Below, in pieces: positions 1-64,000 of a stretch of 64,000 nucleotides of DNA (position 1 is its first letter; the number at the start of each line of letters is the position of its first letter). The stretch comes from Pelagomonas calceolata (Eukaryota; Sar; Pelagophyceae; Pelagomonadales; Pelagomonadaceae). The DNA is taken from NCBI GenBank assembly GCA_918797485.1, contig CAKKNE010000005.1, positions 3,224,001 through 3,288,000 of the forward strand, written 5' to 3'. Under the pieces are notes generated by a model. It was given only the letters and a program-made list of their open reading frames with translations, did no database searches and was not told the origin of the DNA. Position numbers and translations under genes: made by a program.

Positions 1-122
1 CGCCGCCGCGCCTTATTCTGGCGGACGAAATCAGCGGTCGCCTCCTCCGCTTCCTCGTCCCTATCCGAGGCTTTTTTCTTTTTGCGCGCAGTCGACTTCT
101 TGGCGGCTTTCTTACGCGCCAT
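1..122 (-). CDS. Lysine-rich protein, N-terminal fragment (runs off window)
   Basis: The reverse strand opens with ATG at 122 and stays open to the window edge, giving 40 codons. The visible residues are strongly basic (MARKKAAKKSTARKKKKASD) followed by an acidic patch and DFVRQNKARR. Such a tail is typical of nuclear or nucleolar proteins, but no domain is visible and I do not recognise the gene. The start is supported by a palindromic promoter element 172 bp upstream (294-317), at the distance seen before other genes here. Confidence 0.6.
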   Translation of the reverse strand, partial: MARKKAAKKSTARKKKKASDRDEEAEEATADFVRQNKARR

Positions 123-293
123 AGCAGCTCTCCGGTTAGCCGAGTTTCAAAAGCATTTAAAGCTGCCCGTGATCTCCGTGGTGCCGCAGCGCTGCAGCGC
201 TCAGATGGACTTGCTGGGCTGCTGCTCACAGCGGCTCAAGTCTTTGCCACACGCAGTTACACTCGTACCTCTTTTTTTTGCCCAGGCCTCCGA

Positions 294-317
294 GCTAGCG
301 GCATGTAAGACACTAGC
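294..317. promoter_or_regulatory. CTAG nested palindrome (promoter element)
   Basis: Reads GCTAGCG, then GCA, then TGTAAGACACTAGC. It lies 172 bp upstream of the start at 122. It is one of about 14 related copies in the window, nearly all between a gene start and its upstream neighbour. Confidence 0.7.
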
Positions 318-904
318 AGGCAAGCAGGAACGACATGCAGCCGTTTGAGTATCGTTCGGTTCGCTAATGGTCCAAAGAGAGCAATGGGACACTTCTTGGG
401 GGCCGAAAAAATTAATTTTTTTAATTCGCGAAATTGACGACGCCGCCATGGCGGCCGCGCCGGCTGAATCCTGTCGATTCGTGGTCCTGAGGTCTCCCCG
501 AGGTCGCCTAGGATCCAAACTAGACATGGGCAATCGCCTACGCCGCATGCGTGGCCACTTCCATCGGTATATACATATGGCAAATCTCCCAGCCAGACAA
601 ATCACTTGCCCATGATTTGCCAAAGATTTCGATCCAGAGCTCTCTGGCGAGCCCTAAGAACTGGCGCATGCGGTGTAGGCGACCATACGACCTTAGATCT
701 ATCCCGGAGGGCGTCCACGAGCCGATCTACCCGCGAAAAAAGTGTGCAAGTTGGGCCCGATGGCGCCGCGTTCCCGTCAAAAACGTCAATTACCCGAGGG
801 GCCCCAGGAATCGTAATAGCGGTCTCGTTGGACCCCATACTACCCCACCGATAGTCAATTACAAGTATATGAGTTCTACACGGCGAGAAGGGTACTTTGG
901 GCTG

Positions 905-1400
905 CTCACGCTCGGGACGTGAACATCTTGATCTGGACCTCGCGCAAGTCGGTCGATCATGGAACAAATGATCGCGTCATGGTCCATGGTGATGGTACAC
1001 GCGCTGATGGTCGTAGGTTCAAGTGGTTTGCCCATTATGAGCCAGATCGTGGGCCCGCAAGACCGAGGACCCGCGCCGAGCATCTTGGGGTCTCGGAGCA
1101 ATGTAGTACACGCTCAGGCCGGTTATCTGGCCCGTCCCACTACTAAAGCGCCTGAAACGCAAATTTATTTTACAAACCACCGGTCTGGGGCCTTTTTGGT
1201 GCTCCGTCAACGTACCGTCGTCCGCGGAGAACGGGCAAGTCGATCGATTGTGAATAGAACAACGGCGTTATGGTCCACCTGGATGGTGTCGTCGCTGATA
1301 CTCGCGGGTCCAAGTTCTGAGCTTGTCTAGACATAAACGTAGGCTCGCGGATTCGCCGAACCGCAAGGCTCCAATGGAGCACTTAATCGTGCTCGCTGTC
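905..1400. repeat. Diverged tandem duplication, unit about 290 bp
   Basis: Two segments align by eye. 'AAGTCGGTCGATC' followed by 'ATGGTCCATGGTGATGGT' at about 948-996 matches 'AAGTCGATCGATT' followed by 'ATGGTCCACCTGGATGGT' at about 1236-1287, with similar sequence on both sides. The copies are old and have accumulated many differences. Nothing shows that they code. Confidence 0.45.
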
Positions 1401-1627
1401 GTCCAGGCGGCCTAGATGGAATCTACCATCAACAAACGGAAGGAAACGAACATAAAATCGGGAGTTGTCTAGTAGAATTCTTTTCCCGCCCTCCGAGCGC
1501 CGGCTGTCGGCTCCGGTTCCGTCGAACTTGTATGAAAACTGGGCCGGAGTTGATATAATGCACTAATCGGATGGGAGATGGCGGCGTCAATCGCTGGTGT
1601 ATTTTGGCGAGCCGCAAGACCTAGTGA

Positions 1628-1649
1628 GCTAGCGTATCGACATACTAGT
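1628..1649. promoter_or_regulatory. CTAG nested palindrome, isolated copy
   Basis: Reads GCTAGCG, TATCG, ACATACTAGT. Unlike the others it has no nearby start codon: the adjacent kinase gene ends, rather than starts, 250 bp away. It may serve an unrecognised transcript in the 0.1-1.9 kb gap or be a relic. Confidence 0.45.
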
Positions 1650-1900
1650 TGCGGCGATAAATAAATAAATAAATAAATAATTAAGGAAGGAATATCCTAA
1701 AGAAAAGGACATACACCAAGCCTCTAGAGGCCTTCTCCCTGCGCGGCTAGGATACCCAGCCGGCGCCTAAAAAGAGACGTAAAAAAACGGTAGAGCAAAT
1801 TCTCAATCTCCTGGGGCGAATCATCTCCCATCAACAAAGCCAGGCAATCCGCGTTCGTTATGTTGCGCGAAAGACTACGAAAGACTACGAAAGACATTAC

Positions 1901-4246
1901 TCACCGATCGAAGAACACGCAGACGACGGAAACGTCGTCGGTCGAGCCAAGAGCCGCCGCGCGCGACGCGAGCGCCGCCGCGACTTGCGCCGCGGACCGC
2001 TCCGGCCGGAAGAGGCGGTTCGCCCGAACAAAGGCCGCGGCGTCGTCGGACGAGAGCACGTCCCAGAGGCCGTCCGACGCCAGGACGAGGCCGTCCGCGC
2101 CGCCGCAAGCCAAAGTCGCGACGTCCGGCGCCGGCGAGATGCCCGCCGCGCGCCACACCTTACCGCCGAGCGCGCGCGGCACGGCCACGGCCCACTGATC
2201 CGCGAGCACGCGGCCGCCGCGCGCCGCCCCGCCCCGGTTTTCCAGTGCGGCTCGTTCCGACGCGAGCTTCAGCGTGTGGTCGCTCGTCTCGTAGGCCGCC
2301 GCCGGCTTGTCTAAACCGACGACGACGGCGCGCGCGTCGCCGCAGTGCAATAAGGAAATGGTCTGCGCCTCGACGTCGACGCAGCAGCACGCCGCCACGG
2401 CGCCGCCCGGACCATCTAACTCGAGCTCCTCGGCGCAGCGCACCCACGCGGCCTTGAGCGCGGACTCCGGGCTTTTTGTCGAGAAAGAAGCCACGAGACC
2501 GGGCAACCGGTCGGCCGCGTGGCGCGACGCTTCTTGCCCGCCGTGGCCGTCGACGGCGCAGGCGACGGCTCTACCATGAGCCACGGAAAGCTCCGCCGTG
2601 AGTTCCTCGCTCGGCTCCCTCGACGGCCAGTCGCGGCCGTTCAAGGTTTCTGATACATCACCAGCACCAATAGCGACGCAGTCCTCCATGGCGGCGCGGC
2701 TCGAGCCCCTCCTCCTGTACGCTCCTAACCGTATCTGGGCCACCGGCGCCGCCTCGCTCACGACGTCGTCGTCGCCGCTACTTTCTCGTTCCACCACCAC
2801 TTCAATCATGCGCTGCTGGGGCACGCCTTCTAAGGTGGCGAGGGCCGCCTCGAAGGACTTCTTGAGCTCGAGGTCCTCGAAGACCGGTTCTTTGTTGTCA
2901 CCTTTGGGCACGTACTCGACGCTCAATAATAAATCGCCGACGCGCGGCGCGCCCAGCTTGTCCGAGTTGCTGCCCGGTGTCACACTGCTCACGCGGACGC
3001 CGCCGTCCTCCTCGACGATGAGGCCCAACGGGGCCTGCAGCGCGTAGCGTCGTCTGGACGGGATCAAGGACGGGTCGCGCGCGCGCGGCGGCACGGCCGT
3101 CGCGGACTCCATATTCGAGGCCTCGTCCAACAATGCCGCCTGGAGCTTCGACGCCTCGACTTTCGCATCTTTGGCCGTCCGTCGCTTCCGGGGATCTTCG
3201 GCCAATAATCGGGAGACGAGCCGCCAGAGCGCCGCGCCGGATTTCAACGAGCGTAGCGCCGACAGCGGCGCGAGTAACCGCTCAGGTAAAGCGGTCTGCG
3301 CGAGTTTCGTCGAGAGCCAGCGGTCCAAGTCGTGGTCCGCCGCGGCGAACTCGACGTTAAAAGCGTCGACGTCGTTCGCGCTTCTTAATGCCGGGGAGAG
3401 TAACAGCCGCAGCGCCACGAGCCCGCAGCCGTACGCATCAAAAGACCTCCAATGCTCGAGCTCGACGAACTGCTCCGGCGGGCAGTATCTGGGTGAGACC
3501 GGCGACTTTCGGGCTTCGTAGCCTTGTTTTGTGTCGACGTCCATCGCGGACCCGAAGTCGATCAGTACTAGTCTTTTTTGAGACGGCTCCACCAGAATAT
3601 TCGAAGCCTTGACGTCTCTATGTATTACTTTGTTCGCTTCCAACGCTGCACAGGCGTCCAACAGAAACGATAATACCACCGAGGCCACGACGACGTTCGC
3701 CGCCCCTGAGCGAGCTTGCTGCGGGTCCGCCGTGCACTCCTCCTCATTATCAACGAAGCAGACCTCATCCCCATAAGCGCACGCGTCCAGACCTAAAGCT
3801 GCCGCGAGGCCGTCGACGCCACACGACCCGTCGTTCAGGTACGTCTCCGCGTCACGGCCGCCTTTCACCCGGTCGAAGAGCAGGTATTTTGTTGACGGGG
3901 GGTCGAAGAACTGCTTTTCTGGGGTTGGGCCTTCGACGACTCCTCTGTAGGGTGCGAGGCCCGGCGTGCCTCTTAGTTTTTCATTGATGGTCCTCTCCAC
4001 CTCAAAGTAGCGCTTGCTGCGGTCGTCCTTGCGCGCGCGCTTGGCGACGTACTGCTTATTATTTTCATCGATCGCGGCGACGACGACGCCGTAGGAACCT
4101 TCTCCAACCACTCTGCGCTCGTCGATGGCGACCGCGTCGGGGGCGCTCGCGCTGAGGTTCGTTCTTCGCACGGTGGGTGTTTTTTTGGGTGGCTGGAGGG
4201 CGGCTGCGAACGCTGCGACGAGCAGCACTGCTTGTGCGCCGCACAT
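1901..4246 (-). CDS. Single-chain protein kinase - PDZ - PP2C phosphatase
   Basis: 781 residues combining opposing activities. A hydrophobic N-terminus (MCGAQAVLLVAAFAAALQPP) looks like a signal peptide, followed by a basic stretch resembling a stramenopile plastid presequence with L after the cleavage site. The kinase domain (about 42-380) has GEGSYGVV, the lysine in YVAKR, HRDVKASN at about 209 and DFG at about 230, so it should be active. A PDZ-like region (about 405-490) contains GLIVEEDGGVRV and GAPRVGDLLLSV. The PP2C domain (about 515-780) has AMEDC, DGHGG, HCGDARAVV, SDGLWDVLSSDDA and a terminal DDVSVV motif, covering the expected metal-binding aspartates. It diverges from the NmrA-like gene across 374 bp carrying a CTAG palindrome. 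The fusion is read directly; substrate and compartment are unknown. Confidence 0.9.
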   Translation of the reverse strand: MCGAQAVLLVAAFAAALQPPKKTPTVRRTNLSASAPDAVAIDERRVVGEGSYGVVVAAIDENNKQYVAKRARKDDRSKRYFEVERTINEKLRGTPGLAPYRGVVEGPTPEKQFFDPPSTKYLLFDRVKGGRDAETYLNDGSCGVDGLAAALGLDACAYGDEVCFVDNEEECTADPQQARSGAANVVVASVVLSFLLDACAALEANKVIHRDVKASNILVEPSQKRLVLIDFGSAMDVDTKQGYEARKSPVSPRYCPPEQFVELEHWRSFDAYGCGLVALRLLLSPALRSANDVDAFNVEFAAADHDLDRWLSTKLAQTALPERLLAPLSALRSLKSGAALWRLVSRLLAEDPRKRRTAKDAKVEASKLQAALLDEASNMESATAVPPRARDPSLIPSRRRYALQAPLGLIVEEDGGVRVSSVTPGSNSDKLGAPRVGDLLLSVEYVPKGDNKEPVFEDLELKKSFEAALATLEGVPQQRMIEVVVERESSGDDDVVSEAAPVAQIRLGAYRRRGSSRAAMEDCVAIGAGDVSETLNGRDWPSREPSEELTAELSVAHGRAVACAVDGHGGQEASRHAADRLPGLVASFSTKSPESALKAAWVRCAEELELDGPGGAVAACCCVDVEAQTISLLHCGDARAVVVGLDKPAAAYETSDHTLKLASERAALENRGGAARGGRVLADQWAVAVPRALGGKVWRAAGISPAPDVATLACGGADGLVLASDGLWDVLSSDDAAAFVRANRLFRPERSAAQVAAALASRAAALGSTDDVSVVCVFFDR

Positions 4247-4416
4247 GGCTCTCTTTGCTGTGTTGGCTCTCTCTGCAGTGCTCGTAACCTAGGCAGTGAC
4301 TGATGTGCTGGTTGCTGTCTGAGCAATGCGCGAGGTCCTGTGGTGCAAAAATGGGCGCTTTTGGCTGCAATAGAGGCTCCTATCCAGGTGCTCAGAGCCA
4401 AAAGTTAATCTGGTGA

Positions 4417-4440
4417 GCTAGCGACCTGTAAGACACTAGA
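4417..4440. promoter_or_regulatory. CTAG nested palindrome in divergent promoter
   Basis: Reads GCTAGCG, ACC, TGTAAGACACTAGA. It sits 170 bp from the kinase-phosphatase start (4246) and 180 bp from the NmrA-like start (4621). Nothing else is recognised in this 374-bp gap. Confidence 0.7.
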
Positions 4441-4620
4441 AAACCAACACTTTTGCGCCTGTGCTCGCAGCCGTAAGCGCTAAAGGTTTGGTCGGAACGG
4501 TCTATTTCTTTGTTTTCTTCGGAAGATCAGAGCCCGTGCCGCTCCGACGCTCAAAAACCGCGTAACTGCTCTCAATAACTTGACTTTGGGACCACCAGTT
4601 GGTGTCGACTCTGTCGAGAG

Positions 4621-5325
4621 ATGAAGCTCCTAGTTATAGCGGCGACAGGAAATTTGGGCAAGGCGATCGTCAACGCGGCTCTGAGGGACGGCCATGACGT
4701 GTCGGTTCTGGTCCGCGACGGTACGAAAGTCCCGTGGAACGGCGAACAGCTCACGAAGGTGTACGTCTCCGCGAGCGGGAGTCTCGGCGATCAAGTCGCT
4801 ATTGCGTTGGCGGGCGACACCTTCGACGCCGTCGCGCTGGCAGTCGGGGCGCAAGCGGAGGACGCCGTACGCACGACGATCAGCGCCGTCGCCGCGGCCA
4901 AGCCCTCGCCTGTGTTATTAACGACAGGCGGTGCCCCAGCGCTCATATTACGACCGGGTAATTCCTGCGTCGACAAGTGCTTCGGCGGCGCGCAGTGGGC
5001 CAAGGATTTGCGGGACCTGCACCTCGGCGTCACGTTCGCGGCGCTCCAGGCCTCGACGATTCCTACCTGGACCATGGTGTGTCCAGGAACAATGGTTAAA
5101 AAGGCCGAGGGCGCGCACAGCTTCCACCGCACGCAGCCGGACGTCATCGACGAGTCCGTCGTGGGCGCCTCACTCCTCTACGAGGCCGTCGCCCAGGCGT
5201 TCCTCGACGTCGGCGAGGAGCTGTTGCGTTCTGTGTGGACATGCCAACCACGCCAAAAGGTCACCGGTCGACGCCCCGCAGGGTCAAGAAACGCGACAAG
5301 AGCAAGTACAACAAGGCCCGGGTAG
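4621..5325 (+). CDS. NmrA-like NAD(P)-binding Rossmann protein
   Basis: The N-terminus carries a dinucleotide-binding motif, VIAATGNLGKAIVNAAL, followed by HDVSVLVRD, typical of atypical short-chain dehydrogenase/NmrA-like proteins that read NAD(P)H state or act as reductases. The frame gives 234 residues. Family-like sequence holds to about residue 200 (AVAQAFLDVGEELL); the last 30 residues become low-complexity and basic. Frame 3 of the same strand is open from before 5241 to a stop at 5397-5399 and encodes basic sequence ending GGGEMSCYQLCMTTLVGCPCV-stop (last part read in pieces), which looks more protein-like. A small intron or a frameshift near 5210-5290 is therefore likely, and the annotated 3' end is doubtful. 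Substrate unknown. Confidence 0.7.
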   Translation: MKLLVIAATGNLGKAIVNAALRDGHDVSVLVRDGTKVPWNGEQLTKVYVSASGSLGDQVAIALAGDTFDAVALAVGAQAEDAVRTTISAVAAAKPSPVLLTTGGAPALILRPGNSCVDKCFGGAQWAKDLRDLHLGVTFAALQASTIPTWTMVCPGTMVKKAEGAHSFHRTQPDVIDESVVGASLLYEAVAQAFLDVGEELLRSVWTCQPRQKVTGRRPAGSRNATRASTTRPG

Positions 5326-5408
5326 CGTTCAAGGGCGGCGGCGAGATGTCCTGCTACCAGCTCTGCATGACGACGCTCGTCGGCTGCCCCTGCGTCTAAG
5401 TATCCAAC

Positions 5409-6314
5409 TTACCCCTCGCCGAGGACGCGCCCGCCGCCCCAACGGGCAGCGCCCTCGAGAAACGCCGCCAGCGAGTCGACGATCAAGCGATAGGCCGCGC
5501 CGTTGAACGTGTCGTTGTGGCCGCAGTTTGGTAATGAAACGAATTCAGACGAGGGTAATAAATCGCAGATGGCCCGCCCCTGGGCGAAGGGCACGATCTC
5601 GTCGCGCGTGCCGTGGAGGCAGAGCACCGGCACATTTACGGAGGGCGCCAGTTTCGCATTATCAAAAGGATCCTTCACGAGGGCCCGCGGCGCCGGGATG
5701 AAGGGAAACAAAGCTTTCGCCATGGCCGGGATCGACTCGAAGCTGCTCAGGAGGACGCAGCTCCCGACCAACCCGTCGTGGGCCGCTTTCAGAGCTACGG
5801 CGCCGCCGATCGACTGGCCGAAGGCTACCGTGTCGCGCGCCGGCGTTTTTAGGGTTTCCCGGAGGTGCCGCAGCATCCGCTGCGAGGTCCAGTGTATGGT
5901 TGTTTCTGTCGGTTCCCCAGACGTACACAAAGCGTACCCCGGGTACTCGATACCGAGAAAACCAACTCCTAAACGCTGCTGCAACGCTTGGCCGAGAAAG
6001 TCCGCGACATTTCCGAGCTGGTCGGCGTTGCCGTGCCAGAACGCCAGCGTCTTGGCGCCCGGTTTCGTTGGAGGAAAGTAGACGCCCACAATCACGTCGG
6101 GCGCGCCGCGCGGGCGCTGCTCGTTGCGGACGTCGACCTCGATCTTCCGGCCTTTTCGGATCGGTAACGCGGGCCCGATGTCCATGGCGTGGCCCGCAAA
6201 AATAAGTTTGCGCTGGAAGGCGTAGAGCGCGCCGAGGAGCGCCACGCAGCCGGCGCCGGCCAGCGCGGCGACGCCCTTGACGGCGGCTATCAAATTTTCG
6301 GCGAGGGTCGACAT
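5409..6314 (-). CDS. Alpha/beta hydrolase, BEM46/ABHD13-17 type
   Basis: 301 residues from the ATG at 6314. A longer open frame upstream has no good start and low-complexity sequence. A membrane segment near residues 12-32 (GVAALAGAGCVALLGALYAF) anchors the protein. The hydrolase core has FWHGNADQLGN (oxyanion region), the nucleophile elbow GQSIGGAV, an acid in HGTRDEIVP and a histidine in NCGHND, so the Ser-Asp-His triad is complete. This architecture matches membrane-anchored serine hydrolases of the BEM46/ABHD13/ABHD17 group; ABHD17 members remove palmitate from proteins, but substrate here is inferred only. Convergent with the NmrA-like gene and divergent from adenylosuccinate lyase. Confidence 0.88.
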   Translation of the reverse strand: MSTLAENLIAAVKGVAALAGAGCVALLGALYAFQRKLIFAGHAMDIGPALPIRKGRKIEVDVRNEQRPRGAPDVIVGVYFPPTKPGAKTLAFWHGNADQLGNVADFLGQALQQRLGVGFLGIEYPGYALCTSGEPTETTIHWTSQRMLRHLRETLKTPARDTVAFGQSIGGAVALKAAHDGLVGSCVLLSSFESIPAMAKALFPFIPAPRALVKDPFDNAKLAPSVNVPVLCLHGTRDEIVPFAQGRAICDLLPSSEFVSLPNCGHNDTFNGAAYRLIVDSLAAFLEGAARWGGGRVLGEG

Positions 6315-6739
6315 TTTGCTTTGGGATGCTGGTATGCGCGGCGGTCCAACACTCGCGGCGACAGCGTGGGCACGAGCTGTTTCCACCAGGTGGGCTATGC
6401 AAGGAGTTGCAAGTCCGGATCGCTGCGGAGTTCGCAGCGGGCTGAAAGTGGTTGCGACAGGCTTTTCACTCAATCGCTAGCGCACTGGCGGCTATCTATG
6501 CGCGCGCGCGCGGAGAGCTGGCCCCCGCGAGGTATCGTAAGTACTATACATCGATAGGGGGTGATTGCATAAGTACTGATACATCAAAAAGGCGACGTTC
6601 GCGCGTACCACCGCTGCGCACTCATCTGGCAGCGAGGCGCTGTTCTCGACATCGCCTGAGTCGCATTGATCGAAGCTGCAACCCATAAGCTACAAAGCTG
6701 CACAGATTTTAAACACTGCACACGAGAGCAACTGCAGCC
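6315..6739. other. Divergent promoter region, hydrolase / adenylosuccinate lyase
   Basis: 425 bp without a gene and without a CTAG palindrome. It holds a short CG run near 6499-6512 and a pair of related direct repeats, TAAGTACTATACATC (6538-6552) and TAAGTACTGATACATC (6570-6585), 32 bp apart. These could be binding sites for a factor serving one or both genes. Confidence 0.4.
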
Positions 6740-8125
6740 ATGGCCGACGACGACACCGCGGCCCTCTACGCCTTGACGCCGCTCGACGGCCGCTACGCCG
6801 GCCGCGTTTCAAAAATAAGGGACTACTTCAGCGAAGCAGCCCTCATCAAGGCGAGAGTAAGGGTCGAGGTCGAGTACTTAGCCAGTCTGTCGCAAGTAAT
6901 ACCAGCTTTGGGGGATGTCTTCGAGGGAGACAATCTTACAAGGTGGCGCGCCGTCGCCGCGACTTTCGGCCCCGAGGACGCGCAGCGCGTGAAGACGATC
7001 GAAGCTACCACGAACCATGACGTCAAGGCCGTAGAATACTACCTGAAGGAGCAGTGGGACGCCCTCAAGCTCCCTCCCGTAGGAAGGGAGTACATCCACT
7101 TCGGGCTGACGTCCCAGGACGTGAACCACACGGCCCAGCCCTTGCTCTTGGCCGAGTGTGCCCGAGACGTGCTCATCCCGCGCTACACGGATTTGATAAC
7201 AGCGCTGAAGGAGCGCGCCTGGAGGTGGCGCGACGTCGCCATGCTCGCGCGGACGCACGGGCAGAGCGCGTCGCCGACACGGGTCGGAAAAGAATTTGCG
7301 GTATTTGCTTCTCGATTGCAAGCCTGCGTGGACCAATTACAAGCGTGCTCCCATTCGGCGAAGTTCGGCGGCGCGACGGGCGGCTTCAACGCCCATAGTG
7401 TCGCGTTCCCGAGCGTGGACTGGCCGAGTTTCGGCGACGCGTTTGTGAAGTCCGTGTCGCAGGGTCTATTATCCAGACAAAAGCACACGACGCAAATCGA
7501 ACACTACGATGGCTTGGCGGCTTTCTGCCACGCGCTATGTAGAGCGAACACGGTCATGCTGGATCTATGTAGGGACTGCTGGCAGTATGTTAGTTTGGCG
7601 TACTTCACCCAGAAATTGAAGGCCGGCGAGGTCGGGAGCAGCGCCATGCCCCACAAGGTGAACCCCATTGACTTCGAGAACTCCGAGGGGAATGTGGGCG
7701 TTGCAAATGCTGCTCTTTTGCATCTGGCGGCCAAGCTGCCCGTTTCCAGGCTGCAGCGTGATTTATCTGACTCCACTGTTCTCAGAACGTTGGGCGTGCC
7801 GCTGGGCCACTCCTTCCTGGCCATCGGGGCGTGTTTGAGGGGTCTCGGCAAGCTCGAGCTCAACACGACGCGCATCGCCGACGACCTCGAGAGCAACTGG
7901 GCCGTCGTCGCGGAAGGCATCCAGACGGTCTTGCGAAGGGAGGCGTACCCGAACCCCTACGAGGCCCTGAAGCAGCTGACGCGGACGGGGAAGCCCATCG
8001 ACGCGTCGGCGATCGCGGACTTCGTTTCCGGTTTGGACGTGTCCGAGGCCGTCAAGGCCGAGCTGCGCGCGATCACGCCGCACTCCTACGTCGGCGTCTT
8101 CGACGCGTCGGAGTTCGCGCCTTGA
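6740..8125 (+). CDS. ADSL: Adenylosuccinate lyase
   Basis: 461 residues, the usual length for the bacterial-type enzyme (PurB). It cleaves adenylosuccinate to AMP plus fumarate and SAICAR to AICAR plus fumarate in purine synthesis. Near the N-terminus is ALTPLDGRYAGRVSKIRDYF, as in PurB. Downstream are TSQDVNHTAQ, ARTHGQSASPTRVGKEF with the catalytic histidine, and the fumarase/aspartase signature GEVGSSAMPHKVNPIDFENS in the flexible catalytic loop. No presequence is evident, so a cytosolic location is likely. It is head-to-tail with the TMEM184-like gene, with a 20-bp boundary element and a CTAG palindrome between them. Confidence 0.97.
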   Translation: MADDDTAALYALTPLDGRYAGRVSKIRDYFSEAALIKARVRVEVEYLASLSQVIPALGDVFEGDNLTRWRAVAATFGPEDAQRVKTIEATTNHDVKAVEYYLKEQWDALKLPPVGREYIHFGLTSQDVNHTAQPLLLAECARDVLIPRYTDLITALKERAWRWRDVAMLARTHGQSASPTRVGKEFAVFASRLQACVDQLQACSHSAKFGGATGGFNAHSVAFPSVDWPSFGDAFVKSVSQGLLSRQKHTTQIEHYDGLAAFCHALCRANTVMLDLCRDCWQYVSLAYFTQKLKAGEVGSSAMPHKVNPIDFENSEGNVGVANAALLHLAAKLPVSRLQRDLSDSTVLRTLGVPLGHSFLAIGACLRGLGKLELNTTRIADDLESNWAVVAEGIQTVLRREAYPNPYEALKQLTRTGKPIDASAIADFVSGLDVSEAVKAELRAITPHSYVGVFDASEFAP

Positions 8126-8259
8126 GATTTCGGCGCCGGGGGGTAAGCACTAGTCCTTAATCTCGATACACATCAGCAAATGCCGTTTTCTAGTGGGAGG
8201 CGTTGGTGCAGTGCATATTTTCTGTTACAAAGGCTCAAATTGATCAATTCTCCGACATA

Positions 8260-8281
8260 CTATTGTTACGGTGCTAGGACT
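8260..8281 (+). repeat. 20-bp gene-boundary element, copy 1
   Basis: CTATTGTTACGGTGCTAGGA then CT, 135 bp after the adenylosuccinate lyase stop and in its sense orientation, just before the CTAG palindrome of the next gene. Identical cores recur at 38613-38634 and, inverted, at 59803-59823. All three lie between head-to-tail genes, which suggests a 3'-end or insulating signal. Confidence 0.65.
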
Positions 8282-8297
8282 CCGACGAAACAGTGCT

Positions 8298-8319
8298 CTA
8301 GAGTGTGTCGACACGCTAG
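8298..8319. promoter_or_regulatory. CTAG palindrome upstream of TMEM184-like gene
   Basis: Reads CTAGAGTGTGTCGACACGCT then AG. On the reverse strand it follows the GCTAGCG...ACACTCTAG pattern. It is 90 bp before the start at 8410 and 16 bp after the boundary element. Confidence 0.6.
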
Positions 8320-8409
8320 CTTTGCGTCTCCCAAGCAAAGAGGGCGCGGCGTAGGCAGCCCCAGCACGCCGCCGCCGCAACCCAACAACAACGAAGGCAG
8401 CCCAAAAAA

Positions 8410-9707
8410 ATGACCGACGACGACGGCGACGACGACACGATGGAGGGCCGCCTGGCCCACATCTTGGAGAGTGATGCGATGGACACCGTAGATTTGTGGC
8501 TGACCATCGTCGCTTGTCTAGCGGCCATCGAGACGCTGTACGTCTGCGCGCTGGCAACATACAGGTATTCGAGGCGCATCTACCACCTGCCACTGCAGCG
8601 GTGGACGATCCGCGTTTTGTTGGTCGGGCCGGTCTATTCGGTACTGATGTGGGTGGCGCTGTGGTACCCGTCCCTGGATTTCTATCTGGCCGTGCCGCTG
8701 GGTTTTTATGAGTGTTACGCGTTTTTCGGCTTCTATGCGATGCTCGCGTGTTTTGCGGATGGCGAGGACAGATTGGCAACAGCATTAGGTTCCCTGAACC
8801 CGGGCCCGCCGACGGCCTACCTCTACCACCCTTTTGGTTTTAATTGGTGTTCTTGTAGATGCGACAACTACTCTCCCTTGTTTTGGGGCAACATACATTA
8901 TGCCGCTCTACCCCTCAAGTTCGGGAGCAGCCGCGAGTTATTAAGGTTCTTAAAGCGGGGCGTGGCCCAGGCCATGATCGTCAAGCCCTGCTCGTTACTA
9001 CTCATGCTGACGCTGGAATATCTAGGATATGAAGAATTGTGCAACGCGACGCGCTTGTTGAGCGTCGTCAGCTTCTGGTGCGTCGCGAATAGCATCACGC
9101 AGTTGTACCATGCCGTGTTGCCGCGGATCCGGGGCTTGGGGGGCGAACGACTTGTTGTTCTATTACTGGTCATGGTGTCGGTGCTCGCGATCCAGGACGT
9201 CGTCATCTCCATCTTCCTCATCCAGGAGGAGGCGATCACGGCGCCGACGGACGCGCTGCCGACGCGGCTGGTGGTCATACTGACGATTCTCGAGTTTACG
9301 GCCTTCTCGACGATTTTTTATCGGCTCCTCCCGCCGGAGAAGTTCCGGACCTTTGCAAGACGTAGTGGCGCGTCGCCCGAGCAGTCGCCGTCGCACCAGA
9401 GCATGTCCCTCATGAAATTCGTGGGCGTCGTCCTGGACCCGTCGACGACCGTGTGGAAATCAAAAAGTGAGTTACGTCAACCTGAAGCCATCGAGCAGAT
9501 GCAGTTACGGGGACGACGTCGCGGCGATGGCTTGGGGCGCCCGAAATTTGATTTCCACACAGGTCGACGATGTTCCGCATCAACCGGGGACGCTTCGTCT
9601 CCGCCTACGAGAGCGCCGCCTCGGACACGTTCGACGACCTGGCCCACCTCGGCGTGGCCGAGGCGAAGCAGGACGAGAGCAGCGCGCTCGTGCCCGAGAA
9701 GTGGTAA
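8410..9707 (+). CDS. TMEM184 / DUF300 (OST-alpha-like) membrane protein, one introner
   Basis: Exons 8410-9440 and 9563-9707 join in frame to 391 residues. Seven or so hydrophobic helices fill the first 330 residues (for example LWLTIVACLAAIETLYVCAL, LLVGPVYSVLMWVALWY, LVVLLLVMVSVLAIQDVVIS). The block FYECYAFFGFYAMLACF and the later IVKPCSLLLMLTLEYLGY are typical of TMEM184/organic-solute-transporter-alpha proteins, implicated in transport or trafficking. The cytosolic tail after the intron is MFRINRGRFVSAYESAASD and ends PEKW. Without splicing the frame runs into low-complexity sequence. The splice junction rejoins DPSTMFRINR exactly across a duplicated GTCGACGA target. Function in this organism is inferred from family only. 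Confidence 0.88.
9441..9562 (+). mobile_element. Introner element (intron of TMEM184-like gene)
   Basis: 122-bp intron. The target duplication GTCGACGA flanks it (9441-9448 and 9563-9570). The element's ends are inverted repeats: CCGTGTGGAAATCAAA on the left and, read inward from the right, CTGTGTGGAAATCAAA (15 of 16 match). An internal stem AAGCCATCG / CGATGGCTT lies between. The 5' GT is the first two bases of the left target copy; the 3' AG is the end of the right terminal repeat. Splicing restores the uninserted reading frame exactly. Confidence 0.88.
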
Positions 9708-9736
9708 GATTTGTATGGTTAAAACAACAACGTTCC

Positions 9737-11170
9737 TTAATCGAAAAAGTCGGCCGCGCCCCGGCGGCCGTTGCGTTTCGCGCGCTTCGGCTCCGGCGCG
9801 CCACCGGCGTCGCCGGGCGCCGCGTGGCCCGTGGCCTTGATGAAGCCCTGGATGCTCATCGGTCCGCCGCGGGTCTGAGCCGGCGCGGCCTCGCGCACGC
9901 GCCGCGTCGGTGCCGAGGCCGGCGGCTCGACGTAGGCCTTCGGCGGCTCGCCCGTGCGCGGCGGCGGCGCGCCCGGGCGGTCGGGCCTCGTCATCCACGC
10001 GGGGCGGTTGTCGACGCCGCGCCCCCGGCCCGAGGGCGCCGCGGCCGGCGGCGGCGCGGGCGGCGGCGCCACAGGCGCGGGCGTGGCGCCGCCGCTGGTC
10101 ATCCAGGCGGGCCGGTTGTCCACGCCGCGGCCGCGGCCCGCCGGCGCCGCAGGTGGCGTCGCCGAGAAGCCGCGGCGCTGCCGCGGCGGCGCCTCCGCCG
10201 GCGGCCCGACGCCGGCGCGGCGGGCGCGCTCCTGCGCCTGCGCCGGCGGTCCGACGCCGGCGCGGCGGCCGCGTTCCTGCGTCTCCGCCGGCGGCCGCGG
10301 CGCCGCCTTCGCGACGCGGTCGATGTAGGCGAGCTCCTGGACGGAGAACGCGGCGCCCGACCGGCCCTCGGAGCTCGGCCGCGGCGGCGCCGAGACGACC
10401 TCGACCTCGCGCGCGGGCGACGGCGACGGGTCGACGCGCCGCGAGGAGACGGAGGGCGACGGCGAGGGGTCGCGCCGCGCGGGCCGCGCGCCCGTGGGCC
10501 AGAGCTCGCAGCGCAGGCCGCGGCCGTCGAAGGTGCGGCCGTGCATGGCGACGCAGCACTTGCGCGCGGCGTCGACGGCCGTGAACGAGATCAATAAAGC
10601 GCCCGCGTCCGGGCCGCGCAGCACACACTCCGCGTCGAGGACGCGGCCGAAGCGCTGGCACTCGCGGCCGAACTCCGTCTCGATGGACGCGTCCCGTTCC
10701 GTCGTCTTTGTGGCGTCGAAGACGTTCGCGACGAGGGCCTTGGGGCAGTCCGCGGGCGCGCTGTAGTCGCCGGCCTGGACGACGTCCGTGGGCGGCAGCT
10801 CCTTGCCCCAGGCCTTGGCCGCCGCCGCGGCGAGCTCGCGCTGCGACCGCGGCGCCTCCTCCTTGGGCTTGGGCGCGCGCCGCGGCTGCGAGAACTGCGC
10901 CTCGCTCACGGAGATGGTGTAGCAGCCGAGGCCGCCCTGGTCGACGTCCATATCATCTAGCATAGCGACGGCGTCCGCGGCGACGTCGCGGTCGCGCTTG
11001 GCCTCGAAGACCACGAGCGCGTCGCCCTTCGGGACACCGCCCGCGTCTCTGTAAACCTTGATTTTTTTTATCTTGCCCGCCTTCTTGCAGATGTCCTCGA
11101 CCTGAATGTTGCCGATGCTCGTCGGCAGGCCCTGGATGTAGATGGCGGCGGGTTTGAGGCGGTCGTCCAT
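9737..11170 (-). CDS. HTATSF1: Tat-SF1/CUS2-like splicing factor with two RRMs
   Basis: 477 residues. RRM1 (about 8-95) contains AAIYIQGLPTSIGNIQVEDI and KGDALVVFEAKRD; the second, UHM-like RRM (about 145-235) contains KALVANVFDATKTT, GALLISFTAVDAARKCCVAM and GRTFDGRGLRCELWP. This pair is characteristic of Tat-SF1/CUS2, which binds SF3B1 and U2 snRNP and helps U2 reach the branch site. The tail is Pro/Arg-rich and holds two copies of GRGRGVDNRPAWMT, a motif seen in splicing factors, plus a basic C-terminus (PKRAKRNGRRG). Nuclear location is expected. Convergent with the TMEM184-like gene (29-bp gap) and divergent from the FG-GAP gene. A long opposite-strand frame is a GC-rich shadow. Confidence 0.85.
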   Translation of the reverse strand: MDDRLKPAAIYIQGLPTSIGNIQVEDICKKAGKIKKIKVYRDAGGVPKGDALVVFEAKRDRDVAADAVAMLDDMDVDQGGLGCYTISVSEAQFSQPRRAPKPKEEAPRSQRELAAAAAKAWGKELPPTDVVQAGDYSAPADCPKALVANVFDATKTTERDASIETEFGRECQRFGRVLDAECVLRGPDAGALLISFTAVDAARKCCVAMHGRTFDGRGLRCELWPTGARPARRDPSPSPSVSSRRVDPSPSPAREVEVVSAPPRPSSEGRSGAAFSVQELAYIDRVAKAAPRPPAETQERGRRAGVGPPAQAQERARRAGVGPPAEAPPRQRRGFSATPPAAPAGRGRGVDNRPAWMTSGGATPAPVAPPPAPPPAAAPSGRGRGVDNRPAWMTRPDRPGAPPPRTGEPPKAYVEPPASAPTRRVREAAPAQTRGGPMSIQGFIKATGHAAPGDAGGAPEPKRAKRNGRRGAADFFD

Positions 11171-11646
11171 GGTTTGCTGTGCAGCTCTCCGAGGAGCGCA
11201 AGGCAGCAGCGGGCAGCAGTAGTGCTGGACGGCTGGGCACGGCAGCTATTTGCACAAATGTGCCAGCACGCTGCAAGCAAAGCTCGTGAAATCGCGCGTG
11301 GGCCCGCGAAACCCGTTTTTTCTCCCGCCGGAGGCGGGCTTCTTCGCGCGAAACCGACTCGTCTGCAGCCGGGGGGATGTATCTATGCGTCGTCGTGTCA
11401 AAGTGATGCTCGATCCCCAACAACCAATCCCCAACAGCCAACAACCAACAACAGACGGAACACGGGACGACTCTGCTAACATGTTGCAGGTGGTTGCCCG
11501 TGTGAGTGAAGCGTGCGCAGCAAAACTGCACTAAACGACACCACCAATCCCTAAGCTGTGCACGCGAGAGGCTGCCCCAGTGCAGTCTGCTCCCTGTGAA
11601 AGGGCTGCCCCAGTGCAAGGTAGTTCTGCGACGCAAAGCTGCCAAA
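11171..11646. other. Divergent promoter region, splicing factor / FG-GAP gene
   Basis: 476 bp without a gene. No CTAG palindrome is found. There is a near-repeat of CCAACAACCAA-type sequence at 11417-11455 and a repeated GGCTGCCCCAGTGCA phrase at about 11570-11584 and 11603-11617 just before the FG-GAP start. No TATA box is evident. Confidence 0.35.
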
Positions 11647-14600
11647 ATGCAGCCCATGCTCCTCGCCTTCCTTCTGAGCATCGCCGCCGCCGATGCGCTA
11701 GGTGTGGAGGTGGGCGGCGGCGGCGGCAGCGGCGGCTACTCGCAGATTGCAAAGCTGATGGCAGATGACGCCGCGGCGGACGACAATCTCGGCTACTTCG
11801 TGGCGATCGACGGAGATTTCGTCGTCGCCGGGGCCAGGGAACATTACTGGGGCCTCAATCCCGAGAATGGCTCTGCGTATGTCTTCCGTACGACTGACGG
11901 CGGCCAAACGTATGGCCAGGTGGTCAAGCTGATGCCCTCCGACAGCGAAGGGGGCGACAAATTTGGCGAAATCGTCGGGATCGATGGGGACACCATCGTG
12001 GTCTCGGCCGGCTACAAGGACGGCGGCGACGAGTGCTACCAGTACGGCTATCAGGAAACAGGCGCAGATTGTGAACAAGGCGCAGTCTACATCTTCCGCA
12101 CGAGCAACGGCTGGGGCACGTACACAGAGACCAAGCTGACGGCAGCTGACGGCGCCGCCGAAGACAATTTCGGCCGCTCCGTGGCGATCGAAGGCAATAC
12201 GGTCGTGGTCGGGGCCCAAGGCGTGGACGACGCCGGCCTATCCTCGGGCGCGGTCTACGTCTTTACCACGAGCGATGGTTGGAACACCTACACGGAGAAC
12301 AAGCTGACGGCCTCAGACGCCGCGGAGTCCGATAACTTCGGCTGGTCGGTGGCAATCGCCGGCGGGGTTGTCGTCGTTGGCGCCTACGGCGTCAACACAC
12401 AAACGGGGGCGATCTACGTCTTCCGCACGAGCGACGGCTGGAACACGCACACAGAGATCAAGCTGACGGCCTCCGACGCCGCTTCAGGCGACCAATTCGG
12501 CCTCTCCGTGGCGATCGACGGCAACACCGTCGTGGTCGGGGCCCGCTTAGACGACGATGACGGCTCCGGCTCGGGCTCGGTCTACGTCTTCCTCACGAGC
12601 GACGGTGGCGCCTCGTACGACGAGGTGGCCAAGCTCAAGGCTCACAACGCCGCGGAGAATGACTACTTCGGCGGCTCCGTGGCGATCGACGGCGGCACGA
12701 TTGCGGTCGGAGCCTACCGCAAGGGAAGCAAGAAGGGTAGTTATGTGGGTGCGGCCTACATCTTCTCCAGCGACGACGGCACTCATTATGACCAGATCGC
12801 CAACCTAACGGCCGCCGACGCCGCGGCGAACGCAAATTTCGGTAGCTCCGTGGCCATCGCCGACGGGAAGGTCGTCGTTGGGGCCGCCGAGGACGACGAC
12901 GGCGGCACCGATTCAGGCGCGGTCTACATCTTCGCGACGCCGAGCCCATCACCGCTGCCGACGCCGTTGCCCACGCCGATACCAACCCCACTACCCTCGA
13001 CGGCCGCCCCGTCGCCGGCGCCGTCGCCGCTACCCTCGACGGCCGCCCCGTCGCCGGCGCCGTCGCCGCTACCCTCGACGGCCGCCCCGTCGCCGGCGCC
13101 GTCGCCGCTACCCTCGACGGCCGCCCCGTCGCCGGCGCCGTCGCGATTGCCGTCGCCGGCGCCCTCCGAGGCGCCCACGAGCGAGCCCTCGCCTTCTCCG
13201 ACGACGGCCGCGCCGAGCGTGGTGCCGACCTCTGGACCGGCCCCCCAGCCTACACCTAGACCGACGCCCGAGCCGTCGCCGAGGCCTACCCCCAGACCGA
13301 CGGCGGAACCCTCCGCCGCGCCCAGCCGCGTGCCGACGTCGCGGCCCACGGCCGTCCCGACCAATTATACGGCACCCGTCGAGGAAGAAACGCACGAGGA
13401 GCTGGCCGAGGACGGCGCGACGGCGGTGACCACCGCCGTCGTCGTGACGGTCGCGACGTCGACGGCCGCCGCCGTGGCGGGCGCCACGGGCGCCAGCGCC
13501 GGAGGGGCCGCCGCGGGCGCCGGCGGGGCCGCCGCCGCGGGCGGCGCCAGTGGCGGCGGCGCCGGGGCCGGCACGACGTCCGCGGGCGCCGCGGGCGAGC
13601 TCCTGAGCGTCATCGCCCAGGTCCAGTTCGTCGTCCTGACCGCCTCGCTGTCGGCGCCGCTCACGTCGGGCGTCCGCGTCCTCGGCAATTCGCTGCGCTG
13701 GTCGCTGTTCCAGGTAAACCTGCCGATCATCCCCCGGTTCGGGAAGCGCTTCGTCGAGGCGCCGGCGGAGCGCCGGCGCCTCGATGAGGCCGAGGACGCG
13801 GAGGCGCTCGAAGAAAACGAGGTCGAAGCGGAGGACGGCGTCGGCTCCTACCTCGCGGCGACGGGGCGGTCCGCGGAGGAGCTCTTCGTGCAGACGATCA
13901 TCGGCGGCCTCGTCTTCGCGATGCTGTACCTCGCGGTCCTCACGCTCCTGAACGACTGGTACGCGCGGCGCCACGACGGCGAGGAGCTGCCCGGGCACCT
14001 GCGGCCGCCGGCCCCGGAGATCGCGCTGTTCTTCGTCTATTCGACCGGCGCGCTCCAGACGTCGTTCTTCATCCTGGCGCTGCCGGACCCGACGGCCGTG
14101 TGGAAGACGCTGGCCGTCGTCCTCGCGCTCGTCATCCTGGGCATCGGCGCGCCGATCATGCTCCTAGTGCTCAACCCCGTCGAGGAGAACAAGCTGTGCT
14201 CGTGGCGCGCGCGGCAGCGCATCGTGCACATCGTCTCGCCGCGGACCCCCATGCTCCAGCAGTCCGGCGGGCACGGCGCGTTCTTCGAGAGCCCGCGCCG
14301 GCCGGCGCCGGGCGGCGCGCCGCCGGACCCCGAGCTGCCCGATGGGACGCTCTCGTCCGTGCGGCGCGACGTGCAGGCGTCGTCGACGCGGATGAGCGAC
14401 GACGGACGCGTGGTCTTCGTGCTCGCCGACCCGGAGGTGGCGACGTGGCGGGACCGGTGGCGGCGGATGTGGCGCGACCCGCAGCACACGCTCGGGGAGT
14501 GGCAGGGCGTGGACGGCGCCTACGCGTCGTGGCTCGTGGCGTCGTTCCCGATCGCCTTCGACCGCCTGACGCACGCCGTGTCGTTCCTGTTGTTCGAGTT

Positions 14601-15723
14601 CACCGTGGACAAGATTCTGGTGCTCGTGCTCATCGTGGCGCTAAGAGGTCAGGCGTCCAAGACGCAGGTGGCCCTGCTCCTCACTTTGATGGTCGTCCGG
14701 GGCCTCTTCATCTTCTTCTTCCTGCCCTTCAATTCCATGTTCGTGAACATCCGCGAGACCGTGGTCAACGCGCTCCGATGCGTCGCGCTCGCCGTGCCCC
14801 TCGTCGCGATGGCGGACCCCGAGTTGCTGTCGTTGAACAAGGCCTCGGAGATCGCCATCCTGCTGCACGTCATCGCGACGCTCCTCTCGTGCGCGCTGCA
14901 GCTGCTGGCGACGGCGGCGGCCAGCGTGGCGCTGTGGTGCGAGGAGGGCTCGGGCGCGCACGCGAAGGGCGGCGCCGCGGCGCGCCTGTCGTCCGCGGCC
15001 GCGGTCTGCGCCGCGGAGGCGATGCTCGAGCCGTTTTTGACGTACAAAACGGCGTTTCAGGACGCGCGGGACGCGGAGCCGCGACCGTCCGTACGAGAAG
15101 CGCACGACATAGCCCTCCATGCAGCATTTCCGGAAGTCGTCGGCACGGAGGGCGAGAGCCTCACCGAGGCGGCCATCGGGAGCTTCGTCGCCGCCATCGT
15201 GTGCGAGAAACTGCCCGAGAAGGACCCCGCGTTCCTCGCGCTCCCGCGCCCGGAGCTCGAGGAGTACGCGGCGTACGCCGTGTCCGTGGCCGTGGGCCGC
15301 GTCTTCGGGCGCGCGGTCAAGTACGTCGAGCGCGGCGGCGACATCGCCACGCTTGCGGGGCCAGGGGCGGCCGCGGGCGGCGACGAGCCGCCGCGCCTCG
15401 TGTACTACCACGACCCGATCCTCCAGCGGCTCTGGCGGCCCTTCACGATGACGGAGACGTCGCGCTCCTTCAAGAAACGGAAAGAGGAGCCGTCGCCACC
15501 CGCCGGGGCGGCCGACGAGGCGGCTGCCCACGCGTCGGTCGTCGCGGTGGACGCGACGAAGCCCGACGCCGACGACGCCGCACCGGCGGCGGCTCCGCCC
15601 GACGCCGGCGAGGTCGGGTGGTTTGGCCGCCTGCGCCGACGTCTCGCGGGCGACCCGGACGTCGTCGAGGTGAGCGTCGAGGGCTTCTCCGAGTCCGAGG
15701 ACGAAGTCGAGAACTTGTGGTGA
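11647..15723 (+). CDS. FG-GAP beta-propeller receptor with multi-pass membrane module
   Basis: 1,358 residues from ATG 11647, which begins a signal peptide (MQPMLLAFLLSIAAADAL). Upstream in-frame sequence is low-complexity and lacks a better start. Residues about 30-430 carry seven FG-GAP-type repeats of the form KLTASDAA..DNFG.SVAI.G..VVVGA, enough for one seven-bladed integrin-alpha-like propeller. A Pro/Ser/Thr stalk (about 431-580) includes four perfect copies of a 13-residue unit. Then come an Ala/Gly-rich stretch, at least six hydrophobic segments between about 650 and 1110 (VFAMLYLAVLTLL, ALVILGIGAPIMLLVL, ALRCVALAVPLVAM) and an acidic cytosolic tail. The membrane part resembles TRP-like channel modules only loosely. 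A surface adhesion or sensing role is inferred. Confidence 0.85.
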   Translation: MQPMLLAFLLSIAAADALGVEVGGGGGSGGYSQIAKLMADDAAADDNLGYFVAIDGDFVVAGAREHYWGLNPENGSAYVFRTTDGGQTYGQVVKLMPSDSEGGDKFGEIVGIDGDTIVVSAGYKDGGDECYQYGYQETGADCEQGAVYIFRTSNGWGTYTETKLTAADGAAEDNFGRSVAIEGNTVVVGAQGVDDAGLSSGAVYVFTTSDGWNTYTENKLTASDAAESDNFGWSVAIAGGVVVVGAYGVNTQTGAIYVFRTSDGWNTHTEIKLTASDAASGDQFGLSVAIDGNTVVVGARLDDDDGSGSGSVYVFLTSDGGASYDEVAKLKAHNAAENDYFGGSVAIDGGTIAVGAYRKGSKKGSYVGAAYIFSSDDGTHYDQIANLTAADAAANANFGSSVAIADGKVVVGAAEDDDGGTDSGAVYIFATPSPSPLPTPLPTPIPTPLPSTAAPSPAPSPLPSTAAPSPAPSPLPSTAAPSPAPSPLPSTAAPSPAPSRLPSPAPSEAPTSEPSPSPTTAAPSVVPTSGPAPQPTPRPTPEPSPRPTPRPTAEPSAAPSRVPTSRPTAVPTNYTAPVEEETHEELAEDGATAVTTAVVVTVATSTAAAVAGATGASAGGAAAGAGGAAAAGGASGGGAGAGTTSAGAAGELLSVIAQVQFVVLTASLSAPLTSGVRVLGNSLRWSLFQVNLPIIPRFGKRFVEAPAERRRLDEAEDAEALEENEVEAEDGVGSYLAATGRSAEELFVQTIIGGLVFAMLYLAVLTLLNDWYARRHDGEELPGHLRPPAPEIALFFVYSTGALQTSFFILALPDPTAVWKTLAVVLALVILGIGAPIMLLVLNPVEENKLCSWRARQRIVHIVSPRTPMLQQSGGHGAFFESPRRPAPGGAPPDPELPDGTLSSVRRDVQASSTRMSDDGRVVFVLADPEVATWRDRWRRMWRDPQHTLGEWQGVDGAYASWLVASFPIAFDRLTHAVSFLLFEFTVDKILVLVLIVALRGQASKTQVALLLTLMVVRGLFIFFFLPFNSMFVNIRETVVNALRCVALAVPLVAMADPELLSLNKASEIAILLHVIATLLSCALQLLATAAASVALWCEEGSGAHAKGGAAARLSSAAAVCAAEAMLEPFLTYKTAFQDARDAEPRPSVREAHDIALHAAFPEVVGTEGESLTEAAIGSFVAAIVCEKLPEKDPAFLALPRPELEEYAAYAVSVAVGRVFGRAVKYVERGGDIATLAGPGAAAGGDEPPRLVYYHDPILQRLWRPFTMTETSRSFKKRKEEPSPPAGAADEAAAHASVVAVDATKPDADDAAPAAAPPDAGEVGWFGRLRRRLAGDPDVVEVSVEGFSESEDEVENLW
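12991..13146 (+). repeat. Four tandem 39-bp units in the stalk of the FG-GAP protein
   Basis: Four perfect copies start at 12991, 13030, 13069 and 13108, each encoding LPSTAAPSPAPSP. The nucleotide identity shows recent unit duplication, so stalk length is likely to vary between strains. Confidence 0.9.
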
Positions 15724-15785
15724 GTGGCCACATTGTGTCGCCACAGTCGTCCGCCCGTCGCCCCCGATAAGTACAGTCTTAAGTC

Positions 15786-18700
15786 TTAGAACCCCGCGTT
15801 CCGCGCCCGCCCGCGCAGCGCGAGCAGCACGACGATGGCCGCCGAGTAGAGGAACATGTAGAAGAGCGACGGCGTGATCACGAGGGCCTTGCCGAAGACG
15901 CCCGCGGTGCACCGGTCCATCAGCGACGGCTTGGCCTTAGCTTTGGTCACGCTCTTGTGGAAGAACATGGCTGCCGACGGCACGGCCGTCAGCGAGAGGA
16001 AGACGAAGCTCATGACGACGCCGAGCCAGCGCTCGATCTCGTCGAAAGGTTTTTTCGCCGTGCCGATTCTGACTAATCCAACGACGATCGACGACGACAG
16101 CATGACCATCATGGTCAGGACCCACAATTTGGCGGTCGTGATTGCATTGATGGAGTCGAAGGACGCCCACCTGCTCGCATCCTTGGCCGCGAACAGAATC
16201 TTCCAGCTGTCCTGGGTGCCCTGGAAGATGGCTAATGTATGGAGCGGCGCCGTCACGAAGAACATCTGCTGAGCCCGCAATAAACCGAGTTTGTCGGGCG
16301 CCTGGTTGTTCTCGAGGGGCGCCCACGCCGCGATGTGCCCATATATGTAGTTCATGTGCACCTCGACCCAGAGCCCGCCGATCGTCAACGTCACCGCGTC
16401 GTACGTCAAAGCCGACGGGTCCGGCGCCATCGTCATGACGCAGGGGATCGCGAGCCAGAAGTAGGCCGTCTGGGACGAGAAGAAGTACGTGATGTTCTCG
16501 AACATGATGAGGTTGGCGCCGATGCGCGGATTGTTGAACGACGCGACGCTCATGAGGACCATATATATACCGTAACACACGAAGATCGGGTCGCTGATCA
16601 GACCGACCTGTGTGGAAATCAGTGAATCGGGTGCATTCAGATAATTCTTCACTAAGTCCTTTCTCGGCGAGAACGCGGCCGTGCTGACTGAATCGAGCAG
16701 TGGGAGACCACAAGGCCACGCCATCGAGCCGATTGCGTCGATGGCGTGGATGTCATGATTGAGTGGCGGACGCGCCGCGACAATTTGATTTATGCACTGA
16801 GACAGGCAGTCGGGCCCAGGCGGCACCACTGATCGTCCTTGTCGACACCCAGCGTCGCCCACATTTTTGATGAGTACTTCGTGCGGTGGCACTTATCTAA
16901 CCGCGTGGCTTGGAAGTAGATGACCGTGGCCATGATGGGCGCGACGACGAAAAACAAGACCAGCCACGGGTAGAGGTAGCGATGCAGGGGGAACCAGAAC
17001 GACGTCCAGGAGAGCTGCACCGCGCCCTTCGACCAGCGGAACACGGCGGCCACGTAGTCCGCCGTGCCCTTCCTCGCGCCTAATACTAATCTCTTGAACA
17101 GGTAGACGCCCTTCCGGCCGGCGACGATGGCCTCGTGCGACGACGCCGTGTCCTCGATCATCGTTTCTTCGTTAAATTTGTGCGCCAATGGCGTCGTGGC
17201 ATCCAACAATGGGTAGTTCCAGACGGCGTTCGTGCCGCAGCTCGTGATCGCGCCGACGCCCGTCCGCACGGTGTTGGCCATTCTAAATAAATACTCGTTC
17301 CTCATGTCAAAAAAGTCCTCGCGGATCGACAGACCCGTGAACGTCTGCGGGAGCTGCACGAACGCGACCTTGGGGTTGATCTCGAGCTCAGCTGACCACG
17401 GGTTGTTCGGATTCGTATATCTATAAAACTGGGGCACAATCGAATCCCAGAAGCCCTCGAGCGCCATGTGCCGACAGTCAAAAATCGCAAATAGTAAATG
17501 ACCGACCTGCTTCGCGTCGGCCGCGTCCCGCGAGTAGTCCCGCCGCTTCCTTACTCTCCTCATCGTCCGCGAGTAGTGGTGCAGGTACCCATTAACCACC
17601 GCGACGGCGTGGTTCATGCCTCCCGACTTCCCGCGGCACTCGCGGAGCGGCTCGACGACGTCGATCGGCAGCACGGCCTCGAAGTCCCGTTTTTTGGCTT
17701 CATGGATCGACGCCTTGCCCCTTTCTATAATGCGCGAGTCCCGCTTCTCTTCACTAAGACAGCAGAGCGTCTCCATACATCCGCTCGACCCTCTCCAGTG
17801 AAAGGCGGCGTCGGGCATGGCCGCGAGCAGTTCCGGCGTGCACTCCTTCAATTTAACATGTTTGACGCCGTCGATGGACGCGAAGCCCACGACGCGCGCG
17901 TGGCACCGCCGCGCTTCCGGGTACGTCAGCATTCTTTGAGATGTCTTGCAGATTAATGCACTGGAAGACGTCTCATCTTTCAAGCGCACGAACGTGTCCA
18001 CCCTGACACCCCGCACCTCCCTTACTTTAAATCCCGAGGCCCTCTTGATGTCCTCGGGGTTGGCCCGCGCCGAATAGCACATGACTACGGTCCTGAACAA
18101 GTCTCCCCGTTCCCCGGCGTCCGAGTAATAATGGACCTCGGCCGTGCGGAACTGCGTGAAGTCGAACCGCTTCGGCCACTTCGTCCGACCCTGCTCGTTA
18201 TACAACTCGTACCACGCGTCCCAGACCCTCCTACTGATAGCGGCGTCGTCCATGGGCGCGACGCCCGGCGAGAAGGGGTGCAGGCCCTTCTTCCTGGCCG
18301 TCTTCCAGTTCTTCGCCCAGGTTCTTAAACACCGCTCCGCGTCCTCGTTGCCCGCGAGGTCGCACATGCCGACCACTTTCACCTGCGGGTCGCTGTACCA
18401 GAAGCAGTGGTGGCCCAGCGCATTTAATAAATCGAAGCAGTAGAAGGCCAGCTCCAATTGCTGCGCGTCCTCGCGGGAAACGCCGTAGTCGCCGATCAGA
18501 CTCCTGAGCGAATCGTCCAGCAGCACCCCTGACTCTAATTCCTTATCTAAGGTGTCTACCGACGCATCCATGTCCTTCATCTTCTCGGCCATCTTCGCGA
18601 GGAAGCGCAAATCACCATGATCGACCACATTGGCAAACGCCGCCCAGAGAGCAAAGGCCCCAACCCGATGGCCCTCGTCCTGGAAGATGTCGATCATCTC

Positions 18701-21700
18701 CACATATTCATCTAAGCGCCGTTCCGCCGAGATTGTTTGACTTGATTCTTTTCTCGCCCGTCTCAGTTCCCTTTGGCTTCGGGGCGGCGGTTCCGGGCCG
18801 TATTTGTGCACGAGCTCGGTCATCAGCTCCTCCTCTTTACCTTTGTACTTTTTTAGTAAGGCAAAGACGCCGTCTACTTTCATGGGGTCGTATTTGGAAT
18901 AGAACGCTTTTAAGCGCTCGGTATAGGCCATATTTGTATCCTCACTGATCCGAACTCGCGTCGGACTATGTAGATGTTTCAGGGACGACTCCTCCTCGAA
19001 CAACTGGACCTTCTGCGTCATCGCTTGGCTTTCAAACACAAATTTTCTCCTTACAACCCAGGCCATCATCTTGCCCACCAAGTTCCGTAGCACCATCATC
19101 CTAGGCTCGGAGGCCGAGATGGAGAACGCCACGAGACAAAGGGGGTTCTGCGTCTCGGCATTCAACTCCATGTGGTCTTCCACTTCCCGCATCGTCGGGG
19201 GTAGCGGATCTTTATTGACGCCCGTGCCGGGTAGAAACGTAACCCAAGCAGAAGTGCCCATGATCGTCATCATTAATACAAAGAGCACGTGTAACGCGTA
19301 CTTCCACCCTTTCAACTCAAAATGGCCGTCGACCCAGCGCTTCCTTTGGCGCTTTTTTATCTGTGGACCTTCCGTGATGCCCCACTCGACGGCCGTCCTC
19401 TTTGACACTAATTTGTCCAGGGGGATTTCGCCGTCGACGCAGAACTCCTCATCCTCAATAACATTACGAGCAGCTTTCCCGCACGTGCCGCCGCACTTCG
19501 ACCCGATGGCCACACACCGGTCGTCGAAAGGCGGCCCTCGTTGCGGCTGGTAGTACCAGAAGTTCTCCGTGATGTCGTGGGGGTATTCCGGCGTTAAGCA
19601 TGCCACCAAGTAGGTGTAGGTGGGCATGCCGATGCAGCACGTCGACAGGTGGCCGTCGACGATGTCGCGCTCGTAGTCCAAAAACGCCTGGAACTCGTCG
19701 TCCAGGATCGGCTGGATGTCGGAGACCATTTCGGTTTGCGTGCCTTTTGTGGTTGTGGCCGACGTGTCCGTCGTCGCTTCCACGGCCTGCTGGTAGGACG
19801 TGATCTTCGAGCCGGCACTCGCCCCCATGATGAAGTCGTCGAGCTCGGGCGGCGGGTCCGTGCACACGTCGACGGTCTGGTTCAGGGCATCTCTGAGTCC
19901 CGTGAAGACGCCGCTATGCGACACCTGGAACCAATCACTAAAATCGAAGGACGCGTAGAGCGTGACGTATGAGGCACTTCTTACATCTGGAATGTTCTCT
20001 TGCGTAAAGTTCGTGACCTCGGCGGCCACGGGGAACGTGACGTCCTGGCCGTTCGGGCAGACCTCGCAGAGCTCGGACGGCCCGTCCCAGGGCGTGGGGG
20101 CTGGCGTCGGTTTCGGGACTGGCCGCGGCGTTGGTGAAGAAGTGTTCGCACTGGCAGGCGAGGGCGCCGGCGTCAGCGTCGGCAATAACGTGGGCGGGTG
20201 CGTATAATCGGACGCGTAACTGTCAAGATCGACGGCCGGGTAGTCGTCGTCGTCCAACGGAATGGACCACGTGATGTTGGTCAAAGCGGAGGGGCACTTG
20301 ACGCGCCTAAACCGCACGTAGGGGTTGTTCGTCGGGTCCGGCTTGGCCTGGGGATTGTCGTGCTGCTTGTAGGCGTCGCCGAAGCGCCACTTGCACCCAT
20401 CTCTCAAATCGGGGCCGGAGCCGGGCGGGAAGTCCGTGTCGTCCGGGAGCGCGTCGCAATCTGCTATATCATAACATCCGCCGTAGTTGTTGCCACAGTC
20501 GAAGTCCTCCGTAGCCCAGGACGTGCCTTGGGACGGGACGTTCGCGAACTGCGCGGCGCAGCCTGAATCGAAAATTCCTTGCCCGGCGCCCGGGATCTGC
20601 AAATCAAAAGAATGGTCTCCCGAGACGTCGTACCCGATGTTCGTCACCTGGACGATGTGGGACTTGCCCACAATATCAGAATGGGCGCCGCCCCCGTAAC
20701 TATGCTGCCCGTCGGTCCAGACGAGCTCGAAGCACTGGCCGCAGTTCTGGTCGCCGTTTAAGTAGGGGTGGCCCCCCGTCGACGCCGCCGCGAAACCTAA
20801 TGACACGCCGTCGTTGTGGGTCCAGGGTTTGTTGGATGTGCACGAGGCCGCCGTGCCGCCGTCACACACAGAACCCTCGTTGAAGTCTAACGTCACTTTG
20901 CCCGTCTCGGCCGAGCACGCGCGCACCGGCGAATCGACCAGACCCTTGCCGGGCCAGCTGCAGCTCGGCTTGCAGCAGTCCCAGTAGCCCGTCGTGTACG
21001 TGCCGTCGTACCACGTCGATGCTTTGACGCCCGTCGAGACGTAGGCGGCGGCGTCGTCTTCAGTGGAGTCGTCGCGGCCCTCCTCGCGATCGCGCTTCGC
21101 GTGCACCTTGGCCACGTAATCGGGGTCGAAGGACGGCACTTTGAGTTCTAAACCGACGTTGCCGTTGAAGACCGAGACCGGCGTGTTCGGCAGGTACTGT
21201 CGTTCTATCGAGATCAATTTCAGCCACACGGGCAGCCAGACCACGATGTTTAGTAATGCCAGCGTATAGAGCACCCGTCCGGTCCAAGGTTTTGATACCT
21301 GATGGTCCACGCGCGGCGCCACGTACGAGTGGGCCTCGGACTTTCTTCTATTCCGGCCGTAGCCGACGTGGCCCCGCGCGCCGTGGATCGTCGTCTTCGC
21401 CTCGACCGCTCGCAACCCCAGCACCTTATCCTTGCTCTTCTTGTTCGCCGTCGACGACAGGCCCATGGTCTTGAGCGCGTTCCACAGGGAGCCCCGATAT
21501 TTATCATCCCCGTCGTCATCCGTCGTGAGGAGCGCCGTCCGCGCGTCGATGCTCCCGGCGCGCGGCCGGTCCACCTGGAGCGACGGGCGGCCCGCCGAGA
21601 TCTGCGACCCGAGCCGCGGCAGGTAGCGCTCGCGCTGGCTGAGGGACTTGCGCATGAGGGGCTCGTCCTCGGCGGTCGCCGCGAGGTCCGTGGTCTCGTC

Positions 21701-22015
21701 GAAGACATCTTCCGCGTCCTCGGGCGTCGACTTCGCCGTGCCCGTCAGCCGCGCGAAGAAGCCCTCGCTCGCGGGCGCCGGCGCGGCCGGCGCCTCGGCG
21801 TCGTCGTCATCATAATTAAAGCTGATCGTGCTGTCGGCCTCGGAGGGCCGCGAGCCGGACGAGGCGACGCTGAACAGCGAGCCCCGCGTGGCGGCCGGGG
21901 CCTCCGTGGCCAGCGGCGCCTGGCTCTGGCTGAAGGAGCTGCGGTCGCGCACGCGGCGCGGCGGCGGCGGGGCTGCGGGCACAAAGGAGGGTGCCTCCTT
22001 GGTTTCCTCGGCCAT
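15786..22015 (-). CDS. GH45 endoglucanase fused to family 2 glycosyltransferase (glucan/chitin synthase-like)
   Basis: Exons 22015-16808 and 16607-15786 join to about 2,009 residues. A disordered cytosolic N-terminus (1-245) precedes TM1 (about 248-268). Residues about 333-575 are a GH45 cellulase: TGYWDCCKPSCSWPGKG with the catalytic Asp, NDGVSLGFAA, CGQCFELVW, DHSFDLQIPGAGQGIFDSGC with the second Asp, and CKWRFGDAY. A Pro/Thr linker, a Cys-rich domain and TM2 (about 904-928) follow. The remainder is a processive GT2: IFDCRHM (DxD-like), GKSGGMNHA, ETMIEDTASS (base-containing ED) and RWSKGAVQLSW, then five or so helices mostly in exon 2. Topology places GH45 outside and GT2 inside. It probably synthesises and trims a beta-glucan for the wall or mucilage; the product is inferred. 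Without splicing the frame stops at 16790. Confidence 0.87.
16608..16807 (-). mobile_element. Introner element in the GH45-GT2 gene
   Basis: 200-bp intron read on the reverse strand. The element begins CAGTGCATAAATCAAATTGT and ends CTGATTTCCACACAG, related terminal inverted repeats. A perfect 12-bp internal stem, CCACGCCATCGA / TCGATGGCGTGG, is near 16711-16746. The first half is nearly the same as the element at 62016-62173. Flanks GCCTGTCT and GTCGGTCT are a decayed target duplication (6 of 8). Keeping frame requires a GC donor at the left flank and AG at the element end, giving LGPT joined to VGLISDPIF. Confidence 0.78.
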
Positions 22016-22330
22016 GGCTGCGGCTGCTGCCCTTTGCTGCCCTGTGTTTGAAAGGGTCTGCAGGAATTACCAGAGCTTTCGAGATCGAGACTGCGGCCAA
22101 CCAAATATTTTCCCAGAATCGGAGGGGGGGGGAAAAGGGGCGCGCCGAGGACCCGTCCACGGCGGCTCTCAACTCTCAGGCAACAGCTCTACAGATACCT
22201 GCTTCATATTCGCAGCGACGCCAGATCGCCGCCGCGAGCTTCGAGCAAGCTGGGTTCTGCAGCGGGCTTGTGCTGGGCTGAAAGCAAGCCGCGGCGCTTG
22301 GACGCTGCCACGGCCACATTTCCCGCACCA
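22016..22330. other. Divergent promoter region, GH45-GT2 / REJ gene
   Basis: 315 bp. Nothing specific is recognised: no CTAG palindrome and no TATA box. A GGAGGGGGGG run lies near 22121-22130. Confidence 0.3.
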
Positions 22331-25300
22331 ATGAGGCTGCCCCATGCAGTGCTCTTGGCTGCCATGCAGCTTGGTGCTGCTGTAGCTCAGCCGACGGCGC
22401 AGCCGACGACGCCAAGGCCGACGCCCAAGCCGACGCCGGGGCCGAGTGTGACGCCTGGGAACCCGACGGCCATGCCGGTACCCGCGCCAACGCTGAAGCC
22501 GACGCTGGCGCCTTACCCGCTGCCGACGCCGCGCCCGTCGGCCGCGCCGATGCCGGTGCCGACGATAGAGTCGTGCGAAATGGTCCGACTGCGCACGGGC
22601 CCGCCGCCGAACGTGTACTCGGCCCGGTTCGCGTCGACGGGCGCGAGCATCCTCGTCGACCTCGACGCGGTGTCCGACATGGGGGGCAGGCTCGCGGGCG
22701 AGTACTTTCCGTGCGCCGCGCTCCTCGACTTCGCCGACGTCGACACGGCGGAGTGCGTCTGGGTCAGCGCGACGCAGATCTCCGCCGAGGTCAACAAAGC
22801 GCTCAATTTCGTACCGGGCGAGAATGTGACGCTCCGAGCCCAAACTACGATGCTCGCGTGCGACGACGACCGCTGCGACTGTCGCGTGGGCAACACCGCG
22901 TCGAGCGTGCCGGCGACCCCCCCGGACCCGCTGCCCGACGTCGAACCGGTCTTCCAGGTGCCCGACTCGATCGCCCTTTGCGAGGAAGGCGGCCTCGCAG
23001 TCGACGCGTCGCAGTCGATCGGCTCGGGCGGCCGCGACTGGACGCGACTCGTGTGGTCCGTGAACGCGACGGGTCCGCCGGGGCCGAAGGTGAACGGCAC
23101 TGCAAACGCGACCTTTGCCCTGCTCTATATGCAATATAGAGCAACGACCGTCCTCTCGTCCGAATTCACCGCAGAGACGACCGAGCTGCAAGCGCTCGCC
23201 ATAGGGGGCTTCGACACGCTCGTCCTGTCCCTGGAACTCGAGAACTTCCTGGGTAGCACAAAAACAGAGTCCGTGGAAGTGGCGCTCTCGACGAAGTCGA
23301 TCCCGTCGGTCCTCATCGTCGGCGGCGCCAACCAAGTGGCGAGGGTCGGCGACGCGCTGACCGTCGAGGCGTCGGGGCTCGCGTCGGGCTGCGACGGGCG
23401 CAGCAAGGCGCAGCGCGCGGTCGACTACGCGTGGAGCCTCTACCGCCTCGACGGCGTCGACGACCCGGAGGAGGATTGGACGCAACTCGCCGAGGGCGCC
23501 GAGTTCGTCGCCGTCGGTAATTGCGAGTGCACGGGAACGCAGGGCTTTGACCCCTGGGACACCTCTGGGGCCGAGTGCGCCGCGGCGGGCTGCGTGTCCT
23601 ATCCTCCCCTCAATTCATTCGCACTCGAAGCTCTGGAGGGCTACCTCACGCCCGAGGACGCGGCGTCGACGGGCAACGGCACGCGGCGGCGCCTCACCGG
23701 CTCAGCCTACCCGTATTGCCAATGCTGCGAAGCCGCTTGCGCCTCCGTCGGGGGCCACTGGGAGTGCGGCGAGGCGGGCCCCGAGTTCAAGCTCGACCCG
23801 TTTTCGCTCGACTCCGGTACGACGTACGTCGCGCGCGTGGAGGCCACCGACACCAAGTATGACCTCTCCAACACGGCGGACGTCTACCTCGCCGTCGGCG
23901 TCGGCAGCGTCGTCGCGGCGATCGAGGGCGGCGACCGCGTCGTGTCCGTCCAGGACGAGCTGCAGCTCGACGCGTCCTCGTCCTTCGACGAGGACATCAA
24001 CGCGGACTGCGGCGACGGCGCGGGCGACTGGCGGGCGAACTTTGGCCGGCGCAGACTCGCTCATAACGATCAGCACGGGGCGGGCGCCACGGGCGACTGC
24101 GGCACGGGCGACGACGCGGGCCTGTCGTTCTCCTGGATCTGCGAGGAGCTCGCGGTACTCGACGACGGGACGAAACAAGTAAACGGAAGCTGCGCCACCG
24201 ACACCGAACCCTTCCCGACGGGCGTCTGGGCCTTGAAGTCGGTTGAGCAGCGGCTGATTTTCTTGGGCACTTGGCTCGGCACGGGCCATTACCGCTTCAC
24301 GGTGACGGCTACGTCGGCCGATGCTAGGAGCTCCACCACCTCCGTCGACATCGAACTCATCAACGAGGAGCCGAGCAAGGTCGTCGTGTCGAACTTCGCC
24401 CGGAAGGTAAATTCGGCGGAGCGGCAGACGATCCTGGGCATCGTCACGCCGCCCGACGGCGTGGTGATCGACGACCTCACGACGACGTGGACGCTCGCCG
24501 AGGGCTACCTCGCGGCCGACCAGACGCTCCAGGAGGTCTCCAGGACCGTGCTCGAGCTCCAGGCCTCGGGCCAGCGGTATCACGACCTCGTACTCGACCC
24601 CGGCGCGCTGGTGCCCGGCGGGACGTACAAGTTCCTCCTCACCGCGACGCTGACGCCGGAGACCGGCGACACGACCGAGGGCTACGCGAGCGTCGTCGTG
24701 GCGGTGTCGGCGCTGCCGTCGGCGGGCGTCGTCGCGGCGTCGCCGCGCAAGGGCTTGGAGCTCGAGACGCCGTTCGAGCTCGTCGCGAGCTACTGGGTCG
24801 GCGACGAGCTGCCGCTCAAGTACGGCTACGAGACGGGCGAAGCGGTCCTCCGGAGGCCGACGGCCGACCCGAAGCTCTCGGACGTGCGCCTCTCGGTGCC
24901 CGTGGCGACGACGAGCGAGCCCGGGGATGATTATTATGATTGGTGGCACAACGTCACGTTCTACGTCGTGGTCGTCGACCAGGTCGGCGCCACGGGCCAG
25001 GGCGAGACGTCGGTCGCGGTCTTGGAGAACGTCCTGGAGCCAGAGGCGCTCGCGAACCTGACGAACGAGCTCCTCTCCAATGCGTTCGCTACCGCGGACC
25101 TCCCGGGCGGGGCCGCGTGCCCGGCCGCTGACGTCGGGCCCCTAGATCCGACGCCGAATCCGACGACAAGCCCGATGCCGACGCCGGCGCCGGGCGATTG
25201 CGTCTCAGACGACTTCGAGGGGCCGAGCCTCGGCAACCAGTGGACGGCCACCGACGCCGGCGGCGACGGCAACTACGTCGTCGGTGGCGGCGCGATCACG

Positions 25301-26656
25301 TTCAGCGGCTTCTCCGGTCTCAACCACGTCCGCAGCGTCCGGACCTTTTCGGCGCCCTTCGGCTTCCGCGGGGTGGGTTCCGCAGCGTCCGCCTGCTGCT
25401 ACCACTACGTCGCGCTCTCGACGGAGCCGGTCGACGCGGCCAACGCGTGGTCCGGCGGCCCGGGGGTCGTGCGCTTCATTTACCATTGCGGCAAAATCTT
25501 CATCTACGGCCAGTCTGCCACGGCGGATTCAAACTGTGCGCTGAACACGTCGCACAACGACGTCGAGGTCAGAGTCCTCGACTCGGAGCTGACGTTTTCC
25601 GCGGGCGCGTGCGAGCTGAGCCTCGCGGACGGCATTGGCGCGTCGGGCCCCCTCTACGTGTTCTTCGGCGGGGGAAGCTACGGCGAGCCGGCCGTGTGGC
25701 ACGCGGCGAGCGTGTGTCCGGGGGCTTACGCGCCGACCGCGGCGCCAAGTTTCGCTCCGACGCCGGGCCCGACCACGAACTACGCCCCGACGCCCGCCCC
25801 GTCTCTGGCGCCGACTCTGGCGCCTACGACGGCGCGGCCGACGACGCCACAACCGACGCCGGTGCCGACAGAAGCTCCGGTCGTCACCGGCGCCGTCGCG
25901 CTCTCGGGGATCACGGTGGCGGAGGCGGAGAGCTCCAAGGCCGTTCTCCGGGACGCCATCGCCCAAGTCGCGGGCGTGGCCACGGAGGCCGTGACGATCC
26001 TGAGCGTGGCGTCGGCCCGCCGCCGCCTCCAGGAAGGCGGTGTCGTCGTCGCGTACAAGATAGAGTCGAACGATTTCGCCGAGGCGGCGGACGCCGCCGA
26101 CAAGCTCCAGGCCGCGGCCGACGACCCCTCGGTCGTAGATACTGCGATCGAAGAAGCTGCGAAGGACGCGAACGCGGAGGCAGTTTTTGCGGGCGTCAGC
26201 ACCGAGTCGCTCACGTACGACGTCGTCGCCGCGACCGACGCGCCGACCGTAGCGCCCACGACGTACTGGGACAACAAGAAAAAGAGGAAAGAGGACACCC
26301 GCCTCTTGATCGTGATCATCGTCTGCGCCGTCGCCGGCTGCTGTTGCCTCGCGGCATTGTCGATGGCCTGTTTCGCCAAGCACAAAAAGTCCCCGGAGCC
26401 GCCGCCGATCAAGGCCCCGCCGATCTCCCTGGGCGGCGTGGACGTCGACGTCGGGGAGGAGTTGTTGTGCTCGCCCCGCCGTGTCGGCAAGATCTACGCG
26501 CCCCTCGCGGCCTGGTACAACGCGCCTGAGCGCGCCGCGCTGCGCGCTAAGCACGGACCTCTTCCCCTTTCTCCCGACGCGTTCAGAAAGTGGCCGGCGA
26601 TGAATTTAGTTACCATGGCCTTCCTCGACGACCAGGGCGTGCCTCCAGCCTTTTAG
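22331..26656 (+). CDS. REJ-type and lectin-like large surface protein, single-pass
   Basis: 1,441 residues from ATG 22331. The N-terminus MRLPHAVLLAAMQLGAAVAQ is a signal peptide, followed by a Pro/Thr stalk to about residue 75. The long middle part has repeated beta-sandwich features of receptor-for-egg-jelly/PKD-like regions (SIALCEEGGLAVDASQSIG, LSLELENFLGSTKT, VQDELQLDASSSFDEDINAD) with interspersed Cys-rich blocks. At about 956-1130 a module beginning DDFEGPSLGNQWTATDAGG looks like a LamG/concanavalin-type lectin. A second Thr/Pro stalk, a small SEA-like domain (about 1190-1300, GITVAEAESSKAVLRDAI) and a membrane helix (about 1326-1346, LLIVIIVCAVAGCCCLAALS) follow, with a short cytosolic tail. 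Role as a cell-surface receptor or adhesin is inferred; family assignments are approximate. Confidence 0.78.
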   Translation: MRLPHAVLLAAMQLGAAVAQPTAQPTTPRPTPKPTPGPSVTPGNPTAMPVPAPTLKPTLAPYPLPTPRPSAAPMPVPTIESCEMVRLRTGPPPNVYSARFASTGASILVDLDAVSDMGGRLAGEYFPCAALLDFADVDTAECVWVSATQISAEVNKALNFVPGENVTLRAQTTMLACDDDRCDCRVGNTASSVPATPPDPLPDVEPVFQVPDSIALCEEGGLAVDASQSIGSGGRDWTRLVWSVNATGPPGPKVNGTANATFALLYMQYRATTVLSSEFTAETTELQALAIGGFDTLVLSLELENFLGSTKTESVEVALSTKSIPSVLIVGGANQVARVGDALTVEASGLASGCDGRSKAQRAVDYAWSLYRLDGVDDPEEDWTQLAEGAEFVAVGNCECTGTQGFDPWDTSGAECAAAGCVSYPPLNSFALEALEGYLTPEDAASTGNGTRRRLTGSAYPYCQCCEAACASVGGHWECGEAGPEFKLDPFSLDSGTTYVARVEATDTKYDLSNTADVYLAVGVGSVVAAIEGGDRVVSVQDELQLDASSSFDEDINADCGDGAGDWRANFGRRRLAHNDQHGAGATGDCGTGDDAGLSFSWICEELAVLDDGTKQVNGSCATDTEPFPTGVWALKSVEQRLIFLGTWLGTGHYRFTVTATSADARSSTTSVDIELINEEPSKVVVSNFARKVNSAERQTILGIVTPPDGVVIDDLTTTWTLAEGYLAADQTLQEVSRTVLELQASGQRYHDLVLDPGALVPGGTYKFLLTATLTPETGDTTEGYASVVVAVSALPSAGVVAASPRKGLELETPFELVASYWVGDELPLKYGYETGEAVLRRPTADPKLSDVRLSVPVATTSEPGDDYYDWWHNVTFYVVVVDQVGATGQGETSVAVLENVLEPEALANLTNELLSNAFATADLPGGAACPAADVGPLDPTPNPTTSPMPTPAPGDCVSDDFEGPSLGNQWTATDAGGDGNYVVGGGAITFSGFSGLNHVRSVRTFSAPFGFRGVGSAASACCYHYVALSTEPVDAANAWSGGPGVVRFIYHCGKIFIYGQSATADSNCALNTSHNDVEVRVLDSELTFSAGACELSLADGIGASGPLYVFFGGGSYGEPAVWHAASVCPGAYAPTAAPSFAPTPGPTTNYAPTPAPSLAPTLAPTTARPTTPQPTPVPTEAPVVTGAVALSGITVAEAESSKAVLRDAIAQVAGVATEAVTILSVASARRRLQEGGVVVAYKIESNDFAEAADAADKLQAAADDPSVVDTAIEEAAKDANAEAVFAGVSTESLTYDVVAATDAPTVAPTTYWDNKKKRKEDTRLLIVIIVCAVAGCCCLAALSMACFAKHKKSPEPPPIKAPPISLGGVDVDVGEELLCSPRRVGKIYAPLAAWYNAPERAALRAKHGPLPLSPDAFRKWPAMNLVTMAFLDDQGVPPAF

Positions 26657-26779
26657 GCGGACAATCCGCAGGCGAACCATCCGCCTCGCAAATTCACCAC
26701 AGAACTCGCGTGAACCTTGAACTTCCTTCCCGTAGCCGATCGCTCCTTAGAATCTACCATTAAAAAAACACATCACAAT

Positions 26780-29170
26780 TTACTTTCGAGTCTTCGACTG
26801 CTTCTTCCGCGCCAGGAAGCGCGCCCGCGCCGCGTCGACCGCCTGGCCGCTGTCGACGACCGGCGCTGCCGCCGTCGCAGACGACGCCGCCGGCGCCGCG
26901 GCCGCCGTCGCAGCCACCACCACCGGGGCCTTCGTGGAAGCCTCCTTGCCACACAGCAGGCCCACGTCCGCCGTCCCCACGCGCTTCCGACACTTCTTCA
27001 GCCATTTCCCGTCGACCACGACCACGTTCCGCGCGAAGGAGCCCTTCGCGTGGCGGTTGACCCGTAACTCGTGGAAGCAGATGTGGTCCGGCGGCCGGCT
27101 CATCGGCGCCTCCGTCTCGGCGTCTAATCGAACGAGCGACTTCTCCGGTTTGTTTTCTTGAACGTGGGCCGACGCCGACGGTAGCAATAAGTAGGCGTCG
27201 TTCAACGTCCGTTCGGCCGCGTTCAGGCACAGGCCCGCCGCCAGCGCGCGGCACACCTCGTCCAAATCCACTCTTCCATCCGAAGACTCCCGCCTCCTCT
27301 TGTTCTCGCGCCGCTCGCACCGCGCGAGCTCCGCATCTAACTGATCTCGTGCCTTCCGCGCGAACCGTAAAGCTCGATCTCTTAATGAATGCTTTCTAGC
27401 GAAGGTCCGCTCGCCTCCCGAGCGACAGGCGCGCTCGTACTCCGAGAAGACCACTAGTAATGAGATGAGATCACCTCTAGGGTGCCGGAACCGCGCGTGG
27501 GCGTCCAGCGCCTCGTCGCGGAGCTGGTCCGCGGCGTCGCGCCGCGCGGACGGCGCGCCCCGCCGGTCCGACGCCTTGCCCCCGACGTACCAGACGTCCT
27601 CGGCCGAGAGCATCGCCACCACTGCCAAAACGGCGTTGCGCACCGTAGGGTCCGTCGTCCCTTCGCCCGTGAAGTGGACGCTCTCCAGAGCTGCTCGTGC
27701 GAGATCCGGTTCCAACGCTAACGAGGCCATCGCATGACCCAATGGCGTCAGGATACCGTGGGACTCCAGCGCCCCGAGCGCGTGAAGCTCTAACAAAGCA
27801 CACGCTAATTGCTTCTGGTCCGGCGCGTCCAAGAAATCGAAGCCCAACACATCTACAATTCTCAACGATTTCAGAGCCAAGGCCACCGACGCCATCGACG
27901 ACCGGCGGATTTCCGGGATCGTCTCAGGGGCCATCGCATCAAAACACGCCTTCGAGTACAATCGATAACACTGGCCCGCCTCGGTTCGGCCCGCGCGACC
28001 CGCGCGCTGCTCCGCAGCAATTTTGGAAATAGGTACTACTACTAATGATGCCACGGCTCGTTCCGGATCGTAGCCCTTTTGTTTCACATAACCGGGGTCC
28101 ACCACATACTTGACACCCGGTACGGTGAGCGACGTCTCAGCAATATTTGTGGCCACGACGACCTTTCTAATTTGCGACGCATCCACGGCATCGAAAACCC
28201 TATCTGCGGCCTCCTGCGGCAAGGCACCGTACAAAGGTAGCACGAGCATCGCCGGTCCTCTTTCACCTACTACTATAGTATCTTCCAGTTTAGCGGCTTC
28301 CCTCCTCAGCGCCTGGCACGCATTCTCGATCTCGTCCTGGCCCGTTAAGAATATTAAAATATGTCCTTCATTCTGCGACTTGTGGATCTGCACCGCGACG
28401 TCGACGGCTGCCGATACATACCTCTTGTCGGCGGGGCCGAAGCGCGTCATCGGCTGCTGCTGCTTGCTGTGGTAGATGTCTACCGGGTGGGAGCGGCCGG
28501 GCACTCGTAATACCGGAGCGCCGTCGAAGTACTGGCTGAACCTCGCTGCGTCTAGTGTGGCTGAGGCGACGACGCATCTCAGTTTATCATTTGTAGATTT
28601 TCTCAATTCAACAGCTTGCTTGACCAGCCCGAACAACACGTCGGTGTCCACAGATCTCTCATGGGCTTCATCTAAGACAATAGTTTTGTACTTTGTCAGG
28701 CGGCCGTCGCCCACGCACTCTCGCACTAAAACCCCGTCCGTCATAAAGGTCAATTTCGTGGCCCGCTGCGCTACACTATCAAACCGCACCTTGTAGCCTA
28801 CTTCCTCACCTCCCAGCGTGACGGCGCGCTCCTCCGCGACTCGTCGCGAAACACTCGTCGCGGCGACGCGTCGAGGCTGCGTGATGGCCACCGGCGCGAA
28901 CGTGTCGTTGTCTGTCCTTGATTCGTCGTCCTCCAGCAGGTAGGCCGGTAATTGTGTGGTTTTACCACTACCAGTGTCGCCCACCACGACCAAAAAGTCG
29001 TGCTCTCGCAGTAATCGCACGATGTCCGCGCGCGCGCCGGCGATGGGCAGGTCCGGGTTCGTCTTCGAGTTTGTTGGTATGGGGGGTGGCGGCGGCATCG
29101 CTGCGGCGTCCGCGGCGTCTGGGCGCGGCGGTGGCGGCATCGCGCCTGCGGCCGCGTCCGGAGTGCTCAT
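26780..29170 (-). CDS. DEAH-box RNA helicase (Prp22/Prp43/DHX type)
   Basis: 796 residues with the full motif set: GDTGSGKTTQ (I), TQPRRVAA (Ia), DEAHERS (II), SATLDA (III), FLTGQDEIE (IV), TNIAETSLTV (V) and QRAGRAGR (VI). HA2/winged-helix and OB-fold regions follow (FHELRVN near the end), as in spliceosomal and ribosome-biogenesis DEAH helicases. The N-terminus is only a short Pro/Ala-rich tail, without the S1 or RS domains of Prp22 orthologues, so Prp43/DHX33/DHX40-like roles are equally possible. The C-terminal RARFLARKKQSKTRK is basic. Divergent from the SERF gene across 358 bp with a CTAG palindrome. Confidence 0.92.
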   Translation of the reverse strand: MSTPDAAAGAMPPPPRPDAADAAAMPPPPPIPTNSKTNPDLPIAGARADIVRLLREHDFLVVVGDTGSGKTTQLPAYLLEDDESRTDNDTFAPVAITQPRRVAATSVSRRVAEERAVTLGGEEVGYKVRFDSVAQRATKLTFMTDGVLVRECVGDGRLTKYKTIVLDEAHERSVDTDVLFGLVKQAVELRKSTNDKLRCVVASATLDAARFSQYFDGAPVLRVPGRSHPVDIYHSKQQQPMTRFGPADKRYVSAAVDVAVQIHKSQNEGHILIFLTGQDEIENACQALRREAAKLEDTIVVGERGPAMLVLPLYGALPQEAADRVFDAVDASQIRKVVVATNIAETSLTVPGVKYVVDPGYVKQKGYDPERAVASLVVVPISKIAAEQRAGRAGRTEAGQCYRLYSKACFDAMAPETIPEIRRSSMASVALALKSLRIVDVLGFDFLDAPDQKQLACALLELHALGALESHGILTPLGHAMASLALEPDLARAALESVHFTGEGTTDPTVRNAVLAVVAMLSAEDVWYVGGKASDRRGAPSARRDAADQLRDEALDAHARFRHPRGDLISLLVVFSEYERACRSGGERTFARKHSLRDRALRFARKARDQLDAELARCERRENKRRRESSDGRVDLDEVCRALAAGLCLNAAERTLNDAYLLLPSASAHVQENKPEKSLVRLDAETEAPMSRPPDHICFHELRVNRHAKGSFARNVVVVDGKWLKKCRKRVGTADVGLLCGKEASTKAPVVVAATAAAAPAASSATAAAPVVDSGQAVDAARARFLARKKQSKTRK

Positions 29171-29283
29171 GGCTCTCGTAAACGCTGTGGTTCGTTAGTC
29201 GGTAGTAAAATGTCTGCAGCGATGAGATCTTAAACGACGTAGTCTCTCGCGCGGCGAGCTGTGCAGCTCCCAAAATGGCTCGA

Positions 29284-29305
29284 GCTAGCGGTGTTAGACA
29301 CTAGC
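29284..29305. promoter_or_regulatory. CTAG nested palindrome in divergent promoter
   Basis: Reads GCTAGCGGTGTTAGACACTA then GC. It lies 113 bp from the DEAH helicase start and 223 bp from the SERF start. Nothing else in the 358-bp gap is recognised. Confidence 0.7.
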
Positions 29306-29528
29306 GATGACGTCTCGACTTTTTGGTACCGCTTTACGCGAGCCTCAGCGATAGCAGATACAAAATAAACCGCAGGTGTTGTTGCTGGGTGCTGCCAGCG
29401 ACTCGTATACCAACAGCGAAGCCTCCGGAGGTCCTCTGCACGGAGTTAGCAATCGCCAAGCAGTTTCAGCCCGCAGCACGCCGTCGTCGCGACACTTGAC
29501 ATAACCGCGGCATCGGTTGAGTGCAACA

Positions 29529-29837
29529 ATGACGCGCGGCAACCAGCGAGAAATAGACCGAGCAAGAGCCCAAGCCAGGGCCGCGAAGCACGCCGGCGGC
29601 GGGAAGGACGACGGCCTCACGCCCCAGCAGCGTAATGAAAGGGACAAGGCGGCCATGCTCGAGAAGCAGGCCAAGAAGCAGGCCGCGAAAGCGGCCGGCG
29701 AGGTCAAAGATAAAAAAGGAGCCCCAAAACCGGGAACGGTCGACGGCCCGGGCAAGAAGAAGAAGAAGGAGAAGAAGGAGGACCTGTCCGCGCTGCTTTC
29801 AGAAGGTCTCAACGTGAGCGGCAAGAAGAAGAAGTGA
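29529..29837 (+). CDS. SERF: SERF/4F5-family small basic protein
   Basis: 102 residues. The start MTRGNQREIDRARAQARAAK is the hallmark of the SERF (small EDRK-rich factor, 4F5) family, whose animal and worm members bind nucleic acids and modulate amyloid aggregation. The rest is Lys/Ala-rich, unusually long for the family (typically about 60 residues), and ends in KKKK. The ATG at 29529 is chosen over upstream non-family codons because it places MTRGNQRE at the N-terminus. Disordered throughout. Confidence 0.85.
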   Translation: MTRGNQREIDRARAQARAAKHAGGGKDDGLTPQQRNERDKAAMLEKQAKKQAAKAAGEVKDKKGAPKPGTVDGPGKKKKKEKKEDLSALLSEGLNVSGKKKK

Positions 29838-30119
29838 GCCTTGCGTGTCGCCGGCTACGACTCCTGCGGCCGGCACGCGTCCCCGTAAATTGTGAAAGTT
29901 TTATATAGCCGCCCGTGTTGTGGCCCCCTCACACGCCGTCGCCCCGAGTGTTTGCTGGGAGGCGGCGACGCGACGGCAAGGGGAGAGCTGCGAGGGGTCA
30001 ACGCCGGGTTGCGCGATTCCAAAAATTTTATCCATTCACTTTTACGCCCCTCCCCAGAGAGCGGGCGCCGCCGCGCGGGCGGGGGCGACGCGCCGGCCCC
30101 GCGCGCGCATCCGTCAACT

Positions 30120-31058
30120 TCACGCCGCCGGCGCCGGCGCCGGCGCCGCCTTCGCCGGGTAGGGCATCGGCTCCGTCTGCCCCGGCTTCGGCAGCGGCCC
30201 GGCGACGGGGATCTGGACGCCGACGTAGTTCACGACGCGCTTGTTGATGTCGCGCAGCGCCGCCACGAAGAGCTGGTTCCAGAAGGGCGTGCCGTCCTTG
30301 CGGTAGTTGAGGATCGTCACCGTGACGTCGTCGCCTTGTTTAATGCCCTTGCTCAGTTCCTGCACGGCTTTCGGGTCCGTCGCCGGGCCCTGCAGGAATC
30401 TACAGTTTTTGCTGATGACCTCGTCGATCGTGTAGCCCGTCGTATCTAGGAAGCTTTTCGAGGCGTAGACGATGGGGTTGTCTTCTAATGAGGGGTCCGT
30501 GATGCAGAAGGAGCGCTGGGCCGATTGTAAAGTTTGCATGAGCGTGAAATCGGAGGCATTCAGTAGATCGGTGGCCTGTCTCCTGTTCTCCGTGACGACG
30601 GCGGGCAGAGCAGTCGTACAAGTAGCCAACACTTGCGCGGCGTCGGCTTGTAGAGCTGGCGTCGTCCGCACCAACTCCTTCAGCAACGCGTTCTCCCGTT
30701 CCACTTCGGTCACTTGCTGTTGCAAGCTCTCGAAGAAGAACTTCTTCCGCAGTCGCGTCCGGCGCGCCAGGATGCGGTTCCTATCCCTTCTCCGGTCGAT
30801 CTGGGCCTGGGTCTTCGCTCTAGCTGGTGCGGAGTCCGCCTTCCGCGGCTTCTTCGCCGGCGGCGGCTTCGGCGCCGGCGCGGGCGGCGCCGGCGGCGAG
30901 TGGCCCCTTTGGCTATCGTGGTCGCTCGACGACGCACTCACGGTATTGTACAGGGCGCCGGGGTCATCATCTAGGTCCTGCAGCAGGTAGTCGCAGAGGC
31001 CCGCGTCACTTAAATTCGCCTCAAACGTCCCAAAGGACATGTTGGTCATGTCCGCCAT
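30120..31058 (-). CDS. Aureochrome (bZIP-LOV blue-light transcription factor) 1
   Basis: 312 residues from ATG 31058. A bZIP (about 87-130: DRRRDRNRILARRTRLRKKF, then a leucine heptad region) precedes a LOV domain (about 180-285: DNPIVYASKSFLDTTGYTID, KNCRFLQG, LNYRKDGTPFWNQLF, NYVGVQ). The flavin-adduct cysteine is at about 219, so blue-light photochemistry is expected. The usual glycine before NCRFLQG is replaced (SKNCRFLQG). Aureochromes bind TGACGT-type sites upon light activation. The start at 31058 is preferred because a TATA-like TATATAAG (31115-31108) lies only 50 bp upstream, leaving no room for the 31106 codon. Divergent from a second aureochrome. Confidence 0.95.
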   Translation of the reverse strand: MADMTNMSFGTFEANLSDAGLCDYLLQDLDDDPGALYNTVSASSSDHDSQRGHSPPAPPAPAPKPPPAKKPRKADSAPARAKTQAQIDRRRDRNRILARRTRLRKKFFFESLQQQVTEVERENALLKELVRTTPALQADAAQVLATCTTALPAVVTENRRQATDLLNASDFTLMQTLQSAQRSFCITDPSLEDNPIVYASKSFLDTTGYTIDEVISKNCRFLQGPATDPKAVQELSKGIKQGDDVTVTILNYRKDGTPFWNQLFVAALRDINKRVVNYVGVQIPVAGPLPKPGQTEPMPYPAKAAPAPAPAA

Positions 31059-31774
31059 GGTTTCGACGGTGCCGGCGGCGCGGCGTCGCGGTGGGGTGTC
31101 TTTCACGCTTATATAGCAAGCTGGTGCGCCGTATGGGCTGCGCGGCGCGGCGGCGGCGTATGGCGAGGCTATTTGGCGCCTCGCGGGGGCTAGCGCGACG
31201 ATTCCGCTATCCTCGCTGCAGGGGTCTGGAGAGCGGTGCTAGGGCTTCCCACGCCAAGCGCTTCGGGCGGTGGGTTGTGGGTGCAAGAAGCTCGAGCTAC
31301 CGCGTGTTTTGGACGGTTGGGGGGCCGGGGCGGTGCCTAACACAGCCTCAGAGCCGGGAGCTGCTGCCTTTCAAGCCCAGCCTAGAGCCTGCGTACTAAA
31401 AGTAACTAAACGCTGGGGCCTCACGACGCGTCCCCGGCCTCGCTCCACCCCCCGGCACCAGCTCGAAGCGTGGCGGCTGAAAACATAGCGCAATACACAC
31501 TCTAGCTTCATGATTGAGTTTCAGTGCTCGTGGGATAAAAATCCAACGCTGCGCCTGCCGCGGCGAGTTGGACTGGCTTGCGTGCGCTGCGGCTGCCGAC
31601 TGGTCGCCCTGGTCAGGCCTGTAGCAACGGCGACGGCGCCAGAGCGCGGGGCCGGTGTGGGTGCAAGAGGCGCGCTCGGAGCGTTTCCGGTCACCGGCGG
31701 CGCGCGCCGAGCGGCGCGGCGGAACGCGTCAGCAACTTAATTTGTTTGTGTAGTAGCGGAACGGGCGAAGGGCG
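31059..31774. promoter_or_regulatory. Shared 0.7-kb control region between two aureochromes
   Basis: 716 bp. On the reverse strand a TATA-like TATATAAG lies at 31115-31108, 50 bp before the aureochrome 1 start. No full CTAG palindrome is present. Two partial look-alikes occur: GGGGCTAGCGCG near 31186 and CGGTGCTAGGGCT at 31234-31246, the latter resembling the core of the 20-bp boundary element. No obvious TGACGT aureochrome site was spotted by eye. Confidence 0.4.
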
Positions 31775-33115
31775 ATGAGCATGGCGACCCAGGCGCCGAC
31801 GTTCGGCCTCGACGGGTCCGAGTTGGACGTCATGGACGGCCTCTTCTTCAACGAGTTGACTGATTTACCCGTAGAACCGGCGCACAACCAGACGTTGTTT
31901 GCCCAGCCGAAATCTGAGCCGCCGATCACGGACGAAGAATTAATTGCTTCCTTACCTCTCCCGCACGAGGCGCCGGCGCCGCCGCCGGCGCCGCCGCCGC
32001 CTCCAGCGAAGCCGGCAGCTAGAGGTGCGGCGAAGGATGCGGCGGATCTGTCCGAGACGCGGAGAGCACGGAACAGAGAGCATGCTCGCCGTTCTAGGTG
32101 TCGGAAGAAACTGATCATCGAGTCCTTGCAGCAGTCCTTGACCGCGTATCAAGCGGAAAACGAGCGGTTGAGACAATTTGTAAGGGCCAAATTAGGCGAA
32201 GCGGAAGCCGCGCCGCGGCTCGAGTGGTGCGAGGCCCGTTCGAAGGGCGAGGCGACGGACACGGACTTGACGGGCGGCGCGAACGCGCGCATGATCAACA
32301 AGTACGACTACGGGCTGCTGGAGGCCCTGAAACATGCTCGTAGAAGCTTCGTGATCACCGATCCGACGCTCCCGGACAACCCGATCGTCTTCGCGAGTGG
32401 TGCGCGCGCGGCGTCCGAGTTTTGCGATCCGCGCGAGGGGCGCCGCGGCGTCGTCGCGGCGCGGCGGTACGCGTCGATGGCGTCATGGCCGAGTTTACGA
32501 TCCGTCGGAGCGCGAGAGGCGCCGCGGCGCGGTACGCCCGAGAGACGCCGTCGACGCCGCCTCGGCCCCACGAGACGGTCCCACACGCGCACGCCGTCGC
32601 CGCGACCCGGAGAGCACGCGTCGGTCTTGGGGTCGCGGCGACGGCGCATGGGTGGCACCCGACGCCATCGTTCTCCGAGAGAACACACGCCGTCACCACG
32701 AAAAAACACAGGCGGCTTCCTCTCGCTCACGGGCTACAAGCTCGAGCAGGTCTTGGGGAGGAATTGTCGGTTCCTCCAGGGTCCCAGAACGGACGCGAGG
32801 GCCGTAGCCAAAATCCGGGACGCCATCAAGTCGGGACGGGACGTGCAGATCGTGCTGCTGAACTACAAGATCGACAGCACGACGTTCTGGAACCACTTCT
32901 TCATCGCCGCGCTGCGGGACGACAAGGGGGATGTGGTCAATTTCCTGGGCGTCCAGATCGAGGTGTCCGAGCGGGTCGCCGTGGGCATCCTCCAGAACGC
33001 CGAGGGCAAGGCCAAACAACCGGAGAAGGGCCCGGCCGTGCAGGCGGCGGCGGCGGCGGCGGCGGCGCAGCTGCCGCCGAAGAGCTCGGGCACGAAGCGC
33101 GAGCGCGGCGCGTGA
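31775..33115 (+). CDS. Aureochrome 2, LOV domain interrupted by an in-frame intron
   Basis: Exons 31775-32399 and 32712-33115 join to 342 residues. The bZIP (about 92-140) reads ETRRARNREHARRSRCRKKL followed by a leucine zipper. The LOV domain has RSFVITDPTLPDNPIVFASG, then GFLSLTGYKLEQVLGRNCRF with the photoactive cysteine at about 227, then LNYKIDSTTFWNHFF and NFLGVQIEV. Unspliced, the frame stays open and would insert 104 Arg-rich residues exactly between the first strand and helix of LOV, which would wreck the fold; this is an intron, not a domain. The C-terminus has an alanine run and KRERGA. Nuclear blue-light regulator, probably able to dimerise with its divergent neighbour. Confidence 0.93.
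   Translation: MSMATQAPTFGLDGSELDVMDGLFFNELTDLPVEPAHNQTLFAQPKSEPPITDEELIASLPLPHEAPAPPPAPPPPPAKPAARGAAKDAADLSETRRARNREHARRSRCRKKLIIESLQQSLTAYQAENERLRQFVRAKLGEAEAAPRLEWCEARSKGEATDTDLTGGANARMINKYDYGLLEALKHARRSFVITDPTLPDNPIVFASGARAASEFCDPREGRRGVVAARRYASMASWPSLRSVGAREAPRRGTPERRRRRRLGPTRRSHTRTPSPRPGEHASVLGSRRRRMGGTRRHRSPREHTPSPRKNTGGFLSLTGYKLEQVLGRNCRFLQGPRTDARAVAKIRDAIKSGRDVQIVLLNYKIDSTTFWNHFFIAALRDDKGDVVNFLGVQIEVSERVAVGILQNAEGKAKQPEKGPAVQAAAAAAAAQLPPKSSGTKRERGA
32400..32711 (+). mobile_element. Introner-like intron inside the aureochrome LOV domain
   Basis: 312-bp GT-AG intron, a multiple of three without in-frame stops. It starts GTGCGCGCGCGGCG and ends AAAAAACACAG. Internal CGATGGCGTC (near 32476) and GACGCCATCG (near 32661) form the inverted pair seen in the other introners. 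Terminal repeats and target duplication are no longer clear, so it is an older or different member. Confidence 0.6.
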
Positions 33116-33163
33116 TAGCATATAGAATTCCTCCCCCAATTCCTAAAAAAAACATCGTCGCTA

Positions 33164-33457
33164 CTATTGTTTACCTTCCTTCTTGAGCGCTTCATATTCG
33201 ATCGGGTGCATGCCCTTGGGCCGCTCGTTCGCCGGGTCCTTCGCCATCGACATACCGAAGGTGCCGACGGCCAGCACGACGATCGTCGCGCCCTGGGCGA
33301 CGACGCGTGCCCGCATCATCTTTTGGGAGAGCGCGGCCTGGCCCGTGTGGAAAGTATACAAGCCCGCTAATAGGCAGGCGAGCGTCGCGCCGCAGCCGAC
33401 CGGGACCAAAGGGTCCCTTTCTGCTTTACGCATGAATTTTGTGAGGAAGCCCTCCAT
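33164..33457 (-). CDS. HIG1-domain mitochondrial protein
   Basis: 97 residues. The HIG1 signature is present: ERDPLVPVGCGATLACLLAG, then a first helix to about residue 40, QKMMRARVVAQGATIVVLAV with the second helix (about 50-68) and a short hydrophilic tail. HIG1/RCF1 proteins sit in the mitochondrial inner membrane and support respiratory supercomplexes III-IV. Length and two-helix hairpin fit the family. Convergent with aureochrome 2 (48-bp gap) and divergent from the next gene with a CTAG palindrome between. Confidence 0.9.
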   Translation of the reverse strand: MEGFLTKFMRKAERDPLVPVGCGATLACLLAGLYTFHTGQAALSQKMMRARVVAQGATIVVLAVGTFGMSMAKDPANERPKGMHPIEYEALKKEGKQ

Positions 33458-33676
33458 TGTTTAAGCTGTTGTGGCGTGTATTTAGCGTTTCGCCGGCGGC
33501 GTTAAAGCACACGAGACTGCAGGGAGAGCTATCTGCTGCTGTGAGCAGTCGTGGCGCCCTATAGCTGAAGTGAGCGGTCTTGTGGGGTCGCCAGAGCAGC
33601 TATGTGAGTCTCGGTAAACGCTGATGGCACGCTGGGGCTGTGTAATTTGTGCACGTCCAAAAAGCTGTGCGCTGGC

Positions 33677-33698
33677 GTTAGCGCATAAAGACACTAGC
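33677..33698. promoter_or_regulatory. CTAG nested palindrome in divergent promoter
   Basis: Reads GTTAGCG, CATAAAGACACTAGC, with one change in the first arm. It is 219 bp from the HIG1 start and 161 bp before the start at 33860. The rest of the 402-bp gap shows nothing recognised. Confidence 0.6.
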
Positions 33699-33859
33699 AC
33701 ACAAGCAATCCCAGCTTTTTGCGACCTCCTCCGCGCCACAGCAGCCAGCAGCAGGCCTCACGATCAAGCAGCACACGCCTACATACCCAGCGCACAGAAT
33801 TGGTTGCGAAGGGACCGCTCAAAATAAGCCGCAACGCTAAAAACGCTGTGCACAGCAGG

Positions 33860-34774
33860 ATGCCAGCAGCGCCCGACGTGCCAGCCCACGAGCTGACCGA
33901 AGACAAAGTTTTAAGGATAAAGTACGCGGACCGCTGGACCATTGCTTGGAAATGTGTCCTTGACGACAACAACAACGTGACCGACCTACTACCGGCGAGG
34001 AACGGCCTGCCCGACGGGGACCAGGCGCCGTACACGACCTACCCGCTGGCGAGCTTCCCGAGCTTATTGGGTCAAACAGGGAGCGCACCACTGTCCGACG
34101 TCGCGGCCGACGCCGTAAGAGCATTTCACGCGCGACAGCTCGAGCGTGCCGGCGACGACATACAAGCTCTCGAGCGGCGGGGCGTGCTGCGCGGCGTCGT
34201 CGTCAGCAGCCACCGGACCGAGGTGGTCTGCGACGTGGAGAGCGGTGAAGAGCGGCCGATCGCTGCGCTGACCTTCAACGGCCAGGACTGGCGAGGCTCC
34301 CTAGAGAACCTCGACCACGCGAGGCGCCTGCCTCTGACGCGGGAGAGCGCTCTCCAAGCGGCGCGGTTGCCAGCGCCCACCGCCGACGAGTGGCTCAGTA
34401 AAGCACGACACGCGTTGACCGACGGGCGGGAGAGGCGCAAGGCGTTGTGCCGGGCGTTCGCTGACAAGCATGTGGTCGCCGAGGTGGACACCGACGATTT
34501 TGCCCGGTGCCACGTACTCCTGAGGCGGAGAGTCGATCGGACGCTCATCTCGTGCTTGCTGCGGGTAGAGTTCTCGGCCGATTTCCCGGCGCGGCCGCCG
34601 ACGCTTTACCTCAGGGAATATGGCGGCAAGAAGGACCACCGCCTGGACCCGTCGTTATACAGGTATTCTCCTCGTTGGGACGTGGAGCGCATGTCACAAG
34701 AACTACGAGACCATGCCTATGGAATGGTGGTGGCCACGCTCTGCCAGCCCGCGGGCACGCTGAACACGTTTTGA
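33860..34774 (+). CDS. Uncharacterised protein with UBC/RWD-like segment, possibly BRE/BABAM2-like
   Basis: 304 residues from ATG 33860 (MPAAPDVPAHELTEDKVLRI). The frame is open further upstream but that part overlaps the promoter palindrome region. Two blocks suggest ubiquitin-conjugating-like folds lacking a catalytic cysteine: YADRWTIAWKCVLDDNNN with TTYPLASFPSLL near the N-terminus, and SCLLRVEFSADFPARPPTLY near residue 240. A tandem of UEV-like folds would match BRE/BABAM2 of the BRISC deubiquitinase complexes, but I see no diagnostic motif, so the identity is tentative. Soluble, with no targeting signal. Convergent with the MYND gene. Confidence 0.6.
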   Translation: MPAAPDVPAHELTEDKVLRIKYADRWTIAWKCVLDDNNNVTDLLPARNGLPDGDQAPYTTYPLASFPSLLGQTGSAPLSDVAADAVRAFHARQLERAGDDIQALERRGVLRGVVVSSHRTEVVCDVESGEERPIAALTFNGQDWRGSLENLDHARRLPLTRESALQAARLPAPTADEWLSKARHALTDGRERRKALCRAFADKHVVAEVDTDDFARCHVLLRRRVDRTLISCLLRVEFSADFPARPPTLYLREYGGKKDHRLDPSLYRYSPRWDVERMSQELRDHAYGMVVATLCQPAGTLNTF

Positions 34775-34865
34775 ACGCCAACGACGCGACTAAGTACTGT
34801 GTGTGAGTAAAACAAGATAAGTTAGCTCTCCTCCGGCAGGCCGAAGCCGCGGCGGCCGTTGCGGA

Positions 34866-36852
34866 TCAAATCACCCCTAACGCCCTCAACCGCGGGCACA
34901 GCTTGCGGTGGCCCTTCTTCCAGTGCGAGGCCTGGCACTTGCGCGAGCAGTAGGCGACGCGGTGGCAGCCCGTGCAAGCCTTGACGGGGACTTGTTTGGT
35001 CGCGCGCGCGCCGCAGCACGCGCACGCGTGCTCGCCGTCGCAGACGTCGACGAGGACCACGGCGTCGTCCGGCGTCGACGACAACGTGGCGACGGCGTCG
35101 TCCTCGCCCTTCGCGAGGGACACGGCCGTCACCGTGCGCGTCTCCGAAAGAACGAACCGCGCCTGGACGAGCGAGACCTCGCCCAGACCCTTTGGCCCAT
35201 TCTTCGCTTCCGTCACCAAGCCGCGCATGGCGTGCAAGCAGGGTAACGCCTCCTGCGACGACGGCGTCTGCTGGCCCTTGTCGAATTCGATCGTAAACCG
35301 GCCCTCCTTCACTTGCGTCTTCACAAACAACCAGCCGCGCACGCTTAAAGCCAACTGGACCTCCTGGCCCAGCCACGAATCTGGTGGAGGCGTCTCACAC
35401 ACACTCGCGTAGTCGGCGCCGACGGCCGCGACCGCGGCCACGGCCGCGCCCCGTAACGCGGACGCCCAGCCTCGTAAGACGCGCCCGTGGCGGTCGCCGC
35501 GCGCCGCGAGGACGCCGTCCTTCACCGGTATCGTACTATGCAACCAGGCATCCACGGAATGGCCGAAGATCGGATCCGTCAGGGGTTCATACCCTAAATC
35601 ATCTTTGCCGGGAATTTTGTTAAGCAACTCCGAAGATGTAGAAGCGGTGTCGTCGAAGAAGCGACCGATGGCCGTCAAGGCCCGTAGGAACCCGCGCAGC
35701 GTGGTCTGCAGCCCCATCCCGAAGCCGGCCCACTCCTTGATATCGTCTGGATCGTCGTCCTCGAGCGCCAAGACTTGTTGTAAAGCTGGATTTAACACTT
35801 GTAGAGCCGAGGCGCGCCTCGCCCCATTGAGCTTGCGGATGCCTTCTCGTAATGCGTTGGCCAAACAAAGCGCCAGCGTCCCGTATTTCGGCAGGCCGGC
35901 GTGCCGCGCGTAGGCGACGTAACTCACCAACTCGTGGTCCTCGACCCGACCCTGGAGCAGGGGCTGAAATAAGAACGAGGGCGCCGGGCCGCGCGGCTCG
36001 ACGAAGACCTCGACGGCGTCCGCGTCGCCGGGCTCGACGCGCTGCCACGCCGCTATTAACTCATCTTTCCGATCTTCCCGTCTAGACAGGGCGAATAAAA
36101 CTTCGCAGCCGACGCGCTTGATGCCCTCGGTTAACTGTAAGGGGCGCATGCCCGGCTCCGCTACTACGAGAGACGCGCACGCGAGGGGCCCGTCCTGCGC
36201 GTGGGATCGACGCCGTCGACGCGATCCGCTATCGATGGCGTGGCGCTCGACGCCGTCGATGCGACCCCGAAACCATTGATGCCGCGTTGAAGGCACCCAA
36301 GACACACGGTGCGCGCACGGCCCAGGCCGCGTCCCATGCACCCGCTTCGCCCGCGGCCGCCTCTCTAATGGATTCCCAGCACGCATCCACTGCCTTTTCG
36401 CAGACCGGGCGGTTCGTCGGGCCCGTCGCGTCTATCTGATTCGAGACGAAGTACCGCGCGAGGGCCAGCCTCAAGTGCGTGCGCGACGCGAGGTCCTCCC
36501 GCAGCCGCGCGGAACACGTCGCGTCGAGCTTCTTGGCCACACGCGCGTGGGCGTACAACTGCGCCGCGTCGACGGACGGCCACGGGTCTTTCAGGTGTAG
36601 TATAGCTGCGGGGACCGCTTCAGCATCTTTCAGGTTTGAGGGCAGCTGCTCGCCCGCGAATAACGCGCCCGTCGGGCCCGGCGACGCGTGGCGCATGAGG
36701 CACCTTCTCTCGGTTGGCGTCAGCCATGTGGCGTCGCCGGGGATGGGGTTCTTGAGCTTCGCATCGCGCTTGCGCAGCGCGGCGTCGTACTTGTCGGGTC
36801 CGAGGCGCGTGGCGCCCTCTTTCGCCCAGTCGACGCCGGCGATTGTCGGCTC

Positions 36853-36888
<36 letters not shown>

Positions 36889-37020
36889 CGACGCGTGGTC
36901 CTTCGCGAGCTCGTCGTACTTGCGCAGCCAGGCCTCGGCTCTGTCCGGATCGACCGTTTGCTTCTCGTCGTCGCTGTCGCTGGCTCCTTCGATGGTGTTG
37001 AATTTGCTGTAGTCGACCAT
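34866..37020 (-). CDS. MYND zinc-finger protein, one introner
   Basis: Exons 37020-36319 and 36194-34866 join in phase to 676 residues. The N-terminus is acidic with five SD dipeptides from a hexanucleotide repeat (36858-36890). The middle is helical and leucine-rich (LSRREDRKDELIAAWQRVEP, LCLANALREGIRKLNGARRA) without a recognised domain. The C-terminus is a MYND finger with eight Cys/His ligands: CACCGARA, CTGCHRVAYCSRKCQASHWK, GHRKLC. MYND domains mediate protein interaction, often in chromatin or signalling. It lacks an obvious SET domain. The junction is inferred from frame and GT-AG signals. Convergent with the UBC-like gene. Confidence 0.8.
36195..36318 (-). mobile_element. Introner-like intron in the MYND gene
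   Basis: 124-bp intron, GTGCGCGC donor and CACGCGCAG acceptor on the reverse strand. Eight bases into it CCGTGTG resembles the family's left end. It carries the internal inverted pair ATCGATGGCGTGGCG / CGACGCCGTCGATG seen in other members. The target duplication is not recognisable, so it is probably old. Two overlapping frames read into it from each side, which is how the gene was split. Confidence 0.62.
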
Positions 37021-37358
37021 TGTGCTTGGACAGCTCGAGAGGCTTCGGAGAGAGCTCGGCTGGCAAAGTGTGCTGGGGCTTTAACGATGGAATGGATGCG
37101 ACAGCGCGTCAGCGGTATCCAAATGAGCAACGCACTTGCACTGCCGCTCTGATTTTAGGATCAATGAGCGCGTTTCGCGTGTGCCCGGCTTTTGTCGAAA
37201 TCCTAGTATGTCACACTTAGCTGATTATGGAGAGCAGCGCAGCAACATATCGAGCCATATCGAGGCCCGCAGTAGCGTTAGTAAGCGACGCGACGTACCT
37301 GCTGAACTTCGTTCACCATCACATCACTGCACGCATTCGGTTTTATCCGCACGGGCAC
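37021..37358. other. Divergent region with a degenerate CTAG palindrome
   Basis: 338 bp. A weak copy, CTAGTATGTCACACTTAGC, lies at 37203-37221. An in-frame ATG at 37227 immediately follows it, but the ATG at 37359 fits the usual spacing (137 bp) better. Nothing else is recognised. Confidence 0.35.
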
Positions 37359-38591
37359 ATGTCGGCCATCACAGAGCTAGAGGCAGCGCTCAGAGGCACT
37401 GCTGATGCTGACACCGACGGCGAAGACATCGAGGCCTTCCTACCAGGCCGGCGGACCGTGACGTTCGACCGCTCTCCCAAGCGCCAACGCGTGGGCGTGC
37501 CGCCGGCGACGCCGCCGCACGCGCCGCGGCCACGCCCGCCAGCCCCCGCGACGCCTGAGATGAGGCATGCGCCGGCCGTGACGCAGAGCCCGCCCGGCCC
37601 GCCGACCGCGGGCGGCTCCTCCAGCGATGACGAGTCGGTGCCACCGCGCCGGAAATGGGCCCCGCCGACGGCCGGATTCAGTACTTCGGACGATGAAGAG
37701 GAGGAGGCGCCCGCGAGGCCGGCCGACGACGACACGGACGACGGCGACGACGCGCCTGCTGCCGCGTTGCCCGTGCCTGCGCCACCACCGCCACCGCCGC
37801 CACCGCCGCCGCCCCCTGCCCAAACGCCAGCCCAACGAGCCTTCGCGTGCCTCGAGAGCGACGCGAAAGCCATGGGCACCACGCCCCACGGCTTCCGGCG
37901 CATGCCGACGCTGCTGCTCGCCGCCTACCGGGGGGACACGGCGGCAGTGGCGGCGCTACCACTGCTATTCCAGCGGCGCGAGATCGTGATTGGCCTCGGG
38001 ATGCGGGAAGAAAGGGTTGGAGGGGAGGTGACTCGAACGCGACTCGGCAGCCGCGTCGTCAGGGCACCGGTAAGCGATTTCGCGATGCAGAAGACGCCCA
38101 TCGACGATCAGAATGCGCTGCACCTGGCGGCCGGTCCGGGCGAAGAGCGCCTCGCGTTCGTCGTCGCCTTCCTCGACCTCGTTGGCTTCGAGACCGGCAT
38201 GCACCTCGCGATGGAGCGGCAGCGGGACGGCGTCTCGCCCGCGTGGCGCGCGCGGCAGAATAAACACCGGCACGTCGTGGAGCTGTACGAGCCGCTGCAG
38301 AGAGGCGACCGCGCGAGCTTCATGGCGCAACTCGACGCGGCGCGCCGCCTGGTGCCGTTCGAGCCGCCACAGTCTCCGCCGGAGGCGCCACCGCGCGCGC
38401 CCGTCGTGGCACGGTGGGTACAAGAGACGCGACGGCCGCCGCCGCGACGGCGGAGAGCGCCGTCGCCGGACTCCTCGGACGGCGACGACGGCGACTCGTC
38501 GATCGAGTGGGGGCCGGTGATCCCGGCGCCGGCGCGGCGCGCACCTCCTCGGCCTATTCCAGAGGGCAAGGAGATCATTGAGATCGAATAA
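37359..38591 (+). CDS. Disordered protein with degenerate ankyrin-like repeats
   Basis: 410 residues from ATG 37359 (an earlier in-frame ATG at 37227 would add 44). The first 170 residues are low-complexity Pro/Ser/acidic sequence including a run of about 20 prolines, with KRQRVG as a possible nuclear signal. Two ankyrin-like helices pairs follow: MPTLLLAAYRGDTAAVAALP and NALHLAAGPGEERLAFVVAF. A charged tail ends in EGKEIIEIE. I do not recognise the gene; a scaffold role is a guess. It is followed head-to-tail by the EEP nuclease, with a boundary element 22 bp after its stop. Confidence 0.65.
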   Translation: MSAITELEAALRGTADADTDGEDIEAFLPGRRTVTFDRSPKRQRVGVPPATPPHAPRPRPPAPATPEMRHAPAVTQSPPGPPTAGGSSSDDESVPPRRKWAPPTAGFSTSDDEEEEAPARPADDDTDDGDDAPAAALPVPAPPPPPPPPPPPPAQTPAQRAFACLESDAKAMGTTPHGFRRMPTLLLAAYRGDTAAVAALPLLFQRREIVIGLGMREERVGGEVTRTRLGSRVVRAPVSDFAMQKTPIDDQNALHLAAGPGEERLAFVVAFLDLVGFETGMHLAMERQRDGVSPAWRARQNKHRHVVELYEPLQRGDRASFMAQLDAARRLVPFEPPQSPPEAPPRAPVVARWVQETRRPPPRRRRAPSPDSSDGDDGDSSIEWGPVIPAPARRAPPRPIPEGKEIIEIE

Positions 38592-38612
38592 GATCCTTTT
38601 TTTGAGTCATGC

Positions 38613-38634
38613 CTATTGTTACGGTGCTAGGACT
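38613..38634 (+). repeat. 20-bp gene-boundary element, copy 2
   Basis: CTATTGTTACGGTGCTAGGA then CT, 22 bp after the ankyrin-like stop in its sense orientation and 26 bp before the next CTAG palindrome. Exact match to copy 1 over 22 bp. Confidence 0.65.
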
Positions 38635-38659
38635 AGGGGGAACCGATGCATCGCGCGAG

Positions 38660-38683
38660 ACTAGTGTGTTACATGCCGCTAGC
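38660..38683. promoter_or_regulatory. CTAG nested palindrome upstream of EEP nuclease
   Basis: On the reverse strand it reads GCTAGCG, GCA, TGTAACACACTAGT, almost the copy at 294-317. It is 62 bp before the start at 38746. Confidence 0.68.
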
Positions 38684-38745
38684 TCCCTCGAATTTCAAGT
38701 CTCGCAGCCTCGTGCTCGTCGCATAGATCGAGATTGGCAATATCG

Positions 38746-39777
38746 ATGGCTGAGGTAGTAGATCTGACAGCTATCAACAGCGACGACGAGCCGCAGCGCG
38801 CAGCTCCCACCATAGACCTCACCAAGGACAGTGATGATGAGCCGCCAGTCAAGCGCGCGAGACGCGACGAAACTGCTGCAGACGGGCCGATTAAGATCGT
38901 CGCGTGGAACGCGTCCGGCGTCACGCACAAAAGCGGGAAGAACCGGGACAAGCTCGCGCGCCTCGTGCAGCGCATCGGACGGGTCGACGCGATCGTCGTC
39001 GCGGAGTGCACTGTGAAGCGGGGCGAGGAGGCCGCCGCGCGCGCGCTGCTGCCCGGCTACGATTGCTATATCACGCACGTCCAGGAAACGACGCCGCGGG
39101 AGCACAGGGGCGCCGGCGTCGCGTTCTATATTCGGCGTGACAGTGTGCTCGCGCGCAACGGGCGACTGCTGCCCTCGGCGCCGTGGGATCGCCTGGGCAT
39201 GGTCGGCCAGTACTCGTGCGACGTCGGCGTCATCGTGGGCGCCTATCTGCCGACGCCGACAAACAAAAACCAGGACGCTGCGCTGCGCGAGGCGCTCGAC
39301 GACGAGTATCCGCTCCTCGTGAAGAGCCACGGCCATCGCCTCCTCTGCTTCTGCGGCGATTTGAACGCCACGCTATCGAAGACGCTAGACTCGACGAAGT
39401 GGTTCGGCGGCCCGCGCTACACCGTCTCGAGGACGACCCTCGAGAACTGCATCAACAACCTGCACCTCGTCGACGTCGTCCGCAACAGGTGGCCCGCCAC
39501 GGCCAAGTACACGGCGTTCCAGTCGCGCTTTGACGACAAGAAGCAGAAAATGGTGTACTGGCGCGCGCGGCCTGACTACGTCTTGGTGCCCCAGGGGCGC
39601 GCTTCACGCGTCGAGGACGTCGTCGTGCCGGACGGCGAGCAGTGGGTGCGACACATCCCGGCGCCGGCGAGCCAACCCAAGCGCTACGAGGGAGAGCGCT
39701 ACATCTCCGTGGACAAGGAGGGCACGCTCTGCGGCTCGGACCACGTGCCGATCGTCGTGACGATGAGGCTATCCTAA
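38746..39777 (+). CDS. EEP-superfamily (ExoIII/TDP2-like) nuclease with tandem SUMO-binding motifs
   Basis: 343 residues from ATG 38746. The N-terminus has two hydrophobic-acidic SUMO-interaction-like motifs, EVVDLTAINSDDE and TIDLTKDSDDE, then a basic signal (VKRARRDE). The endonuclease/exonuclease/phosphatase domain (about 48-343) has IVAWNASG, VVAECTVKRGEE with the metal-binding Glu, RGAGVAFYI, CFCGDLNAT, RPDYVLVPQG and the terminal GSDHVPIVV. All core catalytic positions (N, E, D, N, D, H) appear present. SUMO motifs joined to an EEP fold recall TDP2, which removes topoisomerase 2 adducts; the EEP core alone would also suit an AP endonuclease. Nuclear DNA repair is the likely role, by inference. 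Confidence 0.82.
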   Translation: MAEVVDLTAINSDDEPQRAAPTIDLTKDSDDEPPVKRARRDETAADGPIKIVAWNASGVTHKSGKNRDKLARLVQRIGRVDAIVVAECTVKRGEEAAARALLPGYDCYITHVQETTPREHRGAGVAFYIRRDSVLARNGRLLPSAPWDRLGMVGQYSCDVGVIVGAYLPTPTNKNQDAALREALDDEYPLLVKSHGHRLLCFCGDLNATLSKTLDSTKWFGGPRYTVSRTTLENCINNLHLVDVVRNRWPATAKYTAFQSRFDDKKQKMVYWRARPDYVLVPQGRASRVEDVVVPDGEQWVRHIPAPASQPKRYEGERYISVDKEGTLCGSDHVPIVVTMRLS

Positions 39778-39808
39778 GTAAGTACAACAACAAGGTCCCC
39801 TTAGCAAA

Positions 39809-40255
39809 CTAGGCGTGGAACCGCTGGTAGTCGGGCACGCGGTCCTTCTTCACCTTGCCCCAGCCGGCGCCCGGCAGCGCGGGCGCGGGCGATGGTGAAG
39901 GCGGCGGCGGCGGGGCCTCCTCCTTGGCCTCCTCGACGCCATCTTCATGAGTCTTCTTCTTGTGCGCTATTGATTTGTTTTTTCTACAATCAGGATCATC
40001 GCAGTCGGACCCACTGGACTCCGTCGACGACTCACCGAAGGGCCTTTTTTTGTGGTAGATGCAGCAGCGCTTCGACGACTTCCGTCCTAAGTGTTCATTA
40101 TCAACAGTGTCGTCGGCGAAGGAGATGTGGGGCCGCGGGTTCAGGCGGAGCACGAGCGTCGGGGCGGGCGCCGGCGCGGCGTCGCCGTCCGTCTTCGTTT
40201 CTTCTTCTATTATGGTCGCGGTGGCGTCGTTGGTGTTGTCGTGCGTGGGCGCCAT
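39809..40255 (-). CDS. PPP1R11: Protein phosphatase 1 inhibitor-3 (PPP1R11/YPI1)
   Basis: 148 residues. The conserved core [20 protein letters not shown] followed by [14 protein letters not shown] is diagnostic of inhibitor-3, an intrinsically disordered PP1 regulator. HISF just before it is the RVxF-type PP1 docking motif. A Cys pair in CDDPDCRK further on matches the metal-binding part of the family. The proline-rich tail ends VPDYQRFHA. Convergent with the EEP gene (31-bp gap) and divergent from ClpP over a region with a CTAG palindrome. Confidence 0.93.
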
Positions 40256-40452
40256 GCTTTGGCTTTGTTCGCTCGATTGTTTGTATTTGCACTGTGCTGT
40301 GGGCTGGCCACAGGTGGGGTTTGGGCGGCCGCCAGTCAGTCAGATTTGGCACAGCGCTCGGAGGGGGCTGTGGAAAGATGACGCAGCCTGCGCGTAACCC
40401 GTGCCGCCCCAGAGGCACGCGGCATGCGCGTTTTTGTCACGCTGCTGCTTTT

Positions 40453-40475
40453 GCTAGTGTCTTACAGACGCTAGC
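40453..40475. promoter_or_regulatory. CTAG nested palindrome in divergent promoter
   Basis: Forward GCTAGTGTCTTACAGACGCT then AGC; the reverse strand reads GCTAGCG, TC, TGTAAGACACTAGC. It is 197 bp from the PPP1R11 start and 226 bp before ClpP. No further signal is seen in the 446-bp gap. Confidence 0.7.
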
Positions 40476-40701
40476 GCAGAGATTTTGGAACAGCTCCTAG
40501 TTGTCTTCAGGGACTCCTAGCGACGCAACAGACACCGTCTTTGCAGCTTTGCAGCCTCCGCTCTCAGCCCCTGCTTGCCCTCTGCAGTCTGCGTCTAGCC
40601 GCTGCAGGTGGCCGCGCGTGCACTCAACCGCTATCGCTGTTGCCCACATATCATCCGTTTGCACCAAATAAGCTGTCGCAAAAGTGCTGGGAGCAACAAG
40701 C

Positions 40702-41427
40702 ATGATCAGACGACGAGCCGCGCTCCTCCTCGCCGCGGCGGCGTCCGTCGCGGGCTTCACGCCGGCCAGGCCCCTCCCCGCGGCGGCGCGCGTGCACGCT
40801 GACAAGCCGAGGCAGTCCGTCGTGATGATGCCCATCGGCGTGCCGAAGGTCGCGTACCGCGTGCCGGGCGCGCCGTCGGCCGACTGGATCGACATCTACA
40901 ACCGGTTGTATCGGGAGCGCATCATTTTCCTGGGCCAGGAAATTGATGATGAACTGGCGAACCAGATCATTGGGGTCATGCTGTACCTCGACAGCGAAGA
41001 TTCGACGAAGCCGATCTACCTGTACATCAACTGCCCCGGCGGGAGCGTCATCGCTGGGTTAGCGATTTTTGATACGATGAACCACATCAAGTCGCGGGTC
41101 GTGACGATCAACGTCGGGTTATCCGCCTCGATGGCTTCCTTCCTCTTATGTGGTGGTACCAAAGGATCTCGTTTAGCACTACCGAACAGCCGAGTCATGA
41201 TCCACCAGCCCATGGGCGGCGCCCAGGGCCAGGCCGAGGACATCAAAGTAGAAGCGGCCCAGATCGTGCGCATCAAGGAGAACCTCGTCAAGCTCTACTC
41301 GATGATGACGGGCCAGACGACGGACCAGATCATCAAGGATTTGGACCGGGACAACTTCATGAGCGCGCAGGAGGCGTGCAGCTATGGCATCGTCGACAAG
41401 GTCATCGACGTGGACTACACGAAGTAG
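40702..41427 (+). CDS. clpP: Plastid-targeted ClpP protease catalytic subunit
   Basis: 241 residues from ATG 40702. The presequence is stramenopile-like: signal peptide [18 protein letters not shown], then F at the cleavage site ([13 protein letters not shown]), predicting plastid import through the secretory route. The ClpP fold follows: [39 protein letters not shown], catalytic Ser in SASMASFLL (about 143), His in VMIHQPMGG (about 168) and Asp in DLDRDNFMS (about 217). The triad is intact, so this is an active ClpP and not a ClpR. It partners with Clp/Hsp100 ATPases to degrade plastid proteins. Being nuclear-encoded with its own presequence fits a red-lineage plastid. Confidence 0.95.
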
Positions 41428-41453
41428 GTGGGCGTAAGTACTAGTATACAACA

Positions 41454-42698
41454 TTAGACACGTCGCTTCTCGCGCCGCTTCTGCCGCCGCGACTTCTTCG
41501 TCTCCGCGCAGAAGAGCGACTCGCTCGCGGCCGCGGCCCTCAGTACGTCATCGACGTTCGGGAGCGCCTCCACGAGCCTCGCGAGCCAGCCCGCGAGGTC
41601 AGCCCTCGAGTCGCCGAGCTGGCGCGAGTACGACTCCGCGTCGGGATGCTCGCTCACCATCTCGACGAGCCGTCGCAACAAAAACAGCTTGGAAACGTCG
41701 TCACAGCGACCAAACAAAACGCAGCACAGATCTAGGTGGAAGAGGACCGCGTTGTACTGGACCTCGCCGTCGCCGTCGGTGAAGGGCGCGTCGCCGGCGT
41801 CTTCCGGCACGCCGACAGCGAACGCGAACATACGCGGGGAGCTGGTGGGCGGCCCGGCGTGGACGTCGTTGCCGCCCGCGCTGAGGAGCGTGCCGGGCGC
41901 GCAGGTCAACGCGAGGCGCCGCGCCACCGGCTGGTAGAGCTTGCCGAAGCACCGGAGCGCGTCGTCAATAGTCCGCCAGAACTTGAAACGTCCCTCCAGT
42001 TGCCGCCTGCCCTCCTCCACAAGCAGTCGACGGAGCGCCGCCGGCACGTCGAGGCCGCCCTCCTCCCAGAGCGCCACCAGCGCGGCAGCGCTGTCCACGG
42101 CCGGCCCGTCCGGGGCGTAGACGACGGTGGACGGACAGTCGCGCGACATGTAGCAGCACAGCTGCCGGTTGGGGACCATGGCGTCTATATGCCTAATTTG
42201 GCCGCTCGTCGGGCCGAACGCCAGCACGAGCATGAAATTGTCCAGCTTCTCGACGTCCCGACACCTCAGCATGTGTCTTCGAATCCTCTCGACCTGTGTG
42301 GAAATTAAATTTCAGGGGCCCCACGCCATCGAGGCGATGTTGCCTCCATAAATGCGTCTGCTCGATGGCGTAGAGGTTTCCACACAGCTCCCCACCGTCA
42401 GACCGCCCCCAAAATTGCGAAGTAGCCGCGATACTACGCTCTCCTCGTCGTCTGTGATCTCCACGCGATAGATCGCGTGCTCGCCGCCGCCCTGCAGCTC
42501 GCCTACGGAGCCGTCGTGATTTTCTTGAAGAATGGCAAGCGACTGCCGCGGCTGCTCCTCGAGCACGAACGTCGCGAACGCCTCCATCAGCGTCGCCGTC
42601 GCTTCCTCGCGCTCGCTCGCCGGTTCGATGCATTCGACTCCCATTGCTTCCATCTCTCGTTTGATATGGGCCTCGTCGGCGCCATGCAGTGCTGCCAT
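41454..42698 (-). CDS. Unknown conserved-looking soluble protein, one introner
   Basis: Exons 42698-42396 and 42293-41454 join in phase to 380 residues (GGGLT joined to VERIRRHMLRC). No domain is recognised. Features seen: an acidic helical N-terminus (MEAMGVECIEPASEREEATA), a middle with FGPTSGQIRHIDAMVPNRQL, a leucine-rich helical part (LFLLRRLVEMVSEHPDAES) and a basic C-terminus (KKSRRQKRREKRR) suggesting nuclear or nucleolar location. Without splicing the first exon would end inside the introner. It lies head-to-tail behind the DoxX-like gene with a 172-bp gap that lacks the boundary element. Convergent with ClpP at 26 bp. Confidence 0.65.
42294..42395 (-). mobile_element. Introner element in the unknown gene
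   Basis: 102-bp intron on the reverse strand. Ends are inverted repeats, CTGTGTGGAAACC on the left and, read inward, CTGTGTGGAAATTAAA on the right. The last 38 bases are nearly identical to those of the element at 9441-9562 (both contain TGGGGC, GAAATTT, ATTTCCACACAG). Internal CGCCATCGAG / CTCGATGGCG pair. Flanks GTGGGGAG and GTCGAGAG are a decayed 8-bp duplication. GT donor from the left flank, AG from the terminal repeat; splicing keeps frame. Confidence 0.85.
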
Positions 42699-42870
42699 TG
42701 GAGAGCTGCAGTGTGCAGCGCTCGTACAGCTGCTCAGAGCTGGCTCACAGCAATGGCATGCGTCCGGCCGAGTAATAATAGGTCATTTTCTCGCACGCAC
42801 AGCTTTAGGCTCGTCTTTTTTATGCCTCAGCGCGCCGCCAGCGTCGCTCTAGAGGGTCTTCACAATAGCA

Positions 42871-43578
42871 TTATTCGATCTCGTCCCCCCACGCGTAGAA
42901 AAAGCTGTCCTTCGCGAGCGTCGCGAGGAGCCCCAGCAGGACGCACTGTACCGCGAAGCGGACGTAGTGGAACGTCAGCGGCAGGGGCCCCGTGCCCATC
43001 GTCGCGCCGTGCGTGTACATGTAGATGTTCGCCGGCGTCACCGCGATGGTCAATAACAAGAGACCAGCACACGCTACCGGCGGGAGCCATTTCAGAGGAG
43101 CCTCGAGCTCGACGCCTGCGAGCGCCGCCGCGCCGCCCGCCACCAGCGTCGCGCCGCCGACGAGTTCCGCCTGGCCCGTCCAAGCCACATGAAATGCCGG
43201 CGCCGTGGGCACGGGCCAGAGGCCCCACGTTCCGAAGGGCGGCGTGATTGCGCGGAAGGCGTCGGCAGCAGCAAAGTGCCCGACGCCGGCGGCGACGTAG
43301 AGGAGGCCGAGGCCGAGGAATGCGATTTCCACAAATTTCCGCCAGGCCTCTGCGCCGGCGCCGGTTTTTTGAGTCGCCGATCGAAGCGCGTCGAGGGCCG
43401 CGTTGCTCGCGACGGCGCCTCCACCGATGCCGCCCGCGCAGCCGAGGAATACCACGGCCTGAAGCGGCACCGGGAGGCCGTCGACGCCGGACGGCGCGAT
43501 CTGCCGGCGCGTGAGACGTCTTCGTCTGACTGGTGCTTGCAGCGCGGTCGCGCAGACGGCGAGATAAAGCACGCGCAT
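42871..43578 (-). CDS. DoxX-like membrane protein, probably plastid
   Basis: 235 residues from ATG 43578 (the codon before it is GTG). The N-terminus MRVLYLAVCATALQAPVRRR is a signal peptide followed by LQAP and basic residues, as in stramenopile plastid presequences. Four or five helices follow: LPVPLQAVVFLGCAGGIGGG, IAFLGLGLLYVAAGVGHFAA, GQAELVGGATLVAGGAAALA, GLLLLTIAVTPANIYMYTHG and YVRFAVQCVLLGLLATLA. The arrangement HVAWTGQAELVGG and TPANIYMYTHG fits DoxX-like proteins, many of unknown function. Location and role are inferred. Confidence 0.75.
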   Translation of the reverse strand: MRVLYLAVCATALQAPVRRRRLTRRQIAPSGVDGLPVPLQAVVFLGCAGGIGGGAVASNAALDALRSATQKTGAGAEAWRKFVEIAFLGLGLLYVAAGVGHFAAADAFRAITPPFGTWGLWPVPTAPAFHVAWTGQAELVGGATLVAGGAAALAGVELEAPLKWLPPVACAGLLLLTIAVTPANIYMYTHGATMGTGPLPLTFHYVRFAVQCVLLGLLATLAKDSFFYAWGDEIE

Positions 43579-44372
43579 CACAGACAGCCCACCTCTTTGA
43601 AGCAGAGCAGCCCCGGCTGCGACAGCGGGCAGCCGGACTCTTGCCAGCCGAGCCGGATGAGTTCACAGGACACGACGAACGCGAACACGAACGCGAACTC
43701 GAGCTCGCGCCAAACCTGGTCCGCGACGTGCCAGCTGTTCATTTATTTTAGCACTTGTGCAGAGTGAGAGCACTGCTCGACTTCGAGGCTACGAGCACTG
43801 CCAAAACTCTTGTGGCGGCCACGCAGCGTATGACAGAGATCCGAGACAATGCGCAGGTCACGAATAACCCCGCGTAACCACCGTCTACGTACGACGTGCA
43901 ATGCGAGCTGTGTGTGCCTCTGGGCGGCGCGGCCGCAGGCGCTGCAGCTGTAGAGAGGTCGGATTCGTGCCCTATAGTAGGTCCTCGATGACGGATAGGG
44001 AGGAAACCGCAGCACAGACGGGCGCAGGGCCAAAAACACCCCACTGCCGGCAACGCGTCGGGGCAGCCAGCGAGCCCGTGCCACGCCTGGGGGCTGCCCC
44101 CACGCGTGGTCGAAGAGCTTGCAAGTCCCGACTGCGGAATAGGGGGGTCACACCGGGCAGGCGCAAACCGTCGGGCTGCCGGTGCACAAAAACCGGTGTG
44201 ACTGCTGCCCGCCTGCCTAGGCAAGCAAGGCAACCGGTCCCCTCGCAACAACGCGGCCCCAGTCGCGCGCGCGAGGCCGACGCACGAAAGAAGCAGCAGC
44301 GACGAGCGGCTGCGACCGTAGCCCAAGCTGCCCCTCACACGTCCAGCGCTGCGGCGCAGCACCAACGATACG
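43579..44372. other. 794-bp divergent intergenic region
   Basis: No gene or CTAG palindrome is seen. Short frames on both strands are unconvincing. One inverted repeat, CACACCGGTTTTTGTGCACC (reverse strand of about 44179-44198), could form a hairpin. No tRNA or snRNA signature was found. Confidence 0.35.
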
Positions 44373-47300
44373 ATGCCCGCGAGAGGAGGCGAGGAGGTCA
44401 TTATCGACGATTTTAAGAGCAGCGGCGCGCGGAGCCGCGTGCCGAGCCGCTTCCGCGACCGCCAGCCCGGCGAGCGGCCGCGCGCTTCTTCCAGAGAACG
44501 GCGCAGCGTCGGGGGCCGCCCGCGGCCGACGGGCGTGTCCACGACGTCCAGTCGAGGCACGTACCGCATGGGCGAGACCGTCGAGGCGCGCTACAAGAAC
44601 GGCAGCCAGTACTACAAAGGAAATATCGTGTCCGTCAACTCGAACGGGACCTACGACATCCGCTACGACGACGGCGACGAGGAGCGCAACGTCTCGGCCT
44701 ATAAGATTCGGAGGAAGGCCGGCGCCGCGGCTTCCACCAAACTAAGGGAAGGCGACGCCGTCGAGGCGCGCTACCGGGGCCGGGAAAAGTACTACAAAGG
44801 CAAGATTTCGCGGGATCGCATGGATGGGACGTATGACATTAACTATGACGACGGCGAGAAGGAGTTACGGGTCGAGGAGCGGCTTATCCGGAAGCTGTCG
44901 GACGACTCGATCTCGCCGCGGCCGGCGTCCGACAATTTCCGAGAGGGCGACAAGGTCGAGGCCCGCTATAGAGGTAGGGAGAAGTACTACCCCGGCAAGA
45001 TTTCAAGAGATAGAGGCGACGGGACCTACGACATTGCCTACGACGACGGCGAGCGCGAGACGCGCGTCGAGGCCAAACTGATAAGATCGAAGGACGGCGG
45101 CGGCTCCTCCGATAAGTTAAGGGAGGGTGATGAAATAGAGGCGCGCTACCGCGGCCGCGAGAAGTACTACAAAGGGACTATATCAAGAGACCGCGGCGAC
45201 GGCACCTACGACATTGCCTACGACGACGGGGAGAAGGAGACGCGCGTCGAGGAGCGTTTGATCAGAAAGCGGGAGCGGGGCTCGTCGCGGTCGCGGTCGC
45301 GCGGCGCCGACGATCGTCTCAGCGAGGGCGACAAGGTGGAAGCCGATTATCGGGGCCGGGGCAAGTTCTACCCCGGCAAAATCACGAGGGACCGCGGCGA
45401 CGACACGTACGACATCGCCTACGACGACGGCGAGCGCGAGATTCGCGTCGCCAAGAGATTGATTAGGAAGATTGGAGGGGGCTCGGACAGCTTCCGCGAG
45501 GGCGACAAGATCGAGGCGGATTATCGCGGCCGGGGCAAGTTCTACCCCGGCAAAATTAGTAGGGACCGCGGGGACGACACGTACGACATCGACTATGATG
45601 ATGGAGAGCGCGAGACGCGCGTCGCGAAGCGGCTCATCCGGTCCAAGGAGGGCTCGGGCGGAAGCTCGAAGCTCGAGGAAGGGGACAAGGTCGAGGCGAG
45701 ATATCGCGGCCGGGAGAAGTATTACCCCGGGAAGATCACAAGAGACCGGGGCGACGGGACCTACGACATTAGCTATGACGATGGGGAGCGCGAGACGAGG
45801 GTCGAAGAGCGCCTGATCAAAAAGAAGGACGGCGGCGGCGGCTCGGACAGCTTCCGCGAGGGCGACAAGATCGAAGCCGATTATAGAGGCCGCGGCAAGT
45901 TCTATCCGGGCAAAATTAGCAGAGACCGCGGGGACGACACCTACGATATTGACTACGACGACGGCGAGCGGGAAACGCGCGTCTCGAAGCGCTTGATTCG
46001 GTCCAAGGACGGTGGCTCCGGCTCGAGCGACAAGCTCGAGGAGGGCGACAAGGTGGAGGCGCGCTATCGCGGCCGCGAGAAGTACTACCCTGGGAAAATC
46101 ACTCGGGACCGCGGCGACGGGACCTACGACATTAGCTATGACGATGGGGAGCGCGAGACGCGCGTGGAAGAGCGCCTGATCCGCAAGAAGGACCGCGACC
46201 GCTCGCGGTCCCGCTCGCGCGGCGGTGATGATCGTTTAAGCGAGGGCGACAAGGTCGAAGCCGATTATCGGGGCCGCGGCAAATTCTACAAGGGCAAGAT
46301 CTCTAGAGATAGAGGCGACGACACGTACGACATCGCCTACGACGACGGCGAGCGCGAGCTGCGCGTCGCCAAGAGGTTGATCCGCAAGCTCGACGGCGGC
46401 TCGAGCGACTCGTTCCGCGAAGGCGACAAGGTCGAGGCCGATTATAGAGGCCGGGGCAAGTTCTACAAGGGCAAGATCTCCAGAGACCGCGGCGACGATA
46501 CGTATGATATTGCCTACGACGACGGCGAGCGGGAAATGCGCGTCTCAAAACGGCTCATCCGCAAGCTCGACGGCGGCTCTGGAGGTGACTCGTTCCGCGA
46601 AGGCGACAAGATCGAGGCCGACTACCGCGGCCGCGGCAAATTCTACCCCGGGAAGATCAGCCGAGACCGCGGGGACGATACGTACGACATCGCCTACGAC
46701 GACGGCGAGCGCGAGACGCGGGTGGCGAAGCGCCTGATCCGGTCGACGGGCGGCGGTGGTGGTGGCAGCGATCGTCTGGAGGAAGGGGACAAGGTCGAAG
46801 CTGATTACCGAGGCCGAGGCAAGTTCTACCCCGGGAAAATCACCCGAGACCGCGGCGACGACACCTACGACATCTCCTACGACGACGGGGAGCGTGAGAC
46901 GCGCGTAGCGAAGCGCCTGATCCGCAAGCTCGACGGCGGCAGCTCCGGAGGCCGCCTGCGCGAGGGCGATCGCATCGAAGCCGACTACCGCGGCCGCGGC
47001 AAGTTCTATCCCGGTAAGATTACGAGGGACCGCGGTGATGATACGTACGACATCGACTATGATGATGGAGAGCGCGAGACGCGCGTCGCGAAGCGCCTCA
47101 TCCGGTCCAAGGACGGTGGCGGCGGCGACGACAAATTGCGCGAGGGTGACTTGGTCGAGGCGCGATACAGAGGCCGGGAGAAGTACTACAAGGGCAAGAT
47201 TTCGCGAGACCGCGGCGACGGGACCTACGATATTGCCTACGACGACGGGGAGAAGGAGACGAGGGTCGAGGAGCGTTTGATCAGAAAGCGGGAGCGGGGC

Positions 47301-50141
47301 TCGTCGCGGTCGCGGTCGCGCGGCGCCGACGATCGTCTCAGCGAGGGCGACAAGGTGGAAGCCGATTATCGGGGCCGGGGCAAATTCTACCCCGGCAAAA
47401 TCACGAGGGACCGCGGCGACGACACGTACGACATTTCCTACGACGACGGCGAGCGCGAGATTCGCGTCGCCAAGAGATTGATTAGGAAGATTGGAGGGGG
47501 CTCGGACAGCTTCCGCGAGGGCGACAAGATCGAGGCGGATTATCGCGGCCGGGGCAAGTTCTACCCCGGCAAAATTAGTAGGGACCGCGGGGACGACACG
47601 TACGACATCGACTATGATGATGGAGAGCGCGAGACGCGCGTCGCGAAGCGGCTCATCCGGTCCAAGGAGGGCTCGGGCGGAAGCTCGAAGCTCGAGGAAG
47701 GGGACAAGGTCGAGGCGAGATATCGCGGCCGGGAGAAGTATTACCCCGGGAAGATCACAAGAGACCGGGGCGACGGGACCTACGACATTAGCTATGACGA
47801 TGGGGAGCGCGAGACGAGGGTCGAAGAGCGCCTGATCAAAAAGAAGGACGGCGGCGGCGGCTCGGACAGCTTCCGCGAGGGCGACAAGATCGAAGCCGAT
47901 TATAGAGGCCGCGGCAAGTTCTATCCGGGCAAAATTAGCAGAGACCGCGGGGACGACACCTACGATATTGACTACGACGACGGCGAGCGGGAAACGCGCG
48001 TCTCCAAGCGCCTGATTCGGTCCAAGGACGGTGGCGGAAGCTCGAAGCTCGAGGAGGGCGACAAGGTGGAGGCGCGCTATCGCGGCCGCGAGAAGTATTA
48101 CCCTGGGAAAATCACTCGGGACCGCGGCGACGGGACCTACGACATTAGCTATGACGATGGGGAGCGCGAGACGCGCGTGGAAGAGCGCCTGATCCGCAAG
48201 AAGGACCGCGACCGCTCGCGGTCCCGCTCGCGCGGCGGTGATGATCGTTTAAGCGAGGGCGACAAGGTCGAAGCCGATTATCGGGGCCGCGGCAAATTCT
48301 ACAAGGGCAAGATCTCTAGAGATAGAGGCGACGACACGTACGACATCGCCTACGACGACGGCGAGCGCGAGCTGCGCGTCGCCAAGAGGTTGATCCGCAA
48401 GCTCGACGGCGGCTCGAGCGACTCGTTCCGCGAAGGCGACAAGGTCGAGGCCGATTATAGAGGCCGGGGCAAGTTCTACAAGGGCAAGATCTCGCGGGAC
48501 CGCGGTGATGATACGTATGATATTGCCTACGACGACGGCGAGCGCGAGACGAGAGTCGCGAAGCGGCTCATCCGCAAGCTCGACGGCGGCTCTGGAGGTG
48601 ACTCGTTCCGCGAAGGCGACAAGATCGAGGCTGATTATAGAGGCCGGGGCAAATTCTATCCCGGGAAGATCAGCCGAGACCGCGGGGACGATACGTACGA
48701 CATCGCCTACGACGACGGCGAGCGAGAGACGCGGGTGGCGAAGCGGCTCATTAGGTCCAAGGACGGCGGTGGCTCCTCAAGCGACTCCTTCCGCGAGGGT
48801 GACAAGATCGAGGCGAGATACAGAGGCCGCGAGAAGTACTATCCGGGCAAGATCGATCGAGACCGGCGCGACGGCACCTACGACATTGCCTACGACGACG
48901 GGGAGCGCGAGACGCGCGTCGAGGGCCGCCTCATCCGCGCGAAGGAGTCATCTTCTTCCTCGTCCGGCGAGAAGTTCTACCTCGGCGACAAGGTCGACGC
49001 GCGATACAGGGGTAGGGAAAAGTACTACCCCGGCAAGGTGGGGAGGGCCCACGCCGACGGCACTTATGATATCGACTATGACGACGGGGAGAAGGAGACG
49101 CGCGTCGAGGGGCGGTTGCTGCGGCGGCGCGGCGCCGGCGACTCGCCGCGCGCGCGGTCGCGGTCGCCCGAGCGGCGCTCGTCTAGAGAACGTTCAAGGG
49201 AGCGGTCGCGGTCTCGAAGGTCGCCCTCGCCCCGAAGGCGGTCGCGGTCGCCGTCGCCTAGGCGATCGTCCGGTTCAGGAGCGTTCCGGGAAGGCGACCG
49301 CGTCGAGGCCCGGTTCCGGGGGCGAGAAAAGTACTACCCCGGGACCATCCGGACGGATCGGGGCGACGGCACCTACGACGTGTCCTACGACGACGGCGCC
49401 ACGGAGACGCGCGTGCGCGAGGACCACATCCGCTCCCGGAAGGACGACGACGGTCCCGATCTAAGGAGCGGCGACACGTGCGAGGCGAGGTATAGAGGTA
49501 GGGACAAGTGGTACCCCGGCACTATCAAGAGGAAGCACTCCGATGGCACCTTTGATATTGACTATGACGATGGGGAAAGCGAGCGCAACGTCAAGGGAGG
49601 TCATGTCCGAGAGAAGGGTCGACGAGGCCGCTCTAGGTCCCCGAATTCGGATGATGACGAGGCTCGGAAATTACGAAGGAAGCTCAGGGATCTGGAGGAC
49701 AAGATAACTACGGACCGAGCGCGGTCTTTGTCTAGATCAGATGACAGGAGGAGATCTCGAAGCCCGGACGACATCGAGAGTCTGAAGCGGGAAAACCGCG
49801 AGCTCCGCAAGACGCTCCAACGGGGCGGCGCGACCTTCGGTGCCACGCGTTCATCGACCTCTAGGGCACCGCCCTGGCACGGCATGGTGAACCAGGACGA
49901 CGACGTGATAGACGAACTCGTGGGCGCCATCGGCACGTCCCACGGCTCCGTGGGCCAGTGGCTGAACACGTCGGCGACGCCGCTCGAGAAGCGCAACTTC
50001 GTCGAGTTCGTCCAGTGCCTCGAGGAGTTCGAGGGCCGGCACGGGCTCACGCCGGCGAACCGGTCGGCGGACGACGTCTCGGGCACGATCAACCTGGCGC
50101 TGGGGCCGACGATCAAGTGCTCCCTGAAGTTCCTCGTCTAG
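44373..50141 (+). CDS. Giant protein with 27 Tudor/Agenet-like repeats
   Basis: 1,922 residues. After a basic disordered N-terminus (1-62) come 27 repeats of about 60 residues of the type GDKVEARYRGREKYYPGKIS, RDRGDGTYDIDYDDGE, TRVEERLIR. The aromatic-rich barrel signature (Y..G.I......GTYDI.YDDG) is that of Tudor/Agenet/SGF29-like domains that bind methylated Lys/Arg. Two classes alternate: A (EARYRGREKYY, GDGTYDI, VEERLI) and B (EADYRGRGKFY, GDDTYDI, VAKRLI). RS-rich linkers (GSSRSRSRG, RDRSRSRSRG) occur at intervals. A coiled coil (about 1765-1815) and a distinct C-terminal domain (VNQDDDVIDELVGAIGTSHG to KCSLKFLV) close the chain. Probably a nuclear multivalent scaffold for methylated proteins; ligand unknown. 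Confidence 0.9.
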   Translation: MPARGGEEVIIDDFKSSGARSRVPSRFRDRQPGERPRASSRERRSVGGRPRPTGVSTTSSRGTYRMGETVEARYKNGSQYYKGNIVSVNSNGTYDIRYDDGDEERNVSAYKIRRKAGAAASTKLREGDAVEARYRGREKYYKGKISRDRMDGTYDINYDDGEKELRVEERLIRKLSDDSISPRPASDNFREGDKVEARYRGREKYYPGKISRDRGDGTYDIAYDDGERETRVEAKLIRSKDGGGSSDKLREGDEIEARYRGREKYYKGTISRDRGDGTYDIAYDDGEKETRVEERLIRKRERGSSRSRSRGADDRLSEGDKVEADYRGRGKFYPGKITRDRGDDTYDIAYDDGEREIRVAKRLIRKIGGGSDSFREGDKIEADYRGRGKFYPGKISRDRGDDTYDIDYDDGERETRVAKRLIRSKEGSGGSSKLEEGDKVEARYRGREKYYPGKITRDRGDGTYDISYDDGERETRVEERLIKKKDGGGGSDSFREGDKIEADYRGRGKFYPGKISRDRGDDTYDIDYDDGERETRVSKRLIRSKDGGSGSSDKLEEGDKVEARYRGREKYYPGKITRDRGDGTYDISYDDGERETRVEERLIRKKDRDRSRSRSRGGDDRLSEGDKVEADYRGRGKFYKGKISRDRGDDTYDIAYDDGERELRVAKRLIRKLDGGSSDSFREGDKVEADYRGRGKFYKGKISRDRGDDTYDIAYDDGEREMRVSKRLIRKLDGGSGGDSFREGDKIEADYRGRGKFYPGKISRDRGDDTYDIAYDDGERETRVAKRLIRSTGGGGGGSDRLEEGDKVEADYRGRGKFYPGKITRDRGDDTYDISYDDGERETRVAKRLIRKLDGGSSGGRLREGDRIEADYRGRGKFYPGKITRDRGDDTYDIDYDDGERETRVAKRLIRSKDGGGGDDKLREGDLVEARYRGREKYYKGKISRDRGDGTYDIAYDDGEKETRVEERLIRKRERGSSRSRSRGADDRLSEGDKVEADYRGRGKFYPGKITRDRGDDTYDISYDDGEREIRVAKRLIRKIGGGSDSFREGDKIEADYRGRGKFYPGKISRDRGDDTYDIDYDDGERETRVAKRLIRSKEGSGGSSKLEEGDKVEARYRGREKYYPGKITRDRGDGTYDISYDDGERETRVEERLIKKKDGGGGSDSFREGDKIEADYRGRGKFYPGKISRDRGDDTYDIDYDDGERETRVSKRLIRSKDGGGSSKLEEGDKVEARYRGREKYYPGKITRDRGDGTYDISYDDGERETRVEERLIRKKDRDRSRSRSRGGDDRLSEGDKVEADYRGRGKFYKGKISRDRGDDTYDIAYDDGERELRVAKRLIRKLDGGSSDSFREGDKVEADYRGRGKFYKGKISRDRGDDTYDIAYDDGERETRVAKRLIRKLDGGSGGDSFREGDKIEADYRGRGKFYPGKISRDRGDDTYDIAYDDGERETRVAKRLIRSKDGGGSSSDSFREGDKIEARYRGREKYYPGKIDRDRRDGTYDIAYDDGERETRVEGRLIRAKESSSSSSGEKFYLGDKVDARYRGREKYYPGKVGRAHADGTYDIDYDDGEKETRVEGRLLRRRGAGDSPRARSRSPERRSSRERSRERSRSRRSPSPRRRSRSPSPRRSSGSGAFREGDRVEARFRGREKYYPGTIRTDRGDGTYDVSYDDGATETRVREDHIRSRKDDDGPDLRSGDTCEARYRGRDKWYPGTIKRKHSDGTFDIDYDDGESERNVKGGHVREKGRRGRSRSPNSDDDEARKLRRKLRDLEDKITTDRARSLSRSDDRRRSRSPDDIESLKRENRELRKTLQRGGATFGATRSSTSRAPPWHGMVNQDDDVIDELVGAIGTSHGSVGQWLNTSATPLEKRNFVEFVQCLEEFEGRHGLTPANRSADDVSGTINLALGPTIKCSLKFLV
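45247..48633 (+). repeat. Higher-order duplication inside the Tudor array
   Basis: About 1.37 kb from 45247 recurs nearly unchanged from 47266, offset 2,019 bp (11 repeat units), dropping to 2,013 after a 6-bp difference near 48035. Repeats 4-12 therefore match repeats 15-23 in order, class and linker. Nucleotide-level identity, including synonymous sites, shows a recent unequal exchange or homogenisation. Confidence 0.88.
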
Positions 50142-50183
50142 GGCGCGGGGCCCTTGGGTAACCAAATCTTCATACACATTACA

Positions 50184-50840
50184 CTAGCGCTCGCGGTCGG
50201 CGGGGGGCGGGTACTGCTCAAAAATTTCGCCTAAGGCGCGCTCGAATTCGTCGGCGGTACACGTTCCTTCCTCGAGGTCAAACTTCAAGAAATCTAGGCA
50301 ATCCATAACATCCTCCGGGAAAGTATGGCCTGCGGCGCATCTGCGGGAGTGGCCGCTTCTCCAGTCGGCGGATTGGCAACGCTCATTACAGTAGCGCCTC
50401 GCGCCACAATAGCACACGTTCAAACGCGGTTCTTTGAACGTGCCCTGCCGACCGCAGTTGTCACAAACACGCCGTAGGAAATGCCTCGCGACTCGCCTAT
50501 CGGGATTATTACGGGGAATTTCGTTGTCCGTAATATCTCCCCGACGGACCATCGTCTCGAAGTCTCTCACCGAGAAGAGCTCCGAGCCATTCCTGATGTT
50601 GTAGAATGAGAGTCTGCGGCTGTCCTCTAGTTTCACATGCTCAAAGATGAGGAAAGGCCTTGGGGTCGGAGGGAAGAGAGTTCCCGTCAGCTTTTCCTTG
50701 AGTTTGTAGACCGTCATCTCGGCGACCACCTCCAGCTCGCACACCTGGCCAGAGAGACTCTTGACGATGATTTGGAAGGTCTTCGGGGGCTTAGTAGTCT
50801 TTTTCGGATTCACGCGTCCCTTGCGGCGGCGCGGCGCCAT
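50184..50840 (-). CDS. Ubiquitin-like plus MYND zinc-finger protein
   Basis: 218 residues. A basic N-terminus (MAPRRRKGRVNPKKTTKPPK) is followed by a ubiquitin-like fold (about 21-92): FQIIVKSLSGQVCELEVVAE, MTVYKLKEKLTG, RPFLIFEHVKLEDSRRLSFY, NIRNGSEL. A MYND finger follows (about 127-168): CDNCGRQG, CYCGARRYCNERCQSADWRS, GHSRRC. The acidic helical tail ends ADRER. A UBL-MYND pairing suggests an adaptor between ubiquitin/proteasome machinery and MYND ligands; this is inference. Convergent with the Tudor gene at 42 bp. Confidence 0.85.
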   Translation of the reverse strand: MAPRRRKGRVNPKKTTKPPKTFQIIVKSLSGQVCELEVVAEMTVYKLKEKLTGTLFPPTPRPFLIFEHVKLEDSRRLSFYNIRNGSELFSVRDFETMVRRGDITDNEIPRNNPDRRVARHFLRRVCDNCGRQGTFKEPRLNVCYCGARRYCNERCQSADWRSGHSRRCAAGHTFPEDVMDCLDFLKFDLEEGTCTADEFERALGEIFEQYPPPADRER

Positions 50841-51281
50841 CGGTCTGCCTGCCCGGGTCCAGTTCAGTCCGGCGGCCAGTGCACCGATGTATTAAAGGCG
50901 GGTGGGCGGATGAATGAGTGGCGCAACGTAGCGCAGGCGGCTTATGCACTATCCCAAGGTGGTCCACTTTGCTGGCATGCCACACCCACCCCGCGCGGCA
51001 GTTGCGGCGACGGCGTTGACGACCGAGAGGACTTCAAATATCGACGTCTCTCGGGGCAGCCGCAGTTCTTTGGGGGGCTAGTTGGTTTTTGCGACCTCTG
51101 GGCTGTGCCTTTGTCTCTGCTGCAGGCTGGCGACATTGGCCAGCATAACTCTCCGCATTGCTTCCCTGAGCACGTCACGTTCCTGGCACAGCCGCACGAG
51201 TCATCGACACGTCGATATTAACAGCCCTAACTCATCAACGAGGCGCACGTACCGCGTTTGCAGCAGCTGCAGCACAGCACC
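50841..51281. other. 441-bp divergent intergenic region
   Basis: Nothing specific is recognised: no CTAG palindrome, no TATA box, no small gene that can be supported. Confidence 0.3.
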
Positions 51282-52499
51282 ATGGAGGAGCTCCTAGGAG
51301 TCATAGCCTCGAACATCAACATGCAAGGCCAGGACGGCAAAACCTTCCGAACGGAAGCAGCAAAGACGCTCCTCGCGCTGACGCAGGACGCGTCGCAGGT
51401 CGACGCGCTCGTCGACGGCGGCGCGCAGGCCCACGCCGTGGCCACGGCGCTCGCCCGCACGCGCGAGGGCGCGCGCGACGGGCTCGCGGCGCTGGCGAAC
51501 GCATTGGCGCGAGCGAATGCCAAGGGCGAGCGGCCCGCGGACGCTTTGGCCGTCGCGCTCGCGACGCCGAGAACGGTGGATGCGGCCTGCGTCGTCGCCG
51601 CGAGCGATGCCTTTGATCCACAGTCGCGGGAGAACGCGCTGGCCTTCCTGCAGAACGCCACCGTGCGGCCGGCGGGCGCCGCCGCCGTGGCCGCGCGCGA
51701 GGAGGCCGTGACGGCGCTCCTCAAAAGATTCGCGCGGCGCGGCGCCGCCGCGGCCCAGGCGTCCTGGGCCGACGCCTTCGCGGCGTGCGCCCAGAACCTG
51801 TCGGCGGCGGCGACGTTCCGAACTTTACTCCTGCGACCGCCGACGCGCATCCTGTCAGCGCTCCTGCCGTTACTGCTTGATGGACATGTAGAAACGCACG
51901 GCGCCGCGTCCCCCGGGAAGCGACGAGGAGTAGCGGCAGCTCTACGGCACTGCTGCCACGACGTCTCGGCACATGGCGTTCTGCTCGACGACTGCTGCGC
52001 GCCGCAGTTCATACTATTCGCCCTCGCGGACGCGTCCGACATTGCTCGACTAGAGTCAGACGATAGCATGGCATTGCAGTTGCCGGGCGGGACGGCCTGG
52101 CACGGCGCGCCCTTCGTCGACGACGCCTCCGAGGTCTACGGCGATGCCAAGAGAAGGGAGCCTAGAGCTGACGTGTCCCTGTTCCTGCTCGAGGCGTTGT
52201 TGTGTCTGTGCGGCACGCGACGGGGGCGCACGGAGCTGCGCCGACTCAAGGCGTACGCCGTCGTGCGCGACTGCGACTACCACTTCGCGCCCGGCCGCGA
52301 CGACCGGGACGAGGGCGACGGAGGCCCATCAGAAGTGCTGGTGACGGCCGACGACGCGCCGGAGCCGCCCCCGGAATCGTTGACCGAGGAGGAGCTCACG
52401 CTCAAAAACGTGGCAAAAGCGTGCGCCGACCTCGCGGCCATGCTCTTGAGGGACGAGGCCGGGCCGCCGGGGCCGCCGACCTACGACGATATGGACTAA
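51282..52499 (+). CDS. HGH1: HGH1 (eEF2 folding factor)
   Basis: 405 residues, Ala-rich helical repeats throughout. The N-terminal half looks like an armadillo-like solenoid (TLLALTQDASQVDALVDGGA, ALAFLQNATVRPAG). The C-terminal DUF384-like segment reads FLLEALLCLCGTRRGRTELR, RLKAYAVVRDCDYHF, as in HGH1/FAM203, and a preceding block matches DUF383. HGH1 bridges the TRiC chaperonin to translation elongation factor 2. Start chosen at ATG 51282 (MEELLGVIASNINMQGQDGK). Convergent with the PH-domain gene at only 12 bp. Confidence 0.85.
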   Translation: MEELLGVIASNINMQGQDGKTFRTEAAKTLLALTQDASQVDALVDGGAQAHAVATALARTREGARDGLAALANALARANAKGERPADALAVALATPRTVDAACVVAASDAFDPQSRENALAFLQNATVRPAGAAAVAAREEAVTALLKRFARRGAAAAQASWADAFAACAQNLSAAATFRTLLLRPPTRILSALLPLLLDGHVETHGAASPGKRRGVAAALRHCCHDVSAHGVLLDDCCAPQFILFALADASDIARLESDDSMALQLPGGTAWHGAPFVDDASEVYGDAKRREPRADVSLFLLEALLCLCGTRRGRTELRRLKAYAVVRDCDYHFAPGRDDRDEGDGGPSEVLVTADDAPEPPPESLTEEELTLKNVAKACADLAAMLLRDEAGPPGPPTYDDMD

Positions 52500-52511
52500 A
52501 TTCACAGAACA

Positions 52512-54224
52512 TTAGAAGAGTGGTATTCTTTCCGTGTCGAGCGACGTCTCTAGGTACGATGCCTCGATGAGCAGCGAATCCATATGATCGATTTTGCCGT
52601 CGACGGTCGCGGCGGTTACTTTTGCGAGGGCCCGCCTTTCATCGTCGGCGACGCGCGCCGCGTGCGCGTCCCGCAGCGCCGCGTTTTTGGATTGGGCCGC
52701 GGCGAATTGCCGGTCGATAGATTTGAGCCTTCGTTGAGCTCGGGCTTTGAAATCGGCAGCGAGCCGATCCGCTCGCAATGGGTCGCCGTGCCTCGATACG
52801 GCCGCCTCGACCTTGTCGCGATCCCCTTCACTCAACCGTTCGAGCATCGACGCGCGCTCGTCCGCCATGACCACCTCATACGACGCATCGGGAGTCAACC
52901 GGTCCGCTCGTAAACTGGGCCCAAACACAAAGGCGTCCTCGGCGCGCTGCAGCGCCGTGACGCGCAGCCACGGCGCCGCCGGGTGGTCGCCGCCGATCCC
53001 CAAAGCAGCCAGGACCTCGTGGGGCCAGCAGGCGCACTTCGGGCGGCGCAGCTTCTGCGGGTCCGCCACGACGAGGGCCCCGCGGCGCGCGCCCCACCTT
53101 ACTTCGACGACGAACGTCGCGTTGTCGGCGCGGCCGGTCCCGTACTCGCCGAGGAGCCGCTTTATCTGATCATCGTCGTGTTGGAACTCCCGTGGTGGCG
53201 GCGCGGCGCGGTCCGAATCCTCGGCGGCGCGCGCGGCGGGCGGCGGCGCGTCAGGTGGGGGCGGCGGCGCGGGCGGTGCGCCAGGCGGCGGCGGCGGCGC
53301 GGCGGGCGGCGCCTCGGGTCCTGGCGACGCGGCCGCGGGCGTATCGAGCTTGCGCATCATACCGTCTAGCTCGGCCGCGAGGCGCGCGGCGCGGTCCTTT
53401 GAGTCCTCGGCGGCGCGCGCCACGGGCGGTGCTGGCGGTGCGGGTGGTGGCGCGGCAGACGGCTCACCAGGTGAAGATTCGCGTGGCGGCGTAGCCTTGC
53501 GGACCCGAGTCGGCGGCGAAGCGCCGTCAGCTCCTCCTCCGAGCACCTCGTTCCACGCCGAAGAGCGCGATGTTGTGGGTTGTTCTTCGCGCGCGGCGGG
53601 CGGCGGAGCGTCGGGTGGGGGCGGCGGCGCCACAGGCGGTGCTGGTGATGCGGGCGGCGGCGCCTTAGGTGGCGGCGCCGCCGAATCCTCGGCGGCGCGC
53701 GCGGCGGGCGGGGAAGCGTCAGGTCGTGGCGACGCGTTCGCTTCGATCCAGCGCGCACGCGCGTCCGCCACCGTAATCACGTGCCGCAAACTATCAATCC
53801 AGGCCCGCCGTTCCTCCGTCGACGACGCGCGGAGCTCGAAGGCCTCGTGCGCGTCGAAGACCCGGAAGTCGCGCCAGCCATCGGCGCCCTCTAATTCCCT
53901 CACGGCGCAGCCCGCGAGCGCTAGTGTCATCCGCGCATCATCGTGCTCCTTCTTGTGGTACGTCAGGGCGTAGTTCTCGTTATCTTTCAGGTCGAGTCTC
54001 ACCCGTAACCAGCGCTTCTTCCACGCCCGGCCGCTGAGTCTACTTTTAGACGTCTTCTTGAGCGGGCCGCGGCAGTTTTCTATTTTGAGCTTTGCGGGGT
54101 CGACGGCCGGCGGGCCTCTGGGGCTGCCGGCGCGGCTGCTGGCGGGGCTGCTTTTGTCTGCTTTTGGGGCTGCCCGGCTGGCCGGCGCCGCGCGGTTCGC
54201 GGCTAACGGGTCGCGGCGACCCAT
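52512..54224 (-). CDS. PH-domain protein with long proline-rich linker
   Basis: 570 residues from ATG 54224. A PH domain spans about 48-150: GPLKKTSKSRLSGRAWKKRW, NYALTYHKKEHDDARMTLAL, DFRVFDAHEAFELRASSTEE, RRAWIDSLRHVI, with the terminal Trp. A linker of Pro/Ala repeats follows, containing ARAAEDS three times. The C-terminal half has a folded part (ATFVVEVRWGARRGALVVAD, LRVTALQRAEDAFVFGP) and a helical end (RRLKSIDRQFAAAQSKNAAL). No catalytic domain is seen; a phosphoinositide-binding adaptor is likely. A long frame upstream of the start is GC-rich and crosses the promoter palindrome, so it was not included. Confidence 0.78.
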   Translation of the reverse strand: MGRRDPLAANRAAPASRAAPKADKSSPASSRAGSPRGPPAVDPAKLKIENCRGPLKKTSKSRLSGRAWKKRWLRVRLDLKDNENYALTYHKKEHDDARMTLALAGCAVRELEGADGWRDFRVFDAHEAFELRASSTEERRAWIDSLRHVITVADARARWIEANASPRPDASPPAARAAEDSAAPPPKAPPPASPAPPVAPPPPPDAPPPAAREEQPTTSRSSAWNEVLGGGADGASPPTRVRKATPPRESSPGEPSAAPPPAPPAPPVARAAEDSKDRAARLAAELDGMMRKLDTPAAASPGPEAPPAAPPPPPGAPPAPPPPPDAPPPAARAAEDSDRAAPPPREFQHDDDQIKRLLGEYGTGRADNATFVVEVRWGARRGALVVADPQKLRRPKCACWPHEVLAALGIGGDHPAAPWLRVTALQRAEDAFVFGPSLRADRLTPDASYEVVMADERASMLERLSEGDRDKVEAAVSRHGDPLRADRLAADFKARAQRRLKSIDRQFAAAQSKNAALRDAHAARVADDERRALAKVTAATVDGKIDHMDSLLIEASYLETSLDTERIPLF

Positions 54225-54294
54225 TCTGCGTGTCGTGTCGTTATATAGAATTCGCCCTCCCGTTCTAGCTGCCCCAAGTTTGAGATTTGAGCTC

Positions 54295-54318
54295 GCTAGT
54301 ATGTTACTGTACGCTAGC
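54295..54318. promoter_or_regulatory. CTAG nested palindrome in divergent promoter
   Basis: On the reverse strand it reads GCTAGCG, TAC, AGTAACATACTAGC. It is 70 bp from the PH-protein start and 159 bp before the MSI1 start. Confidence 0.65.
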
Positions 54319-54477
54319 TGCGGCCGACTCGAGCGCCAGCCCATTTTGGCCATACGTGCACCAGGGACGTGCGCGCGCTTGCGTCGGACTCTCCAGCAGT
54401 GCCCAGCTGCCGCCAGCGCAAGCCGCGCCGCTCTGCGCCCGCGCCAGCGCCAGCAGATTTGAAATTGGCTCTCACTC

Positions 54478-55869
54478 ATGTCTGAAACCGCGCCGGCCAA
54501 GGAGAACATGAGCTCCAGCCCTGCCAAGACCGACGGCAGCCCAGTAAAAAAGAAACCCAGAACCTTGGACGACGCGCCCAACGAAAGCCACGAAAAAAAG
54601 GGCGCCGCCCAACTCGCGAAGGAAAAAAGAGATCAAGAGTACAAGAACTGGGTCGTCGCCGCGCCCCAACTCTATGATGTCTGCATGCAGAAGCATTTGC
54701 GGTGGCCCTCGCTGACGGTGGAGTGGTTGCCGGGGTATACGGACGCCGGGCGGGAGGGCTGGAACCGCCACCAGCTGTTGTTGGGTACACATACCGATGG
54801 GGAAGAGAACTCGTTGTTAGTTGTGGCGGTCGACTTACCCGACGTGGAAACAGAAATAGACACGAGGGCCGGTGAGTTCGGGAAGGATACTTCCGCCATT
54901 GCCCTTACCTTACCTCACCCAGGAGGGGAAGTCAATCGCGCGAGGCACTGTCCGCAACAACCATCCTTGGTAGCGACACGGCCGGCCTCGAAGGTAGCTT
55001 ATGTTTTTGATATTGCGAAAGCAGCAGAAGAAGGTCCGTCGAGCACGCCGTGGCTCACGCTGCGGGGCCACGGCGACGAGGGCTTCGGCTGCGCCTGGTC
55101 GCCTCATGTAAATGGCCAACTGACGACCTGCGCGAACGACGGCACGATCTGTGGGTGGGACATTGCGACGGCGAAGGGTGGCGGCATCACGCCCACCTAC
55201 TTCGCGTCTCGAGGGGAATCGGCCGTAGCGGACGTCCAGTACTCTCCCCAATGTCCTTTTACTATTTGTGCCGCCGGCGACGACAAAGCTTTAGTTTTTT
55301 GGGATCTGCGGACCCAAGGCGACAAGTGTTCACAGGTGGTCGAAAACGCACATGATGCGGACATCAACGCCCTTGCCTATCCTAACTTCGGCGAGGACGA
55401 CCAGTTTAGATTGCTATCGGCCTCGGCCGACAGAACGGTCAAACTCTGGGACACGCGGCACTTGTCAAAACCGGTGCACACCTTCACATGTGATGGGGAT
55501 GTCGTCCAAGTCCAGTGGTGCCCCCACGACGCCGACGTCTTCGTGACCTGCGGCGCCGACCGGGGCCCGAAGTTCTGGGACGTGTCGCGGATCGGGGCGT
55601 CGGTCGAGCCCGACTCCGACGAAGACGAGCCGGCGCCGCCCGAGCTGGTGTTCGCCCACGGCGGCCACAAGGCCCCGGTCTCGGACTTTTCGCTCTCTCC
55701 CAATGAATCGTGGCTCGCCGCGTCGGTGAGCGAGGACAACGTCTTGCAAGTGGCATGGGTCAGCGAGGCGATCTTCGGCGACGTCGAGGGCGATGGGGAT
55801 GATATTGGGACGGGCTGGCAGAGCGGCGGTGGGACGGCGGCGGCGCCGGCACCGGCCGCGGCGGCGTAG
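54478..55869 (+). CDS. MSI1: Histone-binding WD40 protein MSI1/RBBP4-7
   Basis: 463 residues. After a disordered N-terminus with PVKKKPR comes the family's N-terminal helix region (EYKNWVVAAPQLYDVCMQKH, LRWPSLTVEWLPG), then WD40 repeats: LTLRGHGDEGFGCAWSPH, TCANDGTICGWDI, FTICAAGDDKALVFWDLR, AHDADINALAYPN, LLSASADRTVKLWDTRHL, VQVQWCPHDADVFVTCGADR and DFSLSPNESWLAASVSEDN. This is the CAF-1/PRC2/NuRD subunit that binds H3-H4 during chromatin assembly and modification. Nuclear. Followed head-to-tail by CDC45. Confidence 0.95.
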   Translation: MSETAPAKENMSSSPAKTDGSPVKKKPRTLDDAPNESHEKKGAAQLAKEKRDQEYKNWVVAAPQLYDVCMQKHLRWPSLTVEWLPGYTDAGREGWNRHQLLLGTHTDGEENSLLVVAVDLPDVETEIDTRAGEFGKDTSAIALTLPHPGGEVNRARHCPQQPSLVATRPASKVAYVFDIAKAAEEGPSSTPWLTLRGHGDEGFGCAWSPHVNGQLTTCANDGTICGWDIATAKGGGITPTYFASRGESAVADVQYSPQCPFTICAAGDDKALVFWDLRTQGDKCSQVVENAHDADINALAYPNFGEDDQFRLLSASADRTVKLWDTRHLSKPVHTFTCDGDVVQVQWCPHDADVFVTCGADRGPKFWDVSRIGASVEPDSDEDEPAPPELVFAHGGHKAPVSDFSLSPNESWLAASVSEDNVLQVAWVSEAIFGDVEGDGDDIGTGWQSGGGTAAAPAPAAAA

Positions 55870-56346
55870 GGCGTGGCGTGGGGGCGCTTAAGCTAGGTAT
55901 TAGAGGTCGTTCGCGGGGGCTCCGTCGGCGCGGCGGCGTAGAGAACTCGAGTGTGGCTTTTCTATGGCTGCCGGAGAGGTCGGTGTGTCTCCCGAATACG
56001 TCGTCGCGCGCGAAAAAGCCGTTTCGTCCTCGACTAGCGGCCTGTAAGACACTAGCCCAAGCAATTCGATTTGGCCGGCACCGCGCAGGCTGTAGCGCGC
56101 GCTTCCGGGCCATAGCACTGACATCCAAAGCGGTTAACATTTACAGGGACACCCTCGGTTGACGAATACAGCGCGGCGTCGGGCACAAGGCCCGTGCACG
56201 CGAGTTTCGTTTCAAACGAGCACCGGCCTTGTTTGTAAATTAAACTGGCCGCGGCGCCCTCATAGCTGCCGCGCGCCCTTGTCTGGACCTGCGCCCGGCC
56301 TCCCGCAGCGCCCCAGCGCGCCGGAAGCGCCGCGCACGCGCCAAAG
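55870..56346. other. Intergenic region between MSI1 and CDC45
   Basis: 477 bp separating head-to-tail genes. It contains the CTAG palindrome at 56033-56056 but no copy of the 20-bp boundary element found in three other head-to-tail gaps. Nothing else is recognised. Confidence 0.4.
56033..56056. promoter_or_regulatory. CTAG nested palindrome upstream of CDC45
   Basis: Reads ACTAGCG, GCC, TGTAAGACACTAGC. It lies 290 bp before the CDC45 start, further than usual, so a longer 5' leader is possible. Confidence 0.68.
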
Positions 56347-58185
56347 ATGCTCGTCGGCCGCGAGCGCTTCGACGAGGTCTACGCGACGATCCGCCAGTCG
56401 GCCTGCGGCGCGGGCCAGACCGTCCTCATCTTGGTGGCGCCGGACACGGACGCTATCTGCGCCTGCCAGATTTTATGTAGATTGCTCCGGGACGACAATG
56501 TCCCGTTTTGCACGAAGCCGGTGAGTGGCTATGCCGACGTGAGAGCCGCCACGGAGGACGTGTCCCAGCAGTTTTCGGATATCAAAACGATCATCATGCT
56601 GAACTGCGGCGCTACTGTGAACCTGGAGAAGCTCTTTGATCAAAGTAACGCTACTATATTTGTGGTTGATAGTCATAGACCCGTCCATCTGCGGAACTAC
56701 CACTCGCCCGGAAGAGTCGTGGTCCTAGACGGCGACGCGCCGGACGACGACGACGCCCCTTCTGATGGAGAGGATCTCGACGAGGACTTCATGGAGTCCG
56801 ACCTCGAGTCCGACGCGGAATTAAGTTCCTCAGATGACGAGCCAGAAGGCGACGAAGAAACAGAAAGGCAGAAGCGGAGAAGAGAGAAGCGGGAAGCTAG
56901 AGCAGCGAAGAAGGCCGAGGCGTCTGATAGACGTAAGCGGCTACGCGCGTACTACGACGGCACTTATGATGGGCCGCCGTCCGCTGCTCTACTCTTCGCC
57001 TTAACAGAAGCTTGTTCGACAGCAGAACCGACGGAGGTCTGGCTCTCAGCCTTGGGCACGACGGGCGCGCGCGCGCAGTGGCGCCTCGACGACGACGCGT
57101 ACGACGACTTCACTGATTATTTTGCTGCTCAACTGAGACACATCGACGCGAGAAAACAGACGTCGGGTGAACCGATGCCCGAGAGCGGCAAGGGCTACCA
57201 GGCGCCTCCTGGAACGGTCACATATGAAAGGGATGAACTTAGGTTCATGCTGCATCGGCACTGGTCGCTCTTCGACGCCATGTACTACTCGAACTATGTG
57301 GCAGCTCGATTATCAGTGTGGAAGCATGATGGGAAAAGACGTTTACAAGAACTGCTGGCGAAGATCGGTCTCAGTCTGGAGGCTTGCAGGCAGACCTATG
57401 CCTTTCTTTCTCTGGATGAACGAACGTCACTGAGAGATAACCTCAAGGTCCAGGGCCCGGCCTACGACCTCGACGATCCGTTTACGGCTACTTTTCACCG
57501 AGTGGCTGGTGGTGGGCGCAATGTCTCCGCACATGACGTGGCGGCCTGCGTCGAGGCTTTGCTCGAGGGCCACTTCACGGAGGACGCGTCTCACGCTTTA
57601 GTACGAGCGGCGAAGAAGCGACGAGTAGAAGCTGTGGACACGGAAGACGAAGCAAGTGTCGAGAAGCGCGCTTTCCTGCGGGGCTTCTGGCACGCTTATG
57701 ATGCGTGTCTCGGGGACGACGACGCTCTGTTGTCGCGAGGCGTCCACGCGGCCTGCGCGCTGCAGCGAGGCGTCGTGGGCCAAGCGGTCTCGATGGTCGA
57801 GAAGCGGGAAATCACGACCTTGAGACATTTCCGATACGCCTACGTCCAGGCTTCCAATGATGTTTTTTCAAAACCTCTCGCTCTGAGGAAGCTGGCCCTC
57901 TTCTTAGTTGGAGTACACACCACAAACGGCAAATGGGTCGATAGCAAGGCGAAGCCCCTCGTGTTACTAGCTGAAAGGAGGGACTGCTTCTTGGTGGCGG
58001 GCGTCGACGGGCGCGAGGGCGCTCGGAAGAACCGGTTGGCGCACGCGTTCCGGTTGGCGGCGGAGCACATCCAGACGTCGTCGCGCCAGGACTTGTTTGA
58101 TTCCTCCGTGGTCGAGGTCGCGCACGACGACGTCCAGCGCTTCGTCGAGTCGCTCCACTACATCATGGCGCAGTCCGCGGCTTAG
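56347..58185 (+). CDS. CDC45: DNA replication initiation factor CDC45
   Basis: 612 residues, the family's usual size. The RecJ/DHH-like N-terminus reads VLILVAPDTDAICACQILCR, then IIMLNCGATVNL and ATIFVVDSHRPVHLRNYHSP. An acidic insert (about 130-180) and a basic helix (KRRREKREARAAKKAEASDR) follow, as in CDC45. Further conserved parts are LRFMLHRHWSLFDAMYYSNY, KKRRVEAVDTEDEASVEKRA and the C-terminal FRLAAEHIQTSSRQDLFDSS. CDC45 joins MCM2-7 and GINS to form the replicative CMG helicase; it lacks active nuclease residues in other eukaryotes. Nuclear. Confidence 0.95.
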   Translation: MLVGRERFDEVYATIRQSACGAGQTVLILVAPDTDAICACQILCRLLRDDNVPFCTKPVSGYADVRAATEDVSQQFSDIKTIIMLNCGATVNLEKLFDQSNATIFVVDSHRPVHLRNYHSPGRVVVLDGDAPDDDDAPSDGEDLDEDFMESDLESDAELSSSDDEPEGDEETERQKRRREKREARAAKKAEASDRRKRLRAYYDGTYDGPPSAALLFALTEACSTAEPTEVWLSALGTTGARAQWRLDDDAYDDFTDYFAAQLRHIDARKQTSGEPMPESGKGYQAPPGTVTYERDELRFMLHRHWSLFDAMYYSNYVAARLSVWKHDGKRRLQELLAKIGLSLEACRQTYAFLSLDERTSLRDNLKVQGPAYDLDDPFTATFHRVAGGGRNVSAHDVAACVEALLEGHFTEDASHALVRAAKKRRVEAVDTEDEASVEKRAFLRGFWHAYDACLGDDDALLSRGVHAACALQRGVVGQAVSMVEKREITTLRHFRYAYVQASNDVFSKPLALRKLALFLVGVHTTNGKWVDSKAKPLVLLAERRDCFLVAGVDGREGARKNRLAHAFRLAAEHIQTSSRQDLFDSSVVEVAHDDVQRFVESLHYIMAQSAA

Positions 58186-58529
58186 TGCCGCAAGTTAACT
58201 AACAGTCTACTATAAACTCTCGCCGCCTATCCTATCCTATGACCTACGCAACCGCAGGAGCCTAGCCCGGGGCGGGTACTCCTCCGAGCGTTTCTGCACC
58301 GCGGGGCCTAGAACTCTCAGGCTCGCGGTGCCGGTAGATCACCGTAGATGGGCCCGTCACGGAACCGCTGCGTTGCGCGTCGACAGCGTCTCGGTTGTAC
58401 CACCTCGACGCCATCGAGGCGAAGCATCATGGAGGACACCGAGTCGGCAGCGCGACGCGCGCCCGAGCAACAGCATACCCCCTTCCCCTGAGCACTGCAC
58501 TAACAACGAATAAAAGCAAATAACACAAA
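58186..58529. other. 344-bp convergent intergenic region with possible introner relic
   Basis: Between the CDC45 and SNARE stops. CCTCGACGCCATCGAGG at about 58391-58407 resembles the internal stem of the introners, but no terminal repeats are seen. A CCTATCCTATCC-like repeat lies near 58227-58241. No gene is supported. Confidence 0.35.
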
Positions 58530-59447
58530 CTAGTTCTTCTTAGTCAGGAGCTGGTACGCGATGATGCACAGCCCGATCAGGAAGAGCAAACACATGACGT
58601 CCACGCAGAGCTTGTCCGACGACCGCCCCACGACGTCGAGCGTATCCTTCATCTTGGAATTGACCTGGCTGACGTGCTCCTGGACGTTCTCGACGCGCTC
58701 GTTCAGGTCCTCGAGCATGATGCTCTGCTTCGTTACCTCTTCGGCCTGGCGCGACGCCAAGACACCCAGTTCCTCCACGCCTCTGCCAATCCCCGCGATC
58801 TGGTCGTCGAACTGCCTATCCCTTTCCTGTAATTGCTGCATCCGCTGCTGCTGGTGATCGGAGATTGTTTCTCGAGGTTCATCGCGGACAACATCGTCGT
58901 CGTCGCGCCGCTGGAAGAGCTCGTGGTCCTCCTTCTTCACTATGGTGCGAGAGTGGCCCGTCTCGATGTCCTTGACTTCATTCCGCGCTTGTTTTGACAT
59001 TGTACGAGCCGCGTCGATCTCCCGCATCAGCCTTAACACGACCTCCTCGCGCATCTGCAGTTCGTCCTTCTCATACCGCGGCTTCTTCCGTCTTAGCTCC
59101 GCCTGGATCATCGTATCCAAATCGTGCCAGTCGTGTCTTAATTTACGCAATGCTTTCTTCACTTCGGCCTCGCGGGCGATTTGGTCCCTCGGCGTCTTCG
59201 CCGGCTTCGCTTGATGTTCTCTCACTTTGGAACGGACATCAGACAACTGCGCGAGCATGGCCTCCTTCAGATCCAAGAAAGGATCCGCGCCGACGCCGCC
59301 GCGCGCCAATGCTGCTCTAGAGGCTTCTGTCGTGCCGGCGCTGCCGCCGCCTACTCGTACCTGGAGCGTACTCAGCTGTCCTAATAAAGCTTCGAGCTCG
59401 GCGTCCATGCCGCCCTTGACCTTCTTCTTTTTCGTGTCTTTGGGCAT
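58530..59447 (-). CDS. Qc-SNARE, SYP7-like
   Basis: 305 residues from ATG 59447 (MPKDTKKKKVKGGMDAELEA). The N-terminal 190 residues are helical (EVKKALRKLRHDWHDLDTMI, ELRRKKPRYEKDELQ), then a SNARE coiled coil (about 205-270): RDRQFDDQIAGIGRGVEELG, VLASRQAEEVTKQSIMLEDL, NERVENVQEHVSQVNSKMKD. A C-terminal anchor (VDVMCLLFLIGLCIIAYQLL) and TKKN tail end the protein. Layout and length fit plant SYP7-type Qc-SNAREs of the ER and plasma membrane. Membrane fusion role. It lies head-to-tail after the Sel1 gene, with boundary element and CTAG palindrome between. Confidence 0.85.
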   Translation of the reverse strand: MPKDTKKKKVKGGMDAELEALLGQLSTLQVRVGGGSAGTTEASRAALARGGVGADPFLDLKEAMLAQLSDVRSKVREHQAKPAKTPRDQIAREAEVKKALRKLRHDWHDLDTMIQAELRRKKPRYEKDELQMREEVVLRLMREIDAARTMSKQARNEVKDIETGHSRTIVKKEDHELFQRRDDDDVVRDEPRETISDHQQQRMQQLQERDRQFDDQIAGIGRGVEELGVLASRQAEEVTKQSIMLEDLNERVENVQEHVSQVNSKMKDTLDVVGRSSDKLCVDVMCLLFLIGLCIIAYQLLTKKN

Positions 59448-59642
59448 CTTTGCTGTCGCTTGTGCTGTGGGCAAGTTCTCAAACCGGCGCTTGGTTTGTG
59501 GGCTGCCCCTCGGCACGGCGCGCGCGTCGACTGTCGAATTTAGCAACAGAAATACCAGCTGCGCGCGGGCCTACCACCGGTTCTACAACAGTTCGATCGA
59601 TCGCGCGCCGCCGCCGTGCTTTGTTTTTGCATCTGGCAACAC

Positions 59643-59661
59643 CTAGTTGTGACACACTAGC
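59643..59661. promoter_or_regulatory. CTAG palindrome upstream of SNARE gene
   Basis: Reads CTAGTTGTGACACACTAGC, a compact, more symmetrical version. It is 195 bp from the SNARE start at 59447. Confidence 0.58.
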
Positions 59662-59802
59662 ACTGATTAGTTTTTACACCTCGGACGCACGCGGGTGAAA
59701 ACGCGAACTATCGTTCGGATGGGTGCGGACCCAGAGCCCGCCTCGGGTGATCGTAGCAGCTAGAGTCGGGCGATCGGTGATGACACGCCTCTGGCACCCA
59801 CT

Positions 59803-59823
59803 AGTCCTAGCACCGTAACAATA
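59803..59823 (-). repeat. 20-bp gene-boundary element, copy 3 (reverse strand)
   Basis: Reverse strand reads TATTGTTACGGTGCTAGGAC then TAG, 62 bp after the Sel1 stop in that gene's sense orientation and upstream of the SNARE palindrome. Same order of parts as copies 1 and 2. Confidence 0.65.
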
Positions 59824-59884
59824 AACGAAGACACCTCTCGAAGCTCCGCCCGCAGACGACGTCGACGCGACTAGAGAACGGAAC

Positions 59885-60781
59885 TTACCCCCGCCCCTGC
59901 TTCACGTCGCTCCAGGTGACGCGCTTCCGCGCGGGCGACTTGGCCGGAGGCGTCGCCGCTTTTCGGGGAGGCGACTTCGGCGGCGGCGGCGACTCCTCCT
60001 TCTCCAAAGCTTCGAGCGCCGCGACGGCGTCCCTATACCTTTTGAGAATGCGAGAGGGAATCACGAGCAGCAGCAGCGCCATGACCGCCAAATAAACATA
60101 AGCGTAGGGTTTTGACTCCTCATCGACGTCAGGCACTTCCAACTCTTCTTCGGTCACATAACCTTTTTGTAACAAATGGTCCAGGTTCGCCTGGGCCTTC
60201 TTATGTTTCGACGCACCAGCAGCTTTGTAGAGGCGCGCGGCCTCGACGTACGACTTCTCAACACCTAACCCCTTGCGGTACATGTTCCCGAGGTTGAACT
60301 GCGCCGACGCGTGGCCCTGGTTCGCCGCCTCCCGGTAATTCCGCGCGGCTTCCTGGGGATCCGACGTCGCCCCCTGGCCGTCGAACATGGTGCCCAAGTT
60401 GTACTGGGCGTCCGCTCTCCCTTCCGCCGCGGCCAGCCGCAGCTCCAGCTCCTCATCGTCCTCGTCCGCCAATTTCAAAAAGCGCAGCGGCCGTCGCGGC
60501 GGTTCCGGGATGTCCGTCGGGTCGAAGGTGCCGACTTTCACCTTCTTCTTGCCCTTGAACCGGTCGGGCGGCGGCGCGGGACAGGAAGTGGCCGCGCAGT
60601 TTTTATTGTTTGCATTGTCGACGGGCGCCGGGCACGATCCCGCGGGGCCACCGGGCGGCGGCGCGGGGCAGCGCTTCCCGGCGCCCGCGGCCGTCGTGAC
60701 GTAAGCAAGGAGAAGGAGGCGTCGGCGCATCGCGCCCGTGGCCGTCGCGACGTAGCCAAGGAGGAGGAGGCGTCGGCGCAT
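59885..60781 (-). CDS. Sel1-repeat membrane protein with duplicated signal peptide
   Basis: 298 residues from ATG 60781, or 281 from the in-frame ATG at 60730. Each start opens its own signal peptide: MRRRLLLLGYVATATGA and MRRRLLLLAYVTTAAGA. A Cys/Pro-rich stretch repeats CPAPPP. Two clear Sel1-like repeats (about 117-190) read ADAQYNLGTMFDGQG and HASAQFNLGNMYRKGLG, EAARLYKAAG. A membrane helix (about 225-245, YVYLAVMALLLLVIP) and a basic, SP-rich cytosolic tail follow. Topology resembles HRD3/SEL1L-type ER proteins in miniature, but with too few repeats to claim that. Divergent from the lumen-type gene. Confidence 0.78.
   Translation of the reverse strand: MRRRLLLLGYVATATGAMRRRLLLLAYVTTAAGAGKRCPAPPPGGPAGSCPAPVDNANNKNCAATSCPAPPPDRFKGKKKVKVGTFDPTDIPEPPRRPLRFLKLADEDDEELELRLAAAEGRADAQYNLGTMFDGQGATSDPQEAARNYREAANQGHASAQFNLGNMYRKGLGVEKSYVEAARLYKAAGASKHKKAQANLDHLLQKGYVTEEELEVPDVDEESKPYAYVYLAVMALLLLVIPSRILKRYRDAVAALEALEKEESPPPPKSPPRKAATPPAKSPARKRVTWSDVKQGRG
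60680..60781 (-). repeat. Tandem 51-bp duplication of the signal-peptide codons
   Basis: Reverse-strand units 60781-60731 and 60730-60680 each encode ATG plus a full signal-peptide-like segment, differing at few bases. The duplication keeps frame and creates two alternative starts. Confidence 0.85.
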
Positions 60782-60969
60782 CGCTATCGTCGTCTATCGT
60801 GGCGCTGCATTGTCCTTGCCATTCGGCTGGGGGCAGCCGGCGCGGGGGCGTAAGCTGTACGGCTCTGCTTTGTGCGCGTGCGGGGTCGCACGTGGGGCTG
60901 CGCGTGAGGCGCCTCTGGGGCTATTTGGGCCAGCGCTCCGGGCTCTTTTTTTTCAGTCCTGCTGTCCAT

Positions 60970-60989
60970 CTAGTGTGTCGAAACACTAG
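60970..60989. promoter_or_regulatory. CTAG palindrome, symmetrical copy
   Basis: CTAGTGTGTCGAAACACTAG: perfect 7-bp arms CTAGTGT / ACACTAG. It is 188 bp from the Sel1 start at 60781. A second copy for the opposite gene follows at 61066. Confidence 0.65.
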
Positions 60990-61065
60990 CCTACACACAG
61001 CGCACAAGGTCGGAATTTGCAGGGGTCGATACTCGACGAGAGCCCCTCGTCGCGAGGAAATGTTC

Positions 61066-61087
61066 GCTAGCGGTGTGAGACACTAGC
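61066..61087. promoter_or_regulatory. CTAG nested palindrome upstream of lumen-type gene
   Basis: Reads GCTAGCGGTGTGAGACACTA then GC, 158 bp before the start at 61246. The rest of this 464-bp divergent gap shows nothing else. Confidence 0.7.
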
Positions 61088-61245
61088 ACAAGCACTCTGA
61101 GATCTTAACAATTAGCAAGCTGAGCTAATATTGCTCGATACACGTCGTTGTGGCGCGTTTGCGAAGGAGCCATACATCCTCTCACTTGCCCGCGACTCGC
61201 TGTTCGCTGCAGCTCATCCTACAGCCACCACAGACTGCAGATCAG

Positions 61246-61729
61246 ATGGCTGCTCTCCGGCTGTGCGCGCTGCTGCTCGTGTCTGCAGCCCAGGCCCTGC
61301 ATATCACCAGGCAACAGGTGCTGCGCAGCGTAGTGCTCGCGCCGATTGCGCTCCCAGCTTTCGCCGACGACGACTTGAAAGGCCTGCTCGGCGCGGTGGT
61401 CGAGAACGAGGAGGCCAAGCAAGCCAAGAAGGAGGCCGACGCCGCGCTCGAGGAGAAGCTGAGTAAAATGTCGGCGGGCGAGCGCATCCGCTACGAGCGC
61501 GCGCCAGTGTGAAACAACCAGTGAGTCCGAGCGGTGAGAGACCCGTTCCACCACGCCATCGAGCAGACGTCGTCGCAGGCGCGCCGAGGCCGCGAAGACG
61601 AACAAGGCCGCGGCGGATGAAGCGATGCGCAAGATCAAGACGCTCGTCGGCGACCAGGACGCCGCCGACGCGAAGCCCTCGGAGGAGGGGATCCGGAACC
61701 CGGCGAAGTGGGATAAGGCGAGTGAGTAA
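61246..61729 (+). CDS. Small putative thylakoid-lumen protein, one introner
   Basis: Exons 61246-61496 and 61579-61729 join to 133 residues. The N-terminus is three-part: signal peptide MAALRLCALLLVSAAQALHI, a short transit stretch (TRQQVLRS) and a second hydrophobic segment VVLAPIALPAFA before DDDLKG, a typical thylakoid processing site. The mature part is Lys/Glu/Ala-rich and helical (ENEEAKQAKKEADAALEEKL, MSAGERIRYERAEAAKTNKA), ending NPAKWDKASE. I do not recognise the family. Reading the paralogous exon at 61920 as the empty site fixes the junction as YERA-EAAK and needs a GC donor; a GT donor at 61507 would shift frame. Confidence 0.7.
61497..61578 (+). mobile_element. Truncated introner in the lumen-type gene
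   Basis: 82 bp net insertion compared with the empty site in the downstream tandem copy. It begins CAGTGTGAAAC after a GC-rich flank, contains CCACGCCATCGAGCAGACG as in the elements at 9441 and 42294, and ends CGTCGCAG. The right half, with its stem partner, is missing. The flanks (GCGCGCGC / GCGCGCCG) are an imperfect duplication. Confidence 0.72.
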
Positions 61730-61895
61730 AATTCTTAGGAGCCAGCGTTCTGCTGCCGAGACCGGCGCTCGAAGGCGTCTAGTCGCCACAGAGTCTTGTG
61801 TTTAGATAATTTTTTACGATGGGGAATGGTTCGTCACGGACGCCCGGATAGCATAACCGCGCCAGACCGAGGTCTACTAGGCTCAACGTTAGAAT

Positions 61896-62257
61896 GCGAT
61901 CGAGGCAAAGTTAACCAAGATGTCGGCGGGCGAGCGCATCCGCTACGAGCGCGCCGAGGCGGCGAAGACGAACAAGGCCGCAGCGGACGAGGCCATGCGC
62001 AAGATCAAGACGCTCGTCGGCGACAGTGCATAAATCAAATTGTCGCGACGCGTCTCCGCCACAGCTCAATCATGGCCTCCACGCCATCGACGCGACGCCG
62101 GCTCGATGGCGTGGTGTTGTGGCTCTCTACGGCCGCGTTCGAGAAACCGACTCACTGATTGATCTGCGCACAGGTCGGCGACCAGGACGCCGCGGACGCG
62201 AAGCCCTCGGAGGAGGGGATCCGGAACCCGGCGAAGTGGGACAAGGCGAGTGAGTAA
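61896..62257 (+). pseudogene. Partial second copy of the lumen-type gene (terminal exon only)
   Basis: An in-frame stop (61890-61892) precedes AIEAKLTKMSAGERIRYERA; the copy then continues colinear with exon 2 to the stop at 62255, once the introner at 62016-62173 is removed. There is no start, signal peptide or upstream exon. It could be a dead fragment or an alternative terminal exon; no 3' splice site at its left edge is obvious. Confidence 0.65.
62016..62173 (+). mobile_element. Intact-looking introner with empty-site paralogue nearby
   Basis: A 158-bp insertion (with one target copy) relative to 61641-61660. Target GTCGGCGA is duplicated at 62016 and 62174. The element begins CAGTGCATAAATCAAATTGT and ends TTGATCTGCGCACAG; internal perfect 12-bp stem CCACGCCATCGA / TCGATGGCGTGG. 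Removing GT (first bases of the left target copy) through AG (element end) restores the empty-site sequence exactly. It closely resembles the element at 16608-16807. Confidence 0.9.
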
Positions 62258-62262
62258 AATTC

Positions 62263-63276
62263 TTAGGAGCCAGCGTTCTGCTGCCGCGACCGGCGCTCGG
62301 CGGCGGCGAGGATCGCGTCCCGGTTTCCGCGGGCCGTGCGTTGTGGTGAAGGTGGCGTCGGCGTCGGCACGAGGGGCGCGGCCGCCGGCGCGGAGGCGCC
62401 CAGCACGCGCCCCTGTCCACCAGGTGGCTCGGGCGGAAACGCGGCCTGCCGCGCCTCGGCGAGCATCGTCCCGAAGCCCCGCTGCACCGCCGACGGATTT
62501 TCGGGGTCCGCCCAGTCGCCGCCCGAGACCGTAAAGGCCGACGCCCCCAGGCTCCGCTCGGCGCTCACGAAGGTCGAATCAGAAGTCACGCAGGCGAGAG
62601 CCGAGGCCGCCTCGCAGCGGCTCACGAGCGCGGGCTTGGGTTTGAGCACCTCCAGGTAGCCCTTCGCGTAGCCGTAGCCGTAGGCGCAGCCCAATGATAA
62701 TGAGAGCTTCGGCGCGCCCAAGATCAGCAACAATAACAAAAGGGCCGCGGGGTACCTATCTCTAGGCACCTGGATGGGAATGCAGGGCAGCGGGCGCGTG
62801 CCGTCGGGCGAGGAGAGGCACTCTATGGTAATAAGGCAGAGTAATAAGGGCCAGCCGCCGCTCGTCGCGGCGAGCGCCGGCTCCGCGGAGCCGATCATCA
62901 TCGTAAAGAGGTAGCACAGCGCGCAGAACGAGAGGTTGATGACAATGGAAGCTGTAAGGGTGGCTATCATCATTCGCATAGATCCCCAGCTCTGCTCGAG
63001 GCGCGGGCCGACGCCGTCGCCCAAAACAAAAAGGGCCACGACCGTCCCTAGCAACGAATTGCCGACGCAGGGCGACAGGATCAGGCGCCACAGTTCAAAC
63101 CGTCTTACAATGCGAAACGGCACGGTCTCGAGGCCGCGCTGGAGGTCCAAAATCCACGAGAAGCCGTAGCACGCGGCGAGGCCGACGCACAGTCCTCTAC
63201 AGACGACGGGCGTCCGCGCGGCCCAGGCCTCGTAGGCGCGGTTGAGGGGGTTGGCGTCCTCCGGGGGGGCCTGCAT
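62263..63276 (-). CDS. Rhomboid-like (UBAC2/derlin-type) membrane protein
   Basis: 337 residues from ATG 63276; codons further upstream lack an ATG. Six or so helices: RGLCVGLAACYGFSWILDL, LSPCVGNSLLGTVVALFVLG, MMIATLTASIVINLSFCALC, GGWPLLLCLITIECL and YPAALLLLLLILGAPKLSLS. FELWRLILSPCV and the GxxxYGYAKGYLE region recall UBAC2/TMEM115-type rhomboid pseudoproteases. I see no GxSG catalytic serine or matching histidine, so it is probably inactive and may act in ER quality control. A Pro/Arg-rich cytosolic tail ends RRSRQQNAGS; this end is the part duplicated after 61730. Confidence 0.75.
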   Translation of the reverse strand: MQAPPEDANPLNRAYEAWAARTPVVCRGLCVGLAACYGFSWILDLQRGLETVPFRIVRRFELWRLILSPCVGNSLLGTVVALFVLGDGVGPRLEQSWGSMRMMIATLTASIVINLSFCALCYLFTMMIGSAEPALAATSGGWPLLLCLITIECLSSPDGTRPLPCIPIQVPRDRYPAALLLLLLILGAPKLSLSLGCAYGYGYAKGYLEVLKPKPALVSRCEAASALACVTSDSTFVSAERSLGASAFTVSGGDWADPENPSAVQRGFGTMLAEARQAAFPPEPPGGQGRVLGASAPAAAPLVPTPTPPSPQRTARGNRDAILAAAERRSRQQNAGS

Positions 63277-63452
63277 CGATGCGTCGCGTCGATGGCGTAC
63301 AGGCTGGCGCAGAGAGGGTGAGCACAGAAGGTATTTTAGTGCGGTTCGCGAAGCGCTTCGCCGAGATGGCAGCAGCACCGTTGTAATGTGTACCTAATTT
63401 AAGTTATTCGCCCTCCACAACACCAAAGCGCTTTGAAGCGCGCGTTTCCGGA

Positions 63453-63476
63453 GCTAGCGTCCTGTAACACACTAGG
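63453..63476. promoter_or_regulatory. CTAG nested palindrome in divergent promoter
   Basis: Reads GCTAGCG, TCC, TGTAACACACTAGG. It is 176 bp from the rhomboid-like start and 159 bp before the start at 63636. The rest of the 359-bp gap shows nothing recognised. Confidence 0.7.
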
Positions 63477-63635
63477 AAATCGTCCGCAGCCAGCCGTTTC
63501 AGTCCGCGCGCGCGCTAAAATTCTGTTAGCCGACCACAGGCTAGTCGCTGTAACCTAACTTCTCGCTGCGCCCGCGAAACCGCGAGTCGTGCGCCCCAGC
63601 AGCCACCAAAACCAAAATCACTGATCAGAGCCAAA

Positions 63636-64000
63636 ATGCACAAAACACTTCTCGCGACCCTCCTCATTGCCGCCAGCGCTTTCCGTCCGCCGCTGCGCCT
63701 CGCACCGCTACGAACCCTCTCAACACTGCGCGCCGCGCCCGACGCGGACAAGTCCGTCGACGCGGCCATCGACCAGCGCGCCGCCGAACTGGCCTCATCG
63801 AAACAGATCGCGCGCGCGACGCTGCCGGGGAATAGGAGGGCGTTGGCATTGTGGCGCGTCGGCTGGCTCAGCTGGTGGTGCCAGGTCATCCTCACGACGA
63901 TCAGCGCCGTCGTGCTCACGTTCGCCAAAGTCTCGGCACCATCGACAGCCACCCAACCGGAGGCGGCGTTGGCGTCGGGGTTCCTCTTCGCGAGCGCCGG
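63636..64000 (+). CDS. DUF3611-like plastid membrane protein, 5' part
   Basis: 121 codons before the window ends. The presequence is a textbook stramenopile plastid signal: MHKTLLATLLIAASAFRPPL with the ASAF motif, then a basic Ser/Thr-containing transit stretch. The mature part begins DKSVDAAIDQRAAELASSKQ and has ALWRVGWLSWWCQVILTTIS and AVVLTFAKVSA, resembling the first helix of cyanobacterial/plastid DUF3611 proteins (RxGWxxFWxQ). Function of that family is unknown. Start chosen because it alone gives the targeting signal. Confidence 0.7.
   Translation, partial: MHKTLLATLLIAASAFRPPLRLAPLRTLSTLRAAPDADKSVDAAIDQRAAELASSKQIARATLPGNRRALALWRVGWLSWWCQVILTTISAVVLTFAKVSAPSTATQPEAALASGFLFASA

Follow-up and report, generated by a model that had tools for sequence, protein, structure and literature searches.

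Two introner insertions in Pelagomonas calceolata are probably older than the tandem duplication whose copies they fill reciprocally

How introns originate and spread is an old question. In Aureococcus anophagefferens and Micromonas pusilla, introners are, as Huff, Zilberman and Roy reportedly described in 2016, short non-autonomous DNA transposons that duplicate their target, and they are said to obtain one splice site from the element and the other from the duplicated target. Beyond this case, introners that duplicate their target and co-opt a donor have already been described, and GC makes up 0 to 50% of the 5′ splice sites, depending on the introner family (Gozashti et al. 2022, PMC9860276). 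In the genome paper on Pelagomonas calceolata, intron lengths are noted to peak near 210 bp, like those of the introners of Aureococcus and Micromonas (PMC9481584). This was the only paper found in our literature search for Pelagomonas and introners, and among the 25 of 29 matches listed in a search for introners and polymorphism, none was, by title, about introner polymorphism in pelagophytes. Here we describe a single locus of this alga that shows the filled and the empty state of two introns. We consider it probable that the two insertions are older than the duplication in which they now stand, and that the duplication arose from two differently filled functional alleles.

The locus lies in the window, the 64,000-nucleotide stretch of DNA that was analysed (C5:3224001–3288000), which has a GC content of 63.6%. 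The genome that we searched comprises 32,445,274 bases on 8 contigs, and the published assembly of P. calceolata RCC100 is described as 32.4 Mb with 63.6% GC in six nuclear and two organelle contigs (PMC9481584). Copy 1 is the intact host gene (61246–61729, plus strand), whose exons at 61246–61496 and 61579–61729 encode a predicted protein of 133 residues with an N-terminal targeting-like stretch; no Pfam family reached its cut-off for this protein. After excision of the insert, the translation of copy 1 is identical over all 133 residues to P0001, a protein sequence from the source mmetsp. Copy 2 (61896–62310, plus strand) is a partial tandem duplicate that contains the 3′ part of the gene, with the stop codon at 62255–62257, and the 3′ end of the convergent neighbouring open reading frame (ORF). 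Its homology to copy 1 starts at about 61896 and includes neither the gene's own start codon nor the targeting-like part, and an internal ATG is present at 61920. Copy 2 is a 5′-truncated fragment, not a second gene.

The duplicated unit ends at 61782 in copy 1 and at 62310 in copy 2, and takes in the last codons of the neighbour, an ORF of 371 residues on the minus strand (62263–63378) with a weak match to DUF1751 (20.9 bits against a cut-off of 22). The copies are separated by a filler of 113 bp (61783–61895). A search across the genome returned no other match to this filler, and its origin was not found; it bears a weak gapped resemblance to the sequence on the right of copy 2, at a score that 10 of 300 shuffles reached. 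The window contains no predicted tRNA, and positions 60000–64000 gave no Rfam match at the gathering threshold. A 51-bp direct tandem repeat, 90% identical, is located at 60681–60782 within a minus-strand ORF that resembles a Sel1-repeat protein.

Copy 1 carries an insert of 82 bp (61497–61578) at a place that is unfilled in copy 2, and copy 2 carries an insert of 158 bp (62016–62173) at a place that is unfilled in copy 1, in base-for-base agreement with the original prediction. When both inserts are excised, local alignment of 61444–61786 with 61896–62316 yields 263 columns, of which 241 are identical and 261 ungapped. This comparison, which had been proposed for 61468–61772 and 61920–62299, bears out the predicted junctions at 61496/61579 and 62015/62174; a global MAFFT alignment of the unexcised copies put the reciprocal gaps in the wrong place. 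Against the empty partner, the insert boundaries are exact at both sites, with the excision point at site 1 sliding over 7 positions of equal score. The two sites are 67 coding bases apart.

Each insert consists of one copy of an 8-bp target duplication followed by an element. At site 2, the duplication GTCGGCGA (62016–62023) is exact, with its second copy at 62174–62181, and the enclosed element E2 (62024–62173, 150 bp) has the ends CAGTGCATAAAT and CTGTGCGCAGAT, which match at 8 of 12 positions as terminal inverted repeats (TIRs). E2 also contains an internal palindrome, visible as a self-match on the opposite strand; no phage match to E2 was found. At site 1, the 5′ copy GCGCGCGC (61497–61504) and the 3′ copy GCGCGCCG (61579–61586) match at 6 of 8 bases. 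The enclosed element E1 (61505–61578, 74 bp) ends in CGCAG with a degenerate 3′ TIR, and was missed by the structural scans. The two elements have a common core, identical at 22 of 24 positions and inverted in one relative to the other, whose alignment score was reached by none of 2000 dinucleotide shuffles. E1 and E2 are thus oppositely oriented members of a single family of short DNA-transposon introners. The first proposals of introner-type insertions and of a pelagophyte genome are supported. It was likewise expected that element ends, splice sites and target duplications could be read from the empty partner copy: this proved right for the element ends, for the splice sites (GC-AG and GT-AG at the insert ends) and for the duplication at site 2, whereas the duplication at site 1 is imperfect. 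The GC donor, this imperfect duplication, the membership of both elements in one inverted family and the truncation of copy 2 had not been foreseen.

A query consisting of both copies and both elements gave at least 59 genomic matches, its own place counted (40 of 653 candidates scored), and the query holding E1 gave 16, namely its own place and 15 further ones. Across the genome we counted 95 occurrences of the 12-base E2 end CAGTGCATAAAT and none of a reversed control pattern. We fetched the flanks of these 95 occurrences; once repeats and short flanks had been removed, 92 distinct 5′ ends were left. The first two of the 8 bases preceding the element are GT in 54 cases, GC in 32 and others in 6, which places GY at 86 of 92 ends compared with a flank background of 17%. 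A 3′ duplication with at most 2 mismatches, together with a TIR-like end, accompanies 68 of the 92 (24 of them exact), while 20 control draws averaged 5.6 and never exceeded 10. In all 23 cases where the exact 8-mer recurs once within 50–260 bases, a set on which no end rule was imposed, AG precedes the second copy. Four of the 92 8-mers start with GCGCG, as at site 1. Of the 92, 70 have a purine at position 7 and 40 have C at position 8, a weak mirror of the initial GY.

The genic position of family members was judged by an open-frame check. Joined flanks are open for at least 33 codons on each side in 66 of 68 cases and antisense in 44 of 68; the frame is also open with the insert retained in 40 of 68, so that this test discriminates poorly against retention in a GC-rich genome. 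Within the window, a structural scan with a strict TIR rule, the one scan run against shuffles, returned nothing and missed E2; seven of its 8 shuffles yielded 0 elements and the remaining one 2. A looser scan returned E2 and three further places. An introner-like element of 114 bp (9449–9562) with an exact duplication GTCGACGA is located at 9441–9570, and its excision restores an open frame (...VVLDPSTMFRINRGRFVSAYESAASDTFDD...). Family ends at 16608–16799 and 42294–42387 are flanked by 8-mers that differ at 2 of 8 bases, and the element at 16608–16799 is 86% identical to E2 over 104 bp. Short fragments resembling the E2 core at 36207–36243, 58403–58425 and 63281–63304 did not emerge as whole elements in the looser scan.

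Because the family follows a GY...AG rule, we predict that intron 1 (82 nt, plus strand), which spans the whole insert of copy 1, is GC-AG and that intron 2 (158 nt, plus strand), which spans that of copy 2, is GT-AG. The duplicated target would supply the 5′ splice site (GC at site 1, GT at site 2), and the end of the element would provide CAG as the 3′ splice site in both cases; with the donor from the target and the acceptor from the element, each insert could be excised exactly. We infer from these patterns that both sites are spliced. In Aureococcus, 39.6% of introns are reported to be GC-AG (PMC3033335), and since GC donors also make up about a third of the family here, the GC donor at site 1 is in character. 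Removal of the 82-bp insert from copy 1 restores the reading frame, and reading through E1 leads to a stop after ERAPV. Two donors within E1 were considered by inspection and dropped: GTGTG at 61507 shifts the frame, and GTGAGT at 61521 leaves an in-frame stop.

Three protein searches yielded 80 clusters, which we classed by their sequence patterns at sites 1 and 2. Fifty-two of the 80 have a complete 5′ end and pass both junctions without an insert (among them P0049, with an odd C-terminus), with the proviso that these relatives are known as translations without context and some may derive from RNA, in which case 'unfilled' may mean 'spliced'. Among the other 5′-complete clusters, eight continue into E1 (ERAPV, ERAPVWINQ) and eight into E2 (VGDSA), and such retained-intron ORFs could represent partly spliced RNA. 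Three clusters start inside E1 and then pass an unfilled site 2, and one, the fragment P0075, starts inside E1 and runs into E2, with both sites filled. Two show both junctions intact but no 5′ end, three are unscored at site 1 (P0071 because of its divergence in that part, P0078 and P0079 because they start downstream), and P0062 is frameshifted. The peptide RDPFHHAIEQ is common to P0076 and the window's own reading of E1, which marks the elements as the same. P0072, on a 389-bp contig, and P0080, on up to 1476 bp, are identical to ORFs of the window but stand on other short contigs; P0072, from another sequence set, matches the ORF of copy 2. P0073, on a 377,195-bp contig of another assembly, is truncated and apparently frameshifted, and shares the ATG of copy 2 with both junctions unfilled. 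The first part of P0071 is diverged and its last 26 residues are nearly identical to the gene end, as in a possible chimera joined near site 2. Relatives in viral_contigs and genome_contigs are pattern matches, none of which was confirmed.

These relatives bear directly on the age of the insertions. The original prediction held that the two insertions came after the duplication, or else that one copy had lost each of them exactly, and the relatives do not support it. The same insertions recur in relatives with complete 5′ ends, eight at site 1 and eight at site 2, and because relatives with an intact 5′ end carry either one, neither insertion is likely to have been born in this duplicate, even if some clusters are RNA-derived. 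Both insertions most likely predate the duplication, with their presence varying between lineages.

The divergence between the copies suggests how they came together. From the shared ATG on, all 7 codon differences are synonymous, which has a chance of 3e-5 to 1e-4 under neutrality. The copies would thus have diverged while both were coding, as alleles do, and the loss of the 5′ part of copy 2 would be late. On the strength of these patterns, two differently filled alleles were probably joined. We propose that two members of the family inserted at two sites of a small nuclear gene before the duplication; relatives elsewhere show the insertions separately and once together. The duplication would most likely have formed by unequal exchange, or by later conversion, between a functional allele filled at site 1 and one filled at site 2. 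The outcome would be a complete gene that holds intron 1, followed by a shortened 3′ piece that holds intron 2. Of the possible exchange mechanisms, the joining of alleles in an unequal exchange is the simplest reading, and meiosis is indicated for RCC100 by 18 of 23 meiosis genes (PMC9481584). The 24 nt to the left of the shared ATG, with 16 of 24 identical and 3 of 8 codons amino-acid-changing, and the filler make a poor fit to a simple join of close alleles. They hint that an older duplication, the main part of which was later converted or homogenised by another allele, could also fit.

A gene filled at both sites might also have been duplicated whole, with each copy then exactly losing one introner, for instance when cDNA or an unfilled allele served as the source of a conversion. 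A fragment filled at both sites exists in P0075, and relatives with neither insert are common even if some of the 52 are spliced RNA. Two exact losses in opposite copies would nevertheless be needed, and the all-synonymous divergence already implies separate functional histories, so we judge this account unlikely. The order first envisaged, in which part of the gene was duplicated and each copy then received one introner at a different site, fits the pattern of this genome taken by itself and draws on a numerous family. Against it stand the 5′-complete relatives, in which site 1 and site 2 hold the same element, identically placed and oriented; this would call for repeated independent insertions at both sites or for transfer from this locus, and we regard it as quite improbable. 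That the assembly laid two haplotypes end to end is very doubtful: the copies do differ by a few percent, as haplotypes might, but the genome paper estimates RCC100 to be homozygous and reports Hi-C data without chimeras (PMC9481584), the copies are separated by a filler that has no other match, and other sequence sets list both an ORF identical to that of copy 2 (P0072) and, on a 377-kb contig, a truncated copy (P0073). Equally remote is the idea that the inserts are unspliced transposons, with copy 1 ending early at 61512 and both copies broken, since the stop after ERAPV and the missing 5′ end of copy 2 that speak for it are outweighed by the identity of P0001 with the exact excision product, by the family-wide GY...AG rule and by the purely synonymous differences.

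In the public sequence sets, these insertions seem to occur in varying combinations, and we infer that relatives without either insert represent DNA rather than spliced RNA. It is conceivable, and we put it forward tentatively, that all four filled and empty combinations occur in natural Pelagomonas populations on many allele backgrounds and that this genome fused two of them in tandem; this proposal, unlike the age of the insertions, depends on the DNA or RNA origin of the clusters. On a quick tree of 69 clusters, the 8 site-1 rows require 7 changes and the 8 site-2 rows require 8; the tree carries little weight because the stretch is short (about 85 residues). If the proposal is true, a target preference for GYNNNNRC would provide a ready splice donor on either strand. 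Intron gain could then be followed as a polymorphism in a free-living alga, through insertion frequencies and recombination and by comparing how GC and GT donors are spliced.

By their described features, E1 and E2 are like the introners of Aureococcus anophagefferens and Micromonas pusilla. The Symbiodinium-type introners have a 4-bp duplication, whereas that found here is 8 bp (PMC9860276). The family 4 introner of Aureococcus sp. likewise has an 8-bp duplication and was recognised by a comparison of filled and empty sites between isolates (PMC9860276, Fig. 2F-G); its two splice sites both lie within the element, so that the transcript gains 12 bp, in contrast to the exact excision predicted here. 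The locus is thus a good specimen of a known kind. What it may add is an extension to the population level, on which recently gained introns have likewise been studied in natural populations of Daphnia (PMC4202315).
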